Positions 1 through 64,000 of a stretch of 64,000 bases of DNA are shown one piece after another. Under the pieces are notes generated by a model. It searched no databases. It was given only the letters and a program-made list of their open reading frames with translations, and was not told the origin of the DNA. Source of the DNA: Pinisolibacter aquiterrae (GTDB taxonomy: Bacteria > Pseudomonadota > Alphaproteobacteria > Rhizobiales > Ancalomicrobiaceae); contig NZ_JAFNIH010000032.1 in assembly GCF_019160155.1 (NCBI RefSeq), forward strand, positions 1 to 64,000, written 5' to 3'. Numbering within the stretch: the stretch's first letter is position 1; every line of letters begins with the position of its first letter. The position numbers and the translations under genes are program-made.

Positions 1-2109
1 ATCTGTGACCGTGCCGCCGCCGAGGCCGGGGCCGCCGCCGAGGCGCTCGCCCGGCTCGCCCGCGCCCGGCCGCCGCTCCTCGAGGAACGCGACGCGCTCG
101 CCCGCCGGCTCGCCGAGGGCGCCCTCGCCCAGCGCCTCGCCGAGGCGGTGGAGACCAAGGCCGCCGCCGATCTGCGCGCCACCCTGGTCGACGGTGCCCC
201 CTGCCCGGTCTGCGGCGCCACCGACCACCCGATCCTCGCCGATCCCTCGATCGCCGCCGCCCTCGCCGCGCTGCGCGCCGAGCGCGCCGGGATCGAGGCG
301 CGGAAGATCCGCCTCGACGCGGAGATCGCCGAGATCGATCGCGACCGCACCGTCGAGGAGACCCGCGCCGCCGCCGCCACGACCACGACGAGCGAGGCCG
401 CCGCCCGCCTCGACGCGGCCGAAGCGGCGATCGCCGCCGCCGATGCCGACGCGACCGGCCTCGCCGGAGCCCTCGGGCTCGATTGGCCGGCCCTCGGCAC
501 GACCGCCGCCGCCCGTTTCGAGGCGGCGGTCGCCGGCATCGACGCGCTCCGCCGGCCCCTCGCGCTGCGCATCGCCGAAGCCGGCCGCCGCCGCGCTGAG
601 ATCGACGCCCTGCGCGAGACCCTCGACCGGCTCGATCACGGTCGTGACGCCGATGCCGATCGCCGCCGTCTCGCCTCCGAGAGCCGCGCCGAGGCCGAGC
701 GCCGGGGCGCCGTCGCCGCGGAAGCTGCCCGTGGCGCCGCCGCCCGCCGCGCCGAGCTCGACGCGAGCCTCGCCGTGACCCTGGCGCCGCTGTCGATCGG
801 CCCGGAGGAACTCGATCAGAACGGCGCCGCGCTGACCGAGAAGCTCGCCGCCGCCGTCGCCGGCCGCCGCCGGCTGATCGCCGAGACCGAGACCCTCGCC
901 AAGACCGAACAGGCGCTCGAACTCGACGTCCTGCGCCTCGGCGACGGCCTCGCTCATGCCGAACGCGGTCGCATCGCCGCCGCCGTCGAACTCGCCAACC
1001 GCACCGCCGCCGCGACCGCCCTCGCCGCGGAACGCGCCGCCCTCCTCGACGGCGAGGCGACCGAGATCCATCGCGGCCGGATCGAGGCGGAACGGCTCGC
1101 CGCCGACGCGGCCCTCCAGACCGCGGCCGCCGATCTCACCCGCGCCGCCGGCGAACACGACGCCGCGCTGGTCCAGATCGGTGAACGGCGCGCCCATCTC
1201 CAAGCCGCCGAGGCCGAGACCGGCCGCGCCGCGACCACCTGCGACCACGCCCTCGCCGCCGCCGATCTCGATTGGGAGATCGCCGCCGCTCTGCTGGCGA
1301 CGCCGGACGGCGAGGTCGAGGCGCTGCGCGCCCGCCTCTCCGACCTCGTCGAGAGCGCCGCCCGCGCCGCGACCGAGGCGGCCGCCCGCCGCGCCGATCT
1401 CGCCACCGCGATCGGCGAGAGCACCGGCCTCGCGCCCCGCCCCGACCTCCTCGCCGCCGCCGAGGCCGACCGCGCCGCCCGTGACGGCCTCAACCGTGAA
1501 CTGGGGGCGCTCGCCGAGATCCTCGCCGCCGACGACGGCGCCCGCGCCCGCGCCGCCGATCTCGAGACCGAGATCACCGCCCTCGAGGCCGATTTCGCCG
1601 TGCGCGGCGCCGTCGGCGCGGCGATCGGCTCGGCCGACGGCGACAAGTTCCGCAAATTCGCGCAAGGCATCACCCTCGACCGCCTCGCCGCCCTCGCCGA
1701 TCGCCATCTCGAGACGCTGAGCCCGCGCTACCGGCTGGTGCGCACCGGCGGCCTCGGCCTCGCCATCGTCGACCGCGACATGGGCGACGAGATGCGCTCG
1801 ACCCGTTCGCTGTCGGGCGGCGAGCGCTTCCTCGCCTCGCTGTCGCTGGCGCTGTCGCTGTCCGGGCTCGAGGGGCGCCGTTCCTTCGTCGACACGCTCT
1901 TCATCGACGAGGGCTTCGGCTCGCTCGACGCGGCCACCCTCGACGTCGCCATCGACGCCCTCGAGAGCCTCCAGAGCGAGGGCCGCAAGGTCGGCGTGAT
2001 CAGCCACGTCGCCGCCATGCACGACCGCATTCCGGTGCAGATCCGGGTGGAGAAGGCGGGCGCCGGCCGTTCGCGCGTGCGCGTCACCGGCACCGGCACC
2101 GCCGCGTGA
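1..2109 (+). CDS. sbcC: SbcC exonuclease subunit, C-terminal part (5' end outside window)
   Basis: This is the ATPase subunit of the SbcCD (Mre11-Rad50-like) nuclease, which trims hairpins and DNA ends. The frame is open from the first base of the window, so the N-terminal ATPase half and part of the coiled coil are missing; 702 residues remain. The zinc-hook motif CPVCG lies at residues 68-72 of the visible part (bases 202-216). It is flanked by long Ala/Glu/Arg heptad-rich coiled coil. The C-terminal ATPase lobe follows, with the ABC signature LSGGERF near base 1808 and the Walker B sequence LFIDEGFGSLD just after. SbcD is expected directly upstream, off the window. The gene is convergent with the beta-lactamase, 16 bases apart. 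The identification is firm; only the start is unknown. Confidence 0.93.
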   Translation: MCDRAAAEAGAAAEALARLARARPPLLEERDALARRLAEGALAQRLAEAVETKAAADLRATLVDGAPCPVCGATDHPILADPSIAAALAALRAERAGIEARKIRLDAEIAEIDRDRTVEETRAAAATTTTSEAAARLDAAEAAIAAADADATGLAGALGLDWPALGTTAAARFEAAVAGIDALRRPLALRIAEAGRRRAEIDALRETLDRLDHGRDADADRRRLASESRAEAERRGAVAAEAARGAAARRAELDASLAVTLAPLSIGPEELDQNGAALTEKLAAAVAGRRRLIAETETLAKTEQALELDVLRLGDGLAHAERGRIAAAVELANRTAAATALAAERAALLDGEATEIHRGRIEAERLAADAALQTAAADLTRAAGEHDAALVQIGERRAHLQAAEAETGRAATTCDHALAAADLDWEIAAALLATPDGEVEALRARLSDLVESAARAATEAAARRADLATAIGESTGLAPRPDLLAAAEADRAARDGLNRELGALAEILAADDGARARAADLETEITALEADFAVRGAVGAAIGSADGDKFRKFAQGITLDRLAALADRHLETLSPRYRLVRTGGLGLAIVDRDMGDEMRSTRSLSGGERFLASLSLALSLSGLEGRRSFVDTLFIDEGFGSLDAATLDVAIDALESLQSEGRKVGVISHVAAMHDRIPVQIRVEKAGAGRSRVRVTGTGTAA

Positions 2110-2125
2110 GCCGAGGCGCGCCGCC

Positions 2126-3007
2126 TCAGCCGATCGAGCGGGCGAGCGCGGCGCCGATCTCGGCGATGGCGGCGTTGCGCTCGGCCATCGCGGCCCGCGT
2201 CTCGGCGAGATAGACCGCCACGGTCATGGGCTTGCGCCCGGTCGGCCAGACCACGGCGACGACGCCGCGCGCGCCGTTGCCGCCGGCCCCCGTCTTGTCG
2301 GCGATCTTCCACGACGCCGGCAGACCGGCGCGCAGCAGCGGCCCGCCGACCCGATCGTCGACCATCCACGCCGTCAGCCGATCGCGCGACGCCGGCGACA
2401 GCGCACGGCCGAGCACGAGAGAGCGCAGTGAATGGGCGATCGCCGCCGCCGTCGTGGTGTCGCGCGGATCGCCCGGCCTCGCCTCGTTGAGGTCCGGCTC
2501 CCAGCGATCGAGCCGGGTCACGTCGTCGCCGATCGAACGCAGAAACGCGGTCAGCCCGCGCGGGCCGCCGATCGTCTCGAGCAACAGATTGCCGGCGGTG
2601 TTGTCGCTGAGCGTGATCGCCGCCTCGGCGATCTCGGCGAGCGTCATGCCGGGATCGCCGACCCGCGTCTCGGTCGTCGGCGAATAGGGCACGAGCGTCG
2701 CCTTGGAAAAGACCACCCGCCGCTCCAACTGGTCCTCGCGGCGATCGACCCGCGCGAGCAGCGCCGCCCCGGCGAGCACCTTGAAGGTGCTGGTGAGCGC
2801 CACCGGCTCGGTGGCGCGGTGGTGCCACACCCGGCCGGTCTCGTCGTCGAGCACGGTCATGCCGACCCGCGCGCCGAGCCGCGTCTCGACCGCCACGACG
2901 GCCTCCTCGAGCGGATCGCTGCCGGCTCGAGCCCGGGCCGGGCCCATCACGCCGAAGGTCGTCGCGGACGCCGCCGTCCACAAAATCCTACGCCGATCGA
3001 TCCACAT
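2126..3007 (-). CDS. bla: class A beta-lactamase
   Basis: This is a serine beta-lactamase that should hydrolyse penam/cephem rings in the periplasm. All four class A boxes are present in the 293 residues: S73-T-F-K76 (nucleophile), S134-D-N, E170 in the omega loop (EPDLN) and K238-T-G240. The length is typical of the class. The N-terminus has RRR followed by a moderately hydrophobic stretch ending near ARARA at residue 28, so export is likely, possibly by the Tat route (TatABC is encoded at 56.1-57.9 kb). The ATG is preceded by a GAGGG ribosome-binding site. The gene lies downstream of the PBP1A gene on the same strand, but a strong hairpin separates them. It is probably a chromosomal, resident enzyme; no mobile element is next to it. 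Substrate range cannot be read from the sequence. Confidence 0.9.
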   Translation of the reverse strand: MWIDRRRILWTAASATTFGVMGPARARAGSDPLEEAVVAVETRLGARVGMTVLDDETGRVWHHRATEPVALTSTFKVLAGAALLARVDRREDQLERRVVFSKATLVPYSPTTETRVGDPGMTLAEIAEAAITLSDNTAGNLLLETIGGPRGLTAFLRSIGDDVTRLDRWEPDLNEARPGDPRDTTTAAAIAHSLRSLVLGRALSPASRDRLTAWMVDDRVGGPLLRAGLPASWKIADKTGAGGNGARGVVAVVWPTGRKPMTVAVYLAETRAAMAERNAAIAEIGAALARSIG

Positions 3008-3166
3008 CGTCCCTCACTCCCACGAAACCTCGAAGCTCGAGGCGAGGAGATCGTCGATGCGCAAACGTGCGAAATCGAGGTGGGATTCGGGCGTTCTCGT
3101 GGCTCACGCGGATACCGCCGGCGCCATCGCCGAGCGCGACCGGGCATCGGCCGGTCGGGCCGAAAC

Positions 3167-3200
3167 CTCGAGAAATCCCGACGGGTCGGGATTTCTCGAG
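3167..3200 (-). terminator. perfect 16-bp hairpin after mrcA
   Basis: Two 16-base arms (left CTCGAGAAATCCCGAC) are exact reverse complements separated by only GG. The hairpin begins 7 bases after the mrcA stop codon. On the minus strand it is followed by GGTTTCGG, a weak U-tract. It probably terminates mrcA transcription before bla; it is symmetrical and so could act on either strand. Confidence 0.7.
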
Positions 3201-3207
3201 ACGGGTG

Positions 3208-5799
3208 TCAGTAGAGGCCGCCCTGCTGGAGACCGCGCTCCTGCTCCGGCGTGACCTTCTGCGCCTTGCCGAACTCCTCGGTGTCGTAGCCGATCACCGA
3301 ATAGGTGTCGGGCGGCGCGGTGCCGGGCTTGAAGGCTTCCATGATCGCGTCCGGATCGCCCGGCGAGGCCTTCATGCCGGTGTGGTGGTTGACCGCCACC
3401 AGCCGGATCCCCGGCGGCACGCGGAACGGCACCGGCGGCTTGTCCTTGAGCGCGTCGGCGAAGAACTCGCGCACCACCGGCGCGGCGGTGTGGCCGCCGG
3501 AGGCTCGGCCGAGGTCGCGCGGCCGGTCGTAGCCCATGAAGACGCCGGCGACGAGATCGGGCGTAAAGCCGACGAACCACACGTCCTTCTGGTCGTTGGT
3601 GGTGCCGGTCTTGCCGGCGATCGGGCGCTTCAGATCGGCGAGAACCGTCGCGGTGCCGCGCTGGACGACGCCCTCCATGATCGAGGTGATCTGATAGGCG
3701 GTCATCGGATCGAGCACCTGCTCGCGGTCGTCGATCAGCTCCGGCTCGGGCTGATGCGCCCATTTCGGCGCGTCGCAGGCCTCGCAGATCCGTTCGTCGT
3801 GCTTGAAGACGGTCTTGCCCCAGCGATCCTGGATACGGTCGATGAAGCTCGCGTTCACCTTGCGGCCGCCGTTGGCGATGGTCGCATAGGCGGCCGTCAG
3901 ACGCAGCACCGTGGTCTCGCCCGCGCCGAGCGACATCGGCAGATAGGCGCCGAGATCGTCGTAGATGCCGAACCGCTTGGCGTATTCGACCACCAGCGGC
4001 ATGCCCATGTCCTTGGCGAGCCGCACCGTCATGGTGTTGCGCGACTGCTCGATGCCGACGCGCAGCGTCGAGGGGCCGTAGAACTTCTGCGAATAGTTCT
4101 CCGGCTTCCACACCGGCTGTCCGCCGCCGGGATTGATCTCGATCGGCCCGTCGAGCACCAGCGACGACGGCGTGTAGCCGTTGTCGAGCGCGGCGGCATA
4201 GACGAAGGGCTTGAACGACGAACCGGGCTGGCGCCACGCCTGGGTGGCGCGGTTGAACTCGCTCTCCGCGAAGGAGAAGCCGCCGGTGGTGGCGAGCACG
4301 CGGCCGGTGTGGGGGTCCATCACCACGATCGCGCCGGAGATGTCGGGCACCTGACGCAGGCGATAGACCTGACGCTCGCCGGTGCCGGCGCCGACCTTCT
4401 CCACATAGACGACGTCGCCCGGCATGACGATGCTCGCCATGCCCTTGCCGATCGCCGTGCGCTTGACGCCGTCGGCCATCCGCGTCGCCCATTTCGACTG
4501 GTCGAAGGCGAGGATGCCGCGCTCGCGCTCGGTCGAGATCTCGCCCGTCACCAGACGGCGCGGCTGCAGGCCGACGATCGCCTCCTGATCGCCGACCGAG
4601 AGCACCACGCCGAGCCGCCATTCCGGCACGTCGGAGAGCGCCTTGACCTCGGCCAGCGCCGGGCCCCAGTCGCCGGTGTAGGTGAGCTTGGAGACGGGGC
4701 CGCGCCAGCCGTTGTTGGTGTCGTAGCCGAGCAGACCGTCCATCAGCGCCTTGCGGGCGAGCCGCTGGAGCTTGGGATCGAGCGAGGTGCGCACCGACAG
4801 GCCGCCCTGATAGAGGCCACGCTCGCCGTATTTCTCGATCAGCTGGCGGCGCACCTCCTCGGCGAAATAGTCGGCGCCGAAGATGTGCGGGCCGGTGGTG
4901 CGCGGCACGACCTTCAGGGGCTCCGCCTTGGCCTTGTCCGCCTGCTCCTGGGTGATGAACCCGTTGGCGGCCATCTGCCCGATCACCCAGTTGCGCCGCT
5001 CGATGGCGCGGTCGGTGTGGCGGAACGGATGATAGTTGTTCGGACCCTTCGGCAGAGCCGCGAGATAGGCGGCCTCGGCGATGGTCAGCTCGTGCACCGA
5101 CTTGTCGAAATAGAGGAGCGAGGCCGCCGCCACCCCGTAGGCGCCCATGCCCAGATAGATCTGGTTCATGTAGAGCTCGAGGATCTCCTCCTTGGAGTAG
5201 GCCGCCTCGATCCGGATGGCGAGGATCGCCTCCTTGATCTTGCGCTCGAAGGTCTGCTCGTTGGAGAGGAGGAAGTTCTTGGCGACCTGCTGGGTGATGG
5301 TCGAGGCGCCCTGCGGACGGCGGCCGGAGAGCTTGTTCTGCACCGTGATGATCGCGGCGCGGATGATGCCTTCCGGATCGAGGCCGGAATGCTCGTAGAA
5401 ATTCTTGTCCTCGGCCGAGAGGAAGGCGTTCTTCAGAAGCTGCGGGATCGCCTGGCTCGGCAGGAACAGCCGCCGCTCGGAGGCGTATTCGGCGACGAGC
5501 TCGCCGTCGCCGGCGTGCACGCGGCTCATCACCGGCGGCTCGTAGTTCTTGAGCGCCGTGTAGTCGGGAAGGTCGGCGGAGGCGTTTTTATAGGCGACCC
5601 ACACGCCCGCCGCGACGATCAGGACCGCGACCGTGCCGATTCCGAAGACGTAGCCGATGAACCGCAGAAGAAACATGCCGCCCGTTTTCCTCGCCGATGC
5701 GACGGGCGGCGATCCTTCGTCGCCCCCGTCCGATTCCACGGGCGCTCCCGCGTCGCCCACGGGTTCGCTCGAACCCGCCGGACGTCGCCGCCGTGACAT
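3208..5799 (-). CDS. mrcA: penicillin-binding protein 1A (bifunctional transglycosylase/transpeptidase)
   Basis: This enzyme polymerises lipid II and cross-links peptidoglycan at the outer face of the inner membrane. From the chosen start it has 863 residues: a Pro/Ser-rich cytoplasmic tail, one transmembrane segment at about 45-68, a GT51 glycosyltransferase domain with the catalytic glutamate in SAEDKNFYEHSGLD and the motif GASTITQQVAKN, then a transpeptidase domain with SSFK near residues 527-530, SRN, and KTGTT near 730. The start at 5799 is chosen over one 36 codons upstream because an AAAGG ribosome-binding site lies 7 bases before it and the upstream extension is Arg-rich and unlike the family. 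The amidase gene is just upstream on the same strand and rne is divergent beyond it, an arrangement conserved in Hyphomicrobiales. Confidence 0.95.
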   Translation of the reverse strand: MSRRRRPAGSSEPVGDAGAPVESDGGDEGSPPVASARKTGGMFLLRFIGYVFGIGTVAVLIVAAGVWVAYKNASADLPDYTALKNYEPPVMSRVHAGDGELVAEYASERRLFLPSQAIPQLLKNAFLSAEDKNFYEHSGLDPEGIIRAAIITVQNKLSGRRPQGASTITQQVAKNFLLSNEQTFERKIKEAILAIRIEAAYSKEEILELYMNQIYLGMGAYGVAAASLLYFDKSVHELTIAEAAYLAALPKGPNNYHPFRHTDRAIERRNWVIGQMAANGFITQEQADKAKAEPLKVVPRTTGPHIFGADYFAEEVRRQLIEKYGERGLYQGGLSVRTSLDPKLQRLARKALMDGLLGYDTNNGWRGPVSKLTYTGDWGPALAEVKALSDVPEWRLGVVLSVGDQEAIVGLQPRRLVTGEISTERERGILAFDQSKWATRMADGVKRTAIGKGMASIVMPGDVVYVEKVGAGTGERQVYRLRQVPDISGAIVVMDPHTGRVLATTGGFSFAESEFNRATQAWRQPGSSFKPFVYAAALDNGYTPSSLVLDGPIEINPGGGQPVWKPENYSQKFYGPSTLRVGIEQSRNTMTVRLAKDMGMPLVVEYAKRFGIYDDLGAYLPMSLGAGETTVLRLTAAYATIANGGRKVNASFIDRIQDRWGKTVFKHDERICEACDAPKWAHQPEPELIDDREQVLDPMTAYQITSIMEGVVQRGTATVLADLKRPIAGKTGTTNDQKDVWFVGFTPDLVAGVFMGYDRPRDLGRASGGHTAAPVVREFFADALKDKPPVPFRVPPGIRLVAVNHHTGMKASPGDPDAIMEAFKPGTAPPDTYSVIGYDTEEFGKAQKVTPEQERGLQQGGLY

Positions 5800-5940
5800 G
5801 CCTTTCGATGCGTCTCGCCCGTTCGCGAAGATCCGATTTCGGCCCTCGCGCCCCGGCCGAAGCCTCGCCTCTCGCCGATCCCGGCTCCTCTCGAGGCGGA
5901 CCGCCACCCGCCTGGACGAGCCGCCGGACTCGCACCATGG

Positions 5941-5969
5941 CTTTATGCGTCCCGCCTTTCTTTTTCAAG
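5941..5969 (-). promoter_or_regulatory. candidate promoter for mrcA
   Basis: On the minus strand CTTGAA (5964-5969) is followed after 16 bases by CATAAA (5942-5947). The CTTG core resembles the -35 box of alphaproteobacterial housekeeping promoters. It lies between amiC and mrcA, so mrcA may be transcribed separately from the amidase gene. This is inferred from sequence only. Confidence 0.45.
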
Positions 5970-6017
5970 TTTATGGCGAAGCTGCGGCGCCCGGCGCCGC
6001 GGACGTCGATCGCCTGC

Positions 6018-7037
6018 TCAGCGTGTCCGTTCCGCCGCACGCGCCGCCCCGGGCACGCCGCGCCCGGCGAAGAAGCGATCGATCGCCGAGAGAAGCGAGC
6101 GCGACGTCGTCTCCCGCCACTGCGGCGAGGTCATCAACGCCTCGTCTTCCTTGTTGGAGAGGAAGCCGATCTCCACCAGCACCGACGGCACGTCGTGGGC
6201 GCGCAGTACCTTGAGCCCCGCCTGACGATGCGCCGCCCCCTTCACCAATCGGCCGTGACGGCGGTATTCCTCGAGAATGTCGCGCGCGGCGAGCAGCGAG
6301 AACCGGCGCGTCTCGCGCAGCGTCAGCTCCGCCAGAATGTCCTCGACCACGTCCTCGGCGTCCGTGACGACATGGCCGGCGACCGCGTCGGCGGCGTTCT
6401 CCTTGGCCGCGAGCGCCGCCGCCTGGGCGTCCGACGGCTTCTCCGAGACCGTATAGATGGTCGCGCCGCGCACCGAATGATCGTATTCGGCGTCGGCATG
6501 GATCGACAGCAGCAGGTCGGCCTTGGCCTCCCGGGCGATCGTCACCCGCCGCCCGAGCCCGACGAAGACGTCCTCGTCGCGGGTCGTGCGCACGTCGTAA
6601 CGGCCGCTCTCCCGCAACACCCGGATCAACGTCTGCGCCATCTCGAGGACGACCGTCTTCTCCGGCGTGCCGGTGGCGGGCGAGACCGTGCCCGCGTCGA
6701 CGCCGCCGTGACCGGGATCGATCACGATCACCGGCCGAGCCGGCACCGGCGCGCCCGGATCGACGCCTCGCGACGCCGCGCTCGGACGCGCCCCCTCGCG
6801 GTCGCCCTTGGCGGCGGCGGTCCCGCTCACCGAGCCGGTCTCCTCCACCGCGACGGTGAGAGCCCGCGCCGCGCCGGACGCCTCGGCGGGCTCGGGCGCG
6901 CGGCCGACCACCCCGGCGAGCGCCGAGGCGCCGGTCAGAACGACCGCCGCGACGACCGAGACCAGCCGCCGCGTCGCCTTCTTCTCGGGCGCCGCCCATG
7001 CCGTGGCGACCCGTCTCGCGATGCCGAAGATACCCAA
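6018..7037 (-). CDS. amiC: N-acetylmuramoyl-L-alanine amidase (Amidase_3)
   Basis: This is a zinc amidase that cleaves the amide bond between MurNAc and the stem peptide, typically for daughter-cell separation. In the 339 residues an N-terminal hydrophobic segment at about 20-45 acts as signal or anchor. It is followed by a low-complexity linker and then one Amidase_3 domain. Zinc ligands are visible: His110 in IDPGHGG, a Glu in EKTVVLE, His in LSIHAD, and the catalytic Glu near 288 in VEIGFLSN. No AMIN targeting domain can be seen, unlike E. coli AmiC; this shorter layout is common in alphaproteobacteria. It is upstream of the PBP1A gene on the same strand and divergent from rne. The symbol is the usual one for the family; AmiA or AmiB would be equally defensible. 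Confidence 0.88.
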   Translation of the reverse strand: MGIFGIARRVATAWAAPEKKATRRLVSVVAAVVLTGASALAGVVGRAPEPAEASGAARALTVAVEETGSVSGTAAAKGDREGARPSAASRGVDPGAPVPARPVIVIDPGHGGVDAGTVSPATGTPEKTVVLEMAQTLIRVLRESGRYDVRTTRDEDVFVGLGRRVTIAREAKADLLLSIHADAEYDHSVRGATIYTVSEKPSDAQAAALAAKENAADAVAGHVVTDAEDVVEDILAELTLRETRRFSLLAARDILEEYRRHGRLVKGAAHRQAGLKVLRAHDVPSVLVEIGFLSNKEDEALMTSPQWRETTSRSLLSAIDRFFAGRGVPGAARAAERTR

Positions 7038-7852
7038 ATGCGTCCCTCTCGGAGGCCGTCGTCCGAAGCGACAGGATAGACCATGGGCGCCTCGCGGTTA
7101 ACCCGTCGTTGACGGTGGCGAGACGCCGCGTCGTCCGCGGCCACCCCGGCATCGGCCGGCTCGTTGCGCGACTTGCAAAGGCACCCCCGCCCCCGTAAGT
7201 ATGGGCCAGGATTTCGATCTCCGAGCGAATCCCCGATCCGCGCCGAGGCGTGGCCGGGGCACTCGTCGAAGAGTTCGGACCGCTCGTTCCCGATGCTCGT
7301 CCGGCTCGCCCGCGACGATGGCGGGAGAGAGGCCCCACGGCGGCCGGCATCCCCGGTGGATGTCGTCGTGCGGGTGGTTTCGTTCGTTGGCGCGTATCGC
7401 CTGGACGACCTCTCGAGACGAGCGGCCCGGTCCCGTCACCGTCCACCCGGTGTCGGGAAGAAGTTCCGGAACACGGCGCGTCGGCGACACGAGGTCGGTC
7501 GTCGAGCGTGGTGTTCGGGCCCCCGAGGCCATGCCTCACGGTGGTCGGGCCCGGGTTCGTCGCGTTTTCTTGCGATTTCGCCCGGCCGCGACCGCTCCCG
7601 ATCGATGGTTTGCCACTCGATCGCCACGAAAGAACAGGGTCGAACGAACGGCCATGCCGACGACGACGGGACGCACGACGGAAACGACGGAGACGGCGAC
7701 AGGCCGGTTCTCTTCGCGTCGTCGCCTCGTCCACGCGGCGCCTACACGTTCGATCGCGCTCCCCCATTCCCTACCGACACGACAAGTCCGCGACCGTGCC
7801 GCCGTCCTCCTCGGGACGGCGCCGTACGTCGTGGGCCCGGAGTTTTCGCCTC
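7038..7852. other. 815-base divergent region between amiC and rne; rne leader
   Basis: No gene with recognisable family features is seen here. Short frames exist on both strands but are Arg/Pro-rich and overlap each other. The region must hold the divergent promoters of amiC and rne. With the promoter proposed at 7173-7201, rne would have an untranslated leader of roughly 645 bases. Long leaders are known for RNase E in other bacteria, where they mediate autoregulation; that role here is inference. Confidence 0.5.
7173..7201 (+). promoter_or_regulatory. candidate promoter for rne
   Basis: TTGCAA (7173-7178), a 17-base spacer and TAAGTA (7196-7201) resemble a housekeeping promoter in an otherwise GC-rich stretch. 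Transcription would start near 7208, about 645 bases before the rne ATG. Confidence 0.4.
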
Positions 7853-10540
7853 ATGGCCAACAAGATGCTCATCGACGCCACCCACCCGGAAGAGACCCGG
7901 GTGGTCGTGGTGCGCGGCAGCCGAGTCGAGGAATTCGACTTCGAAGCCGCCAACAGGAAACAGCTCAGGGGTAACATCTATCTCGCCAAGGTCACCCGCG
8001 TGGAGCCGTCGCTCCAGGCGGCCTTCGTCGACTACGGCGGCAACCGTCACGGCTTCCTGGCCTTTTCGGAGATCCACCCCGACTACTATCAGATCCCGAC
8101 CGCCGATCGGCAGGCCCTCCTCGAGGAGGAGGCGCGCATGCACGCCGACGCCGAGCGCGAGGAGAACCGCCCGCGCCGCAAGTCGAAGCCCAAGGCCAAG
8201 GCCGAGAGCGAAGGCGCCGAGGGCGAGGAGGTCTCCGAGGCCGCCGACTCCGAGGCCGAGATCGCCGACGAGGAGGCCGTCGAGAGCGTCGGCTCCGAGG
8301 ACGCGCTCGAGGAACTGCCCGAGCGTCGCCCGCAGCAGCGCCTGCGCCGCCAGTACAAGATCCAGGAAGTGATCAAGCGCCGTCAGGTGCTCCTCGTCCA
8401 GGTCGTCAAGGAGGAGCGCGGCAACAAGGGCGCGGCGCTCACCACCTATCTGTCGCTCGCCGGCCGCTATTCGGTGCTGATGCCCAACACCGCGCGCGGC
8501 GGCGGCATCTCCCGCAAGATCACCCAGCCGACCGACCGCAAGCGCCTGAAGACCATCGCCCAGGAGCTCGAGGTTCCGGAAGGCATGGGCGTCATCGTCC
8601 GCACCGCCGGCGCCGCCCGCACCAAGGCCGAGATCAAGCGCGACTTCGAATATCTCCTGCGCCTGTGGGAGAACGTGCGCGAACTGACCCTGAAGTCCTC
8701 CGCGCCGAAGCTCGTCTACGAGGAAGGCTCGCTGATCAAGCGTTCGATCCGCGACCTCTACAACAAGGACATCGACGAAGTCCTGGTCGCCGGCGAAGAG
8801 GGCTATCGCGAGGCCAAGGACTTCATGCGCATGCTCATGCCGAGCCATGCCAAGAACGTCCAGAACTACCGCGAGCCGACCCCTGTCTTCACCCGCTTCG
8901 CGGTGGAGAGCCAGCTCGACGCGATGTTCAGCCCGCAGGTCACCCTGCGCTCGGGCGGCTACATCGTCATCAACCCGACGGAAGCCCTGGTCTCCATCGA
9001 CGTGAACTCGGGCAAGTCGACCCGTGAGCACAACATCGAGGACACCGCGCTCGCCACCAACATGGAGGCGGCCGAGGAGGTCGCCCGCCAGCTCCGCCTG
9101 CGCGATCTCGCCGGTCTCATCGTGATCGACTTCATCGACATGGAGGAGAACCGCAACAACCGGGCGGTCGAGCGCAAGCTCAAGGAATGCCTGAAGAACG
9201 ATCGCGCCCGCATCCAGGTCGGCCGCATCTCGCACTTCGGCCTGATGGAGATGAGCCGCCAGCGCATCCGCACCGGCGTTCTCGAGAGCTCGATGGTGCT
9301 GTGCCCCCATTGCGGCGGCACCGGCATGGTGCGCTCGACCGAATCGGTCGCGCTGCACGTCCTGCGCTCCCTCGAGGAGGCGCTGCTGCGCAGCGTCACG
9401 CACGACCTGATCGTGCGGACGCGCACCGCCGTGGCGCTCTACATCCTCAACAACAAGCGCGGCCATCTCGCCGATCTCGAGCGCCGCTTCGGCCTCGACA
9501 TCACCGTGCTCGCCGACGATCACGCCTCCCAGGCCGGCCATCTCTACGTGGTGGAGAAGGGCGACCCCGTGGTGCCGCGCACCGATCGGCCCGAACTCGT
9601 CGCCGCCCCCGCTCCCGTCGAGGAGCCCGAGGAGGAGATCGTCGAGGACGAGATCGAGGAGACCGAGGAGGAGGAGACCGAGCGCGCCGAGAGCCGCGAC
9701 GAAGGTCGTGGCGACGCCGCTCGCGCCGCCGAGACCGAGGCCGGTCGTCGCCGCCGGCGTCGGCGTCGGCGCGGTCGTGGTCGTGGCGAGGGCGCCCCGC
9801 AGAACGGCACCGACGAGGAGAACGCCGCCTACGACGCCGAGAACGGTGCCGAGGAAGGTGGCGAGGAAGGCTCCGAGGAGACCGGCCCGGTCGAGCTCGA
9901 CGCCAACGGCGACGAGATTCCGCGCAAGCGCCGTCGTCGCGGCCGTCGCGGCGGCCGCCGCAATCGCCCCGAGAACGGCGAGGCCGGCGAGACCGTCCGC
10001 GCCGAGGGCGAAACCTACGAAGGCGAAGAGAGTGACGAGGGCGAGGAGCTCGCGACCGACGACGTCGTCGTGATCGACCGCGAGACCCTCGCCGCCGAGG
10101 TCGAGGCGATGGACGCCGCCCCCGAGGAGACCGCCGCCGAGGTGGTCGCCGAAGAGGCGCCGACCGTCGAGGCCCCGGTCACCGAGGCCGCCGCCGCCGA
10201 GGTTCCCGCCGAGGAACCGCCGGCGAAGCCCAAGCGCGTCCGCGCGCCGCGCAAGTCCGCCAAGACCAAGGCCGCCGAGGCCGCCGCCGCGGAGGCCGAA
10301 GCCGCCGCCGCGGAGACCGAGACCGAGGCCGCGCCCGCCGTCGCCGAGGAGCCGGCTCCGGCCCCCGAGCAGCCCGCCTCCGAGGCGAGCGCCGCCACCG
10401 CGACGCAGAGCGTGAGCGAGCCGGCGCCGGTCGAAGAGGCCGAGGCCGAACCCGCCGCTCCGGCGAAGCCGGTGCCGCAGTCGACCGAACTGCCGCCCGA
10501 CGCGCCGCGCAAGTCCGGCTGGTGGTCGAAGCGCGGCTGA
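7853..10540 (+). CDS. rne: ribonuclease E
   Basis: This is the endoribonuclease that initiates mRNA decay and processes rRNA and tRNA, acting as degradosome scaffold. From ATG 7853 it has 895 residues. The S1 domain is split by an acidic/Lys-rich insertion (about residues 85-165), as in other alphaproteobacterial RNase E proteins. The catalytic metal-binding aspartates are D383 (SIDVNSG) and D426 (VIDFIDM), 43 residues apart as in the E. coli enzyme. The zinc link CPHC is at 484-487. The C-terminal third is Glu/Ala-rich with Arg clusters (for example near 633-650), suited to RNA and partner binding. The frame stays open upstream to 7250, but the extension is Arg/Pro-rich noise, and MANKMLIDA is the standard start. 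A clear terminator follows. Confidence 0.96.
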   Translation: MANKMLIDATHPEETRVVVVRGSRVEEFDFEAANRKQLRGNIYLAKVTRVEPSLQAAFVDYGGNRHGFLAFSEIHPDYYQIPTADRQALLEEEARMHADAEREENRPRRKSKPKAKAESEGAEGEEVSEAADSEAEIADEEAVESVGSEDALEELPERRPQQRLRRQYKIQEVIKRRQVLLVQVVKEERGNKGAALTTYLSLAGRYSVLMPNTARGGGISRKITQPTDRKRLKTIAQELEVPEGMGVIVRTAGAARTKAEIKRDFEYLLRLWENVRELTLKSSAPKLVYEEGSLIKRSIRDLYNKDIDEVLVAGEEGYREAKDFMRMLMPSHAKNVQNYREPTPVFTRFAVESQLDAMFSPQVTLRSGGYIVINPTEALVSIDVNSGKSTREHNIEDTALATNMEAAEEVARQLRLRDLAGLIVIDFIDMEENRNNRAVERKLKECLKNDRARIQVGRISHFGLMEMSRQRIRTGVLESSMVLCPHCGGTGMVRSTESVALHVLRSLEEALLRSVTHDLIVRTRTAVALYILNNKRGHLADLERRFGLDITVLADDHASQAGHLYVVEKGDPVVPRTDRPELVAAPAPVEEPEEEIVEDEIEETEEEETERAESRDEGRGDAARAAETEAGRRRRRRRRRGRGRGEGAPQNGTDEENAAYDAENGAEEGGEEGSEETGPVELDANGDEIPRKRRRRGRRGGRRNRPENGEAGETVRAEGETYEGEESDEGEELATDDVVVIDRETLAAEVEAMDAAPEETAAEVVAEEAPTVEAPVTEAAAAEVPAEEPPAKPKRVRAPRKSAKTKAAEAAAAEAEAAAAETETEAAPAVAEEPAPAPEQPASEASAATATQSVSEPAPVEEAEAEPAAPAKPVPQSTELPPDAPRKSGWWSKRG

Positions 10541-10563
10541 GGCCGACGATCCGATGAAACGAG

Positions 10564-10591
10564 AAAGGCCGGGAGCGATCCCGGCCTTTTT
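10564..10591 (+). terminator. Rho-independent terminator of rne
   Basis: The stem GGCCGGGA / TCCCGGCC closes a GCGA tetraloop, with AAA before and TTTTT directly after (10587-10591). It lies 24 bases beyond the rne stop codon. Confidence 0.88.
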
Positions 10592-10807
10592 CACGTCGTC
10601 GCCACACGAGGATCGCGGCCGCCGGCCGAACGGGAGCCGATCGAACGTGTGGTCGCTCGAGCCGGGGTGACGGAAGAGCGCGGCGCGGAAGGCGGGTTCG
10701 ACGTCGGAATTTGTTGAAATCCGAGAGCCGTTCGTGCCAACAGTGGCGACCCAAGTCGGTCGGCTCGCTCCGACCCGTCACCCGTATTCGTCAGGACGAC
10801 ACCACCC

Positions 10808-11464
10808 ATGCCCGAGGTGATCTTCAACGGACCGGCCGGCCGCATCGAAGGCCGTTTCCAGCCCGCGAAGCAGCGCAACGCTCCCATCGCTCTCATTCTT
10901 CATCCCCACCCCCAGTTCGGGGGCACGATGAACAACCAGATCACCTATCAGCTGTTCTACATGTTCGCGAAACGCGGCTTCGCGGTGCTGCGCTTCAACT
11001 TCCGCGGCGTCGGCCGCTCGCAGGGCGCGTTCGATCACGGCGCCGGCGAATTGTCGGATGCCGCCGCCGCGCTCGACTGGGTCCAGACCATCCACCCGGA
11101 CGCCCGCTCCTGCTGGATCGCCGGCTTCTCCTTCGGCGCCTGGATCGGCATGCAGCTGCTGATGCGCCGGCCCGAGATCGAGGGCTTCATCTCGATCGCC
11201 CCGCCGGCCAACCTCAACGACTTCTCCTTCCTCGCCCCCTGCCCCTCCTCCGGCCTGATCGTCCACGGCGACATCGACAAGGTGGTGCCGCTGAAGGACG
11301 TCCAGACCCTGGTCGACAAGCTCAAGACCCAGAAGGGCATCGTCATCGACCAGCGCGTGATCGAGGGCGCCAACCACTTCTTCGAAAACAAGGTCGACGA
11401 GCTGCTCGGCCACTGCGAGCAATATGTCGACATGCGCCTCGCCTCGACGATCGAGACGGCCTGA
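10808..11464 (+). CDS. alpha/beta hydrolase
   Basis: This is a cytosolic alpha/beta-fold hydrolase of 218 residues with no signal peptide. The nucleophile elbow is GFSFG with Ser108. The acid is probably in HGDIDKVVP (about 156-158), and the His is in GANHFF (about 190). The oxyanion-hole region HPHPQFGGTMNN and FNFRGVGRS match a conserved family of small hydrolases widespread in alphaproteobacteria, whose substrate is not established. It sits alone between the rne terminator and the DapB-like gene, 116 bases upstream of the latter. I cannot assign a substrate; esterase or thioesterase activity is possible. The start ATG gives the usual N-terminus MPEVIFNGPAGRIEGR. Confidence 0.85.
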   Translation: MPEVIFNGPAGRIEGRFQPAKQRNAPIALILHPHPQFGGTMNNQITYQLFYMFAKRGFAVLRFNFRGVGRSQGAFDHGAGELSDAAAALDWVQTIHPDARSCWIAGFSFGAWIGMQLLMRRPEIEGFISIAPPANLNDFSFLAPCPSSGLIVHGDIDKVVPLKDVQTLVDKLKTQKGIVIDQRVIEGANHFFENKVDELLGHCEQYVDMRLASTIETA

Positions 11465-11580
11465 TCCTTCGTGCCCCCCGACCCTTCAGGGCCCCTGACG
11501 GTTCGCCGGTCCCGAATTCGTTGGACCGGCGCCCGACCCTGGGCCAGTCTCCCCCGAAACGACTCCTCGGGAGTGACGTC

Positions 11581-12387
11581 ATGAGTGTCCGCATCGTCGT
11601 GTCCGGTGCCTCCGGCTGGGTCGGCCGCGCCCTCGTGCGCGCCGTCGCCGGCGCCGCCGATCTCGAACTCACCGGAGCCGTGGCGAGGGCGCAGGCCGGG
11701 GCCGATGCCGGCACTCTCGCCGGCCTCGCCCCGCTCGGCGTGCCGGTGGTCGCGACGCTCGCCGAGGCCCTCGCCGTCCCCTCCGACGTGGTGATCGACT
11801 ATACCAGACCCGCCGTCGTCGCCGGCCATGTCCGCATGGCGCTCGAGGCCGGCCGCCACGTCGTCGTCGGCACCTCCGGTCTCGGCTCGGCCGATTATGC
11901 CCAAATCGACGCACTGGCGCGCGAACGCGGCCTCGGGGTCGTCGCCGCCGGCAACTTCTCGATCACCGCGACCCTGCTGAAGCGCTTCGCGCTCGAGGCG
12001 GCGCGCCACGTCGCCGACGTCGAGATCATCGACTATGCCTCGGCGAAGAAGCCCGACACGCCCTCCGGCACCGGCCGCGAGTTGGCCGAGGCGCTCTCCG
12101 CCGTGCGCCGGCCGGGCACCTCGCTGCCCGTCGGCGACCTCTCCGGCCTCCCCGCCACACGCGGCGCCACCGTCGCCGAGCCGACGCCGATCCAGGTCCA
12201 TTCGGTGCGGATGCCGTCCTACGTCCTCGCCTGCGAGGCGATCTTCGCCGCCGAGGACGAACGCCTCGTCATCCGCCACGACGCCGGATCCTCGCCGAGC
12301 CCCTATGTCGCCGGAACCCTGCTCGCCGCCCGCCGGGTGATCGAGCGCGTCGGCTTGACCCGGGGCCTCGACGCGCTGATCGATTGA
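11581..12387 (+). CDS. dapB: DapB-like dihydrodipicolinate reductase family protein (catalytic His missing)
   Basis: By fold this is 4-hydroxy-tetrahydrodipicolinate reductase, the NAD(P)H enzyme of lysine/diaminopimelate synthesis. The 268 residues show the Rossmann motif GASGWVGR, a VVVGTSG loop, AGNFSITATLLKRF and the substrate loop PDTPSGT. However, the segment that in E. coli DapB reads EAHHRHKVDAPSGT is here DYASAKKPDTPSGT. The catalytic His159 and His160 positions are Ala153 and Ser154, and only Lys163 (here K157) remains. This may be a divergent paralogue with another substrate rather than the housekeeping DapB. The start at 11581 has GGGAG 8 bases upstream; the frame is open further upstream, but that part is not protein-like. 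Confidence 0.72.
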   Translation: MSVRIVVSGASGWVGRALVRAVAGAADLELTGAVARAQAGADAGTLAGLAPLGVPVVATLAEALAVPSDVVIDYTRPAVVAGHVRMALEAGRHVVVGTSGLGSADYAQIDALARERGLGVVAAGNFSITATLLKRFALEAARHVADVEIIDYASAKKPDTPSGTGRELAEALSAVRRPGTSLPVGDLSGLPATRGATVAEPTPIQVHSVRMPSYVLACEAIFAAEDERLVIRHDAGSSPSPYVAGTLLAARRVIERVGLTRGLDALID

Positions 12388-12394
12388 GCGCGCC

Positions 12395-12811
12395 TCAGCG
12401 CCGCGTCTCGGGGAAGCGCCGCATCCGCTGCACGACCGGCGGAGAGCTCCCGAGCCGGCCGCCGACGCCGCTCGCCGGGACCGCCGTCGCGCGCGCGGCC
12501 GGCGCCGTGGCGCGCCCGACAGACGCCGTCGCGCGCCCGACCGAGCGCCGCGCGAAGCGGGTCAGAACCAGCAGCAGCACCCCGCAGAAGCCGACCCAGA
12601 AGGCATAGGCGGCGAGCGCCCCCCCGTCCTCGTAAGGGTCGAGCACGCGGAACCCGCCGCGTCCGAGCAGCGTCACCGGCTCGCCCGCATCGAGACCGAT
12701 CCACACCCGCCCCGCCTCGGCGATCAGAGCGAGCCCGACGAAGGTCACGAGCTTCGGCCGCCGCCCGGCGACCTCGTAGAACCAGCGGAAGGTCAGGACC
12801 GGATTCGCCAT
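12395..12811 (-). CDS. small membrane protein of unknown function
   Basis: I do not recognise this 138-residue protein. It has two likely membrane segments, at about residues 22-40 (weak) and 72-92 ([18 protein letters not shown]). A tail rich in Arg, Ala, Thr and Val follows, with imperfect repeats of RAT[AS]VGRAT type. The start at 12811 lies 4 bases after the anmK stop codon. A GAGG ribosome-binding site sits inside the end of anmK, so it is probably translated from the anmK message. The gene overlaps nothing and is convergent with dapB. Its coupling to anmK suggests a link to the cell envelope, but this is only context. Confidence 0.65.
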
Positions 12812-12815
12812 CGCC

Positions 12816-13937
12816 TCACCCCATCGCCAGGACGCCGCCACGCATCGGATGCGGCACGCCGGTGGTGCCCGGGAACGACAGCGGCAATCGCTCCAGGTGG
12901 CGCACGGCGAGATGGGCGAAGGCCTGCGCCTCCAGGAAATCGGTCGACCAACCGACGTCCGCCGCCGTGACCACGCGCGCGTTGGTCGCCTCTCCGAGCA
13001 TCGCCAGCAGGGTCGGATTGTGCGCGCCCCCGCCCGCGACCACCACCATCGCCGGCTGGGCCGGCAGGATCGCGAGCCCCTTGGCGATCGCCCGCGCGCT
13101 GAGCGCGGTCAGCGTCGCCGCGCCGTCGGCGGGCGAGAGCCCTTCGACCGCCGACGCCGTGAAGGCGTTGCGATCGAGCGACTTCGGCGCCGGCACGTCG
13201 AAGAAGGGATGTTCGAGCAAGGCCGAGAGCAACCGCTCGTCGACCCGGCCCGCCGCCGCGAGGCGGCCGTCGACGTCGAGCGGGCGCGCGGTGTGGAGAC
13301 GGCACCAGTCGTCGAGCGCGGCATTGCCCGGCCCGCAGTCGAAGGCGACGAGATCGCTCGGATCCTCGCCCGCCCCGATCCAGGTCAGATTGGCGACGCC
13401 GCCGATGTTGCAGACCACCAGCGGGCGCGGCAGATCGCCGGAGGCGGCCAGCGCCGCGTGCCAGATCGGCACCAGCGGCGCCCCCTCCCCGCCCGCCGCC
13501 ACGTCGGCGGCGCGGAAGTCGTAGACGACCGGCAGACCGACCGCCCGCGACAGCGCCAGCCCGTCGCCGAGCTGCACCGTGATCCGGTGCGACGGTGCAT
13601 GGAACACCGTCTGCCCGTGAAAGCCGACGACCGCCACGTCCGCCGCCGTCAGCCCGTTCGCCGCCATGAAGGTCGCGACGGCATCCGCGTGGGCCGTCGT
13701 CACCACGGCCTCGGCCGCCGCCAGCGCCTCCGGCCGCTCGGCCCGGTCGCCGACCGAGGGCGCCACCGCGATCGCCGCGCGGATCGCCGCGCGCTCGTGG
13801 TCGTCGTAGGGGCGAAAGAGCGTCGGCCCGAGGTCGAAGATCCGCCGCCCGTCGGTCTCCACCGCCGCGACGTCGACCCCGTCCATCGAGGTGCCGCTCA
13901 TCAAGCCGATCGCCCAGCGCCGCGCGCCCATCTCCAC
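12816..13937 (-). CDS. anmK: anhydro-N-acetylmuramic acid kinase
   Basis: AnmK phosphorylates and opens 1,6-anhydro-MurNAc released during peptidoglycan turnover, giving MurNAc-6-phosphate in the cytoplasm. The 373 residues start with the family hallmark [12 protein letters not shown] (about 11-22). They also contain [30 protein letters not shown] and [10 protein letters not shown], all typical of the ASKHA-fold kinase. The start could be at 13937 or at the next Met at 13931. It is divergent from tyrS (123 bases between starts), an arrangement seen in related genomes. It fits with nagZ at 59.6 kb and the amidase at 6 kb, which act in the same wall-recycling route. Confidence 0.94.
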
Positions 13938-14060
13938 CCGTCCTCCGCCTCGATCCGCGCCGCGGTCACGCCCCCTCGGGGGGTGCCTTCTCGCCCGCGA
14001 GATGCTATGAGCCCGGTTCGACGCGGCTCACCCGCGTCGTCTGCCAGGGTTTCGCCGATC

Positions 14061-15308
14061 ATGACCGCGTTCAAGTCCGATTTTCTCCGCGTCCTCTCCG
14101 AGCGTGGATTCATCCACCAGATCTCCGATCCGGAGGGGCTCGACGCCGCCTTCCTCGCCGGCCCGGTGACGGCCTATATCGGCTTCGACGCGACCGCCCC
14201 CTCGCTCCACGCGGGCTCCCTGATCCAGATCATGATGTTGCACTGGATGCAGGAGACCGGCCACCGTCCGATCGCCCTGATGGGCGGCGGCACGACGATG
14301 ATCGGCGATCCCTCCTTCAAGGACGAGGCGCGGAAGCTCCTCACCGTCGAGGACATCGACGCCAATCTCGCCGGCATCAAGCGGGTCTTCTCCAAGTTCC
14401 TCGACTTCGAGAGCGGCCGCGCCCTGATGATCAACAACGCCGATTGGCTGCGCCACCTCAACTACGTCGAGTTCCTGCGCGACGTCGGCCGCCACTTCTC
14501 GGTCAACAAGATGCTGAGCTACGACTCGGTCAAGCTCCGGCTCGACCGCGAACAGTCGCTGAGCTTCCTCGAATTCAACTACATGATCCTCCAGGGCTAC
14601 GACTTCGTCGAGCTCTACCGCCGCACCGGCTGCATCCTGCAGATGGGCGGCTCGGATCAGTGGGGCAACATCGTCAACGGCATCGACCTCGGCCACAAGA
14701 TGGAACGGGCGCAGTTCTTCGCGCTCACCTCGCCGCTGCTCACCACCTCCTCGGGGGCGAAGATGGGCAAGACGGCGAACGGCGCCGTCTGGCTCGAGGC
14801 GGACATGCTGAGCCCCTACGACTACTGGCAGTACTGGCGCAACACCGAGGACGCCGACGTCGAGCGCTTCCTGAAGCTCTACACCAAGATGCCGATGGAC
14901 GAGATCGCCCGGCTCGCCGCGCTCGGCGGCTCGGAGATCAACGAGGCCAAGAAGATCCTGGCGACCGAGATCACCACGCTGGTGCACGGCCGCGACGTGG
15001 CGCTCGCCGCCGCCGAGACCGCCCGCAAGACCTTCGAGGAGGGGGCGCTCGCCGCCGATCTGCCGACGGTGGAGATCCCGGCCGGCGAGCTCGCGGAGGG
15101 CCTCGGCGTCCTCGCCGCCTTCGTTCGGGCCGGCCTCGCCGGGTCCAACGGCGAGGCGCGCCGCGCGGTGGCCGGCGGCGCGCTCAGGGTCAACGACGTG
15201 CCCCTCGCCGACGAGCGCCAGAAGCTGACCACCGGCGATCTGACCGGCGACGGCGTGATCAAGCTCTCCTCCGGCAAGAAGAAGCACGTGCTCCTGAAGC
15301 CGGTGTGA
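14061..15308 (+). CDS. tyrS: tyrosyl-tRNA synthetase
   Basis: This enzyme charges tRNA-Tyr in the cytoplasm. From ATG 14061 it has 415 residues, normal for the bacterial enzyme. The class I HIGH-like motif is PSLHAGSL at about 48-55, and the KMSKS-like motif is GAKMGKT at about 233-239. The core includes [16 protein letters not shown] for tyrosine/tRNA recognition, and an S4 RNA-binding domain covers the last ~65 residues ([19 protein letters not shown]). The open frame extends upstream to 12849 on the strand opposite anmK, but that is antisense noise. The gene is convergent with the ModA-like gene downstream. Confidence 0.96.
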
Positions 15309-15324
15309 TCCCGAGCGCGCGACG

Positions 15325-15341
15325 GTCCGATCCGTTCGGAC
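15325..15341. terminator. small hairpin between convergent tyrS and modA-like gene
   Basis: GTCCGA and TCGGAC pair around a 5-base loop in the 55-base gap between the two convergent stop codons. There is no clear T-tract, so terminator function is uncertain. Confidence 0.3.
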
Positions 15342-15363
15342 GTTCCCGCGCCGAGGATGAGCC

Positions 15364-16182
15364 TCAGGGTTTCGCCGCGCTCGGCAGGGTCGGCGCGGCG
15401 AAACCGGCCTCCGCCAGGATCGCCTGCGCCTCCGGCGACAGGAGCCACAGCGCGAACCGATAGGCCGCGACCGGCGCGCCCGGCGCCACGGCGAGCCCGT
15501 AGTCGGCTCGCACCGCCAGGCTCTCCGGTAAGGTGAAGGCCCGCGCCTCCGGCGCCTCCTTGGCGATCGGCCGGCGGTTGGTGCAATAGGCGAGGAAGAG
15601 ATCGGCCTCGCCGCTCGCCAGCAACGACGCATAGACGTTGCGCCCGGCCGGCGGCGGCGGCGAGCTCGGCCCGCCGGTCAGCTGCAGCGCCTTCGCCTCC
15701 AGCGCCGCCTCGGCGCCGGGCTTCACCGCCTCCGCCTTGGCGAAAACCTCGAAGGCATAGTCCCCGGCCGGATCCGCCTTCGGCGTCGAGGTGCCGAGCC
15801 GGACGGCGGGGTCGAGCATCCGGTCGAGCAGATTGCTCCCGTCGGCCGCGACGCCGGCCTTCGGCATGGCGAAGGCGCAGAGTTCGTTGCGCGCGAAGAG
15901 GACCACCGGCCCCATCTTGCCCTCGGCGGCGAGGGCCAACGGATGCTCCATGTTGGCGGAGGTGAAGACGTCGACCTTCGCGCCCGCCTCGATCTCCTTC
16001 TTCAGCGTCCCCGAGGCCTTGTAGGTCTGATCGACGCGAATGCCGGTCGCCTTGGTGAAGGCGGCGCCGGCTTGCGTCAGCGCCCCGCGCAGGCTCCCGG
16101 CCGAGACGTGGACGATCGCCTCCTCGGCCACGGCGGGGCCGGCGAGGACGGTGGCGAGCAGAAGCGGCGTGATACGGTTCAT
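15364..16182 (-). CDS. ModA-like periplasmic substrate-binding protein (orphan)
   Basis: This is an exported solute-binding protein of the molybdate-binding (ModA) family. The 272 residues begin with a clear signal peptide (MNRITPLLLATVLAGPAVAEEA, cleavage near residue 19). The mature part has the family's ligand-loop features: VSAGSLRGAL, KASGTLKKEIEAGAKVDVFTSANMEHP and FARNELCAF. The reading frame is open 44 codons further upstream, but the start at 16182 gives the signal peptide. No permease or ATPase gene is adjacent. A second, canonical modA with modBC lies 3.6 kb away, so this copy may feed that transporter or bind another oxyanion such as tungstate. An inverted repeat lies 51 bases upstream. 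Confidence 0.8.
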   Translation of the reverse strand: MNRITPLLLATVLAGPAVAEEAIVHVSAGSLRGALTQAGAAFTKATGIRVDQTYKASGTLKKEIEAGAKVDVFTSANMEHPLALAAEGKMGPVVLFARNELCAFAMPKAGVAADGSNLLDRMLDPAVRLGTSTPKADPAGDYAFEVFAKAEAVKPGAEAALEAKALQLTGGPSSPPPPAGRNVYASLLASGEADLFLAYCTNRRPIAKEAPEARAFTLPESLAVRADYGLAVAPGAPVAAYRFALWLLSPEAQAILAEAGFAAPTLPSAAKP

Positions 16183-16568
16183 GACGGGACCCTCGACCGG
16201 GCGGCGGCCTCGACGGGGAGGATGCCGCAGCTTTGTGTTCGATGAAACACAACGTAGCCGGTTTTTCACACGTCTCGACGATCCTCGCCCCCGGCGTCGC
16301 GAAAACCGGCCCAAAGAACGACGGCGTGCGCTCCGCGCGAACGTCGGGCGACCGCGTCCCCCTTGCGCCCCTTCCCGCTTCGGTCTAGACGATCGGCTAC
16401 GGTCGGCAGTTCACCGAGGCGTCGCCACCCCGAAAGGGGAGCTGGACCTGCCAATTTTCACCTTCGCGATCGACACGCTTTCCCCGTGTGCCGCGTCGGC
16501 AAGGGCGACCACCGAACGTCCGTCGAGGCTCCGCCCCCGGACTGCGGCACATCGCACGAGGATCAGCG
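16183..16568. other. 386-base divergent intergenic region
   Basis: The region lies between the ModA-like gene (minus) and the DUF2087 gene (plus). It holds the inverted repeat at 16233-16252 near the ModA-like gene. I see no other gene or RNA. Promoters of both genes must lie here but are not obvious. Confidence 0.5.
16233..16252 (-). promoter_or_regulatory. inverted repeat upstream of the ModA-like gene (Mo-box-like)
   Basis: Two perfect 7-base arms, TTGTGTT and AACACAA, are separated by 6 bases. The core TGTGTT-N6-AACACA has the same 6-6-6 geometry as the repeats upstream of modA and mop (TGTATC-N6-GATACA type). It lies 51 bases before the ATG, a good operator position. The link to molybdate control is inference. 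Confidence 0.5.
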
Positions 16569-17123
16569 ATGTCCAGAACCCACCTTCCCTTCTCGACGCC
16601 CGACGTCTCCGCCTTCGCCCGCGCGCTCGCCGCCCAATTGGCCGAGCACGAGGGCCGGCCCGGCCATGTCGAACTGCTCAACATGGTCGCCCGCGCCGGC
16701 GGCTTCGGCAATTTCCAGCATTTTCGCGCCCAGGCCGAGACGCTGGACCGGCTCGAGACCCCGCCCCCGCCGCCGCAGCCGGTCGATACCGCCCGGCTCG
16801 CGCGCATCCTGCGCTATTTCGACGCCGACGGTCGCCTGATCCGTTGGCCCGGCAAGGCGAGCCATCGGCCGGATTGCCTGTGGGTGATGTGGTCGCGCCT
16901 GCCGGCCCGCCGCTCGATGCACGAACGCGAGATCAACGAGCGCCTCGGCGCCGAACATCTCTTCGGCGATCACGCCCTCCTCCGGCGTGAACTCGTCGAC
17001 GGCGGTTGGATGAGCCGGACCTTCGACGGCCGCGACTATCGCCGGCTGGAGAAGGCCCCGCCGGCCGAGGCGGTCGCGCTGCTGCGCCTCCTCGCCGCCC
17101 GGCGCCCGCGAACGGGGGCCTGA
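16569..17123 (+). CDS. DUF2087 domain-containing protein
   Basis: This is a cytoplasmic protein of 184 residues. The N-terminal part (about 1-70) is an alpha-helical segment with a glyoxalase-related-like motif (GGFGNFQHFRAQ), as often seen in front of DUF2087. After a Pro-rich linker (PPPPPQP), the DUF2087 domain covers about 78-165 (RILRYFDADGRLIRWPGK ... FGDHALLRRELVDGGWMSRT). The family is found in DNA-binding or regulatory contexts, but its activity is not established. The start at 16569 has GAGGA about 7 bases upstream. It is convergent with modD, with a strong shared hairpin between. Confidence 0.8.
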   Translation: MSRTHLPFSTPDVSAFARALAAQLAEHEGRPGHVELLNMVARAGGFGNFQHFRAQAETLDRLETPPPPPQPVDTARLARILRYFDADGRLIRWPGKASHRPDCLWVMWSRLPARRSMHEREINERLGAEHLFGDHALLRRELVDGGWMSRTFDGRDYRRLEKAPPAEAVALLRLLAARRPRTGA

Positions 17124-17135
17124 GGACGACGTGGG

Positions 17136-17161
17136 GATCGGCGCGGTATCTCGCGCCGATC
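17136..17161. terminator. bidirectional hairpin between DUF2087 gene and modD
   Basis: Perfect 10-base arms GATCGGCGCG and CGCGCCGATC flank a 6-base loop in the gap between convergent genes. It has no long T-tract, but its position and stability suggest a shared terminator for both transcripts. Confidence 0.5.
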
Positions 17162-18004
17162 TCACGCCGGCTCGATCGTCACCTGCACGTCGCGCGGCCG
17201 CGCCGTGTAGGGCCACGACGTCACCAGCATATCGGCGCCGGCACGGACGTGATCGGCGGCATTGGCCGGCGAGATCCCACCTGCCGAGGCGAGCACCACG
17301 GCAGGCCATCTCGACTTCACCAGCGCCGCCGCCTCCGCGACGTCTTCGACCGTGAACTTCTCCATCTGGATCACGTCAAACCCCGCCGCCGCGGCTCGCG
17401 CCGCGTGGTCCGGGGTCGCCACCTCGATCACCAGCTTCTTCTCCGGACAGGCCGCGCGCAGCCGCGCCACCGTCGCCTCCGGCGCCTCGTCGCCGAGGAA
17501 GGCGCGATGCTCGGCGAAGACCAGCACCGTCTCGGACAGTCCGGTGCGGTGGACGACGCAGCCACCCGCCCGGATCGCCGCCAGTTGGAACCGCCGCGCG
17601 CCGGGAAAGGTCTTGCGCGTGCAGGCGACCGACACCCGGCGCTCGCCCACGACCGCCGCCTCCACCACCTCGCGCGCCGCCGTGGCGATGCCGCCGAGGA
17701 GTTCCATCGTCGTCTGCGCGGTCTTCCAGGCGCGGTGCAGCGCCGCCGCCGGCCCCTCGGCGGAAAGAAGCGCCGTTCCCGCCGCGGCCCGCTCGCCGTC
17801 GGCGGCGAGCGTGGCGACGCTCCCACCCGCGAGCTCGATCAGCCCGCGTGCGATCGCGATCCCCGCCACCACCTGCGGATCGCGCGCGGTGAAGCGCATC
17901 ACCGCGCCGCGCTCGCCGATCCCCAGGGCGTCGGTGGTGAGATCGCCGTGCGGCGTGTCCTCGGCCAGCAACGCGTCGAGCTCGGCCCGGGTCGGACGAA
18001 ACAT
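17162..18004 (-). CDS. modD: ModD protein (quinolinate phosphoribosyltransferase-like)
   Basis: ModD is a homologue of nicotinate-nucleotide pyrophosphorylase (NadC) found at the end of some molybdate operons, first known from Rhodobacter capsulatus modABCD. Its reaction is not firmly established. The 280 residues show the NadC-like fold: EDTPHGDLTTDALGI at the N-terminus, the substrate-contact ACTRKTFPGAR (TRKT), and the barrel segments VIQMEKFTVEDV and ASAGGISPANA. The start at 18004 lies 2 bases after the modC stop codon, so the genes are co-translated. The operon position argues against a housekeeping NadC. It is convergent with the DUF2087 gene. Confidence 0.88.
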   Translation of the reverse strand: MFRPTRAELDALLAEDTPHGDLTTDALGIGERGAVMRFTARDPQVVAGIAIARGLIELAGGSVATLAADGERAAAGTALLSAEGPAAALHRAWKTAQTTMELLGGIATAAREVVEAAVVGERRVSVACTRKTFPGARRFQLAAIRAGGCVVHRTGLSETVLVFAEHRAFLGDEAPEATVARLRAACPEKKLVIEVATPDHAARAAAAGFDVIQMEKFTVEDVAEAAALVKSRWPAVVLASAGGISPANAADHVRAGADMLVTSWPYTARPRDVQVTIEPA

Positions 18005-18006
18005 GA

Positions 18007-19122
18007 TCAGGCCTTCCTCTTTTCCGGCGCCTCGAGCCCGGCGAGACCGCGCTCGTCGATCGACACCGCCTTGATCAGCGCCGAGATCCGATCGCCGACC
18101 GCGACCCCGAGCGCGTCGAAACCGAGCCGCGTGACATAGGCGTAGAGCGTCTCGCCGCCGTCGAGCAGCACCGTCACCAGCGCGAAGGGCCCGCCGTCGG
18201 TCGTCACCGCCTCGATCCGCCCGGCGAGCGCGGTGCGCACGCTGGTCGCCGTGCCGCGCTCGCGCGACAGCGTCACCTCGGTCGCCCGCACCGTCACCCG
18301 CACGCTCGCCCCCACGCGCGGCAGCCGGCCGGGGACGACGATCGAGCCGGCGGGATGGGCGATCGTCGTCACCCCATAAGCCTCGTCGATCTCGGCGACG
18401 GTGCCGGTGACGACCGAGACCGCCTCGAAGCGATGCATCGCCGAGGCGAGGCCGGTCGGCGCCAGAACCTCGGCCGGAGCGCCGATCGCCGCGACCCGCC
18501 CCTGGTCCATCCGCACCACCGTGGCGGCGAGCCGCGCCACCTCCTCGACGGAATGCGACACGTAGAGGATCGGGATCGCGAAGGCGTCGCGCAGATGTTC
18601 GATGAAGGGCAGGATCTCGAGCTTGCGGTCGTCGTCGAGTGCCGCCAGCGGCTCGTCCATCAGCAGGAGGTCGGGCGAGGTCAGGAGCGCCCGCCCGATC
18701 GCCACGCGCTGGCGCTCGCCGCCCGAGAGCGTCGCCGGACGCCGGTCGAGCAGATGGCCGATGCCGAGCACCGCGATCACCGCGTCGCGCTCGACCCGGC
18801 GCCGCTCGCGCGCCGTGAAGAAGCGCCCATAGGCGAGATTGGTCGCGACCGAGAGATGGGGAAAGAGCAGCGCGTCCTGGAACACGAGCCCGATCCGGCG
18901 GCGATGCGGCGGCAGGCGCACGCCCCGTTCGACGTCGGTCAGCACCGTGTCGCCGAGCGTGATGCGGCCGCGATCGGGCCGCTCGAGCCCCGCCACCAGC
19001 CGGATCACCGTGGTCTTGCCGCAACCCGAAGGCCCGAACAGCGCCGTGATGCCCTGGCCACCCTCGAAGGCGACGTCGAGCGTGAAGTCGGAGCGCGCCA
19101 GCGCCACGTCGACCGAGATCAT
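18007..19122 (-). CDS. modC: molybdate ABC transporter ATP-binding protein
   Basis: This is the cytoplasmic ATPase that powers ModB for molybdate uptake. It has 371 residues: an ABC domain with Walker A GPSGCGKTT (about 30-38), signature LSGGERQRVAIGRALL, Walker B LLLMDEPLAALDD and an H-loop in YVSHSVEEV. A C-terminal molybdate-binding TOBE domain covers about 290-360 (VRVTVRATEVTLSRE ... GVAVGDRISALIKAVSIDE). Length and layout match ModC rather than other ABC subunits. Its start overlaps the modB stop by the ATGA tetranucleotide, and modD follows after 2 bases. Confidence 0.94.
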   Translation of the reverse strand: MISVDVALARSDFTLDVAFEGGQGITALFGPSGCGKTTVIRLVAGLERPDRGRITLGDTVLTDVERGVRLPPHRRRIGLVFQDALLFPHLSVATNLAYGRFFTARERRRVERDAVIAVLGIGHLLDRRPATLSGGERQRVAIGRALLTSPDLLLMDEPLAALDDDRKLEILPFIEHLRDAFAIPILYVSHSVEEVARLAATVVRMDQGRVAAIGAPAEVLAPTGLASAMHRFEAVSVVTGTVAEIDEAYGVTTIAHPAGSIVVPGRLPRVGASVRVTVRATEVTLSRERGTATSVRTALAGRIEAVTTDGGPFALVTVLLDGGETLYAYVTRLGFDALGVAVGDRISALIKAVSIDERGLAGLEAPEKRKA

Positions 19123-19814
19123 GCCCGCCCCTCCCGGCCGCGCCGTCGCCGCACCGCGAGTTCGGAGACGACCAGTGCCCCGAGCGCCAACACGGCCGCG
19201 ACCAGCGACAGCTTGAGCGCGCCGAGATCGCCCCCGGGGGTCTGGGTATAGGTGTAGATGGCGGCGGGAATGGTCTGAGTCTGACCGGGGATGTTGGAGA
19301 CGAAGGTGATGGTGGCGCCGAACTCACCGAGAGCCTTGGCGAAGGCCAGCACCGCCCCGGCCGCGACCCCGCGCAACGACAAGGGCAGCGTCACCGAGAG
19401 GAAGACCCACCACGGCGGCGCGCCGAGCGAGGCGGCGGCCTGCTCGATCCGCTCGTCGATCGCCTCCATCGACAGGCGGATCGCCCGCACCATCAACGGA
19501 AAGCCCATCACCCCGGCGGCGAGCGCCGCGCCGGTCCACCGGAACGAGAACACCAGCCCGAAATGCTCGGCGAGGAAGGCCCCGATCGGTGCCCTCCGGC
19601 CGAACGACAACAGGAGCAGGTAACCCGTCACGACCGGCGGCAGCACCAGCGGCAGATGGACGATCCCGTCCAGGAGCGCCTTGCCGGGAAACCGCCCCCG
19701 CGCCAACACCCAGGCCACCAGGATCGCCGGCGGCAGCGAGGCCACCATGGCGATCGTGCCCACCTTCAGGGACAGGCCGATCGCCGTCCATTCCTCGACC
19801 GTGAACCAGTCCAC
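19119..19814 (-). CDS. modB: molybdate ABC transporter permease
   Basis: This is the inner-membrane permease subunit of the molybdate transporter. The 231 residues form about five to six membrane segments (for example LKVGTIAMVASLPPAILVAW at 15-34 and VHLPLVLPPVVTGYLLLL). They contain the EAA coupling loop EQAAASLGAPPWWVFLSVTLP, which contacts the ATPase. The gene lies 12 bases after modA and overlaps modC by 4 bases. Family membership is unambiguous. Confidence 0.94.
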   Translation of the reverse strand: MDWFTVEEWTAIGLSLKVGTIAMVASLPPAILVAWVLARGRFPGKALLDGIVHLPLVLPPVVTGYLLLLSFGRRAPIGAFLAEHFGLVFSFRWTGAALAAGVMGFPLMVRAIRLSMEAIDERIEQAAASLGAPPWWVFLSVTLPLSLRGVAAGAVLAFAKALGEFGATITFVSNIPGQTQTIPAAIYTYTQTPGGDLGALKLSLVAAVLALGALVVSELAVRRRRGREGRA

Positions 19815-19826
19815 CCGTCCCGATCC

Positions 19827-20630
19827 TCACTTCGCGAGCGGCGTGAAGCCCTCGTCGGCGAAGATCTTGGCAGCCTCCGCGCTCTTCAGGAAGGCCAGAT
19901 AGGCGGCCGCGTCGGCATTGGTCGAATCCTTGGTGATCGCCACCGGATAGATGATCGCCGGATGGCTGCCCGCCGGGAAGGTCCCGACCACGACCACCTT
20001 GGGCTCCGACTTCGCGTCGGTGGCATAGACGATGCCGTATTTGGCCTCGCCGCGCGCCACCAGGGCGAGGGCGGCGCGCACGTTGGCGGCGCCGGCGATC
20101 TTCGGCTCGACCGCGGCCCACACGCCGAGCTTCTCGAGCGCGGCCTTGGCGTATTTCCCGACCGGCACCGAGCCGACGTCGCCGGTCGCGACCTTGCCGT
20201 CGCCGACCTTCTCGGCGAGCGGGAAGCCGGGGCCGATCTCGATCTTTTCCGGCGTGTCCATCGGCGCGATCAACACCAGCGCATTGCCGAGCAACTCGGA
20301 ACGGGTTTCCGGCTTGATCAGTCCCTTGTCGGAGAGATAGGTCATCCACGGGATGTCGGCGGAGACGAAGACGTCGGCCGGCGCGCCCTGTTCGATCTGC
20401 TTGGCGAGAGCCGAGGAGGCGGCGTAGGAGACGGTCACCGTCTTGCCGGTCTTGGCGGTCCAGGCGGCGTCGATCTTGTCGAGCGCGGTCTTCATCGAGG
20501 CGGCGGCGAAGACCACCGGCCCCGCCGACTGCGCGAGCGCCGAACCGCCGGCCGCGCCGATCACCATCAGCGCCGCACCGACCAGGGCACCCGCCATCCG
20601 GCGCATTTTCTTCTCGAACGAATTCATCAC
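19827..20630 (-). CDS. modA: molybdate-binding periplasmic protein
   Basis: This periplasmic receptor delivers molybdate to ModBC. It has 267 residues with a signal peptide (positively charged start, hydrophobic core ALVGAALMVIGAAGG, cleavage after SALA near residue 33). Oxyanion-binding motifs are seen in order: FAAASMKTALD, AASSALAKQIEQGAPADVFVSAD, GDVGSVPVGKYAKAAL and YGIVYATDA. The start may be at 20630 or at the Met just after it. A Mo-box-like palindrome lies 36 bases upstream of the start, so the modABCD operon probably has its own molybdate-responsive promoter downstream of mop. Confidence 0.95.
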   Translation of the reverse strand: MMNSFEKKMRRMAGALVGAALMVIGAAGGSALAQSAGPVVFAAASMKTALDKIDAAWTAKTGKTVTVSYAASSALAKQIEQGAPADVFVSADIPWMTYLSDKGLIKPETRSELLGNALVLIAPMDTPEKIEIGPGFPLAEKVGDGKVATGDVGSVPVGKYAKAALEKLGVWAAVEPKIAGAANVRAALALVARGEAKYGIVYATDAKSEPKVVVVGTFPAGSHPAIIYPVAITKDSTNADAAAYLAFLKSAEAAKIFADEGFTPLAK

Positions 20631-20665
20631 GGAAACCCTCCGGTCGACGACGCAGCGTCGAAACC

Positions 20666-20683
20666 TATATCATCAACGATACA
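20666..20683 (-). promoter_or_regulatory. Mo-box-like operator upstream of modA
   Basis: Read on the plus strand it is TATATC-N6-GATACA, a near-perfect 6-6-6 inverted repeat. It lies 36 bases before the modA start. It matches the repeat before mop and resembles the TATAT-type half-sites bound by ModE family regulators. Confidence 0.62.
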
Positions 20684-20763
20684 GCAACAAGCCGAAGAAA
20701 ACCCCGATGGGCAGATCCCGATCGAGGCTCCCCGCCGCCCTCGAGGGGCGGAACACGCCGACC

Positions 20764-20970
20764 TCAGTCGACGCCGATCATCACGTCCGAGGACTTGATC
20801 ACCACCTTGACCGCCTGGCCGGCGGCGAGGCCGAGATCCTCGACCGCTTCGTTGGTGATCGCCGAGGTGACGGTCTGGCCACCGACGTCGACGGTGACGT
20901 GAGCGGTCGTGGTGCCCTTGGTGACGGACAGAACCGTGCCGGAGAGCATGTTGCGCGCGGAGAGCTTCAT
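20764..20970 (-). CDS. mop: molbindin (Mop), molybdate-binding TOBE protein
   Basis: This is a small cytoplasmic molybdate-binding and storage protein that forms hexamers from single TOBE/MOP domains. At 68 residues it has the usual length. The motifs are SARNMLSGTV at the start, then TTAHVTVDVGG, the ligand region SAITNEAVEDLGLAAGQ and the end VKVVIKSSDVMIGVD. The start at 20970 is preceded by GAGG; a longer frame to 21111 lacks protein character. It is 133 bases upstream of modA on the same strand, with its own Mo-box-like site, so it can be co-transcribed with modABCD or controlled separately. Confidence 0.93.
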   Translation of the reverse strand: MKLSARNMLSGTVLSVTKGTTTAHVTVDVGGQTVTSAITNEAVEDLGLAAGQAVKVVIKSSDVMIGVD

Positions 20971-21081
20971 GGATGGGATCCTCGCGGCGCCGTTCGCGGC
21001 GCCCATGGGTTGGAACCTCCGGAAACTCCTTCGCCGGACGAAGGAGCGCCGCGGCGAGCATAACCGAACACCGCCCGGTGG

Positions 21082-21099
21082 TGTATCGAAAACAATACA
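21082..21099 (-). promoter_or_regulatory. Mo-box-like operator upstream of mop
   Basis: TGTATC-N6-AATACA (plus strand) is a 6-6-6 inverted repeat with one mismatch, 112 bases before the mop ATG. It shares both half-sites with the modA site. It lies between mop and the end of the glgX-malQ gene. Confidence 0.6.
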
Positions 21100-21155
21100 G
21101 GAAGAGCTCAAATTTCAGGCGCCGAGGCAGGTCGCCCCGCCTCGCCCCGCCCGCC

Positions 21156-24100
21156 TCACCACCGTCGGTCGGCGAGCCCGGCCAGCACCGCCCGCGCGCG
21201 CGAGGTCTCGAGCAGCGTCTCGACGCCGACCGAGAGCCGCCGCCGCCAATTGGGCCGCTCGCGATCGGTGCCCGGCAGATTGAGCCGCTCGATCTCTCCG
21301 CTGAGATCGTCGGCCTGCACCAGCGCCAGCATCGAGCGCCCCTCGGCGGCATAGGCATGGACCGCCGCCGCGATCTCGTCGGTGAGCGCCGTCGGCAGGT
21401 CGTCGGCCACCGCCTCCGGCGCCAAGGCGCCCGCCGCGACCAGCGTGTCGATCAGGATCCGCTTCTCCTCGGCCCGCTCGGCGCGCGCGACCGGCGCCGC
21501 CGCCGCCTCGAGCCGCCCGAGCCGCAGATCCTCGTCGAGATCGTCGCCGATCCACCACCCCGCCAGGGTCGCGAGATCATGCGAGCCGACCACCGCCGTC
21601 CCGAGCGCCGGATAGGTCGCGGGCGAGCGGAAGCCCCGCCCTTCCCGCTCGAACCACAGCACCTGATAGGACAGGACCTCGGCCTCCGCCATGCGCTCGC
21701 GGAACCCCCAGGGCACGGTGCCGAGATCCTCGCCGACGACGACGCATTCGGCCCGCCGGCTCTCCAGCGTGAGCTGGCCGATCAGATCCTCGAACGGCTG
21801 ATCGACGAAGGCGCCCTGCGAGCCCTTGGCCCCGTCGGGCACCACGAAGAGCCGCCGGAGCCCCAGCACGTGATCGATCCTGAGCGCCCCGGCATGCGCC
21901 ATGTTGGCGCGGATCAGTTCGGCGAAGGGCGCGTGTCCGAGCCGCGCGCTCTCGATCGGATTGAGCGGCGGCAGCGACCACACCTGGCCGTCGCGCGCGA
22001 AGGGATCGGGCGGCGCGCCGACCGAGACCCGATGCATCAGCCGCGCGCCCGCGCCCCAGGCCTCCGCGCCGTCGGGCGCGCAGCCGACCGCGAGATCGCG
22101 GTAGAAGCCGAGCCCGAGCCCGGCCGCGTGCCCGCGCGCCGCCGCTTCCGCCAACTGCCGTTCGGCGAGCCACTGCAGGAACTGCGACCAGCGCACCGCC
22201 CGGCGATGGCGCGCCGCGAAATCCGCCACGCCGGGCCGATCCCAGGCCGCGAGATCGGCCGGAAAGCCGCTCGCCGTGGTCGCCCCGGTCACCGCCGCGA
22301 TCGCCTCGAAGGTGGAAAAGCGCGTCAGCGCCTCGCCGCCGCCGGCGACGAAGGCGTCGAACTCCGCCACCAGCGACCCACTTCCCGCCTTCGCCGTCTC
22401 CTCGAAGGTGGTGAAGGCCGCGCGCAGCACCGCCGACTTCAGCGCCCACACCGCCGGATAGTCGACGTGCGAGACCCCTTGGAGACGCGCCGCCTCCAGC
22501 GCCGCTCGGGGTGCCTCGGCGCCGATTCCGGCGGCGAGCGGCGCCGGCAGGCGCGTCACGTCGATGAAGATCGGATCGAGGAACCGCCGATCCGACGGCG
22601 AATAGGGGCTCGCCCGCTCGCGATCGCCCTGGAAGAGCGCGTGCAGCGGATTGAGACCGAGCGTGGCCGCGCCGACGCCGCCGGCCTTCTCGGCGAAGAG
22701 CGCCAGCGTCTCGAAATCGCCGATACCCTGATCGGCCGCGTGCCGCAACGTGTAGAGATGCGCCGAGAGCCCGAACAGCCGCCGCGCCGCGCCGCCCTCC
22801 GGCAGATGACAGGTCGCGGGCGCGACCGTCAGCGCACAGGTCTCGTCGTGGCCCTCGAGCCGGATCCGGTGACGCCCGATCGGCAGATCGGGAAGAGACA
22901 CGACGCGCCGGCTCGGCCCCGTCTCCTCACCCGTCGCGAAGACCGCCCGGCCCTCGCCGGGATGCACGGTGACGACGCGCTCGCCCCCGCCCTCGAGCTC
23001 GATCGTCAGACGCAGCGTGCCGCCGCCGAGCGCGCGCGGCCCGGCCAGCGACACCTCGCCCTCGCGGCCGGCGAACACCGTCGCGGCGAGCGGCAGCGGC
23101 CGCCGGGTGGTCTCCGACGACAGCCGCTCGAAACTGTCCGTGGCCTCGCCGAGCGTATCCGCCGGAAGGCCCATCGCGTTCAGGATCGCCCGCTTGGTGT
23201 CGTCCCCGACCCGGTGCCCATGGCCGGTCAGATCCCACCAGTCCGGCGCGATGCCTGCGGCATGCGCCAATCGATCGAGCGAATCGCTGTCGACCGGCCA
23301 GATTCGATGATCGTCCGGAATCGGCTCCTCGACGAAGATCGTCACCGAGCGCCCGTCGATCGGGAACTTGGCGCTGGCGAAAGCCTCCCGGTCGGGATGA
23401 GCGCTGTCGAGTTCGAGCCGCCAGCGCATCCCCGGACGCGGCGGCGCCGGCACGAACACCGCCGGCCGCGGATCGACCGAGAGCGCCACGATCACCCGGT
23501 CGATCGCGCCGTCCTGTTCCCCCGCCATCACCGCGACCAGACGGAAGTTCTCCGGATCGTGCCAATCGCCCGGCCCGAACGGCGCCCCGTCGAACCGGCG
23601 CCATTCGAGATCGGCGATACCCTCCGCGCCGATCGCCGACCCGGTCGGCATACGGTCGTCGCGCAGCGCCGCATGCGCGGCGCGGATCCGCGCGAGCCGC
23701 GCCACGAAGGCGATCAGCCCGTCGTCCGCATGCTCCCAGTCGAACCAGGACATGGCGTTGTCCTGGGCATAGGCGTTGTTGTTGCCGTCCTGCGTCCGCC
23801 CCGCCTCGTCGCCCATCGCCAGCATCGGAATGCCGTGCGACGTGAAGAGGGTCGCGAGCAGCGCCCGCACGTCGCGCAGCCGCGCCTCGCGCACCGCCGG
23901 ATCGTCGGTCGGCCCCTCGACGCCGTGGTTCCAGGAATGATTGGCGTCGGTGCCGTCGCGATTGTTCTCGCCGTTAGCCTCGTTGTGCTTGTGGGCGTAG
24001 GCGACGAGGTCCGCCAGGGTGAAGCCGTCGTGGGCGGTGATGAAGTTGAGCGAATCCGAGGTCGGCCGATGCCGCGCCGCGAACACGTCGGACGACCCGG

Positions 24101-25370
24101 CGAATCGCGTCGCCACTTCGCCGATGATGCCCTGATCGCCGCGCCAGAAGCGCCGCATCGTGTCGCGCCAGCGGTCGTTCCATTCCGGCCACCCGGCCGG
24201 GAAGGCGCCGAGCCGATAGCCGCCCGGCCCGATGTCCCAGGGCTCCGCGACATGCACCAGATCGCGCAGCTCGGGATCGGAGCGGATCGCCGCCAGGAAC
24301 GGCGCGTCGGCATCGAAGCCGAGCGCGCACCGGCCGAGGGCGGTCGCGAGATCGTAGCGGAACCCGTCGAAGCCGCCGACCCGCGCCGCGTGCCGGAGCG
24401 CGTCGAGCCCGAGCCGGAGCCCCGCCTGCCGGGTCAGATCGAGCCCGTTGCCGCAGCCGCTGTCGTCGGCGTAGCGCGAGAGATCCCCGCTCCTCAGCCG
24501 ATACCACAGCGCATTGTCGAGGCCGCGATAGGCGACGGTCGGGCCGAGATGATCGCTCTCGCCGGTATGGTTCAGCACCACGTCGAGGATCACCTGGATC
24601 CCCGCGTCGTGCAGCGCGTCGATCGCCGCGCGCACCTCCGCCCAGCCACCCGGCGCCAGGCGCGGATCGACCGCCATCGGCACGATCGGATTGTAGTTCC
24701 AATAGTTGGTGAGCCCGAGGGGCCCGAGATGACGCTCGTCGAGCCCCGCCCAGATCGGCATCACCTCGAGCACCGTCACCCCGAGCCGGCTCAGATGGCC
24801 GATCGCCACGGGATGTCCGAGCGCCGCGAACGTGCCCCGGATCTCCTCCGGGATCGCCGGATGGAGACGGGTGAAGCCCTTGACGTGACACTCGTAGACG
24901 ACGCGGTCGCGCGGGGCGACCCGCGGCCTGACCACCGGCTGCGCGGGGCTCGCCGCCTCGATGATCGCCTTGGGAACCTCGGCGGCGCTGTCGACCTCGT
25001 CGTGCTCGGCGCCGTGGATGCGCGCGTCGAACATCGCCGGATGGAGACGGAACGGCCGATCGAGCCGCGTCGCGTGCGTATCGACCAGGAGCTTGGCCGG
25101 ATTGAAGCGATGCCCCCTCTCCGGCGCCCAGGGTCCGCTCACCCGCAGGCCCCAGCGCGTCCCCGGCGCGACGCCCTCGATCCAGCCGTGGAACACCTCG
25201 CCGGTGCGTCCTGGCAGCCGGAAGCGGCCGGTCTCACGGTCCTCGTCGTCGAAGAAGCAGACGTCCACCTCGGTCGCATTCGCCGAGACCACGGCGAAGT
25301 TCACCCCGATCCCGTCATGGCTCGCGCCGAGCGGTCCCGCCGCTCCGAGCCCGGTCTTCCCTGAATGCAT
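21156..25370 (-). CDS. glgX-malQ: fused glycogen debranching enzyme GlgX and 4-alpha-glucanotransferase MalQ
   Basis: One 1404-residue frame joins two enzymes of glycogen breakdown. The N-terminal ~700 residues are a GlgX isoamylase: a carbohydrate-binding start (GIGVNFAVVSANATEVDVCFFD) and a GH13 barrel with D340 (FRYDLA), E376 (VAEPWD) and D448 (AHDGF), spaced as in E. coli GlgX. The C-terminal part, from about 740, is a GH77 amylomaltase with D1166 (RIDHVLGL), E1214 (VGEDLGTVP) and D1265 (GSHDLATLAGWW). No stop or frameshift separates them. The combined activity would parallel eukaryotic debranching enzyme. The start at 25370 has AGGGGG 7 bases upstream; a GTG 10 codons earlier is less likely. 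It is the last gene of the glg operon, 60 bases after glgA. Confidence 0.92.
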   Translation of the reverse strand: MHSGKTGLGAAGPLGASHDGIGVNFAVVSANATEVDVCFFDDEDRETGRFRLPGRTGEVFHGWIEGVAPGTRWGLRVSGPWAPERGHRFNPAKLLVDTHATRLDRPFRLHPAMFDARIHGAEHDEVDSAAEVPKAIIEAASPAQPVVRPRVAPRDRVVYECHVKGFTRLHPAIPEEIRGTFAALGHPVAIGHLSRLGVTVLEVMPIWAGLDERHLGPLGLTNYWNYNPIVPMAVDPRLAPGGWAEVRAAIDALHDAGIQVILDVVLNHTGESDHLGPTVAYRGLDNALWYRLRSGDLSRYADDSGCGNGLDLTRQAGLRLGLDALRHAARVGGFDGFRYDLATALGRCALGFDADAPFLAAIRSDPELRDLVHVAEPWDIGPGGYRLGAFPAGWPEWNDRWRDTMRRFWRGDQGIIGEVATRFAGSSDVFAARHRPTSDSLNFITAHDGFTLADLVAYAHKHNEANGENNRDGTDANHSWNHGVEGPTDDPAVREARLRDVRALLATLFTSHGIPMLAMGDEAGRTQDGNNNAYAQDNAMSWFDWEHADDGLIAFVARLARIRAAHAALRDDRMPTGSAIGAEGIADLEWRRFDGAPFGPGDWHDPENFRLVAVMAGEQDGAIDRVIVALSVDPRPAVFVPAPPRPGMRWRLELDSAHPDREAFASAKFPIDGRSVTIFVEEPIPDDHRIWPVDSDSLDRLAHAAGIAPDWWDLTGHGHRVGDDTKRAILNAMGLPADTLGEATDSFERLSSETTRRPLPLAATVFAGREGEVSLAGPRALGGGTLRLTIELEGGGERVVTVHPGEGRAVFATGEETGPSRRVVSLPDLPIGRHRIRLEGHDETCALTVAPATCHLPEGGAARRLFGLSAHLYTLRHAADQGIGDFETLALFAEKAGGVGAATLGLNPLHALFQGDRERASPYSPSDRRFLDPIFIDVTRLPAPLAAGIGAEAPRAALEAARLQGVSHVDYPAVWALKSAVLRAAFTTFEETAKAGSGSLVAEFDAFVAGGGEALTRFSTFEAIAAVTGATTASGFPADLAAWDRPGVADFAARHRRAVRWSQFLQWLAERQLAEAAARGHAAGLGLGFYRDLAVGCAPDGAEAWGAGARLMHRVSVGAPPDPFARDGQVWSLPPLNPIESARLGHAPFAELIRANMAHAGALRIDHVLGLRRLFVVPDGAKGSQGAFVDQPFEDLIGQLTLESRRAECVVVGEDLGTVPWGFRERMAEAEVLSYQVLWFEREGRGFRSPATYPALGTAVVGSHDLATLAGWWIGDDLDEDLRLGRLEAAAAPVARAERAEEKRILIDTLVAAGALAPEAVADDLPTALTDEIAAAVHAYAAEGRSMLALVQADDLSGEIERLNLPGTDRERPNWRRRLSVGVETLLETSRARAVLAGLADRRW

Positions 25371-25430
25371 GCCGTGCCCCCTGCGGCGTCCCCCCGACAC
25401 CCCGGCCGCGCGCGGCCGTCTGCGAGGGGA

Positions 25431-26897
25431 TCACGCATTACGTTCGGTGACGAGATCCCGATAGAGTTTGGCGTAGCGAGCCGCCGAGCGGCGCCACGAG
25501 ACGTCGGTGCGCATGGCGTTCTTCATCAGCCGCCGCCACGTCGCGCCGTCGCGGTAGAGATCGGCCGCGCGCAGGATCGCCGCACGGAACATGTCCGCAT
25601 GCGGCGGCGTGAACATCACGCCCGTCCCGACGCCCGCCTCGAGCGCCATCTCGTTGGCGTCGATGATCGTATCGGCGAGCCCGCCGACCCGAGTGACGAT
25701 CGGGATCGCCCCGTAGCGCAGCGCGCAGAGCTGCGTGAGACCGCAGGGCTCGAACCGCGACGGCACCAAGAGCGCGTCCGACCCGGCCTGCACCTGATGA
25801 GCGAGGCTCTCGTCGTAGCCGATCATCACGCCCACACGCCCCGGATGGGCGGCGGCGGCGTGGCGGAACCCGTCGACCAGCTCGCGGTCGCCCGATCCGA
25901 GCAGCACCAACTGGCCGCCGACCGAGAGGATCGTCTCGATCCCCTCGAGCACCATGTCGAGCCCCTTCTGCCAGGACAGCCGCGACACCACGCCGAACAC
26001 CATCGCCCGGCGGTCGACCTTGATGCCGAAGCGCTTCTGCAACGCCGACTTGTTGGTCCGTCGCGACGACGGCGTCGACGCATCGTAATGCCCGGCGATC
26101 AGGGGATCGTCGGCCGGATCCCACACGTCGGTGTCGATGCCGTTCAGAATGCCGGAGACGACCCCGGCGCGGCCGGCGAGAAGGCCCGAGAGCCCCATCC
26201 CACCCTCGCCGCTGCGGATCTCCGCCGCATAGGTCGGCGACACCGTGGTGACCCGGTCCGACATCCGCAGCGCCGACTTGAGAAAGCCGATCGTGTCGTA
26301 ATATTCGACCCCGTCGACCCCCCAGGCATGCGGCGGCAGACGCAGATCCGCCAGCATGTCCTTGGGATACTGACCCTGGAAGGCCAGGTTGTGCACCGTC
26401 GCCACCGTTCCCGGCCGCGGCCGCCCGTCATATTCGAGATAGGCCGGCGTCAGGCCCGCCTGCCAGTCGTGGGTATGGACCACGTCGGGGCGGAACCCCT
26501 TGATCGCCCCGAAGCCGATCTCGGCACCGACCCGCGCCAGCGCCGCGAAGCGGAACGGATTGTCCGGCCAGTCCTCGCCGTCGCCGTCGTGATAGGGATT
26601 GCCGGGTCGATCGAAGAGATGCGGCGCGTCGAGCACGAAGAGATCGAGCCCCTTCGCCCGGCCGGCCAGAACCACGGCCGGCCCGCCGAACAGATCCTTC
26701 AACCGAAAGACCTTCTCCACCTTCTCCGCTTCCGCGAGCGCCGTCATCACGGCCGGATAGCCCGGCACCAGCGTGCGCATCTCGACGTCCTCGGCGGCGA
26801 GGGCGCCGGGAAGCGCGCCCGCCACGTCGGCGAGCCCTCCGGTCTTGATCAGCGGATAGATTTCCGAGACGACCGAGAGAACCTTCGTCGTGGCCAT
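25431..26897 (-). CDS. glgA: glycogen synthase
   Basis: GlgA adds glucose from ADP-glucose to the growing alpha-1,4-glucan in the cytoplasm. It has 488 residues, a normal bacterial GT5 length. The ADP-glucose-binding [13 protein letters not shown] begins at K18. The acceptor and catalytic features include HTHDWQAGL and RLSWQKGLD. The C-terminal E383 motif is [12 protein letters not shown]. The start at 26897 gives the standard N-terminus ([16 protein letters not shown]); an upstream open extension is antisense to glgC and is rejected. It is 23 bases after glgC in the operon. Confidence 0.96.
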
Positions 26898-26920
26898 GCG
26901 CGTCCCCTTGCGTCTGCGCT

Positions 26921-28210
26921 TCAGTCGGCGATGCGGTCGAGCATCGGTTGGGTGATCAGGCAGATGCCCTTTTCGGTGCGCCGGAACCGCTTGGCGTCGA
27001 GCTCGGGATCCTCGCCCACCACCAGACCGTCCGGGATCTTGACCCGCGCGTCGACCACCACGTTGGTGAGCCGGCACCCGCGCCCGACCGAGGTGTGCGG
27101 CAGGATCACCGTGTTCTCGACCTGACTGAACGAATTGACGCGCACGCCGGTGAACAGGAGCGACCGTTTGAGGAAGGCACCCGAGACGATGCAGCCGCCC
27201 GACACCAGCGAGGAGACCGCCGACCCGCGCCGGCCCTCGATGTCGTGGACGAACTTCGCCGGCGGCGTGATCTCACCATAGGTCCAGATCGGCCATTCGC
27301 TGTCGTAGAGGTCGAGTTCCGGCACCACGTCGGTGAGGTCGATGTTGGCCTCCCAATAGGCGTCGACCGTGCCGACGTCGCGCCAATAGGGCTCCGCCTC
27401 CGACCGCGACTTGACGCAGGACTTGGAGAAGTGATGCGCCACCGCCTTGCCGTGCTTGACGATGTAGGGGATCAGATCCTTGCCGAAGTCGCGGCTGGAA
27501 TGCGGATCGGCCGCGTCGCGCTCGAGCTGATCCCACAGGAACGACGCCTCGAACACGTAGATGCCCATCGACGCCAGCGCCTTGTCGGGCTTGCCCGGCA
27601 TCGGCGGCGGATCCTTCGGCTTCTCGACGAAGGCGATCACCCGGTCGGTCTCGTCGACGTGCATCACGCCGAAACCGACCGCCTCCTCGCGCGGCACCTC
27701 GAGGCAGCCGATCGTCACGTCGGCGCCCTGCTCGACGTGCTGCTGCAGCATCTTCTCGTAGTCCATCTTGTAGATGTGATCACCCGCCAGGATGATCATG
27801 TATTTCGGCTCGTAGTCCTTGATGATGTCGAGGTTCTGATAGACCGCGTCGGCGGTGCCCGCGTACCACGCCTCTTCCGAGACGCGCTGCGAGGCCGGCA
27901 GCACGTCGAAACTCTCGTTGCGTTCCGGACGCAGGAAGTTCCAACCGCGCTGGAGATGACGGATCAGCGAATGCGCCTTGTACTGCGTCGCCACGCCGAA
28001 ACGGCGAATACCCGAATTGAGGGCGTTCGACAGCGCGAAGTCGATGATGCGCGACTTGCCGCCGAAATAGACCGCCGGCTTGGCGCGGCGATCGGTCAAT
28101 TCCATCAGCCGCGATCCGCGCCCGCCCGCCAGCACATAGGCCATCGCGTGCCTGGAGAGGGGCGCTCCGCCCGCCGACGGCTTCACCGCCTTGGTCGGCA
28201 TCGTGTTCAT
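26921..28210 (-). CDS. glgC: glucose-1-phosphate adenylyltransferase (ADP-glucose pyrophosphorylase)
   Basis: GlgC makes ADP-glucose from glucose-1-phosphate and ATP, the committed and allosterically controlled step of glycogen synthesis. The 429 residues show the nucleotide-binding motif [29 protein letters not shown] (about 24-52), [26 protein letters not shown] and a C-terminal left-handed beta-helix ([14 protein letters not shown]). The start is at 28210 or 28201 (two nearby Met codons). The glgA start lies 23 bases downstream and glgB ends 52 bases upstream. Confidence 0.96.
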
Positions 28211-28262
28211 CGTCCTGTCCTCCCGTCGTCGGGTTTTCGTTTGGGGCGTGACGCCCGTGAGC

Positions 28263-30479
28263 TCACTCGCCCACCCACTCGAACATCACCGTGGCGAGCG
28301 GAGGCACCAGGATCGCCGCCGACGCGGGGAGCCCGTGGCTCTCCCGTTCCTCGACGCGGATCTCGCCGCCGTTGCCCATGTTGGAGCCGCCGTAACAGGC
28401 GGCGTCGGAATTGAGGATCTCCCGCCAACGCCCCGCGCGCGGGAAGCCGAGCCGATAATGATCGCGCGGCATCGGTGTGAAGTTGGAGACCACCAGAACC
28501 GGCGGATCGCCCCATTCGCCGAAGCGCACGAAGGCGTAGACCGACTGATCGCGATCCTCGACCACGACCCAGCGGAACCCCTCCTGCTCGCAGTCGCGGG
28601 CATGCAGCGCCGGCGTGTCGCGATAGACCCGGTTGAGATCGCGCAACAGGCTCTGCAGGCCGCGATGCTCGGGATAGTCGGTCAGGTGCCAGTCGAGGCT
28701 CTTGTCGTGGTTCCACTCCGCCCACTGGCCGAACTCCTGCCCCATGAACAGGAGCTTCTTGCCGGGATGGCCCCACATGAAGCCGTAATAGGCGCGTAGA
28801 TTGGCGAACTTCTGCCAGTGATCGCCGGTCATCTTGCCGATCAGCGATCCCTTGCCGTGCACCACCTCGTCGTGGCTGAGCGGCAGCACGAAGTTCTCGG
28901 CGAAGGCATAGAGCAGGCCGAAGGTCAGCTGATCGTGGTGCCAGCGCCGATGGATCGCCTCGCGCGACATGAAGTCGAGCGTGTCGTGCATCCAGCCCAT
29001 GTTCCACTTGAAGCCGAAGCCGAGACCGCCCGCGTAGACCGGCGCCGAGACGCCCGGCCAGGCGGTCGATTCCTCCGCGATCGTCACCGCCCCGGTGCCG
29101 AGCCCATAGACGAGTTCGTTGACCCGCCGCAGGAAGGCCACCGCCTCGCGATTGTCGCGACCGCCGTCCTCGTTCGGCAGCCATTCGCCTTCCTTGCGCG
29201 AATAGTCGAGGTAGAGCATCGAGGCGACCGCATCGACCCGAAGGCCGTCGATGTGATAGCGCTCGAGCCAGAACAGCGCGTTGGCGCACAGCATCGACAC
29301 CACTTCCGGACGGCCGAAATCATAGATCGCCGTGTTCCAGTCGGGATGGAAGCCGCGCCGCGGATCGGCGTGCTCGTAGAGCGGCCCGCCGTCGAATTCG
29401 CGCAGCCCGTGCTCGTCGGTCGGGAAATGCGCCGGCACCCAGTCGAGGATGACGCCGAGCCCCGCCGCATGCGCCTTGTCGACGAAGCGGGCGAAGCCCT
29501 CCGGCTCACCGAATCGCCGCGTCGGCGCGAACAGGCCGATCGGCTGATAGCCCCACGACGCGTCGAACGGATGTTCGGAGATCGGCAGCAGTTCGAGATG
29601 GGTGAAGCCGAGCCCCGCCGCATAGGGGATCAGGCGGTCCGCCAGTTCGTCCCACGTCAGGAACCGCCCCCAGTCCGCCTTGGCCCAGGAGCCGAGATGG
29701 ACCTCGTAGACCGACATCGGCCGCCGCCGGTCGTCGCCCGGCCGCTTGGCGATCCACTCCGCGTCGGTCCACTCGAACCGATCGGTGCGCACCACCACCG
29801 AGGCCGTCGACGGCCGCATCTCGCTGCCGAAGCCGAACGGATCGGCCTTGAGCGGCAGAAGCCGCCCGTCCGCCGCCACGATCTCGTATTTGTAGACCGC
29901 GCCCACGTCGACGCCGGGGGCGAAGATCTCCCACAGGCCGCTGTCGATGCGCTTGCGCATCTGGTGGCGACGGCCGTCCCAGGCATTGAAGTCGCCGACC
30001 ACCGAGACCCGCGCCGCGTTCGGCGCCCACACCGCGAAATTGACGCCGGCGACGCCCTCGTGCTCGACCACCTGCGCGCCGAGACGCTCGAACAGGCGCC
30101 GATGGGTGCCCTCGACCAGCAGATAGTCGTCGGTCGCCCCGAGGAAGGGCGCAAAGGCGTAGGGATCGATCAGATCCCACGACGCCGAGCGATTGGTGGC
30201 GCGCAGGGTGTAGCGTCGACCGAGTTTCGCCGCCTTGCCCTTGAGCAGGCCCTCGAAGAAGCCCGCGTCGTCACGGCGATCGAGTCGCGCCGCCACCCGT
30301 CCGGCGGAATCGACGACGTCGAGGAACTCCGCATGCGGCACGAAGGCTCGAACCACCGGCCCCTCGGGCGTATCGTGTGGCCCGAGAACGGCGAACGGAT
30401 CGCCATGACGTCCGCCGACGATCGCATCGACGTCCGATTGCCGGGCCATCCAGGCCGGGCTCACTGCATGGTCGCTCAT
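28263..30479 (-). CDS. glgB: 1,4-alpha-glucan branching enzyme
   Basis: GlgB introduces alpha-1,6 branches into glycogen. It has 738 residues in the usual order: an N-terminal domain, a CBM48 module ([29 protein letters not shown]), a GH13 barrel and an all-beta C-terminus. The nucleophile is D416 in [11 protein letters not shown], the acid/base Glu is in [10 protein letters not shown] (469-470), and the third carboxylate is in LSHDEVVHG (about 537). The family motif [14 protein letters not shown] is present. It sits between glgP (123 bases upstream) and glgC on the same strand. Confidence 0.96.
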
Positions 30480-30602
30480 CGCGCCCCCTTTCGGAAGTCG
30501 CCCCGACCCGTGGTGGGCGGTCGCTGCGATCTTCCCCAGTCCGTGTGGTCGACCGTCGGGATGACGATCGCATGACGACGACGCCGAAGGCGCCGCGCCG
30601 CC

Positions 30603-33083
30603 TCATCCCAGCGGCGGCCGGACCGGCACGTTCCAGATGTCCTCGGCATATTCGGAGATCGTCCGATCCGAGGAGAACCATCCCATGTGCGCGGTGTTGA
30701 GAGCCGCCGAGCGACGCCAAGCCGCCTTGTCACGCCATTTGCGGAACACGGCACGCTGCGTCGCGTAGTAACTCTCGAAGTCCGCCGTCACCATGAAATA
30801 GTCATGATATGTCAGCGCGTCGACCAGGGGTTTGTACCGATCGGGTTCCCCCGGAGAGAACACCCCCGAACCGATCGACTCCAACACTTCACTGAGGATC
30901 GAAGACTTGGCGAGTGTTTCACGACTGTCGATCCCTTGTGCCCGTCGAGCCTCGACTTCTTCCGCCGTCAGGCCGAAGATGAAGATGTTGTCGTCTCCGA
31001 CATGTTCCTTCATCTCCACGTTGGCCCCGTCGAGCGTACCGATCGTCAGCGCGCCGTTGAGGCCGAACTTCATGTTGCCGGTGCCGGAAGCCTCCATGCC
31101 CGCCGTCGAGATCTGTTCCGACAGATCGGCCGCGGGAATGATCCGCTCGGCGAGTGAGACATTGTAATTAGGCAAGAAAACCACCTTGAGCAGACCGCGC
31201 AGCGTCGGGTCGGTGTTCACCACCTTGGCGACGTCGTTGGCGAGCTTGATGATGAGCTTGGCCTGAGCATAGGAGGCGGCCGCCTTGCCGGCGAAGATCT
31301 TCACGCGCGGGATCCAGTCGCGCGTCGGCTGCGCCCTCATCGCGTCGTAGACGGCGATCGTCTCGAGGATGTTCAGCAACTGACGCTTGTATTCGTGGAT
31401 GCGCTTGATCTGCACGTCGAACAACGCGTGCGGATCGACCTTGACCTCGCAGCGATCGAGGATGAGCCGCGCCAGCCGTTCCTTGTTGGCGAGTTTGACG
31501 GCGGCGAACTTCTCCTGGAAACCCGCGTCGTCGGCATGCGGGGCGAGCTTCGTCAGCTCGCGCGCGTCGTCGAGGAAGGACGGGCCGATCGCCTCGCCGA
31601 TCAGTCCGGTCAGCCCCGGGTTCGACTGATAGAGCCAGCGGCGGAAGGTGATGCCGTTGGTCTTGTTGACGATGCGATTCGGATAGGCGGTGTTGAGGTC
31701 GCGGAACACCGTGACCTTCATCAGGTCGGAGTGCAGCGCCGAGACGCCGTTGACCTTGTGGCTGCCGAGATAGGCGAGATGGCCCATGCGCACGCGCCGG
31801 CCGCCCTGCTCGTCGATGATCGACAGCGCCGAGAGGAAGCCGCCGTCGGCTTCGCCCTTCTTCTTGATCTCGTCGAGCTGCAGGCCGTTGATCAGATAGA
31901 TGATCTGCATGTGGCGCGGCAGGAGCCGCTCCATCAGCGGCACCGGCCAGGTCTCGAGCGCCTCCGGCAGCAGCGTGTGGTTGGTGTAGGAGAAGGTCGC
32001 CCGGGTCAGCTCCCACGCCTTCGCCCACTCGACCTCGTGAATGTCGACCAGGATGCGCATCATCTCGGCGACCGCGATCGCCGGATGGGTGTCGTTGAGC
32101 TGGATCGCCACCTTCTCCGGCAGCGTCGTGATGTCGGCGTGCTGGTTGAGATGACGCCGCATCAGATCCTGCAGCGAGGCCGAGGCGAAGAAGAACTCCT
32201 GCCTGAGGCGCAGTTCCTGGCCCGCCGGCGTCGCGTCGGAGGGATAGAGCACCTTGGAGATCGCCTCCGCCTTGACGCGCGCCGCCGCCGCGCCGACGTA
32301 GTCGCCGCGGTTGAAGGCGTCGAGGCGCAGCGGATCGGACGCCTTCGCCGACCACAGGCGGAGCGTGTTCACGTGCTGCCCGCGCCAGCCGACGATCGGC
32401 GTGTCGTAGGCGACCGCCAGAACCGTCTCGGCCGGACGCCATTCGTAGCGAACCGTGCCGTCGCGATCGGTCATCGCCTCGACCCGGCCGCCGAACCCGA
32501 TCGGATAGGCGACTTCGGCGCGCGGGAACTCCCAAGGGTTGCCCCAGGCGAGCCAGTCTTCCGGATATTCGAGCTGCCAGCCGTCCTTGATCCGCTGGCG
32601 GAACAGGCCGTGGTCGTAGCGGATGCCGTAGCCGTAGGCGGCGATCGACAGCGTCGCCATCGACTCCATGAAACAGGCCGCCAGACGCCCGAGACCGCCG
32701 TTGCCGAGCGCCGCGTCCGGCTCGACCTCCTTGAGCAGATCGAGATCGACGTCGAGCCCGCCGAGCGCCTCGCGCACCGTGTCGGTGATCTCGAGATTGC
32801 CCATGGCGTCGAAGAGCAGCCGCCCGATCAGAAACTCGAGGCTGAGGTAATAGACGCGCTTCTCGTCGGTGTCGTAGGTCTGGGTGGTAGAGGCCATCCA
32901 GTTGTCGACGATGACGTCGCGCACGGCGAGCGCCGTCGCCACGAACCAGTCGTGGGTCGACGCCGCGACCGGGTTCTTGCCGACCGCATATTTGAGCTTT
33001 TCGAGGATCGCCTCGCGCAGGGCCTCGACCGATGCGGGTCCTCGCGCCGTCGCCCCTCGCGTCATGCCTGCCAATTCGACCAT
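30603..33083 (-). CDS. glgP: glycogen phosphorylase
   Basis: GlgP releases glucose-1-phosphate from glycogen chain ends using phosphate and pyridoxal phosphate. The start at 33083 has GGAGGG about 9 bases upstream and gives 826 residues, close to the bacterial norm; a longer frame to 33167 adds only a low-complexity tail. Features include VYYLSLEFLIGR, the PEDWLAWGNPWE region and the PLP site EASGTGNMKFGLNG, with Lys at about 672. It is the first gene of the glg operon. Breakdown (glgP, glgX-malQ) and synthesis (glgB, glgC, glgA) genes are therefore co-transcribed, suggesting control at the enzyme level. Confidence 0.95.
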   Translation of the reverse strand: MVELAGMTRGATARGPASVEALREAILEKLKYAVGKNPVAASTHDWFVATALAVRDVIVDNWMASTTQTYDTDEKRVYYLSLEFLIGRLLFDAMGNLEITDTVREALGGLDVDLDLLKEVEPDAALGNGGLGRLAACFMESMATLSIAAYGYGIRYDHGLFRQRIKDGWQLEYPEDWLAWGNPWEFPRAEVAYPIGFGGRVEAMTDRDGTVRYEWRPAETVLAVAYDTPIVGWRGQHVNTLRLWSAKASDPLRLDAFNRGDYVGAAAARVKAEAISKVLYPSDATPAGQELRLRQEFFFASASLQDLMRRHLNQHADITTLPEKVAIQLNDTHPAIAVAEMMRILVDIHEVEWAKAWELTRATFSYTNHTLLPEALETWPVPLMERLLPRHMQIIYLINGLQLDEIKKKGEADGGFLSALSIIDEQGGRRVRMGHLAYLGSHKVNGVSALHSDLMKVTVFRDLNTAYPNRIVNKTNGITFRRWLYQSNPGLTGLIGEAIGPSFLDDARELTKLAPHADDAGFQEKFAAVKLANKERLARLILDRCEVKVDPHALFDVQIKRIHEYKRQLLNILETIAVYDAMRAQPTRDWIPRVKIFAGKAAASYAQAKLIIKLANDVAKVVNTDPTLRGLLKVVFLPNYNVSLAERIIPAADLSEQISTAGMEASGTGNMKFGLNGALTIGTLDGANVEMKEHVGDDNIFIFGLTAEEVEARRAQGIDSRETLAKSSILSEVLESIGSGVFSPGEPDRYKPLVDALTYHDYFMVTADFESYYATQRAVFRKWRDKAAWRRSAALNTAHMGWFSSDRTISEYAEDIWNVPVRPPLG

Positions 33084-33258
33084 CGCGTCCGACCCTCCAG
33101 TATCCGCCGTGGACGACGCGGGTGAGGAACCCTGAACGGCCCCCTCGACTCCCTCGTCCGTCCCCACGGCATCGATGCCATGTTTCGGACGTCGAAAGCA
33201 ATTCCGATGCCGTCGGAGCGCGCGACGATCGGGCTCGTCCCGCGCCCCTCGCGCACCC

Positions 33259-34827
33259 TCAGCGCCACGCGTCGGCCTGGACCAGACTCTCGTCCTTCCA
33301 CGCCTCGCGGGCGTTCTTCGCCGCCGTCCAGTTGGGCAGGAAGGAGAAGGCCTCGTCGAGGATGTGCGGCGTGTGCCGGCCGGCCGAAAAATGCATCGCC
33401 CGGTCGAAATACTCCGCCAGCGCCGGCTTGAAGGTCGGGTGCGCGCAGCGCTCGATGACGAGCTTCGCCCGCGCCTTGGGGCTGAGGCCGCGCAGGTCGG
33501 CGAGGCCCTGCTCGGTGACGATCACCTGCACGTCGTGTTCGGTGTGATCGACATGGGACACCATCGGCACGATGCACGAGATCGCCCCGTTCTTCGCCAC
33601 CGACGGCGTCATGAAGAACGAAATATAGGCATTGCGCGCGAAATCGCCGGAGCCGCCGATGCCGTTCATGATCGACGTGCCCATGATGTGGGTGGAGTTC
33701 ACGTTGCCGTAGATGTCCGCCTCGATCATGCCGTTCATGGCGATGACGCCGAGCCGGCGGATCACCTCCGGATGGTTGGAGATCTCCTGCGGACGCAGCA
33801 CGATGCGCTCGCGGTAGAAATCGATGTTGTCGAGGAATTCCTTGGTCGCGTCCTCGGAGAGCGACAGCGCCGTCGCCGAGGCCATCGTCAGCTTGCCCGA
33901 CTTGATCAGGCTCAGCATGCCGTCCTGCAGCACCTCGGTGTAGGCGGTCAGGTTCTGGAACGGCCCGTGCTCGAGATCGGCCATCACCGCGTTGGCGACG
34001 TTGCCGACGCCCGACTGGAGCGGCAGCAGGTTCTCCGGCAGCCGCCCCATCTTCACCTCGTGACCGAGGAAGTCGACGATGTGGGCGGCGATCGTCTTGG
34101 AGGTCTCGTCGGGCGCGGTGAAGGCGGTGCAGCGGTCGGGCGCGTCGGTCTCGACGATCGCCACGATCTTCTCCGGATCGCAGTGGAAATAGGGCTCGCC
34201 GATGCGATCGGCGGCCGTCACCATCGGGATCGGCTTGCGGTGCGGCGGCCGGTCGGTGCCGTAATAGACGTCGTGCATGCCGTCGAGGGCGAGGCTCTGC
34301 CAGGAATTGACCTCGAGGATGATCTTGTCGGCCTGATCGAGCCACGTCTTGTTGTTGCCGATCGAGGAGGAGGGAATGAGCCGCCCGTCCTCGCGCACGC
34401 CGGCGACTTCCACCACCGCCACGTCGAGCTTGCCGAGGAAGCCGAACCACACGAACTGCGCCACGTGGCTGAGATGGATGTCGATATATTCCATCTCGCC
34501 GGCGTTGATGCGCTTCCGGCAGACCGGATCGGACTGATAGGGCAGCCGCATCTCGATGCCGTCGACCTTGGCGAGCGCCCCGTCGAGTTCGGGCGCCGTC
34601 GAGGCCCCCGTCCACACCGACACCTTGAAGGGCTCGCCGCGCGCATGCGCCGCCTCGATCCGCTTGGCGAGCTCGAGCGGCACCAGCTTCGGATAGCCCG
34701 CGCCGGTGAACCCGCTCATGCCCACCGTCGAGCCCGACGGGATCAGCGCGGCGGCCTGGGCCGCCGACATGATCTTGGACCGGAGGCCGGGATGGAGCAC
34801 ACGGGAAGCGGACGTCTGAATGGTCAT
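33259..34827 (-). CDS. acetyl-CoA hydrolase/transferase family (succinyl-CoA:acetate CoA-transferase type)
   Basis: This is a class I CoA-transferase that moves CoA between acetate, succinate or related acids through a glutamyl-CoA intermediate. The 522 residues match the Ach1/Cat1/AarC length. Characteristic parts are MSGFTGAGYPKLVP near the N-terminus, LPLQSGVGNVANAVMADLEHG, NLTAYTEVLQDGM with the likely catalytic Glu, and NGIGGSGDFARNAYIS. The start at 34827 is chosen because the upstream extension of the frame is low-complexity. The gene is alone on its transcript: glgP begins 175 bases downstream and the cobalamin cluster diverges upstream. Hydrolase and transferase activity cannot be told apart from sequence. 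Confidence 0.9.
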   Translation of the reverse strand: MTIQTSASRVLHPGLRSKIMSAAQAAALIPSGSTVGMSGFTGAGYPKLVPLELAKRIEAAHARGEPFKVSVWTGASTAPELDGALAKVDGIEMRLPYQSDPVCRKRINAGEMEYIDIHLSHVAQFVWFGFLGKLDVAVVEVAGVREDGRLIPSSSIGNNKTWLDQADKIILEVNSWQSLALDGMHDVYYGTDRPPHRKPIPMVTAADRIGEPYFHCDPEKIVAIVETDAPDRCTAFTAPDETSKTIAAHIVDFLGHEVKMGRLPENLLPLQSGVGNVANAVMADLEHGPFQNLTAYTEVLQDGMLSLIKSGKLTMASATALSLSEDATKEFLDNIDFYRERIVLRPQEISNHPEVIRRLGVIAMNGMIEADIYGNVNSTHIMGTSIMNGIGGSGDFARNAYISFFMTPSVAKNGAISCIVPMVSHVDHTEHDVQVIVTEQGLADLRGLSPKARAKLVIERCAHPTFKPALAEYFDRAMHFSAGRHTPHILDEAFSFLPNWTAAKNAREAWKDESLVQADAWR

Positions 34828-35036
34828 CTGGGGGAAGCCCTCTCGAAAGGCGCGGCGTCGCGCCGCGCGCTCGTCCGACCGAAGCCCCGCGCCCACCCCC
34901 GCCCCGCCATGCCGAACGGAGCGAGCCGCAGTCTCGATCTCGCGCATTGCCTAACCGCCTGCCGTCGCAGGGCGAAATCAGACGAAAGGCGGGGTCGACC
35001 ACCGGCCGATCGTCTCCGCGATCCCCGCCGAACGAT

Positions 35037-35065
35037 ATAATCCATTGAAAAGAAAGACGTTGCAA
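35037..35065 (-). promoter_or_regulatory. candidate promoter for the CoA-transferase gene
   Basis: On the minus strand TTGCAA (35060-35065) and GATTAT (35037-35042) are separated by 17 bases, within an AT-rich patch. The leader would be about 200 bases. Confidence 0.42.
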
Positions 35066-35221
35066 GCCACGTCGCCGGTGCGACACTCATGAAATTCTTG
35101 CCATGTGTTTATCGTATTGCTGCAAAGCACAACGATGCACTGAATGCATGACGAGACATCCTCGGGACGAATCCGCCGGCTCCTCGTCGGCGCTCGACGC
35201 CCGCCCTCGCCGCGCGTCGCA

Positions 35222-35250
35222 TTGACTCTCCCGCCGTTCCGCTCATATTT
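35222..35250 (+). promoter_or_regulatory. promoter of the cobalamin operon
   Basis: TTGACT (35222-35227), a 17-base spacer and ATATTT (35245-35250) form a good housekeeping promoter. Transcription would begin near 35257, exactly where the outer stem of the riboswitch begins. Confidence 0.65.
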
Positions 35251-35256
35251 CGGCCG

Positions 35257-35481
35257 ATCGACGGTCCCGCGAGCCACCTCGCGGGCGAAGAGGGAATGCG
35301 GTTCGAACCCTTCCACGCGGTCGTGCCCGGAATCGGGCGCCACCCGAGGGCGAGGTTCGAGAAGCCGCGGCTGCCCCCGCAACTGTGAGCGGAGAGTGCG
35401 ACGCCGAAAGGCCACTGGGGTTCGCCCCCGGGAAGGCGGCGTCGCGCGCGAGATCCGTGAGCCAGGAGACCTGCCGTCGAT
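35257..35481 (+). ncRNA. cobalamin (adenosylcobalamin) riboswitch
   Basis: This is a B12-sensing leader RNA. The outer stem is a perfect 8-bp pairing of ATCGACGG (35257-35264) with CCGTCGAT (35474-35481). Inside are the conserved blocks: AGGGAAtgCGGT near 35291, the B12 box GCCGCGGCTGCCCCCGCAA near 35364, then CTGTGAGCGGAGAG, GCCACTGGG, CCGGGAAGG and GAGCCAGGAGACCTGCC. All are in the order of the family. It ends 44 bases before the first ATG, and the ribosome-binding site AAGGAG lies beyond the outer stem. High B12 should therefore lower expression of the genes from 35526 onward. Confidence 0.95.
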
Positions 35482-35525
35482 GCGACCGACCGGACCGCCG
35501 GAGGGGCGGAGAAGGAGACCTGCGC

Positions 35526-35945
35526 ATGTCGACACCCCACTCGCATCCCCCTGCCCCGACGCCCGAGGCGCCCCCGACCACCGTGCTCGTCTGCACCTCG
35601 TGCCGCCGCGACGGCGACGCCGAGGACGGCCCGCGCGCCGGTGCCCGCCTCCGCGACGCGCTCCTCGACGCCGCGCGTGGGCGCGACGACGTCCGTGTCG
35701 TCGGCGTCGAGTGTCTTTCGGTGTGCAAGCGGCCGATCACCGTCGGCTTCGCCGATGCCGGCAAGTGGACCTACGTCTACGGCGACTTCCCCCCCGAGGC
35801 GGCCGAGGAGATCCTCGCCACCGCCGCCCTCTACGGCGCGGCCCCCGACGGGTTGATCCCGTGGAAGAGCCGTCCCGTCGCCTTCAAGAAGGGCGTCGTC
35901 GCCCGGATCCCGCCCTTCGTCTCCGTTCCCGAGGTGACCGCATGA
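35526..35945 (+). CDS. DUF1636 family (ferredoxin-like) metal-binding protein
   Basis: A 139-residue cytoplasmic protein of the DUF1636 family, usually found beside cobW and cobN. It has a thioredoxin-like ferredoxin pattern: VLVCTSCRRDG near residues 26-36, then CLSVCKRPITVGFADAGKWTYVYGDF, so four cysteines may hold an iron-sulfur cluster or a metal. The N-terminus is His/Pro-rich. The function is not established; a role in cobalt handling or in electron supply to corrin synthesis is plausible from context. It is the first gene after the riboswitch, has AAGGAG upstream, and overlaps cobW by ATGA. Confidence 0.85.
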   Translation: MSTPHSHPPAPTPEAPPTTVLVCTSCRRDGDAEDGPRAGARLRDALLDAARGRDDVRVVGVECLSVCKRPITVGFADAGKWTYVYGDFPPEAAEEILATAALYGAAPDGLIPWKSRPVAFKKGVVARIPPFVSVPEVTA

Positions 35946-36979
35946 CCGCCTTCGCCAAGATCCCCGTCACCATCGTCACGGGCTTCCTCGGCGCGGGCAA
36001 GACCACGCTGATTCGGCACCTGATCGAGAACGCCCGTGGCCGCCGTCTCGCCCTGATCGTCAACGAATTCGGCGACGTCGGCATCGACGGCGAGATCCTG
36101 AGATCCTGCGCCAACGACGCCTGCGAACCGCAGGCGATCGTCGAACTGGCCAACGGCTGCCTGTGTTGCACCGTCGCCGACGACTTCATGCCGGCGATCG
36201 AGGGGCTCCTCGCGCTGCCGAACCGGCCCGACCACATCGTCGTCGAGACCTCCGGCCTCGCCCTGCCGAAGCCCCTGATCAAGGCCTTCGACTGGCCCGA
36301 GATCCGCGCGAAACTGACCGTCGACGGCGTCGTCGCCGTGGTCGACGGCCGCGCGGTCGCCGACGGCCGCTTCGCCGACGATCCCGCCGCCGTCCTCGCC
36401 CGGCGCGCCGAGGACGCGGCCGTCGATCACGACAATCCGCTCGAGGAGGTCTACGAGGACCAACTGCTCGCCGCCGATCTGGTCGTGGTCAACAAGGCCG
36501 ACCTCCTCGATGCCGATGCGCTGGCCGCGCTCGAGGCGGCGATCCGCACGGCGATCCCGCGTGCCGTCAAGGTGGTGACCGCCACCGAGGGCCGCGTCGA
36601 TCCGGCCGTGGCGCTCGGTCTGGTCGCTTCCGCCGAGGACGACCTCGCCGCCCGCCCCTCCCATCACGAGGCCGAGGGCGAGGATCACGACCACGACGAC
36701 TTCACCACCTTCGTCGTCGACGTCGCCCCCGCCGCCGATCCCGAGAGCCTCGTCGCCCGCCTCACGGCGGTGGTCGAGGCCCACGACGTGCTGCGGGTGA
36801 AGGGGTGGGTCGCCGTCTCCGGCCGTCCCATGCGCCTGTTGGTGCAAGGGGTCGGCACCCGCTTCCAGCATCGCTGGGATCGCCCCTGGGGCCGCGACGA
36901 GGCCCGCGCCGGCCGTCTGGTGGTGATCGCCGAGAAGGGCCTCGACGAGGCCGCCGTGCGCGCCGCGCTCGCCGCCTGA
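35942..36979 (+). CDS. cobW: CobW, G3E-family GTPase for cobalamin synthesis
   Basis: CobW is a metallochaperone GTPase thought to supply cobalt to the CobNST chelatase. The 345 residues contain Walker A GFLGAGKTTL (about 14-23), the metal-binding GCLCCT motif (CxCC) near residue 77, VVETSGLALP, the guanine-specificity NKAD and a C-terminal CobW_C domain. A His/Asp-rich stretch at about 240-258 (HHEAEGEDHDHDD) suits metal binding. The start overlaps the stop of the DUF1636 gene. cobN follows after 10 bases, matching the usual cobW-cobN order. Confidence 0.95.
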   Translation: MTAFAKIPVTIVTGFLGAGKTTLIRHLIENARGRRLALIVNEFGDVGIDGEILRSCANDACEPQAIVELANGCLCCTVADDFMPAIEGLLALPNRPDHIVVETSGLALPKPLIKAFDWPEIRAKLTVDGVVAVVDGRAVADGRFADDPAAVLARRAEDAAVDHDNPLEEVYEDQLLAADLVVVNKADLLDADALAALEAAIRTAIPRAVKVVTATEGRVDPAVALGLVASAEDDLAARPSHHEAEGEDHDHDDFTTFVVDVAPAADPESLVARLTAVVEAHDVLRVKGWVAVSGRPMRLLVQGVGTRFQHRWDRPWGRDEARAGRLVVIAEKGLDEAAVRAALAA

Positions 36980-36989
36980 GGAGACCATC

Positions 36990-39900
36990 ATGCATCTCGT
37001 CGCCGATCAGGTGCGATCGCTGGACGAGACCGCGCGCGCCGTCGACCTCGGCCAGACTACGGCCGAGGTCGCCTTCCTCTCCTTCTCCGACAGCGATCTC
37101 GCGCTGGTGGCGAAGGCCCACGCCGCCGGCGCGGACGCCCTGCCGTCGCTGCGCCTCGCCTCGCTCGCCGATCTGCGCCACCCCTATTCGGTCGACTTGT
37201 GGCTCGACGCCGTCGGCCGCAAGGCGCGCTTCGTGCTGGTCCGGCTCCTCGGCGGCATGGACTATTGGCGCTACGGCGTCGACGAACTCGCCGCCGCCGC
37301 CCGCAACCACGGCTTCACCCTCGCCCTCGTGCCCGGTGACGCCCGCGAGGACGAGCGCCTCGACCGCGCCTCGACCCTCCCCCCCGAGGACCTGCGCCGG
37401 CTCTGGCGCTGGTTCGACGAGGGCGGCCCCGACAACATCGCCTCGGCGCTCGGCTGGGTCGCCGCGCACCTCGGCCGCGACGCCGCCTGGAACGAGCCGC
37501 GCCCGTTGCCCGCCCACGGCGAGATGATCGAGGCCGCGCGCGCCGGCGCCGGTCCTCTCGCGCTGATCACGCTCTATCGCTCGATCTGGGCGGCGGCCGA
37601 CGCCGCGCCGATCACCGCGCTCGCCGACGCGCTCGCCGCGCGCGGCTTCCGCGTCCGCGCCGAATGGGTGACGAGCCTCAAGGACGCCCGCGTCGTCGCC
37701 GGCCTCGCCCGTCTGATCGAGACGGAGCGCCCGGCGATCGTCGTCAACACCACCGCCTTTTCCGCCCGCCTCGACGACGGCACCACCGTGCTCGATCGCG
37801 CCGGCGTTCCGATCCTCCAGGCGGTGCTGGCGACCTGCGCCCGCGAGGCCTGGGAGGGCTCGACCCGCGGCCTCGCCGCCGCCGACCTCGCCATGAACGT
37901 GGTGCTGCCGGAAGTCGACGGCCGCATCGCCACCCGGGCGATCTCCTTCAAGGGGCGAGAGGCCCGCTCCGAGGTCCACCAGCATGCACGCAACGTGCAT
38001 ACGGCCGACGCCGAGGGCATCGCCGCCGTGGCCGATCTCGCGCGTGCCTGGGTACGCTTGGGCGCGACGCCGAGGGCCGAGCGCCGCCTCGCGATGGTGG
38101 TCTCCGACTACCCCGCCAAGGGCGGACGCACCGCCTATGCCGTCGGCCTCGACACGCCGGCTTCCGTGATCGCCGTCGCCGAAGACCTCGCCGCCGCCGG
38201 CTACGCCGTGACGCCGCCGCCCGACGCCGCGACGTTGATGCGGGTTCTCGAACGCCGGATCGACACGTCCGCCCCCTTCCCTTCTCCCCGTGCGGGAGAA
38301 GGTGCCCGAAGGGCGGATGAGGGGTCTCCGGGCCGCCGCCTCGATCGAGCCTCCCCCGATGCCCACCCGGTCGCCACCTCCTCGGCCCCCTTCATGGCGA
38401 GGCGCGCCGCCGAAGGCGGGGCCTCGAACCAGGAAGGGCTGGGACGCGACGGCGTCGCACCGAGCAACGGCGCCCTCGGCTCCCGTTCCTCGCCGCGCAC
38501 GCCGGGAGCGACGGCGATGGAGGAGGAAGCCCCCGCCCTCTCCCTCGCCGCCTACGAACGCCACTTCGCGGCCCTCCCCGCCGCCTTCCGCGACGCGGTC
38601 GGGGCCACCTGGGGGTCCCCCGCCGCGGACGCGAACCTCGAGGGCGACGCCTTCCGCTTCCCCCACCTCGCGCTCGGAAACCTGACCGTCGCGGTCCAGC
38701 CCGATCGCGGTCGTCGCGACACCCGCAAGAGCGAGTATCACGACACCTCGATCCCACCCCGCCACGGCTATGTCGCCTTCTATCTGTGGCTGCGCGAGAC
38801 GCTTCGCATCGACGCGATGATCCATCTCGGCACCCATGGCACGCTCGAATGGCTGCCCGGCAAGAGCGCAGCGCCCTCCCCCGACTGCGCGCCGACCGCC
38901 GTGCTCGGCCCCGTGCCGGTCGTCTATCCCTTCGTGGTCAACAATCCCGGCGAGGCGGCCCAGGCCAAGCGGCGCATCGGCGCCGTCACCGTCGGCCACA
39001 TGACGCCGCCGCTGGCGCGCGCCGGAAGCCACGGCGCCGCCGCCGAGATCGAGGCCCTGCTCGACGAATTCAGCCAGGCCCAGACCCTCGATTCCCGCCG
39101 CGCCCGGATGCTCGCCGAGACCATCCTCGACCGCGCCCGCGAGACCGGCCTGGCGCAAGAGAGCGGCATCGCCGCCGATCTCGACGCCGCCGAGGCGCTG
39201 ACCCGGCTCGACGCCTGGCTCTGCGACTTGAAGGACGCCCGCATCGCCGACGGCCTCCACGTCTTCGCTCGTCCCGACGCGCCCGCCCTGCGCGCGGCCG
39301 CCGTCGAGGCGCTCGGCGAGGGCATGACCGGCGTCGACCGCGCGCATCTCCCCACTCGCCTCGACGCCTGCGCCACCGCCGAGCGCGACGGCCTCCTCGC
39401 CGCCCTCGACGGACGCTTCCTCGCTCCCGGCCCGGCAGGCGCCCCGGCGCGCGGCCGTCTCGACGTGATGCCGACCGGGCGCAATCTCTACGCGGTCGAT
39501 CCGCGCGGCGTGCCGACCCGCACCGCCTGGGAGATCGGCCGCCGCACGGCGGAAGAGGTGATCGCCCGCCACGTCCAGGACCACGGCGACTGGCCGCGCG
39601 CCATCGTGCTCGATCTCTGGGGCTCGGCCACGATGCGCACCGGCGGCGACGATCTCGCGCAAGGGTTCGCGCTGATGGGCGTGCGCCCGACCTGGGATGC
39701 CGCGACCGCGCGCGTCGCCGGTTTCGAGATCCTGGTCCCGGCCAAGATCGGCCGGCCCCGCGTCGACGTCACCCTGCGCGTCTCCGGCCTCTTCCGCGAC
39801 GTCTTCGAGGGCCAGATCACCCTCTTCGATCAGGCCGTGCGCGCCGTCGCCGCCCTCGACGAGGACGACGAGGACAACGCGCTCGCCGCCGCGCGGCGCG

Positions 39901-40625
39901 CCTCCGGCGGCGCGATCGAGGCGGGATGGCGCGTCTTCGGCGCGGCCCCCGGCGCCTATGGTGTCGGCCTCTCCTCGACGGTGGCGACCGGCGCCTGGGA
40001 GACCCGTGCCGATCTCGGCGCCGCCTATGTCGCCGCCTCCTCCCACGCCTACGGCCTCGACGCCGCCGGCATCGCCGCGCCCGAGGCCTTCACCGCCCGC
40101 GTCGCCTCCGCCGACGCCTTCGTCCACACCCAGGACACCGCCGAACAGGACGTCCTCGACGCCGACGCCTTCGCCGAGCACGAGGGCGGCTTCGCCGCCG
40201 CCGCGAGCGGGCTCGGCAATCGCCCGGCGCTGTATCACGCCGACACCACCCGCACCGATCGCTCGACGGTCCGGACCCTGTCGGAGGAGATCGCCCGGGT
40301 GGTCCGGGCGCGGGCCACCAATCCGCGCTGGATCGCCGGCCAGATGCGCCACGGCCATCGCGGCGCCGCCGAGATCGCCGAGACCATCGCCAATCTCCAC
40401 GTCTTCGCCGCGACCACGGACGCAGTGGCGCCGAGGGCCTACGATCTGCTATTCGACGCGACACTCGGCGACGAACGGGTCCGCGCCTTCATGCTCGACG
40501 CCAACCCCCTCGCCGCCCGAGCCGCCGCCCGCACCTTCGACGAGGCGCTGCGCCGCGGCCTGTGGGCGAGCCGGCGCAATTCCGTCGCCGGATGTCTGGC
40601 GGAGATCCTGGAGGACGACCGATGA
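36990..40625 (+). CDS. cobN: CobN, large subunit of the aerobic cobaltochelatase
   Basis: CobN binds hydrogenobyrinic acid a,c-diamide and, with CobS and CobT, inserts cobalt using ATP. CobS and CobT are not in this window. The 1211 residues cover the whole magnesium-chelatase H/CobN-type protein: the N-terminal LVRLLGGMDYWRYGVDEL, VVSDYPAKGGRTAYAVGLDTP, the HLGTHGTLEWLPGK motif, MPTGRNLYAVDPRGVPT and the C-terminal NPRWIAGQMRHGHRGAAEI. Between about residues 428 and 510 an 80-residue low-complexity stretch interrupts the protein. It corresponds to two inserted palindromic repeat elements that keep the frame. The region before and after reads as normal CobN, so the gene is probably functional. 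The stop overlaps the cobG start. Confidence 0.95.
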   Translation: MHLVADQVRSLDETARAVDLGQTTAEVAFLSFSDSDLALVAKAHAAGADALPSLRLASLADLRHPYSVDLWLDAVGRKARFVLVRLLGGMDYWRYGVDELAAAARNHGFTLALVPGDAREDERLDRASTLPPEDLRRLWRWFDEGGPDNIASALGWVAAHLGRDAAWNEPRPLPAHGEMIEAARAGAGPLALITLYRSIWAAADAAPITALADALAARGFRVRAEWVTSLKDARVVAGLARLIETERPAIVVNTTAFSARLDDGTTVLDRAGVPILQAVLATCAREAWEGSTRGLAAADLAMNVVLPEVDGRIATRAISFKGREARSEVHQHARNVHTADAEGIAAVADLARAWVRLGATPRAERRLAMVVSDYPAKGGRTAYAVGLDTPASVIAVAEDLAAAGYAVTPPPDAATLMRVLERRIDTSAPFPSPRAGEGARRADEGSPGRRLDRASPDAHPVATSSAPFMARRAAEGGASNQEGLGRDGVAPSNGALGSRSSPRTPGATAMEEEAPALSLAAYERHFAALPAAFRDAVGATWGSPAADANLEGDAFRFPHLALGNLTVAVQPDRGRRDTRKSEYHDTSIPPRHGYVAFYLWLRETLRIDAMIHLGTHGTLEWLPGKSAAPSPDCAPTAVLGPVPVVYPFVVNNPGEAAQAKRRIGAVTVGHMTPPLARAGSHGAAAEIEALLDEFSQAQTLDSRRARMLAETILDRARETGLAQESGIAADLDAAEALTRLDAWLCDLKDARIADGLHVFARPDAPALRAAAVEALGEGMTGVDRAHLPTRLDACATAERDGLLAALDGRFLAPGPAGAPARGRLDVMPTGRNLYAVDPRGVPTRTAWEIGRRTAEEVIARHVQDHGDWPRAIVLDLWGSATMRTGGDDLAQGFALMGVRPTWDAATARVAGFEILVPAKIGRPRVDVTLRVSGLFRDVFEGQITLFDQAVRAVAALDEDDEDNALAAARRASGGAIEAGWRVFGAAPGAYGVGLSSTVATGAWETRADLGAAYVAASSHAYGLDAAGIAAPEAFTARVASADAFVHTQDTAEQDVLDADAFAEHEGGFAAAASGLGNRPALYHADTTRTDRSTVRTLSEEIARVVRARATNPRWIAGQMRHGHRGAAEIAETIANLHVFAATTDAVAPRAYDLLFDATLGDERVRAFMLDANPLAARAAARTFDEALRRGLWASRRNSVAGCLAEILEDDR
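38272..38327 (+). repeat. palindromic repeat, family A, inside cobN
   Basis: A short element containing CTTCTCCC...GGGAGAAGG and then GCCCGAAGGGC, ending GGATGAGGGGTCT. It differs by a single base, over about 54 bases, from the copy at 47692-47747. It is translated in the cobN frame. Confidence 0.85.
38381..38441 (+). repeat. palindromic repeat, family B, inside cobN
   Basis: Imperfect palindrome with outer arms CCCTTCATGG...GAACCAGGAAGGG and an inner GC hairpin. It matches the element at 44128-44189 over most of its length. It is in frame in cobN, 53 bases after the family A copy. Confidence 0.8.
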
Positions 40626-41935
40626 CCGGAAGAAACAGACCCGATCCCGCGCTCGTCAAAGGCTGGTGCCCCGGCGCGCTGCGCCCGATGGAGACCGGCG
40701 ACGGCTTCCTCGTCCGGGTGCGCCTGACCGCCGGTATCCTCCCGGCCGCGATCGCCGGTGAGCTCTCGGACCTCTCCCGCCGCTTCGGCAACGAGCTCAT
40801 CGACTATTCCCAGCGCGGCAACCTGCAACTGCGCGGCGTTTCGATCGAGAACATCCACCCGCTCCAGGAGGTGCTCGCCGAACTCGGCCTGCTCGACCAT
40901 GATGCCGCAGCGGAAGCGGTGCGCAACATCGTCGCCTCGCCGCTCTCCGGCCTCGATCCCGAAGCCGCGATCGACGGCCGCGCCCTCTGCGCCGCGCTCG
41001 AGACTCGCCTGACCGAGGACGCGAGCCTCCACGCGCTCCCCGGCAAATTCGGCTTCGTCGTCGACGAAGGCGGCCGGCTGGCGCTCGACGACGTCGCCGT
41101 CGACGTCCGCCTCGCCGGCTTGAAGACGCCGGAGGGCGCGCGCGTCCTGATCCAGGTCGCGACCGCCCCCGGCCATTATCAATCGATCGCCGTGGTGCCG
41201 GTCGAAGACGTCCCCGACCGCGCCGCCGATCTCGCCCGCGCGGTGATCGCGCTGCGCGTGGGCCTCGCCGACGCGCCGCGCCGCATGCCCGAGATCCTGG
41301 CCCGCGTCGGTCTCCCCGCCCTGTTCGAGGCGGCCGGCTTCGGCGAGATCATGGCCGAGGTCACGCCGCTCCTGCCGCGCGCCTGCGGCGCCGAGGCGGT
41401 GCTCGGCGATCACACCCACGACCCCGCCGCCTTCATCGGCGTCGGTGCCCCCTTCGGCCGCTTCACCGCCGACCAGATGGCGCTGCTCGGCGAACTCGCC
41501 GCCGAACGCGCTGCCGGCGAACTGCGTCTCACCCCCTGGCGGGTGGTGCTGATCCCCGGCGTCAAGCCGGAGAAGATGCCGCGCATCCGCCCGTGGATCG
41601 CCTCGGCCCGCTACGTCTTCGCGCCCGACGATCCGCGTCTGGCGGTGGTCTCCTGCGCCGGGGCGAGCGGTTGCCGCTCCGCCACCGTCGAGGCCCGCGC
41701 CGACGGCGAGACGCTGGCCCCTCATGCCCGCCGGCTCGCCAAATCGGGCGTGACGCTGCACGTCTCCGGCTGCCAGAAGGGCTGCGCCCATCCCGGCCCC
41801 GCCCTCGTCACGCTGACCGGCCGCGACGGCGCCTATGACCTCGTCCGCAACGGCCGCGCCTGGGACGAGCCGTGGATGACCGGCCTCACCCTCGACGAGG
41901 CCGTCGCCGCGCTGACCGATCTCGCCCCCCTCTGA
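40622..41935 (+). CDS. cobG: precorrin-3B synthase CobG
   Basis: CobG is the oxygen-dependent iron-sulfur monooxygenase that converts precorrin-3A to precorrin-3B and so marks the aerobic B12 route. The 437 residues resemble nitrite/sulfite reductases. They have an N-terminal ferrodoxin-like half (VKGWCPGALRPMETGDGFLVRVR and SQRGNLQLRG) and the 4Fe-4S cysteine sets VVSCAGASGCRSA and SGCQKGC near the C-terminus. The start overlaps the cobN stop (ATGA). cobH follows after 10 bases. Confidence 0.94.
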   Translation: MTGRNRPDPALVKGWCPGALRPMETGDGFLVRVRLTAGILPAAIAGELSDLSRRFGNELIDYSQRGNLQLRGVSIENIHPLQEVLAELGLLDHDAAAEAVRNIVASPLSGLDPEAAIDGRALCAALETRLTEDASLHALPGKFGFVVDEGGRLALDDVAVDVRLAGLKTPEGARVLIQVATAPGHYQSIAVVPVEDVPDRAADLARAVIALRVGLADAPRRMPEILARVGLPALFEAAGFGEIMAEVTPLLPRACGAEAVLGDHTHDPAAFIGVGAPFGRFTADQMALLGELAAERAAGELRLTPWRVVLIPGVKPEKMPRIRPWIASARYVFAPDDPRLAVVSCAGASGCRSATVEARADGETLAPHARRLAKSGVTLHVSGCQKGCAHPGPALVTLTGRDGAYDLVRNGRAWDEPWMTGLTLDEAVAALTDLAPL

Positions 41936-41945
41936 GGAGCCCACC

Positions 41946-42602
41946 TTGAACGCCACCCCCGGCGACGCCGCCACCCGAGAGACCTACGTCAAGGACGGCG
42001 CGGCGATCTACGAACGCTCGTTCCGCATCATCCGCGCCGAGGCCGATCTCGCCCGCTTCACCTCGCCGGTGGAGGAGCGCACCGCCGTGCGCATCATCCA
42101 TTCCTGCGGCATGGTCGAGGTCGCCGCCGACATCGCCTTTGCCCCCGGCGCCTGCGAGGCCGCCGAGGCGGCGCTGAAGAGCGGCGCGCCGATCCTCTGC
42201 GACGCCGAGATGGTGGCGCGCGGCATCACCCGTGCGCGCCTTCCCGCCGACAACGCGGTGATCTGTACCCTCAACGACCCCGCCGTCGCCGATCTCGCCA
42301 AGGCCATGGGCACCACCCGCTCCGCCGCCGCGATGGAGCTGTGGCGCCCGCATCTCGCCGGCAGCCTCGTCGCCATCGGCAACGCGCCGACCTCGCTCTT
42401 CCGTCTCCTCGAGATGTTCGACGAGGGCGCCCCCCTCCCGGCGGCGATCGTCGGCATGCCCGTCGGCTTCGTCGGCGCCGCCGAGAGCAAGGAGGCGCTG
42501 ATCGCCGACGGCCGCGTCCCCTGGCTGGTGGTGCGCGGCCGCAAGGGCGGCTCGGCGATGACCGCCGCCGCCGTCAACGCACTCGCCTCGGCAAAGGAAT
42601 GA
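41946..42602 (+). CDS. cobH: precorrin-8X methylmutase CobH
   Basis: CobH moves the C11 methyl group to C12, giving hydrogenobyrinic acid. It has 218 residues. Motifs: YVKDGAAIYERSFRIIRAEADL, the catalytic-His region RIIHSCGMVEV, APILCDAEMVARGI and VGMPVGFVGAAESKEAL. The start codon is TTG at 41946, supported by GAGGAG 5-10 bases upstream and by the normal N-terminus. The 3' end overlaps or abuts cobI. Confidence 0.94.
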   Translation: MNATPGDAATRETYVKDGAAIYERSFRIIRAEADLARFTSPVEERTAVRIIHSCGMVEVAADIAFAPGACEAAEAALKSGAPILCDAEMVARGITRARLPADNAVICTLNDPAVADLAKAMGTTRSAAAMELWRPHLAGSLVAIGNAPTSLFRLLEMFDEGAPLPAAIVGMPVGFVGAAESKEALIADGRVPWLVVRGRKGGSAMTAAAVNALASAKE

Positions 42603-42604
42603 CC

Positions 42605-43336
42605 ATGACGCCCAAGGGCACCTTTCACGGCGTCGGCCTCGGCCCCGGCGATCCCGATCTCCTGACCGTCCAGGCGGTGAAGCTCGTCGAGGCGGCCGGT
42701 CTCCTCACCTATTTCGCCAAGAAGGGCCGGCGCGGAAACGCCCGCACCATCGTCGACAAATGGGTCCCGGCCGGCAAGCCCGAGCTGCCCCTGTGGTATC
42801 CCATGACCACCGAGACCCATTTCGGCGAGGAGATCTACATCACCGCGCTGAAGGACTTCTACGAGCGCTCGGTCGAGGCGATCGCCGACGTCCTCGACAT
42901 GGGCAAGGACGTCGTCCTGGTCTGTGAGGGCGATCCGATGTTCTACGGCTCCTTCATGCACCTCTACATTCGGCTGAAGGATCGTTACCCGACGAAGATC
43001 ACCCCCGGTGTCACCGGCATGGCCGGTTGCTGGGCCGCCGCCGGCCTGCCCATGACCTGGGGCGACGACCAGCTCTCGGTGCTGCCCGGCACCCTCGACG
43101 AGGACGAGCTGGTCCGTCGTCTCGAGGCGACCGACGCCGCCGTGATCATGAAGCTCGGTTCCAATTTCGCCAAGGTTCGCAAGGCGATCGAGCGCGCCGG
43201 CATGCTCGCGCGGGCGACCTATGTCGAGCGCGGCACCATGGCCGGCGAGGTCGTCACGGCGCTCGCCGACCGCGACGACGGCGCCGCCCCCTATTTTTCG
43301 CTGATCCTGATCCCCGGCGAGGGACGCAGGCCATGA
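42605..43336 (+). CDS. cobI: precorrin-2 C20-methyltransferase CobI
   Basis: An SAM-dependent methyltransferase that methylates precorrin-2 at C20. The 243 residues have the GVGLGPGDPDLLTVQAV start, YFAKKGRRGNAR, VCEGDPMFYGSFMH and ITPGVTGMAGCWAAAG, all typical of CobI/CbiL. Two ATGs are possible: 42599 overlaps the cobH stop but has no spacing to its Shine-Dalgarno, while 42605 has AAAGGA six bases upstream and is preferred. The stop overlaps the cobJ ATG. Confidence 0.94.
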   Translation: MTPKGTFHGVGLGPGDPDLLTVQAVKLVEAAGLLTYFAKKGRRGNARTIVDKWVPAGKPELPLWYPMTTETHFGEEIYITALKDFYERSVEAIADVLDMGKDVVLVCEGDPMFYGSFMHLYIRLKDRYPTKITPGVTGMAGCWAAAGLPMTWGDDQLSVLPGTLDEDELVRRLEATDAAVIMKLGSNFAKVRKAIERAGMLARATYVERGTMAGEVVTALADRDDGAAPYFSLILIPGEGRRP

Positions 43337-44106
43337 GCCGGCAAACGAACGGCGGCTGGCTCCGCGTCGTCGGCACCGGACCGGGCCCGGATCGCTGGCT
43401 GACGCCGGAGACGGCGGCGATCCTCGCCGAGGCCACCGACCTCGTCGGCTACGCGCCTTACGTCGCGCGCTGTCCCGAGCGGCCCGGCCAGACCCGCCAC
43501 GCCTCCGACAATCGGGTCGAGCTCGACCGCGCCCGCCACGCGCTGGAGCTGGCGACGGCGGGTGCCCGGGTGGCGGTGGTCTCCGGCGGCGATCCCGGCG
43601 TCTTCGCCATGGCGGCAGCGGTGATGGAGGCGATCGACGGCGGTCGGCCGGAGTGGCGCACCCTCGACGTCACCGTCCATCCGGGCGTCTCGGCGATGCA
43701 GGCGGCCTCGGCGCGGCTCGGCGCGCCGCTCGGCGGCGATTTCTGCGCCATCAACCTGTCGGACAATCTGAAGCCCTGGGAGGTCGTGGAGAAGCGCCTG
43801 ATCGCCGCCGCCGAGGTCGGCTTCGTGATCGCGCTCTACAACCCCGCCTCGAGGGCGCGCCCCCGCCAGATCTTCGACGCCTTCGCCTGCCTCGCCCGGG
43901 TCAAGGCGCCCGAAACGGTGGTGATCTTCGCCCGCGCCGTCGGCCGTCCCGACGAGCGGATCACCGTGACGACGCTGGGCGCGGCCGATCTGTCCATGGT
44001 CGACATGGCGACCTGCGTCATCGTCGGCAACGCCGACACCCGGGTGATCGAGCGCGGCGAGGACCTCGAGCCCTGGGTCTGGTCGCCCCGTTCGGTCGCG
44101 AGGTGA
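43333..44106 (+). CDS. cobJ: precorrin-3B C17-methyltransferase CobJ
   Basis: An SAM-dependent ring-contraction methyltransferase acting on the CobG product. The 257 residues show VVGTGPGPDRWLTPET, VGYAPYV, VVSGGDPGVFAMAAAV, HPGVSAMQAASARLGAPLGGDFCAINLSD and a C-terminal VIVGNADTR. The ATG overlaps the cobI stop. It is the last gene of the uninterrupted riboswitch-proximal run; palindromic repeats and the opposite-strand cobK follow. Confidence 0.94.
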   Translation: MSRQTNGGWLRVVGTGPGPDRWLTPETAAILAEATDLVGYAPYVARCPERPGQTRHASDNRVELDRARHALELATAGARVAVVSGGDPGVFAMAAAVMEAIDGGRPEWRTLDVTVHPGVSAMQAASARLGAPLGGDFCAINLSDNLKPWEVVEKRLIAAAEVGFVIALYNPASRARPRQIFDAFACLARVKAPETVVIFARAVGRPDERITVTTLGAADLSMVDMATCVIVGNADTRVIERGEDLEPWVWSPRSVAR

Positions 44107-44127
44107 GCCGATGGCCGCCGCCCCCTC

Positions 44128-44189
44128 TTCGGCCCCCTTCATGGTGAGGTGCCCCGCCGCGGGCGGGGCCTCGAACCACGAAGGGCTGA
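44128..44189 (+). repeat. palindromic repeat, family B, after cobJ
   Basis: Arms CCCTTCATGGTGAGG and CCTCGAACCACGAAGGG flank a GC-rich loop. It matches the family B copy inside cobN. Located between the convergent ends of cobJ and cobK. Confidence 0.8.
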
Positions 44190-44198
44190 GGGACCTCC

Positions 44199-44262
44199 GT
44201 GCCCCGGCTTCGCCCTTCGAGGCCGATCTGCGCTCGGCGCCTCGGGGTGAAGCTCGCGACGT
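44199..44262 (+). repeat. palindromic repeat, family C, between cobJ and cobK
   Basis: An imperfect inverted repeat with CTTCGCCCTTCGAGGCC on the left and GGCGCCTCGGGGTGAAG on the right. It resembles the dispersed GAGGC/GCCTC palindromes common in Hyphomicrobiales intergenic DNA. Only one copy was noticed in this window. Confidence 0.5.
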
Positions 44263-44335
44263 TCGGGCTGTCGCCGCGCGGCTCCTCCGATGCAGCACCG
44301 CACACACCTCATCCCCGCCCCCACGCAATATCATT

Positions 44336-45079
44336 CTACGCTTTCCCGACCCCGTTCAGAAAAGCGAACACCCCGGCGACGTCGCCGACTCGGGGCACGT
44401 CCGGGCGCGTCGGCGGCTGCTGGATCACCACCGGCAGGCCGAGCTCGCGCGCCGCGACGATCTTCGGATAGGTCGCCGCCCCGCCCGAATTCTTGGTGAC
44501 CACCACCTCGATCCGCTCGCGCTCCATCAAGGCCCGCTCGGCCGCGAGATCGAACGGACCGCGATCGAGCAGCAGCGCATGATCGGGCAGGCCCGGCAGA
44601 TCGCCGGGAGGATCGATCGTGCGGATCACGTAATGATGCTGTGGCGCGATCTCGAAACTCGCCAGCCCCAACCGTCCGGTGGTCAAGAGCACGCGCTTGG
44701 GCGCCGCCCCGATCGCCGCTGCCGCCTCCTCGAGGCTCGCGACCTCGCGCCAGTCGTCGCCCGGCGCGCGGGTCCACGCGGGGCGGACGAAGGCGACGAT
44801 CGGCGTACCCGCCACCCGCGCCGCCTCGGCCGCGTTGCGGCTGATCTGCGCCGCGAAGGGATGGGTGGCGTCGACCAGCGCATCGATGGCATGGTCGCGC
44901 AGGTGGGCCGCCAACCCCTCGACGCCGCCGAAACCGCCGATTCGCGTCGGGATCGGCTGGGCCGCCGGATCGACGGTGCGGCCCGCGAGCGACAGCGTCG
45001 CCTCGATGTCCGCCCGCTCGGCCAAGGCCTTCGCCAGACGGCTCGCCTCGGTGGTGCCGCCCAGAACCAGAATGCGCAT
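44336..45079 (-). CDS. cobK: precorrin-6A reductase CobK
   Basis: CobK reduces precorrin-6A to dihydro-precorrin-6 with NADPH. The 247 residues include the Rossmann start ILVLGGTTEASRLAKAL, SLAGRT, VDATHPFAAQISRNA, LLTTGRLGLASF, VVTKNSGGAATYPKI and VIQQPP, all typical of CobK/CbiJ. It is transcribed against the rest of the cluster: its start codon is only 23 bases from that of the divergent cobL, and it converges on cobJ. It is outside direct riboswitch control unless it has a promoter of its own within cobL. Confidence 0.94.
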   Translation of the reverse strand: MRILVLGGTTEASRLAKALAERADIEATLSLAGRTVDPAAQPIPTRIGGFGGVEGLAAHLRDHAIDALVDATHPFAAQISRNAAEAARVAGTPIVAFVRPAWTRAPGDDWREVASLEEAAAAIGAAPKRVLLTTGRLGLASFEIAPQHHYVIRTIDPPGDLPGLPDHALLLDRGPFDLAAERALMERERIEVVVTKNSGGAATYPKIVAARELGLPVVIQQPPTRPDVPRVGDVAGVFAFLNGVGKA

Positions 45080-45102
45080 GCGACCCTCCAGGAGTGCTCG
45101 CG

Positions 45103-46458
45103 ATGATCGATCCGACCGAGACCCGCCCGTGGCTCGCCATCCTCGGCCTCGGCGAGGATGGGCTCGACGGCCTGTCGCCCGCCGCGCGCCGCCTGCTCGA
45201 CGGCGCCGAACTCGTCGTCGGCGGTAAGCGTCATCTCGCGCTGATCGGCGAGACGCAAGCCGAAAAGCTCGCCTGGCCCTCTCCGCTCACCGATGCCTTC
45301 CCGGCGATCCTCGCCCGGCGCGGCCACCCCGTGGTGGTGCTCGCCTCGGGCGATCCCTTCTCCTACGGCGTCGGCTCGCTCCTCGCTCGCGCCGTGCCGC
45401 CGACCGAATACGTGACCCTGCCGGCGCCGTCCGCCTTCTCGATGGCGGCGGCGCGCGTCGGCTGGGCGGTGCAGGACTGCGCGCTCGTGACCCTGCACGG
45501 CCGCGCCTTCGAGAAGATCGTGCCCCATCTCCAGCCCGGCCGCCGCATCCTGGTGCTGTCCTGGGACGGCACCACGCCGCTGCGCCTCGCCGAGCACCTG
45601 ACCAAGAACGGCATGGGCCGCTCGAAGCTGATCGTGCTGGAGGCCATGGGCGGCGCCCGCGAGCGGGTCAATTCGGCGCTGGCGCAGGATTTCGCCCGCG
45701 AGGATCTCGATCCGCTCAACACCGTGGCGATCGAGGTCGTCGCCGACGCCGACGCCCGCGTCCTGCCGCTGGCGAGCGGCATCCCGGACTCGTTCTTCGA
45801 GAACGACGGCCAGATCACCAAGCGCGAGATCCGCGCCGCGACGCTGTCGAAACTCGCGCCGCGCCACGGCGAACTCCTGTGGGACGTCGGCGCCGGCACC
45901 GGCTCGATCTCGATCGAATGGATGCTGGCGAGCCCCCACAATCGGGCGATCGCCATCGAGCCGCGCGCCGATCGCCTCGACCGCGTCACCCGCAACGCCG
46001 CCCTCTTCGGCGTGCCCGATCTCGTGCCCGTCCAGGGCTTCGCCCCCGCAGCGCTCGAGCGCCTGCCGACCCCGAACGCGATCTTCCTCGGCGGCGGCGG
46101 CTCCGACCCCGACCTCGTTCGCCTCTGCATGGAACGTCTGGCGCCGGGCGGCCGCCTCGTCGTCAACGCCGTGACCATCCAGACGCAGGCCGAGGTGATC
46201 GCCGCCTTCGAGGCCCACGGCGGCGATCTCGTCCAGATCTCGATCGCCCGCGCCGTCCCGATCGGCCGCTTCCACGGCTTCCGCCCGGCCATGCCGATCA
46301 TCCAGTGGACGTGGCCGAAACCGGCCGGGACCGCTGTGGAAAACCCCGTGGACAACCGCGGGACGACCGTGGGGACGACCTTGGGGACGAACGGTGGAGA
46401 TCACCCCGCGAATCTCGGGGAGAACGATGTGGACATCCTGGGGGAGGACGGTGCATGA
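45103..46458 (+). CDS. cobL: precorrin-6Y methyltransferase/decarboxylase CobL
   Basis: CobL methylates C5 and C15 and decarboxylates the C12 acetate of the corrin ring precursor. Of 451 residues, the N-terminal CbiE domain (about 1-210) has ILGLGEDGLDGLSPAAR, VVVLASGDPFSYGVGSL and VTLHGR. The C-terminal CbiT domain has the SAM motif LLWDVGAGTGSISIEWM and FLGGGGSDPDLV. The family sequence ends around residue 406 (MPIIQWTWPK). A tail of about 45 residues rich in Gly, Thr, Asn and Asp follows, coded by degenerate GTGGGGACGACC-like repeats. The start at 45103 has AGGAG upstream; a GTG three codons earlier is less likely. The stop overlaps cobE. Confidence 0.93.
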   Translation: MIDPTETRPWLAILGLGEDGLDGLSPAARRLLDGAELVVGGKRHLALIGETQAEKLAWPSPLTDAFPAILARRGHPVVVLASGDPFSYGVGSLLARAVPPTEYVTLPAPSAFSMAAARVGWAVQDCALVTLHGRAFEKIVPHLQPGRRILVLSWDGTTPLRLAEHLTKNGMGRSKLIVLEAMGGARERVNSALAQDFAREDLDPLNTVAIEVVADADARVLPLASGIPDSFFENDGQITKREIRAATLSKLAPRHGELLWDVGAGTGSISIEWMLASPHNRAIAIEPRADRLDRVTRNAALFGVPDLVPVQGFAPAALERLPTPNAIFLGGGGSDPDLVRLCMERLAPGGRLVVNAVTIQTQAEVIAAFEAHGGDLVQISIARAVPIGRFHGFRPAMPIIQWTWPKPAGTAVENPVDNRGTTVGTTLGTNGGDHPANLGENDVDILGEDGA

Positions 46459-46859
46459 CGTCGCGCTTTCTCGCCGTCGGCATCGGCTGCCGCTCCGGGG
46501 TCGCCGGCGCGGTGATCGCCGAACTGATCGAGACCGCGCTCGAGCGCGCGGCCGAGCCGACGCTGCCGGTCGCTCTCTTCACCGTGCTCGACAAACAGTC
46601 CGAGGCCGGCATCGCCGAGGCCGCCGTCCGGCTCGGCTTTCCCCTCGTCCACCTGCCGCGCGTCGCGCTCGAGACGGTCGCGGACCGGGTCGAGACCCGC
46701 TCGGAGAAGGTGGTCGAACTCTTCGGCGTGCCCTCGATCGCGGAAGGGTCGGCGCTCGCCGGAGCCGGCGCGAACGGCCGCCTCGTCGTCCCCCGCATGG
46801 CCGAGCGCGGCGCCACCGTGGCGATCGCCGTCTCCGGCGAGGGCGGCGGCACGCCATGA
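46455..46859 (+). CDS. cobE: CobE (CbiG C-terminal-like) protein
   Basis: A 134-residue protein of the CobE/CbiG_C family: [20 protein letters not shown] at the start, [22 protein letters not shown], the [23 protein letters not shown] segment and AVSGEGG near the end. CobE is needed for B12 synthesis in aerobic organisms, but its exact step is not settled; binding of an intermediate has been proposed. The ATG overlaps the cobL stop, and cobM starts 46 bases downstream. Confidence 0.9.
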
Positions 46860-46905
46860 TCGACGCCCCGATCCCCCACACACCCGCTCCGACGAGGAAC
46901 CCGCG

Positions 46906-47676
46906 ATGACCGTCCATTTCATCGGCGCCGGCCCCGGCGCCGCCGACCTGATCACCGTGCGCGGCCGCGATCTCCTCGCGAGCTGCCCGGTGGTGCTGTG
47001 GGCCGGCTCGATCGTCTCGCGCGATCTCCTCGCCCATTGCCGTCCCGATGCCCGCATCGTCGACACCGCGCCGCTCTCGCTCGACGAGATCGAGGCGGAA
47101 TTCGTGAAGGCGCATGCGGCCGGCGAGGACGTGGCGCGGCTCCATTCCGGCGATCTCTCGGTGTGGTCGGCGATGGGCGAGCAGATCCGCCGCCTGAGGC
47201 GCCTCGCCATCCCCTATACGGTGACGCCGGGCGTCCCCTCCTTCGCCGCCGCCGCCGCCGTTCTCGAGCAGGAACTGACCCTGCCCGAGGTCGCCCAGTC
47301 CCTGGTGCTGACCCGCACCTCGGGCCGCGCGTCGGCCATGCCCGAGACCGAGACGCTGACGGCCTTCGCCGCCACCCGCGCGACGTTGGCGATCCATCTC
47401 TCGATCCACGTGCTCCCCAAGGTCGTCGCCGACCTCACCCCCGACTACGGCGCCGATTGCCCGGTCGCCGTGGTGTTCCGCGCCACTTGGCCGGATCAGC
47501 AGGTGGTGCGCGCGACGCTCGCGACCATCGAGGCGGAAGTGGCGAAATCGCCGATCGAGCGCACCGCGCTGATCCTGGTCGGCCGCGCCTTGGCGGCGGA
47601 GGATTTCCGCGACTCCTCGCTCTACGACGCCGCCTATCAGCGCCGCTTCCGGGGCCGCGATTCGCGCCCCGAGTGA
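46906..47676 (+). CDS. cobM: precorrin-4 C11-methyltransferase CobM
   Basis: An SAM-dependent methyltransferase that methylates precorrin-4 at C11. The 256 residues contain [77 protein letters not shown] and [12 protein letters not shown], diagnostic for CobM/CbiF. It lies after cobE with a 46-base gap. An inverted pair of family A repeats separates it from the convergent cbiD. Confidence 0.95.
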
Positions 47677-47691
47677 GCGGCTCGCCCCGCG

Positions 47692-47747
47692 CGCCCTTCC
47701 CTTCTCCCCTTGCGGGAGAAGGTGCCCGAAGGGCGGATGAGGGGTCT
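47692..47747 (+). repeat. palindromic repeat, family A, left copy after cobM
   Basis: CTTCTCCC-GGGAGAAGG stem plus GCCCGAAGGGC, ending GGATGAGGGGTCT. It is nearly identical to the copy in cobN. With the inverted copy 58 bases to the right it forms a large inverted repeat between convergent genes. Confidence 0.85.
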
Positions 47748-47805
47748 GGACGTCGCCGCTCGCGACGTCGCCGGAGAGTTCATCGGATGCGCGCTCCCGC
47801 GCGCG

Positions 47806-47855
47806 CCCCCTCATCCGGCCCTGCGGGCCACCTTCTCCCACGAGGGGAGAAGGAA
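47806..47855 (-). repeat. palindromic repeat, family A, inverted right copy
   Basis: The reverse complement of family A (CCCCTCATCC ... CACCTTCTCCC ... GGGGAGAAGG) with several differences. It ends 8 bases before the cbiD stop codon. Confidence 0.8.
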
Positions 47856-47863
47856 GAGGCGCC

Positions 47864-48985
47864 TCACCCGACGGCGTGAAACCCGCTCGAGGCGACCAGC
47901 CCGCCGGCGCGGTCGAAGACCGCCACTTCGAGGTCGACGCCCGACCCGGCGAGCAGCGCCGCGCCGGTCCGCCAGCCCGCCGCCGCGATCGGCGTGCCCA
48001 GATCGAAGCCCTCCGCGCGGGCGATCTGAAGCACTTCGAGCGCCGAATTGGCGCCGCGCACCCGCGCGACGACCGCCTCCGAGGCCCCCGCCTCGGCCGC
48101 GACGCGCGCGAGAAAGTCGTGGTCGACCGAACCGCGCTTGGAATGGAGATCGGCGAGCCCCTGCGCCAGTTTCACCGCCTTGGCGATGCCGCAGGCGAGC
48201 GTCACCCGCGCCACCGGATGGGTGCGGACGTATTTGAGCATGCCACCGACGAAATCGCCCATCTCGATCAACGCCTGATCGGGGAGATCGTGCAGCGCCT
48301 GAACCGCCTTCTCCGAGGTGTTGCCGGTCGAGCCCGCGACGTGATCGAGCCCCATGGCGCGGGCGACGTCGATGCCGCGATGGATCGAGTGGATCCAGGC
48401 CGAGCAGGAGAAGGGGATGACGATGCCGGTGGTTCCCAACACCGACAGCCCCCCGAGAATGCCGAGACGCGGATTGAGGGTCTTTTCCGCGAGTTTGCGG
48501 CCATGCTCGATGCCGACCTCGACCACGAAGTCGAGCGCCCCGCCATGGGCGGCCACCACTTCCTCGAGGGCGGTGCGAATCATCGCGCGCGGCACCGGAT
48601 TGATCGCCGGCTCGCCGACCGCGATCGGCAGCCCCGGCCGCGTCACCGTGCCGACGCCCTCGCCGGCGCGGAAGACGAGGCCGGATCCGGATGCCCCACG
48701 CGTCACCCGCGCCCACACCAGCGCGCCGTGGGTGACGTCCGGGTCGTCGCCGGCATCCTTGACGACCCCGGCGAGCGCGGCCCCGTCGCCGAGCTCGGCG
48801 CGGGCGAGCGCGAAGGCCGGACGGCCTCCGCCCGGCAGGAGCACGTCGACCGGATCGGGAAAGTCGTCGCCGAGGAGCGCCGTCGCGGCCGCCTTGGCGG
48901 CGGCGGTGGCGCAGGTCCCCGTCGTCCATCCCCGGCGGAGATCGGAATTGTTCTTGATTTTCGTCGAGGCGGCGTCGTCATTCAT
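47864..48985 (-). CDS. cbiD: CbiD, cobalt-precorrin-5B C1-methyltransferase type
   Basis: CbiD methylates C1 of the corrin precursor in the anaerobic B12 pathway, the step done by CobF in the classical aerobic one. The 373 residues begin LRRGWTTGTCATAAAKAA, a CbiD hallmark. They also contain GLPIAVGEPAINPVPRAMI, LGTTGIVIPFSCSAWIHSI and STGNTSEKAVQ. The start at 48985 (MNDDAAS) gives normal length; the frame extends 32 codons upstream without protein character. It is on the strand opposite the cluster, convergent with cobM and divergent from cobA. No cobF is present in the window, so CbiD probably replaces it. Confidence 0.93.
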   Translation of the reverse strand: MNDDAASTKIKNNSDLRRGWTTGTCATAAAKAAATALLGDDFPDPVDVLLPGGGRPAFALARAELGDGAALAGVVKDAGDDPDVTHGALVWARVTRGASGSGLVFRAGEGVGTVTRPGLPIAVGEPAINPVPRAMIRTALEEVVAAHGGALDFVVEVGIEHGRKLAEKTLNPRLGILGGLSVLGTTGIVIPFSCSAWIHSIHRGIDVARAMGLDHVAGSTGNTSEKAVQALHDLPDQALIEMGDFVGGMLKYVRTHPVARVTLACGIAKAVKLAQGLADLHSKRGSVDHDFLARVAAEAGASEAVVARVRGANSALEVLQIARAEGFDLGTPIAAAGWRTGAALLAGSGVDLEVAVFDRAGGLVASSGFHAVG

Positions 48986-49146
48986 CCTGCGACTTGGTAT
49001 CTCATGGACCTCGACGCCGGTCCATGCGGTTCTGTCGATCGCCCGACGCCGGTCGGAACCGATCCCCACCGGCGTCACCACGACGAAGGGGCGGCCCCGA
49101 AAGGCGCCGCCCGCACGAAGGACGAAACGTCCCAGGAGGATACGCC

Positions 49147-49938
49147 ATGGTCGATCTCGGACCGCTCGCCGCCCACATGCCGCCTTTCGAGCCCGGCTCG
49201 GTCTGGCTGGTCGGCGCCGGCCCCGGCGATCCCGGCCTCCTCACAGCCCGCGCCATCTTCGCGCTCGGTCAGGCCGACGTGCTGGTCTACGACGCCCTCG
49301 TCGCGCCCGAGATCCTGTCGCTGGTCAATCCGGCGGCGGAACGCGAATTCGCCGGAAAGCGTGGCGGCAAACCCTCCGCCAAACAGGGCGACATCACCGA
49401 CCGCCTGATCGAACTCGCCCGCGAGGGCAAGCGCGTGCTGCGTCTGAAGGGCGGCGATCCCTTCGTCTTCGGCCGCGGCGGCGAGGAGGCCCTCGCCCTG
49501 GTGGCGGCCGGCGTGCCCTTCCACGTGGTGCCCGGCATCACCTCCGGCCTCGGCGGCCTCACCGCCGCCGGCATCCCCGCGACCACCCGCGACACCAATC
49601 AGGCCGTCATCCTGATGACCGGCCACTATGCCGTCCACGGCCCCGAGGCGATCGATTGGGCCGCCTTCGCCCGCACCGGCGTGCCGCTGATCCTCTACAT
49701 GGCGATGAACAACCTCGCCGCCATCGTCGCCGAACTGGTCGAGGCCGGCATGGCGCCGGAGACCCCGGTCGGTTTCGTCAACAAGGCGACGACGCCGGAA
49801 CAGCGCGTGCTGGTGTCGACGCTGGCCACCTGCGTCGCCGACGCCGCCGCCGCCGGCATCGAGCCGCCGACCATCACCGTGATCGGCTCGATCGTGCCGC
49901 TCCGCGCCGCCCTCGGCTACGGCGACGGTCGCCCGTGA
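49147..49938 (+). CDS. cobA: uroporphyrinogen-III C-methyltransferase CobA
   Basis: CobA (SUMT) makes precorrin-2 by methylating uroporphyrinogen III at C2 and C7, the branch point to B12 and sirohaem. The 263 residues start with VWLVGAGPGDPGLLTARA. They include VYDALVAPEIL, GKRGGKPSAKQGDI, RLKGGDPFVFGRGGEEA and VPGITSGLGG, the standard SUMT motifs. The start at 49147 has AGGAGG. It is a single-domain enzyme without the CysG dehydrogenase part. Its stop overlaps the GTG start of cobB. It is divergent from cbiD with 161 bases between starts; no second riboswitch was seen there. Confidence 0.95.
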   Translation: MVDLGPLAAHMPPFEPGSVWLVGAGPGDPGLLTARAIFALGQADVLVYDALVAPEILSLVNPAAEREFAGKRGGKPSAKQGDITDRLIELAREGKRVLRLKGGDPFVFGRGGEEALALVAAGVPFHVVPGITSGLGGLTAAGIPATTRDTNQAVILMTGHYAVHGPEAIDWAAFARTGVPLILYMAMNNLAAIVAELVEAGMAPETPVGFVNKATTPEQRVLVSTLATCVADAAAAGIEPPTITVIGSIVPLRAALGYGDGRP

Positions 49939-51275
49939 CGCCCCCCCCGAACGGCCTCCTCGTCGCGGCACTGCGCTCCGGCTCCGGCAAGACCACGGTG
50001 ACGCTCGGCCTCCTCCGGGCGCTCGCCCGGCGCGGCCTCGCCGTCGGCGGCGCCAAATGCGGCCCCGACTACATCGACCCCGCCTTCCACGCGGTGGCGA
50101 GCGGACGCGCCAGCCTCAATCTCGACAGTTGGGCGATGCCGCCCGAGCTGATGGCACGCCTCGCGACCCGGGCCGGCGCGGGCGCCGATCTGGTCGTCGC
50201 CGAGGGGCTGATGGGCCTCTTCGACGGCGTCCCCGCCGCCCCCGGCCGCAGCGGCGCCAGCGCCGACGTCGCCCGTGCCCTCGGCCTGCCGCTCCTCCTG
50301 GTGCTCGACGTCTCCGGCCAATCGCAATCCGCCGCCGCCATCGTCGCCGGGGTCCGCGCCTATGCCCCCGACCTGCCGCTCGCCGGGGTGATCCTCAACC
50401 GGGTCGGCTCGGAGCGTCACACCCGGCTCGTCGGCGACGCGATTCGCGCCCTCGGCATCGACGTCCTCGGCGCGATCCCGCGCAACCCCGACGTGGTCCT
50501 GCCCGAGCGCCACCTCGGCCTCGTCCAGGCCTCGGAGACGAGCGGCCTCGACACGCTGCTCGACCGCATGGCCGATCTCGTCGAAACCCATGTCGACCTC
50601 GATCGCCTTATCGCCGCCGCCCGGCCGCTCGTCGCCTCGCCGCCCGCCGATGCCGCGACCGCTTCGTCGATCGGCGCCATCCCGGCCCCGGGCGGACGCA
50701 TCGCCGTCGCCCGCGACGCCGCCTTCACCTTCCTCTATCCGCATCTGGTCGAGGGCTGGCGCGCCGAGGGCGCCGAGATCGCGTTCTTCTCGCCCCTCGC
50801 CGACGAGGCCCCCGACGCCGCCTGCGACGTCTGCTGGCTCCCCGGCGGCTATCCCGAACTCCACGCCGAACGTCTCGCCGCCGCGAGCGGCTTCCTCGAG
50901 GGGCTGCGCGCCTTCGCCGCCGACCGGCCGGTCCACGGCGAGTGCGGCGGCTACATGGTGCTCGGCCGCTCCCTCACCGACGCGAGCGGCCGAACCCACG
51001 CCATGGCCGGCCTGCTCGACGTCGAAACCTCCTTCGCCAAACGCAAGATGCATCTCGGCTATCGCGCCGTCGAACTCCTCGCCGACGGCGTCCTCGGCCC
51101 CACCGGCACCCGCCTCGCCGGCCACGAGTTCCACTACGCGACCATCGTCGACCCCGGCCGTGACGCCCCCTTCGCCCTCGCCGGCGACGCCTACGGCACC
51201 CCGCCGCAGCCGACCGGCAGCCGGCGCGGCCGGGTCTCCGGCTCCTTCTTCCACGCCGTCGCCCGCCGCCCCTGA
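49935..51275 (+). CDS. cobB: hydrogenobyrinic acid a,c-diamide synthase CobB
   Basis: CobB amidates carboxylates a and c of hydrogenobyrinic acid with glutamine and ATP. The 446 residues start at GTG 49935, overlapping the cobA stop. The N-terminal dethiobiotin-synthetase-like domain has the P-loop ALRSGSGKTTVTLGLL and GGAKCGPDYIDPAFH. The C-terminal class I glutamine amidotransferase domain has LPGGYPEL, the nucleophile Cys in HGECGGYMVLGR and a His near GHEFHYA. It is the last gene of the cluster and converges on nifA. Confidence 0.95.
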   Translation: MTPPPNGLLVAALRSGSGKTTVTLGLLRALARRGLAVGGAKCGPDYIDPAFHAVASGRASLNLDSWAMPPELMARLATRAGAGADLVVAEGLMGLFDGVPAAPGRSGASADVARALGLPLLLVLDVSGQSQSAAAIVAGVRAYAPDLPLAGVILNRVGSERHTRLVGDAIRALGIDVLGAIPRNPDVVLPERHLGLVQASETSGLDTLLDRMADLVETHVDLDRLIAAARPLVASPPADAATASSIGAIPAPGGRIAVARDAAFTFLYPHLVEGWRAEGAEIAFFSPLADEAPDAACDVCWLPGGYPELHAERLAAASGFLEGLRAFAADRPVHGECGGYMVLGRSLTDASGRTHAMAGLLDVETSFAKRKMHLGYRAVELLADGVLGPTGTRLAGHEFHYATIVDPGRDAPFALAGDAYGTPPQPTGSRRGRVSGSFFHAVARRP

Positions 51276-51282
51276 CGCCACC

Positions 51283-51311
51283 ATAAGAAACGGCCCGGAG
51301 CGATCCGGGCC
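51283..51311 (-). terminator. terminator of nifA (probably shared with cobB)
   Basis: The stem GGCCCGGA / TCCGGGCC closes on four bases (51292-51311). On the minus strand it is followed by GTTTCTTAT, so it best fits termination of nifA. It also lies just after cobB on the plus strand, where no T-tract follows. Confidence 0.65.
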
Positions 51312-51364
51312 GAGTGGGTCTTCAGGGAGGAACCGAAGTCTGTCGGTCGCGCCGAGCGGTCGGG

Positions 51365-53191
<1,827 letters not shown>

Positions 53192-53433
53192 GGTTCGCTC
53201 TCCTCGCCAGATCTCCCACTCCTCGATTTCCGTAAGGGAAACCGCAAGATCTGCTCGACGAGAGAAATGCTGCGCGCGACCGCACGAAATGTCACGCTGC
53301 TTTTGACGTCAGGAATCCGACACGAATGCACAAACGAAATGCATTGATTCAAAACTGGCCTGAGGAAAAATACTTACCCAGAAGTCCTAACGATCGTATA
53401 CAGAAGATGGATGCACAGCAGCATACTGAAGAG
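53192..53433 (-). promoter_or_regulatory. nifA upstream region (AT-richer)
   Basis: The 242 bases between the fixR-like stop and nifA are clearly AT-richer than the surroundings, especially 53265-53430. An inverted repeat, AATGCA-N9-TGCATT, lies at about 53325-53345. I found no convincing -24/-12 promoter, NifA upstream activator sequence (TGT-N10-ACA) or FixK box. The region probably contains a promoter or processing site for nifA, but which cannot be said. Confidence 0.4.
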
Positions 53434-54453
53434 TCAGAGCAACTGACCACCGTTGATGTTGATCTGTTCGCCGGTGATGTAGGACGCCGCCTCCGAGCAG
53501 AGGAAATGCACCAGCTCGGCGACTTCCTCGGGCCGACCCAGGCGCTTCATCGGGATGAGCGGCAGGAACTTTTCTTCCGTGCCCGGCGACAGGATGTCGG
53601 TGACGATTTCGCCCGGCGCGATCGCATTGACGCGAATACCGTGCGGCGCGAAATCATTGGCCATTTCACGGGTCAGCGCCGTCAGCGCCGCCTTGGAGGT
53701 GGCGTAGGCGGTGCCGGCGAAGGGGTGGACGCGGCTGCCGACCACCGAGGTGATGTTGACCACCGAGCCCCGCGCCGCCTTCAACTCGTCGAACAATCCC
53801 TTGGCCAGCATGATCGGCGCCAGGAGATTGACGTGAAACACCTGCATCCACGTATGCATCGGTGTCGTCATCGAATTCAGCCGCTCGCCGTTCGGCCCCT
53901 TGGGTGAGATGCCGGCGTTGTTGACGAGCGCGTGCAGCCGTCCGCCGACCCGGCGGCGAATGTCGATGATGGCGAGCGGGATCTGCTCGCGATCGCCGAG
54001 GTCGACCTGGACGTGATCCTCCGGCCCCGCTTCCCACGGGCAGCGGCTGCGCTCGAAGGGATGGCGCGAGCAGGTGACGATTCGCCAGCCCTCGTCGGCG
54101 AATTTGCGCACGATCGAATGGCCGATGCCGCGACTGGCGCCGGTCACCAGCATGGTGCGCCGCTCGCCGTCCGCGTCGAGCGCCGGGGGCACGTGGCCGT
54201 AGGCGTGGTGGTGTTCGTGATCGATTGCCCCGCCGGCGGCCGACTCGGGCCGCTTGAACGTGTGGGTGACGGGATCGTAGCCCGGCGGATAGATCGGCTG
54301 GCCGTCCGGTCCGATCGGCGGCGTATAGACATGGGTCACCGGATCGTAGCCCGGCGGATAACGGTTCGGCGCGCGCGGCCCTGGACCACCGGGAGACGGG
54401 GTCCCCTGCCCGGAATTTGGGCGATCCTTGTCGGACGGATGATCGCTGGACAT
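53434..54453 (-). CDS. fixR: FixR-like short-chain dehydrogenase/reductase with N-terminal repeat extension
   Basis: A classical SDR enzyme of 339 residues. In Bradyrhizobium an SDR named FixR lies directly upstream of nifA, and the same position here supports the name; FixR's substrate is unknown. The SDR domain (about 95-339) has the cofactor motif TGASRGIG, NNAGIS, the active-site YATSK, and a C-terminal PEEVAELVHFLCSEAASYITGEQININGG. In front lies an unusual ~90-residue Pro/Gly-rich tail. It carries two copies of YPPGYDPVTH[VT][YF], 21 residues apart, followed by a His-rich patch (DHEHHHAYGH). The start at 54453 has GAGGGA 7 bases upstream; the longer frame runs through palindromic repeats and is rejected. 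Confidence 0.75.
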   Translation of the reverse strand: MSSDHPSDKDRPNSGQGTPSPGGPGPRAPNRYPPGYDPVTHVYTPPIGPDGQPIYPPGYDPVTHTFKRPESAAGGAIDHEHHHAYGHVPPALDADGERRTMLVTGASRGIGHSIVRKFADEGWRIVTCSRHPFERSRCPWEAGPEDHVQVDLGDREQIPLAIIDIRRRVGGRLHALVNNAGISPKGPNGERLNSMTTPMHTWMQVFHVNLLAPIMLAKGLFDELKAARGSVVNITSVVGSRVHPFAGTAYATSKAALTALTREMANDFAPHGIRVNAIAPGEIVTDILSPGTEEKFLPLIPMKRLGRPEEVAELVHFLCSEAASYITGEQININGGQLL

Positions 54454-54775
54454 GGGCGTTCCCTCGAGTTCGGCGTTTCGCCGGGGCGGCGCGGGCCAAG
54501 GTAGTGTCCGCCCGTGTCGCCGACAAGGCATCCCGGGCGGAACGTCTCGTCGCGAGTCCTCTCCTTCTCCCCTCGCGAGAGAAGGCGGCCCGGCACGGGC
54601 CGGACGAGAGGGCGCGGGCGCGAGCCCGCGACGGGCGGTGCCGGAGGACTTCGCGCTCCGCGCGGCACCCCTCATCCACCCTTCGGGCACCTTCTCCCGC
54701 GAGGGGGAGAAGGAAGGATGTGCGACGCCGTGGCGAACCGTCACCCAGAGCCGGCGGCGGTCCGCTCGATCCGCC
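54454..54775. repeat. intergenic region with an inverted pair of family A repeats
   Basis: Between the serS stop and the fixR-like start lies a pair of palindromic elements. A degenerate forward family A copy is at about 54557-54612 and a well-preserved inverted copy at 54666-54717 (CCCCTCATCC ... CTTCGGGCACCTTCTCCC ... GGGGAGAAGG). A GC-rich spacer separates them. The arrangement copies that between cobM and cbiD. No gene is seen; the fixR promoter must be here or upstream. Confidence 0.75.
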
Positions 54776-57500
<2,725 letters not shown>

Positions 57501-57632
57501 GTTCGTCCGCCTGCGGGGGCGGCGTCTCGCGCACCCCCTCGATCCGACCGAGAACCGAACGGTTCACGGAAATCACCGACCTCGACGGGAGCGGACGCCA
57601 CCGCGGCCCGCGTCGAGCCGGTCGCGACGGCG

Positions 57633-57866
57633 TCAGCCGACGGTCTTCGACTTCTCGTCCTGGGGAACGGTCTCGCCCGTCTTGGCATCGATGGACTTCG
57701 GAGCGGCGGGTTTCTCGGCCACGTCGTCGTCCTGAAGACCCTTCTTGAAGCTCTTGATGCCCTTGGCGAAATCACCCATCAGGTCGGAAATCTTGCCCTT
57801 GCCGCCGAAGAACAGCAGGGCGACCGCGAGAACGATCAGCCAGTGCCAGATGCTCAGAGAACCCAT
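57633..57866 (-). CDS. tatA: Sec-independent protein translocase TatA
   Basis: TatA oligomers form the pore-forming part of the Tat system. The 77 residues have an N-terminal membrane helix ([22 protein letters not shown]), the [25 protein letters not shown] hinge and amphipathic helix, and a short polar tail. The start at 57866 is chosen over a Met ten codons upstream because it gives the canonical MGSxSIWHW beginning. It lies between scpB and tatB on the same strand. The Tat-like leader of the beta-lactamase could be a client. Confidence 0.94.
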
Positions 57867-57990
57867 GTCGTACTGCTCCAGATGGTGGGCCGGCACGCCT
57901 TCGGCGCACCCCGGCCGGGCGGCGCCGCACTATGGCAAAAAGGCCGTGGTGGAGCAACCGCGCTGCCAACACGCCCGCGTGACGCCGGCC

Positions 57991-58695
57991 TCAGCCCTCC
58001 TCCGACCCGGAATCGGTGAGGAGATCGAGGAGATCGCCCGGCTCGAGCGGATCCTCCTCCGCCGTCAGCGCCTCGCCCTCGACCGGCAGGGGCACGTGGA
58101 AGCCGGCCGGGATCTGCCCCTCGAGCAGCCCCGCCGCCTTCAACTCCTCGAGCCCCGGCAGATCGCGCACCGTCTCGAGGCCGAAATGGACCAGGAACGC
58201 CTCGGTCGTCCCCCAGGTCACCGGCCGCCCCGGCGTCCGCCGCCGCCCGCGCATGCGGATCCACCCCGCCTCGAGCAGCATGTCGAGCGTGCCCTTGGAC
58301 ATGGTGACGCCGCGAATCTGCTCGATCTCGGCGCGCGTGACCGGCTGGTGATAGGCGATGATCGCCAGCGTCTCGAGCGCGGCGCGGCCGAGACGGCGCG
58401 GTTCCTCGACGCGTCGCGACAGACGCGGTGCCAGATCGGCGGCGGTGCGGAACAGCCATTTGCCGGCGAGTCGCACCGGCTCGACCCCACGCCCGCGATA
58501 ATCGGCGACGAGATCGGCGAGAACGGCGTCGAGGTCGACGTCGGCGCCCACGAGCTCGGCCAGCGCCGCCTCGTCGACCGGCTCGGCGGCGGCGAAGATC
58601 GCCGCCTCCACCAGCCGCGCCGCGTCGCGGTCGCGAAAGGGGCCCCCCGCCTCGGCCGGCGGACGATCGTCGTCGTCGTCGTCCGCGTCGATCAT
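57991..58695 (-). CDS. scpB: segregation and condensation protein ScpB
   Basis: ScpB is the winged-helix (kite) subunit of the SMC-ScpA-ScpB condensin. The 234 residues start with an acidic run (MIDADDDDDD). Two winged-helix domains follow: LVEAAIFAAAEPVDEAALAELV, then LETLAIIAYHQPVTRAEIEQIRGV and GRRRTPGRPVTWGTTEAFLVHFGL. The C-terminal tail is acidic and shorter than in some relatives. Its ATG overlaps the scpA stop (ATGA). Confidence 0.95.
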   Translation of the reverse strand: MIDADDDDDDRPPAEAGGPFRDRDAARLVEAAIFAAAEPVDEAALAELVGADVDLDAVLADLVADYRGRGVEPVRLAGKWLFRTAADLAPRLSRRVEEPRRLGRAALETLAIIAYHQPVTRAEIEQIRGVTMSKGTLDMLLEAGWIRMRGRRRTPGRPVTWGTTEAFLVHFGLETVRDLPGLEELKAAGLLEGQIPAGFHVPLPVEGEALTAEEDPLEPGDLLDLLTDSGSEEG

Positions 58696-59543
58696 GACGT
58701 CTCCTCCCCCTCGTCGGGTCGGCCCCCGCCCCGCGCGCGCACCATCAACGGCGCGAAGGCCTCCGCCTGGGCGACGTCGAGCAGCCCCTCGCGCACCATC
58801 TCGAGACTGGCCGCGAAGGTCGAGGCGATCAGCGTCGCCCGGGTCTCGGCGGTCTCGTGCGGCGCGATCAGCCGATCGAGATCGATCCACTCGTCGATCG
58901 GCCCGACCAGCCGCTCCAGGATCTCGCGCGCGTCGACCAGCGACCACACCTTGCGCGCCGCCACCCGGACCTCGGTGATCATGCCGCGCTGTCGGAAGTC
59001 GGCATAGGCCGAGAGGAGATCCCAGAGGCTCGCGTCCCACTTCGGCCGCGTCACCACCGACGTCCCCTCGGGGGCGCCGCGCAGAAAGATCTCGCGCCCG
59101 ACCCGGGGCCGCGCCATCAGCACCGCCGCCCGCTCGCGCATCGCCTCGAGCCGGCGCAGGCGAAAGGCGAGCGCCGCCGCCAGTTCCTCGCCGGTCGGCT
59201 CGGCGTCCTCCGGCGGCTTCGGCAGGAGCAGCCGCGACTTGAGATAGGTGAGCCACGCCGCCATCACGAGATGATCGGCGGCGAGCTCGAGCCGGCTCTC
59301 GCGCACCCGCTCGACGAAGGCGAGATATTGATCGACCAGATCGAGGATCGAGATCTTGGCGAGATCGACCTTCTGATTGCGCGCCAGCGACAACAGCAGG
59401 TCGAGCGGCCCCTCCCAACCGTCGACGTCGACGATCAGCGCGTCCTCGCCCGCCCCGGCCGGCGCCGCGCGCGGCGGACGCGACCAGTCGTCGGGCGCCG
59501 CGCGTCCGTTCTCCGGCAGTCGTTGCGTCTCGCTGGTGTCCAC
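58692..59543 (-). CDS. scpA: segregation and condensation protein ScpA
   Basis: ScpA is the kleisin that bridges SMC heads in chromosome condensation. The protein has 283 residues when started at GTG 59543. This is supported by GAGGG about 9 bases upstream and by the nagZ stop lying 32 bases before it. The N-terminal kleisin motif VDGWEGPLDLLLSLARNQKVDLAKISILDLVDQY is at about 33-66. The middle YLAFVERVRESRLELAADHLVMAAWLTYLKSRLLLP is the usual helix. The C-terminal winged helix ends at LIASTFAASLEMVREGLLDVAQ. There is no ATG in a suitable place. Confidence 0.94.
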   Translation of the reverse strand: MDTSETQRLPENGRAAPDDWSRPPRAAPAGAGEDALIVDVDGWEGPLDLLLSLARNQKVDLAKISILDLVDQYLAFVERVRESRLELAADHLVMAAWLTYLKSRLLLPKPPEDAEPTGEELAAALAFRLRRLEAMRERAAVLMARPRVGREIFLRGAPEGTSVVTRPKWDASLWDLLSAYADFRQRGMITEVRVAARKVWSLVDAREILERLVGPIDEWIDLDRLIAPHETAETRATLIASTFAASLEMVREGLLDVAQAEAFAPLMVRARGGGRPDEGEETS

Positions 59544-59575
59544 GGCCCGCGTCCCTCGCCCCCGCGAGGGATGTT

Positions 59576-60595
59576 TCAGACGACCGGGGTTCCCGTCAAT
59601 CGGGCGAACTGCGCGCGCGCCGCCTCGACGTCGAAACTCTCCACCGGACGCCGCATCGCCGCCGCCCGGTCGGCCCGCTCCCGCGCCCGCCCCTCGAGTG
59701 GACGACACGCCGCCGCCACCGCGGTCATCTCCGCGAGATCGCCGTTGCAGTGGAGCACCAGATCGCAGCCGGCGGCGAGCGCGGCGGCGGTGCGCTCGCC
59801 GATCGTCCCCGACAGCGCCCGCATCGACACGTCGTCCGACATCAGGCAGCCGTCGTAGCCGATGAAGCCCCGGATCACCGTATCGATCACCGTCTTCGAG
59901 GTGGTCGCCGGGGCGTCGGGATCGATCGCCGAATAGACCACGTGCGCGGTCATCGCCAGAGGCAGGTCCGCCGCCGCGCGGAACGGCGGGAAATCGGTCG
60001 TCTCCAGCGCCGCGCGCGACGTCTCCACCACCGGCAGGTGATGATGGCTGTCGACGCCGGCGCGGCCGTGCCCGGGAATGTGCTTGATCACCGGCAGCAC
60101 ACCGCCCTCGAGGAGCCCCGCCGCCGCCGCCCGACCGAGGTCCGACACCACTTCCGGCGTCACCCCGTAGGCGCGGTGGCCGATGACGTCGTGGGCGCCC
60201 TCGACCGGCACGTCGAGCACCGGCAGGCAGTCGACGTCGATGCCGAGTTCGAGGAGATCGTGGGCGATGAGCCGGGCGCCGAGCCGCGCCGCCGCGAGCC
60301 CGGTGCGCCGATCTCGGGCATAGACCTCGCCGAAGCGGCGCCCGGCGGGATAGGCCGGCCATTGCGGCGGGCCGAGACGCTGCACCCGGCCGCCCTCCTG
60401 ATCGATCAGGATCGGCGCGTCCGGCCGGTCCGCCGCCGCCCGCAGCGCCGCCGTCAGCGCGCGGATCTGGTCCGGCGTCTCGCAGTTGCGGGAAAACAGG
60501 ATGAACCCCCACGGGCGGGCGTCGCGGAAGAAGGCGACCTCGTCGGGCGAGAGCGTCGGTCCGGCGCAGCCGGCGATGAAGGCGGAGACGGTCAT
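59576..60595 (-). CDS. nagZ: beta-N-acetylhexosaminidase NagZ
   Basis: NagZ removes GlcNAc from GlcNAc-anhydroMurNAc peptides in the cytoplasm during wall recycling. The products then feed AnmK, encoded at 12.8 kb. The 339 residues (GH3) contain ILIDQEGGRVQRL, the His/Asp loop KHIPGHGRAGVDSHHHLP, and the nucleophile Asp in CLMSDDVSMRAL. The start at 60595 (MTVSAFIAGCAG) is the family norm; the longer frame to 60649 is rejected. It is in the conserved run SPOR protein-nagZ-scpA-scpB. Confidence 0.95.
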   Translation of the reverse strand: MTVSAFIAGCAGPTLSPDEVAFFRDARPWGFILFSRNCETPDQIRALTAALRAAADRPDAPILIDQEGGRVQRLGPPQWPAYPAGRRFGEVYARDRRTGLAAARLGARLIAHDLLELGIDVDCLPVLDVPVEGAHDVIGHRAYGVTPEVVSDLGRAAAAGLLEGGVLPVIKHIPGHGRAGVDSHHHLPVVETSRAALETTDFPPFRAAADLPLAMTAHVVYSAIDPDAPATTSKTVIDTVIRGFIGYDGCLMSDDVSMRALSGTIGERTAAALAAGCDLVLHCNGDLAEMTAVAAACRPLEGRARERADRAAAMRRPVESFDVEAARAQFARLTGTPVV

Positions 60596-60683
60596 GACGG
60601 TCGGCACTCGCGTGGGGGGAGACGAGGACGGCCGGCCGAGGCGAACCACGACCGGCCGAAAGGCGGCGAGAGGGGCGGTCCGC

Positions 60684-62552
60684 TCAGCGGCGCGTCACCA
60701 TGCACTGCCCGCCCTGGGACTGGATCTGCGAACAGAGTGCCGCCGCCGCCTCGCGCGATCCCACCGGCACCCGGGCCCGATAATAGGTGCCCCGGGTGCC
60801 GAGATCGGCGCGCTGCACGTCGAGCGGCCGGCCCGACAACGCCGAATAACGCCGCTGGGCGTCGGCGAAGGAGCGCCGCGCGTCCGCTTCCGACTTGGAG
60901 GCGGAGAGCTGCACCATCCAATCGCCACCACCGGCGGCGGCCGGCGCGAGCGGCGTCGGCGCGGCGGCCGTCGGCTGCGGACGTGCCGGGGCCGGAGCCG
61001 ACGCCTGCGGCGCGGGAGCGCTCGCCAGACGCGGCGCCACCGGACCGAGCGCCAGCGGCGCCCCGGCCGAGGCCTGCGGCCGCTGCGGCGTGACCGGCGT
61101 GGTCGTCACCGTCCGGACCGGGGCGGTCGCGGCCGGGCGCGGCGGCGCCGGGATCGGCATCGGCACGTCGACCACCGTTCCGGCGGGCGTGGCCGGCGCG
61201 GCCTCGGCCGGAGCGGCCGGAGCCGGCGTGACCGGAACCATGGGAACCGGCTGCGCCACCGCCGCCGCCTGCGGCAGCGTCGGCACCACCGGCTGGGTGG
61301 TGACCCGGGTCGTCGTCACCGGCACCATCGGCGGCGGCACGCTCGGCACCGGCGGCGCGCTCGGCTTGGCCGGCGCCGCGGCCGTCGGGCCCGGCGTCGC
61401 GGGGGCGGCGGGAGCCGTGGGCGCGGCGCCGTTCGGCGGCCGCGCCTGGGAGCCCTCCGAGACGATCGAGCCGTCGGGCCGCACCACCACCGTCTTGACC
61501 GTATGCGGTTGATCGGGCGAGGTCGGGCGCTGCGTGCCGGGATTGATCACCCGCACCTCGCGTCCCTCGGGGGTAAGCCCGGAGACATGCTCGACCGGAT
61601 CCTCCTGGAGGCTGACGATCTTCGAGCCGTCGACCTTGGTGTCGCGCTTCAGCGAGATCTCGCCGTCGGCCACCGTCGCCGCCTTGGTCGGATCCGGCAG
61701 CACCTTGAGCGGCTGGCCGTCGGCCTGGATCAGCACCGGCCCGCGCGCCTTGGGGTCGCCCCAGATCTTCCATCCGGCGAGCGCCCCGCCGCCGACCAGT
61801 AGAAGGCCGACGACCGCCGCCGCGATCCGGAAGCCCGAGCGCCCGCCCTCGTGCGGCAACTGCCGCGCCTCGTATTCCTCGGCCATCGAATGCGGCAGGA
61901 TCACCGCCTCGTCGGCGACATAGGGCGACGCCTCGGCGGCGGCGCGCGCGATCGCCGCCGGATCGAATTCGTCGAAGGTCGGCCGCGGCGCCTCGCCGCC
62001 ACGGGCGCGATGGATCTCCGCCGCGAAGGCCGCGTCGAGATCGACCGCCTGCGCCGCGCCGCCCGCGAAGGCGGGGTCGTAGGACCCGGCCGAGATGCCG
62101 TCGTCATAGGCGTAGAAGTCGGCCCAGCGCGGATCGACCGGCGCCGGATCGACCGGCGTCGAGACGATCGGATCCTCCGCCGCCTCGGCGCCGGAATAGC
62201 CGCTGAGGCTGGCGATGTCGTGATCGTCGACCGGATGCTGGGGAATGATCTTGGGCACTTCGCGCTCGAAGTCGCCGCGCACCCGCTCCTCCGGCGTCAC
62301 CGACGAGCGCAGGGTCTCGAAGAGTTCGGCCTCGAGGTCGGAGATCTGCGCCGGGGCGGGGCTCTTCGGCAGGGTCCGCCGGCCCACTTCGACGACGTGC
62401 TCGGGACGCACCGGATGCGCCGCGCCCTCCCCGAGGATGCGCGCCAGTTCCGCGAGCGGATCCTCCGCCATCGGCCGGGCACGATGACCCTGCCCGGCAT
62501 CGACCGGGCCGGTCGCATGGGGATCGTAGGCGTGACGCATGGGCTCGGACAT
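60684..62552 (-). CDS. SPOR domain-containing inner-membrane protein
   Basis: A 622-residue bitopic membrane protein. The first ~240 residues are acidic and cytoplasmic. One membrane segment follows at about 240-262 (IAAAVVGLLLVGGGALAGWKIW). A long Pro/Ala/Thr/Val-rich periplasmic linker (about 370-540) leads to a C-terminal SPOR domain (about 545-622, GDWMVQLSASKSEADARRSFADAQ ... RARVPVGSREAAAALCSQIQSQGG), which binds denuded glycan strands at the septum. The position between argS and nagZ is conserved in Hyphomicrobiales. The general role is in cell division or wall; no specific name is established. Confidence 0.9.
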   Translation of the reverse strand: MSEPMRHAYDPHATGPVDAGQGHRARPMAEDPLAELARILGEGAAHPVRPEHVVEVGRRTLPKSPAPAQISDLEAELFETLRSSVTPEERVRGDFEREVPKIIPQHPVDDHDIASLSGYSGAEAAEDPIVSTPVDPAPVDPRWADFYAYDDGISAGSYDPAFAGGAAQAVDLDAAFAAEIHRARGGEAPRPTFDEFDPAAIARAAAEASPYVADEAVILPHSMAEEYEARQLPHEGGRSGFRIAAAVVGLLLVGGGALAGWKIWGDPKARGPVLIQADGQPLKVLPDPTKAATVADGEISLKRDTKVDGSKIVSLQEDPVEHVSGLTPEGREVRVINPGTQRPTSPDQPHTVKTVVVRPDGSIVSEGSQARPPNGAAPTAPAAPATPGPTAAAPAKPSAPPVPSVPPPMVPVTTTRVTTQPVVPTLPQAAAVAQPVPMVPVTPAPAAPAEAAPATPAGTVVDVPMPIPAPPRPAATAPVRTVTTTPVTPQRPQASAGAPLALGPVAPRLASAPAPQASAPAPARPQPTAAAPTPLAPAAAGGGDWMVQLSASKSEADARRSFADAQRRYSALSGRPLDVQRADLGTRGTYYRARVPVGSREAAAALCSQIQSQGGQCMVTRR

Positions 62553-62621
62553 CGAACGGGCACCTCTGTCGACGAAGCCGGCCGGGGCCGCTTCGTTGGC
62601 CGTCGTCCCGATCGCTCGTCC

Positions 62622-64000
62622 TCAGCGCATTTCTTTCGGTGCGCTCACTCCGAGAACGGCGAGCCCGGACGCGAGAACCGAGGCGACGGCTCTCACCATC
62701 GCCAGTCGGGCATGGGACGACAATGGATCGTCAACGTTAACAAAGCGTAATTGTGGCAGATCCTTGCCCCTGTTCCAATGGGCATGAAGATCGCTCGCCA
62801 GATCGTGCAGGAAGAACGCGATCCTGTGCGGCTCGTGACTTTCCGCCGCACCCTCCACGACACGGGGCCACTGCGCGATTCTCTTCATCAGACCGATTTC
62901 ACCGGCGTCGGAGAGACGCGTGAGATCGGCGCCGCCGAGACCTTCGTCGGAGAGATCGAGCGCCGGCAGGCCCTCGCGCGCCTGGGCGAACACCGAATGC
63001 ACCCGCGCATGGGCATATTGGACGTAGAAGACCGGGTTGTCCTTCGACTGCTCGGTGACCTTCTGGAAGTCGAAGTCGAGCGGCGCGTCGGACTTGCGGA
63101 AGAGCATCATGAAGCGCACCGCGTCGACGCCGACCTCGTCGACCACTTCGCGCAGCGTCACGAAGGATCCCGAGCGCTTCGACATCTTCACCGGCTCGCC
63201 GGCGCGGAACAGCTTGACGAGCTGGCACAGCTTGACGTCGAGCGAGGCCTTGCCGCCCGAGATCGCCTTGACCGCCGCCTGCATCCGCTTGACGTAACCG
63301 CCGTGGTCGGCGCCCCAGATGTCGATCTGGTTGGCGAAGCCGCGCCGATACTTGTCGAGGTGATAGGCGATGTCGGAGGCGAAATAGGTATAGGACCCGT
63401 CCGACTTCATCAGCGGACGGTCGACGTCGTCGCCGAACTGGGTCGAGCGGAAGAGAACCTGCTCGCGATCCTCCCAATCCTCCGGCAGCTGCCCCTTGGG
63501 GGGCTCCAGCCGGCCGCGATACATCAGCCCGGCCGCCGTCAGCGTATCGATCGCCTGGGCGACGCGGTCGCCGTCGGGCGCGTTCTGGAGGCTCTTCTCG
63601 GAGAAGAACACGTCGTGGCGCACGTTGAGGGCGGCGAGATCCTCGCGGATCATCGCCATCATGCCGTCGATCGCCGTCCGGCGGACCTCTTCCAGCCATT
63701 CGCTCTCGGGCTTGCCGACCAGCGACGCGCCGAACCGCTTCGCCAGCGCCTCGCCGACCGGCTTCAGATAGTCGCCCGGATAGAGCCCCTCGGGGATCTC
63801 GCCGATCGCCTCGCCGAGCGCCTCGCGGTAGCGCAGATGGGCCGAGCGGGCGAGCACGTCGACCTGGGCGCCGGCGTCGTTGATGTAATATTCCTTGGTC
63901 ACCGCATGGCCGGCATGGGCCAGGATGTTGGCGAGCGCGTCGCCCACCACGGCGCCCCGGCAATGACCGACGTGCATCGGCCCGGTCGGATTGGCCGAGA
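62622..64000 (-). CDS. argS: arginyl-tRNA synthetase (N-terminal part outside window)
   Basis: This class I synthetase charges tRNA-Arg. The visible 458 codons run from just before the HIGH motif to the stop. [18 protein letters not shown] sits at the window edge (HIGH as HVGH), and the KMSKRSG motif appears in the middle. The segment [30 protein letters not shown] is diagnostic. The C-terminal DALR anticodon-binding domain ends in [18 protein letters not shown]. The frame is open to base 64000, so about 130 N-terminal residues are missing. It starts the conserved argS-SPOR-nagZ-scpAB-tatABC-serS run. Confidence 0.96.

Follow-up and report, generated by a model that had tools for sequence, protein, structure and literature searches.

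The cobN locus and its palindromic repeats

The DNA analysed in this study (referred to as the window) comprises positions 1-64000 of contig C4 in a draft genome of 4.9 Mb that is distributed over 61 contigs. It contains a cobN gene whose product is identified as the CobN subunit of cobaltochelatase by its match to the equivalog model NF008973, which scores 1497.9 bits (cut-off 1235) and extends across the whole protein (residues 1-1205). The gene is located downstream of a cobalamin riboswitch and is followed by cobJ, a gene for a CbiE/CbiT-type methyltransferase and cobM, and its closest named relatives are found in Siculibacillus, next to relatives in metagenome-assembled genomes (MAGs). 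A fold search supports the CobN/ChlH fold (7c6o, Z 29.9, 613 aligned residues, rmsd 13.3), with a match that does not inform on the linker described below. In a different part of the window, positions 16400-16453 match the Rfam family RF02940 (COG3860 RNA) with 69.4 bits. The features relevant for this study are as follows:

35245..35492, forward strand: cobalamin riboswitch upstream of the run of cob genes (Rfam RF00174, 110.8 bits)
36990..40625, forward strand: cobN, open frame of 1211 amino acids for cobaltochelatase subunit CobN (NCBIfam NF008973 and TIGR02257 above cut-off; Pfam PF02514)
38259..38510, forward strand: insert specific to this lineage within the linker of CobN, covering residues 424-507 with approximate ends (no homologous residues in L019/L054; AlphaFold pLDDT below 50 at 428-511)
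38271..38328, forward strand: palindromic repeat of family A, whose in-frame reading gives PFPSPRAGEGARRADEG (nhmmer E 3.8e-18; CM R1 76.9 bits)
38373..38444, forward strand: family B palindromic repeat in the cobN frame (nhmmer E 5.5e-20; inverted repeat I2)
44120..44193, forward strand: intergenic copy of family B (nhmmer; frame scoring), located 3' of cobJ, whose end is at 44106
47690..47747, forward strand: intergenic copy of family A, located 3' of cobM (nhmmer; frame scoring)
47802..47861, reverse strand: copy of family A that forms an inverted pair with 47690-47747 (nhmmer; covariance model; frame scoring)
54556..54615, forward strand: weaker family A copy, intergenic by frame scoring (nhmmer; covariance model)
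54663..54722, reverse strand: copy of family A that forms an inverted pair with 54556-54615 (nhmmer; covariance model; frame scoring)

As stated in the initial annotation, both elements in cobN keep the frame, which is open without stop codon through A and B. The family A element is 97% identical across 58 bp to the copy at 47690; its presence at 38272-38327 had been recognized correctly, whereas the difference to the intergenic copy at 47692 amounts to two bases (38273 and 38290) rather than the single one counted initially. The family B element had been described as similar to a copy at 44128, which agrees with our comparison, where it differs from the copy at 44127 in 7 of 62 positions and shows 89% identity across 70 bp to the copy at 44119. 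The nhmmer profiles of both families, which were built from copies of the genome including the two residing in cobN, find no match at E ≤ 0.5 in ten sequences simulated from the window with a first-order Markov model, and marginal matches of the B profile are located on the reverse strand at 37857-37897 inside cobN (E 0.013) and on the opposite strand of the copy at 44120 (E 0.3). Two stretches, one of about 44 nucleotides separating A from B and one of about 66 following B, match no repeat, which leaves a remainder of about 110 nucleotides of the insert, and the segment 38430-38530 finds weak matches elsewhere in the genome, with a best E-value of 0.005. The predicted hairpins of A and B on the coding strand are modestly better than those of shuffled sequences (z -1.2 and -2.1). 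At the gathering threshold, neither A nor B of the window is covered by an Rfam family, and the same was found for palindromes of other loci (L067, L055, L052, L057 and L018).

A genome-wide search with a covariance model of family A, in which 150 of 9186 first-look candidates were scored, has identified 25 matches at E ≤ 0.01, with 18 of them being full length at 32.7 bits or above. Upon frame scoring based on codon usage, one of the 18 strong A copies and one of the four B copies found are located within a gene, in both cases cobN. A further match in a coding frame (L161, E 0.0035) is weak and probably does not constitute a true copy. Inverted pairs of family A are present at five places in the genome; in cobN, the A element has no A partner and B is found at about the distance of a partner. 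The copies on contig C5 are less than 340 bases away from the contig end, which makes their context less certain. In 15 tested copies of family A, stop codons were found in at most two of the six frames, and it would thus be easy rather than rare for such an element to land in frame. With its short palindrome, its many copies, their mostly intergenic location and their frequent arrangement as inverted pairs, family A displays the properties of a REP-like element, with family B being represented by the four copies found.

Insertions at CobN loops in different lineages

The proposal that a loop of CobN has received in-frame insertions of two unrelated palindromic repeats was borne out by the comparison with relatives that the initial annotation had called for. 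In the alignment with L019/L054, which belong to one genome, no residues are found between positions 421 and 506 of the query, leaving residues 424-507 approximately without counterpart in near relatives. The span equivalent to residues 405-520 contains 116 residues in the CobN of the window. Among 101 unique CobN proteins, it contains at most 31 residues in 70, 32-39 in 14 and at least 40 in 17 cases, and it encompasses 33 residues in a relative of the same genus (L017). The placement of the insertion in a loop is supported by an AlphaFold model of residues 1-780, predicted with 34 aligned sequences, since the pLDDT falls below 50 at residues 428-511 (28-38 in blocks of residues) and ranges from 82 to 95 in the flanking blocks. 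In this model, the predicted disordered stretch is located between two well-predicted helices.

The initial annotation had regarded the insertion as an unusual single case, but other CobN genes, mostly from Hyphomicrobiales, carry such insertions, in most instances of other repeat families. Strong palindromes at the same linker are found in nine other lineages (S. lacustris, G010/G013, Alsobacter, the Rhodopila-titled record L048, Methylocapsa S129, L063, G047, G029 and G070), thus raising the number to ten if the window is counted. Because the elements differ, these insertions likely originate from separate events, a view that is based on the sequences of the elements and not on a tree. In S. 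lacustris, the described span contains 264 residues with several elements. G010 and G013 share an inner pair of palindromes, with an outer pair in G013, and in G004, a member of the same genus, the span contains 32 residues and no insert in a genome with seven element matches. Genome-wide repeat status was checked in five genomes, a set outside of which L048, L063, G047, G029 and G070 are located. It includes 95 element matches in G013 and 139 in G008, and in Methylocapsa 83 matches (counted on both strands and including self), most of them over the same 111 bp. Alsobacter contains 19 matches, three of them in cobN itself, with the other 16 being short (28-64 bp). In frame scoring of best matches, where the cobN copies pass as positive controls, none of 20 Methylocapsa copies is located in another coding frame and two of 20 other copies in S. 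lacustris, detected with an element from query L018, reside in other open coding frames. Further expanded linkers, such as those of L025, L109, G081 and G019, have a similar appearance at the peptide level but are below the inverted-repeat score at this site.

Several observations concern individual linkers or copies. The S. lacustris linker (L020:3571-4323, also L057) shows an apparent near-tandem duplication of a multi-palindrome segment, which results in about 250 residues. Nested pairs, with an outer one surrounding an inner one, are found in a single CobN linker at L018:826-1323, each being matched elsewhere in that genome. The in-frame copies L197 and L198 of S. lacustris (G008) are located in open coding frames other than cobN, whose lengths are about 732 and 366 codons.

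Besides this linker, palindromes accumulate at further positions of the protein. In 100 non-redundant CobN frames of at least 1000 amino acids, 71 of the 79 inverted repeats with a score of 16 or higher are found at four places, which in residues of L019 correspond to about 205-215, 425-458, 484-505 and 710-720. The remaining eight are located elsewhere, including three near the N-terminus, where frames defined from stop to stop may include untranslated DNA. The same kind of palindrome is present at two loops of one gene in at least seven genes (six from Mesorhizobium and the MAG L075). A repeat in the third loop was detected in 39 genes, most of which are Mesorhizobium-titled and may descend from a single event, and the third-loop palindrome of Mesorhizobium sp. 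L-8-3 (L055) appears similar to family A by eye.

For a broader survey, 111 genomes of the order were drawn evenly, 98 of which match CobN at E ≤ 1e-15 (some with a paralogue only). Of these genes, 78 were read and 20 of the 98 genomes are outside the read set, including G028, where the gene is cut by a contig end. An inverted repeat scoring at least 16 was found in 12 of the 78 genes, which together contain 14 repeats. Thirteen of the 14 reside at the four loops, one of the 12 genes (G033) carrying its repeat outside of them, although this clustering does not provide an independent test, since the four loops had been derived from the set of 100 frames, with which the order-wide set has genes in common. 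In codon-shuffled copies of the whole CobN set, three rounds gave four inverted repeats. The same scan did not detect any inverted repeat in 30 MetH genes (108 kb; the 30 best from 84 genomes with a match) and 70 CarB genes (234 kb; the 30 best and 40 picked among longer or split matches). The comparison of CobN with MetH and CarB, which does not depend on the definition of the loops, has a Fisher p-value of 3e-5, or 1.5e-4 if 12 of 98 is used, both values treating genomes as independent that are related, without reference to a tree. At a lower threshold of 14, the numbers are 18 for CobN, none for MetH and two for CarB. The CobN of the window is not among the 12 genes and falls below the survey score since its palindromes are imperfect. 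In CarB of several genomes of the order (such as L282 and L289), matches are longer or split near model residue 145 and lack a strong inverted repeat.

Origin and persistence of the inserts

In the reading that we favor, with a probability of roughly 0.8, the inserts are selfish REP-like repeats which are kept in genes only where they reside in frame within a disordered loop, and the loops of CobN trap them repeatedly. Families A and B would constitute short REP-like palindromes that have spread in the genome, probably by transposition, and that normally are found between genes. One copy of each would have entered the linker that joins a helix ending around residue 420 to a helix starting around residue 519, and both would now be read as part of a disordered loop that makes the protein about 84 residues longer. 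Because the linker is disordered and the net insertion is in frame and does not contain a stop codon, the gene would still be functional and the insertions would not be purged, with the CobN protein presumably being made and active including its insert. With at least four tolerant loops available in the protein, different families of palindromes would repeatedly be captured at these sites, most of all in Hyphomicrobiales, and it would be the combination of tolerance and purifying selection that causes the observed pattern. Some of our observations speak against this account. The RAYT-type Y1 transposase (PF01797) was not detected in this genome or in nine others of the genus and family, the single positive one of 15 genomes overall belonging to another family, and RAYT was thus rejected as mobilizer for the searched genomes of this family. 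Copies in S. lacustris are found in other coding frames and the palindromes of the window are below the survey score.

A further challenge to passive tolerance comes from Mesorhizobium, where the cobN gene of L067 (at 4417-4571) and 29 others contain a palindrome of about 155 bp in the third loop, whose arms are separated by a spacer of nearly constant length. In these 30 genes (29 Mesorhizobium-titled and one MAG), which were selected by requiring an inverted-repeat score of at least 30, the two arms show overall identities of 0.94 and 0.92, with third codon positions alone giving 0.95 and 0.92, compared to 0.65 for third codon positions in the rest of cobN and 0.46 in the spacer. Nine arm pairs have changed on both sides, a number that is reached in none of 500 shuffles (mean 5.3) and compares to 1-3 if partners are slid by one to three columns. 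The arms are thus more conserved than passive tolerance alone would predict, and the alignment indicates that something is acting on their nucleotides. These features would be expected if the palindromes were kept because the hairpin itself acts, for example in the mRNA by pausing ribosomes at a domain boundary while the N-terminal half folds, or by setting the stability of the B12-operon mRNA. Although the choice of genes favors intact arms, it was mild, as 29 of 34 Mesorhizobium-titled genes are part of the selected set, with the other five containing other elements in two cases, none in one and eroded versions in two. However, the L067 genome shows 80 matches on two strands, corresponding to about 40 other copies, and gene conversion among these copies would be enough to explain the conservation of the arms, with correction from arm to arm leading to the same pattern. 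In frame scoring of this genome, the cobN flanks, which serve as positive control, are below the threshold with values of 0.14 and 0.38, both of which are reached by no other copy (the nearest, L395, showing 0.06 and 0.08). Moreover, the hairpins in the window exceed shuffled sequences by a small margin and many relatives manage without insert. Selection on the hairpin in Mesorhizobium cobN is possible, whereas we consider it unlikely that hairpin activity would account for the retention of the palindromes. We are slightly more skeptical of its extension to the entire order, where CobN loops would keep palindromes for a task of the hairpin in mRNA or DNA, such as domain-boundary pausing or the control of CobN levels, and where unrelated families would act as interchangeable suppliers across Hyphomicrobiales.

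Much less probable is a scenario where cobN is a pseudogene or the result of an assembly artefact, whose open frame is accidental. The draft status of the genome with its 61 contigs would be compatible with such a view, and the open frame argues little against it on its own, since stop codons are rare in such GC-rich sequence. Yet, the score of CobN is above the cut-off of NF008973, the gene is embedded among cob genes downstream of the cobalamin riboswitch and other genomes contain in-frame insertions at the same linker. Least probable is a resemblance to repeats that has emerged by chance in a fast-evolving disordered segment, since, despite some expanded linkers lacking a strong inverted repeat (such as L022, L024, L050 and L091), the identities of 97% and 89% to other copies and the lack of matches in simulated controls refute it for the A and B segments of the window and leave it conceivable for the approximately 110 nucleotides that match no repeat.

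Relation to known palindromic repeats

The palindromic elements of Rickettsia (RPE) were reportedly described by Ogata et al. in 2000 and 2002. In later work, they are portrayed as repeats of about 150 bp that are inserted in frame into genes of conserved proteins, where they are translated as additional residues, with nearly half of the first-described elements being located in open reading frames (PMC10969869, PMC2229807), and as carrying a CGTC tag at one end (PMC3733652). The elements in cobN resemble RPE in their in-frame insertion into a conserved protein gene. They differ by their smaller length compared to the 150 bp given in these sources, by the absence of CGTC at either end in alignments of 11 A and four B copies and by their restriction to a single gene, which accounts for one of 18 strong A and one of four B copies, unlike the many in-gene copies in Rickettsia. 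The parallel to Rickettsia drawn in the initial annotation thus extends to the mode of working but, in light of the missing tag, not to membership in the same class.

Intragenic REPs with GTAG or CGTC tags were described for several taxa (BMC Genomics 2013 14:522; PMC3733652), where flexible linkers were already proposed to be tolerant, two species of Xanthomonas were found to carry REPs at nearly the same position of recB and CGTC REPs were noted to apparently exist without dedicated transposase as well. The main text of this study does not mention cobN. Families A and B lack both tags, and in comparison to the GTAG REPs mobilized by RAYT they lack both the GTAG tag and the Y1 transposase (PF01797). 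Pairs of inverted REPs constitute BIME-like arrangements, which family A resembles at the five places where it forms inverted pairs but not in cobN, where it is found without A partner.

In-frame palindromes in proteins are thus already known from Rickettsia and, in the form of REPs with GTAG or CGTC tags, from a number of other taxa. What appears to be new is that the same few loops of one enzyme are hit by unrelated palindromes throughout an order, and that the repeat families concerned lack both tags and RAYT. No report of repeats in cobN was found in the literature covered by our search, outside of which most subscription journals are located. With Rickettsia being the best-known case, it is here the CobN of ordinary, not obligately intracellular bacteria that in many lineages traps palindromes of unrelated families, always at a small set of recurring loops, which gives the protein the appearance of a natural target for selfish DNA. 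Since one and the same enzyme occurs without insertion, with a single one and with nested ones, it offers a natural experiment on whether such inserts are neutral passengers, and the system allows asking how repeats of this kind spread in the absence of RAYT and if a coding region can benefit from a hairpin.

Two additional observations concern CobN linkers of other genomes. At L049:4252-4410, the linker contains a run of N beside a fragment, which probably reflects an assembly join and which we take to resemble a POTRA domain of BamA. The CobN insertions in G047, G029, Methylocapsa and L090 start at or near CGTC.
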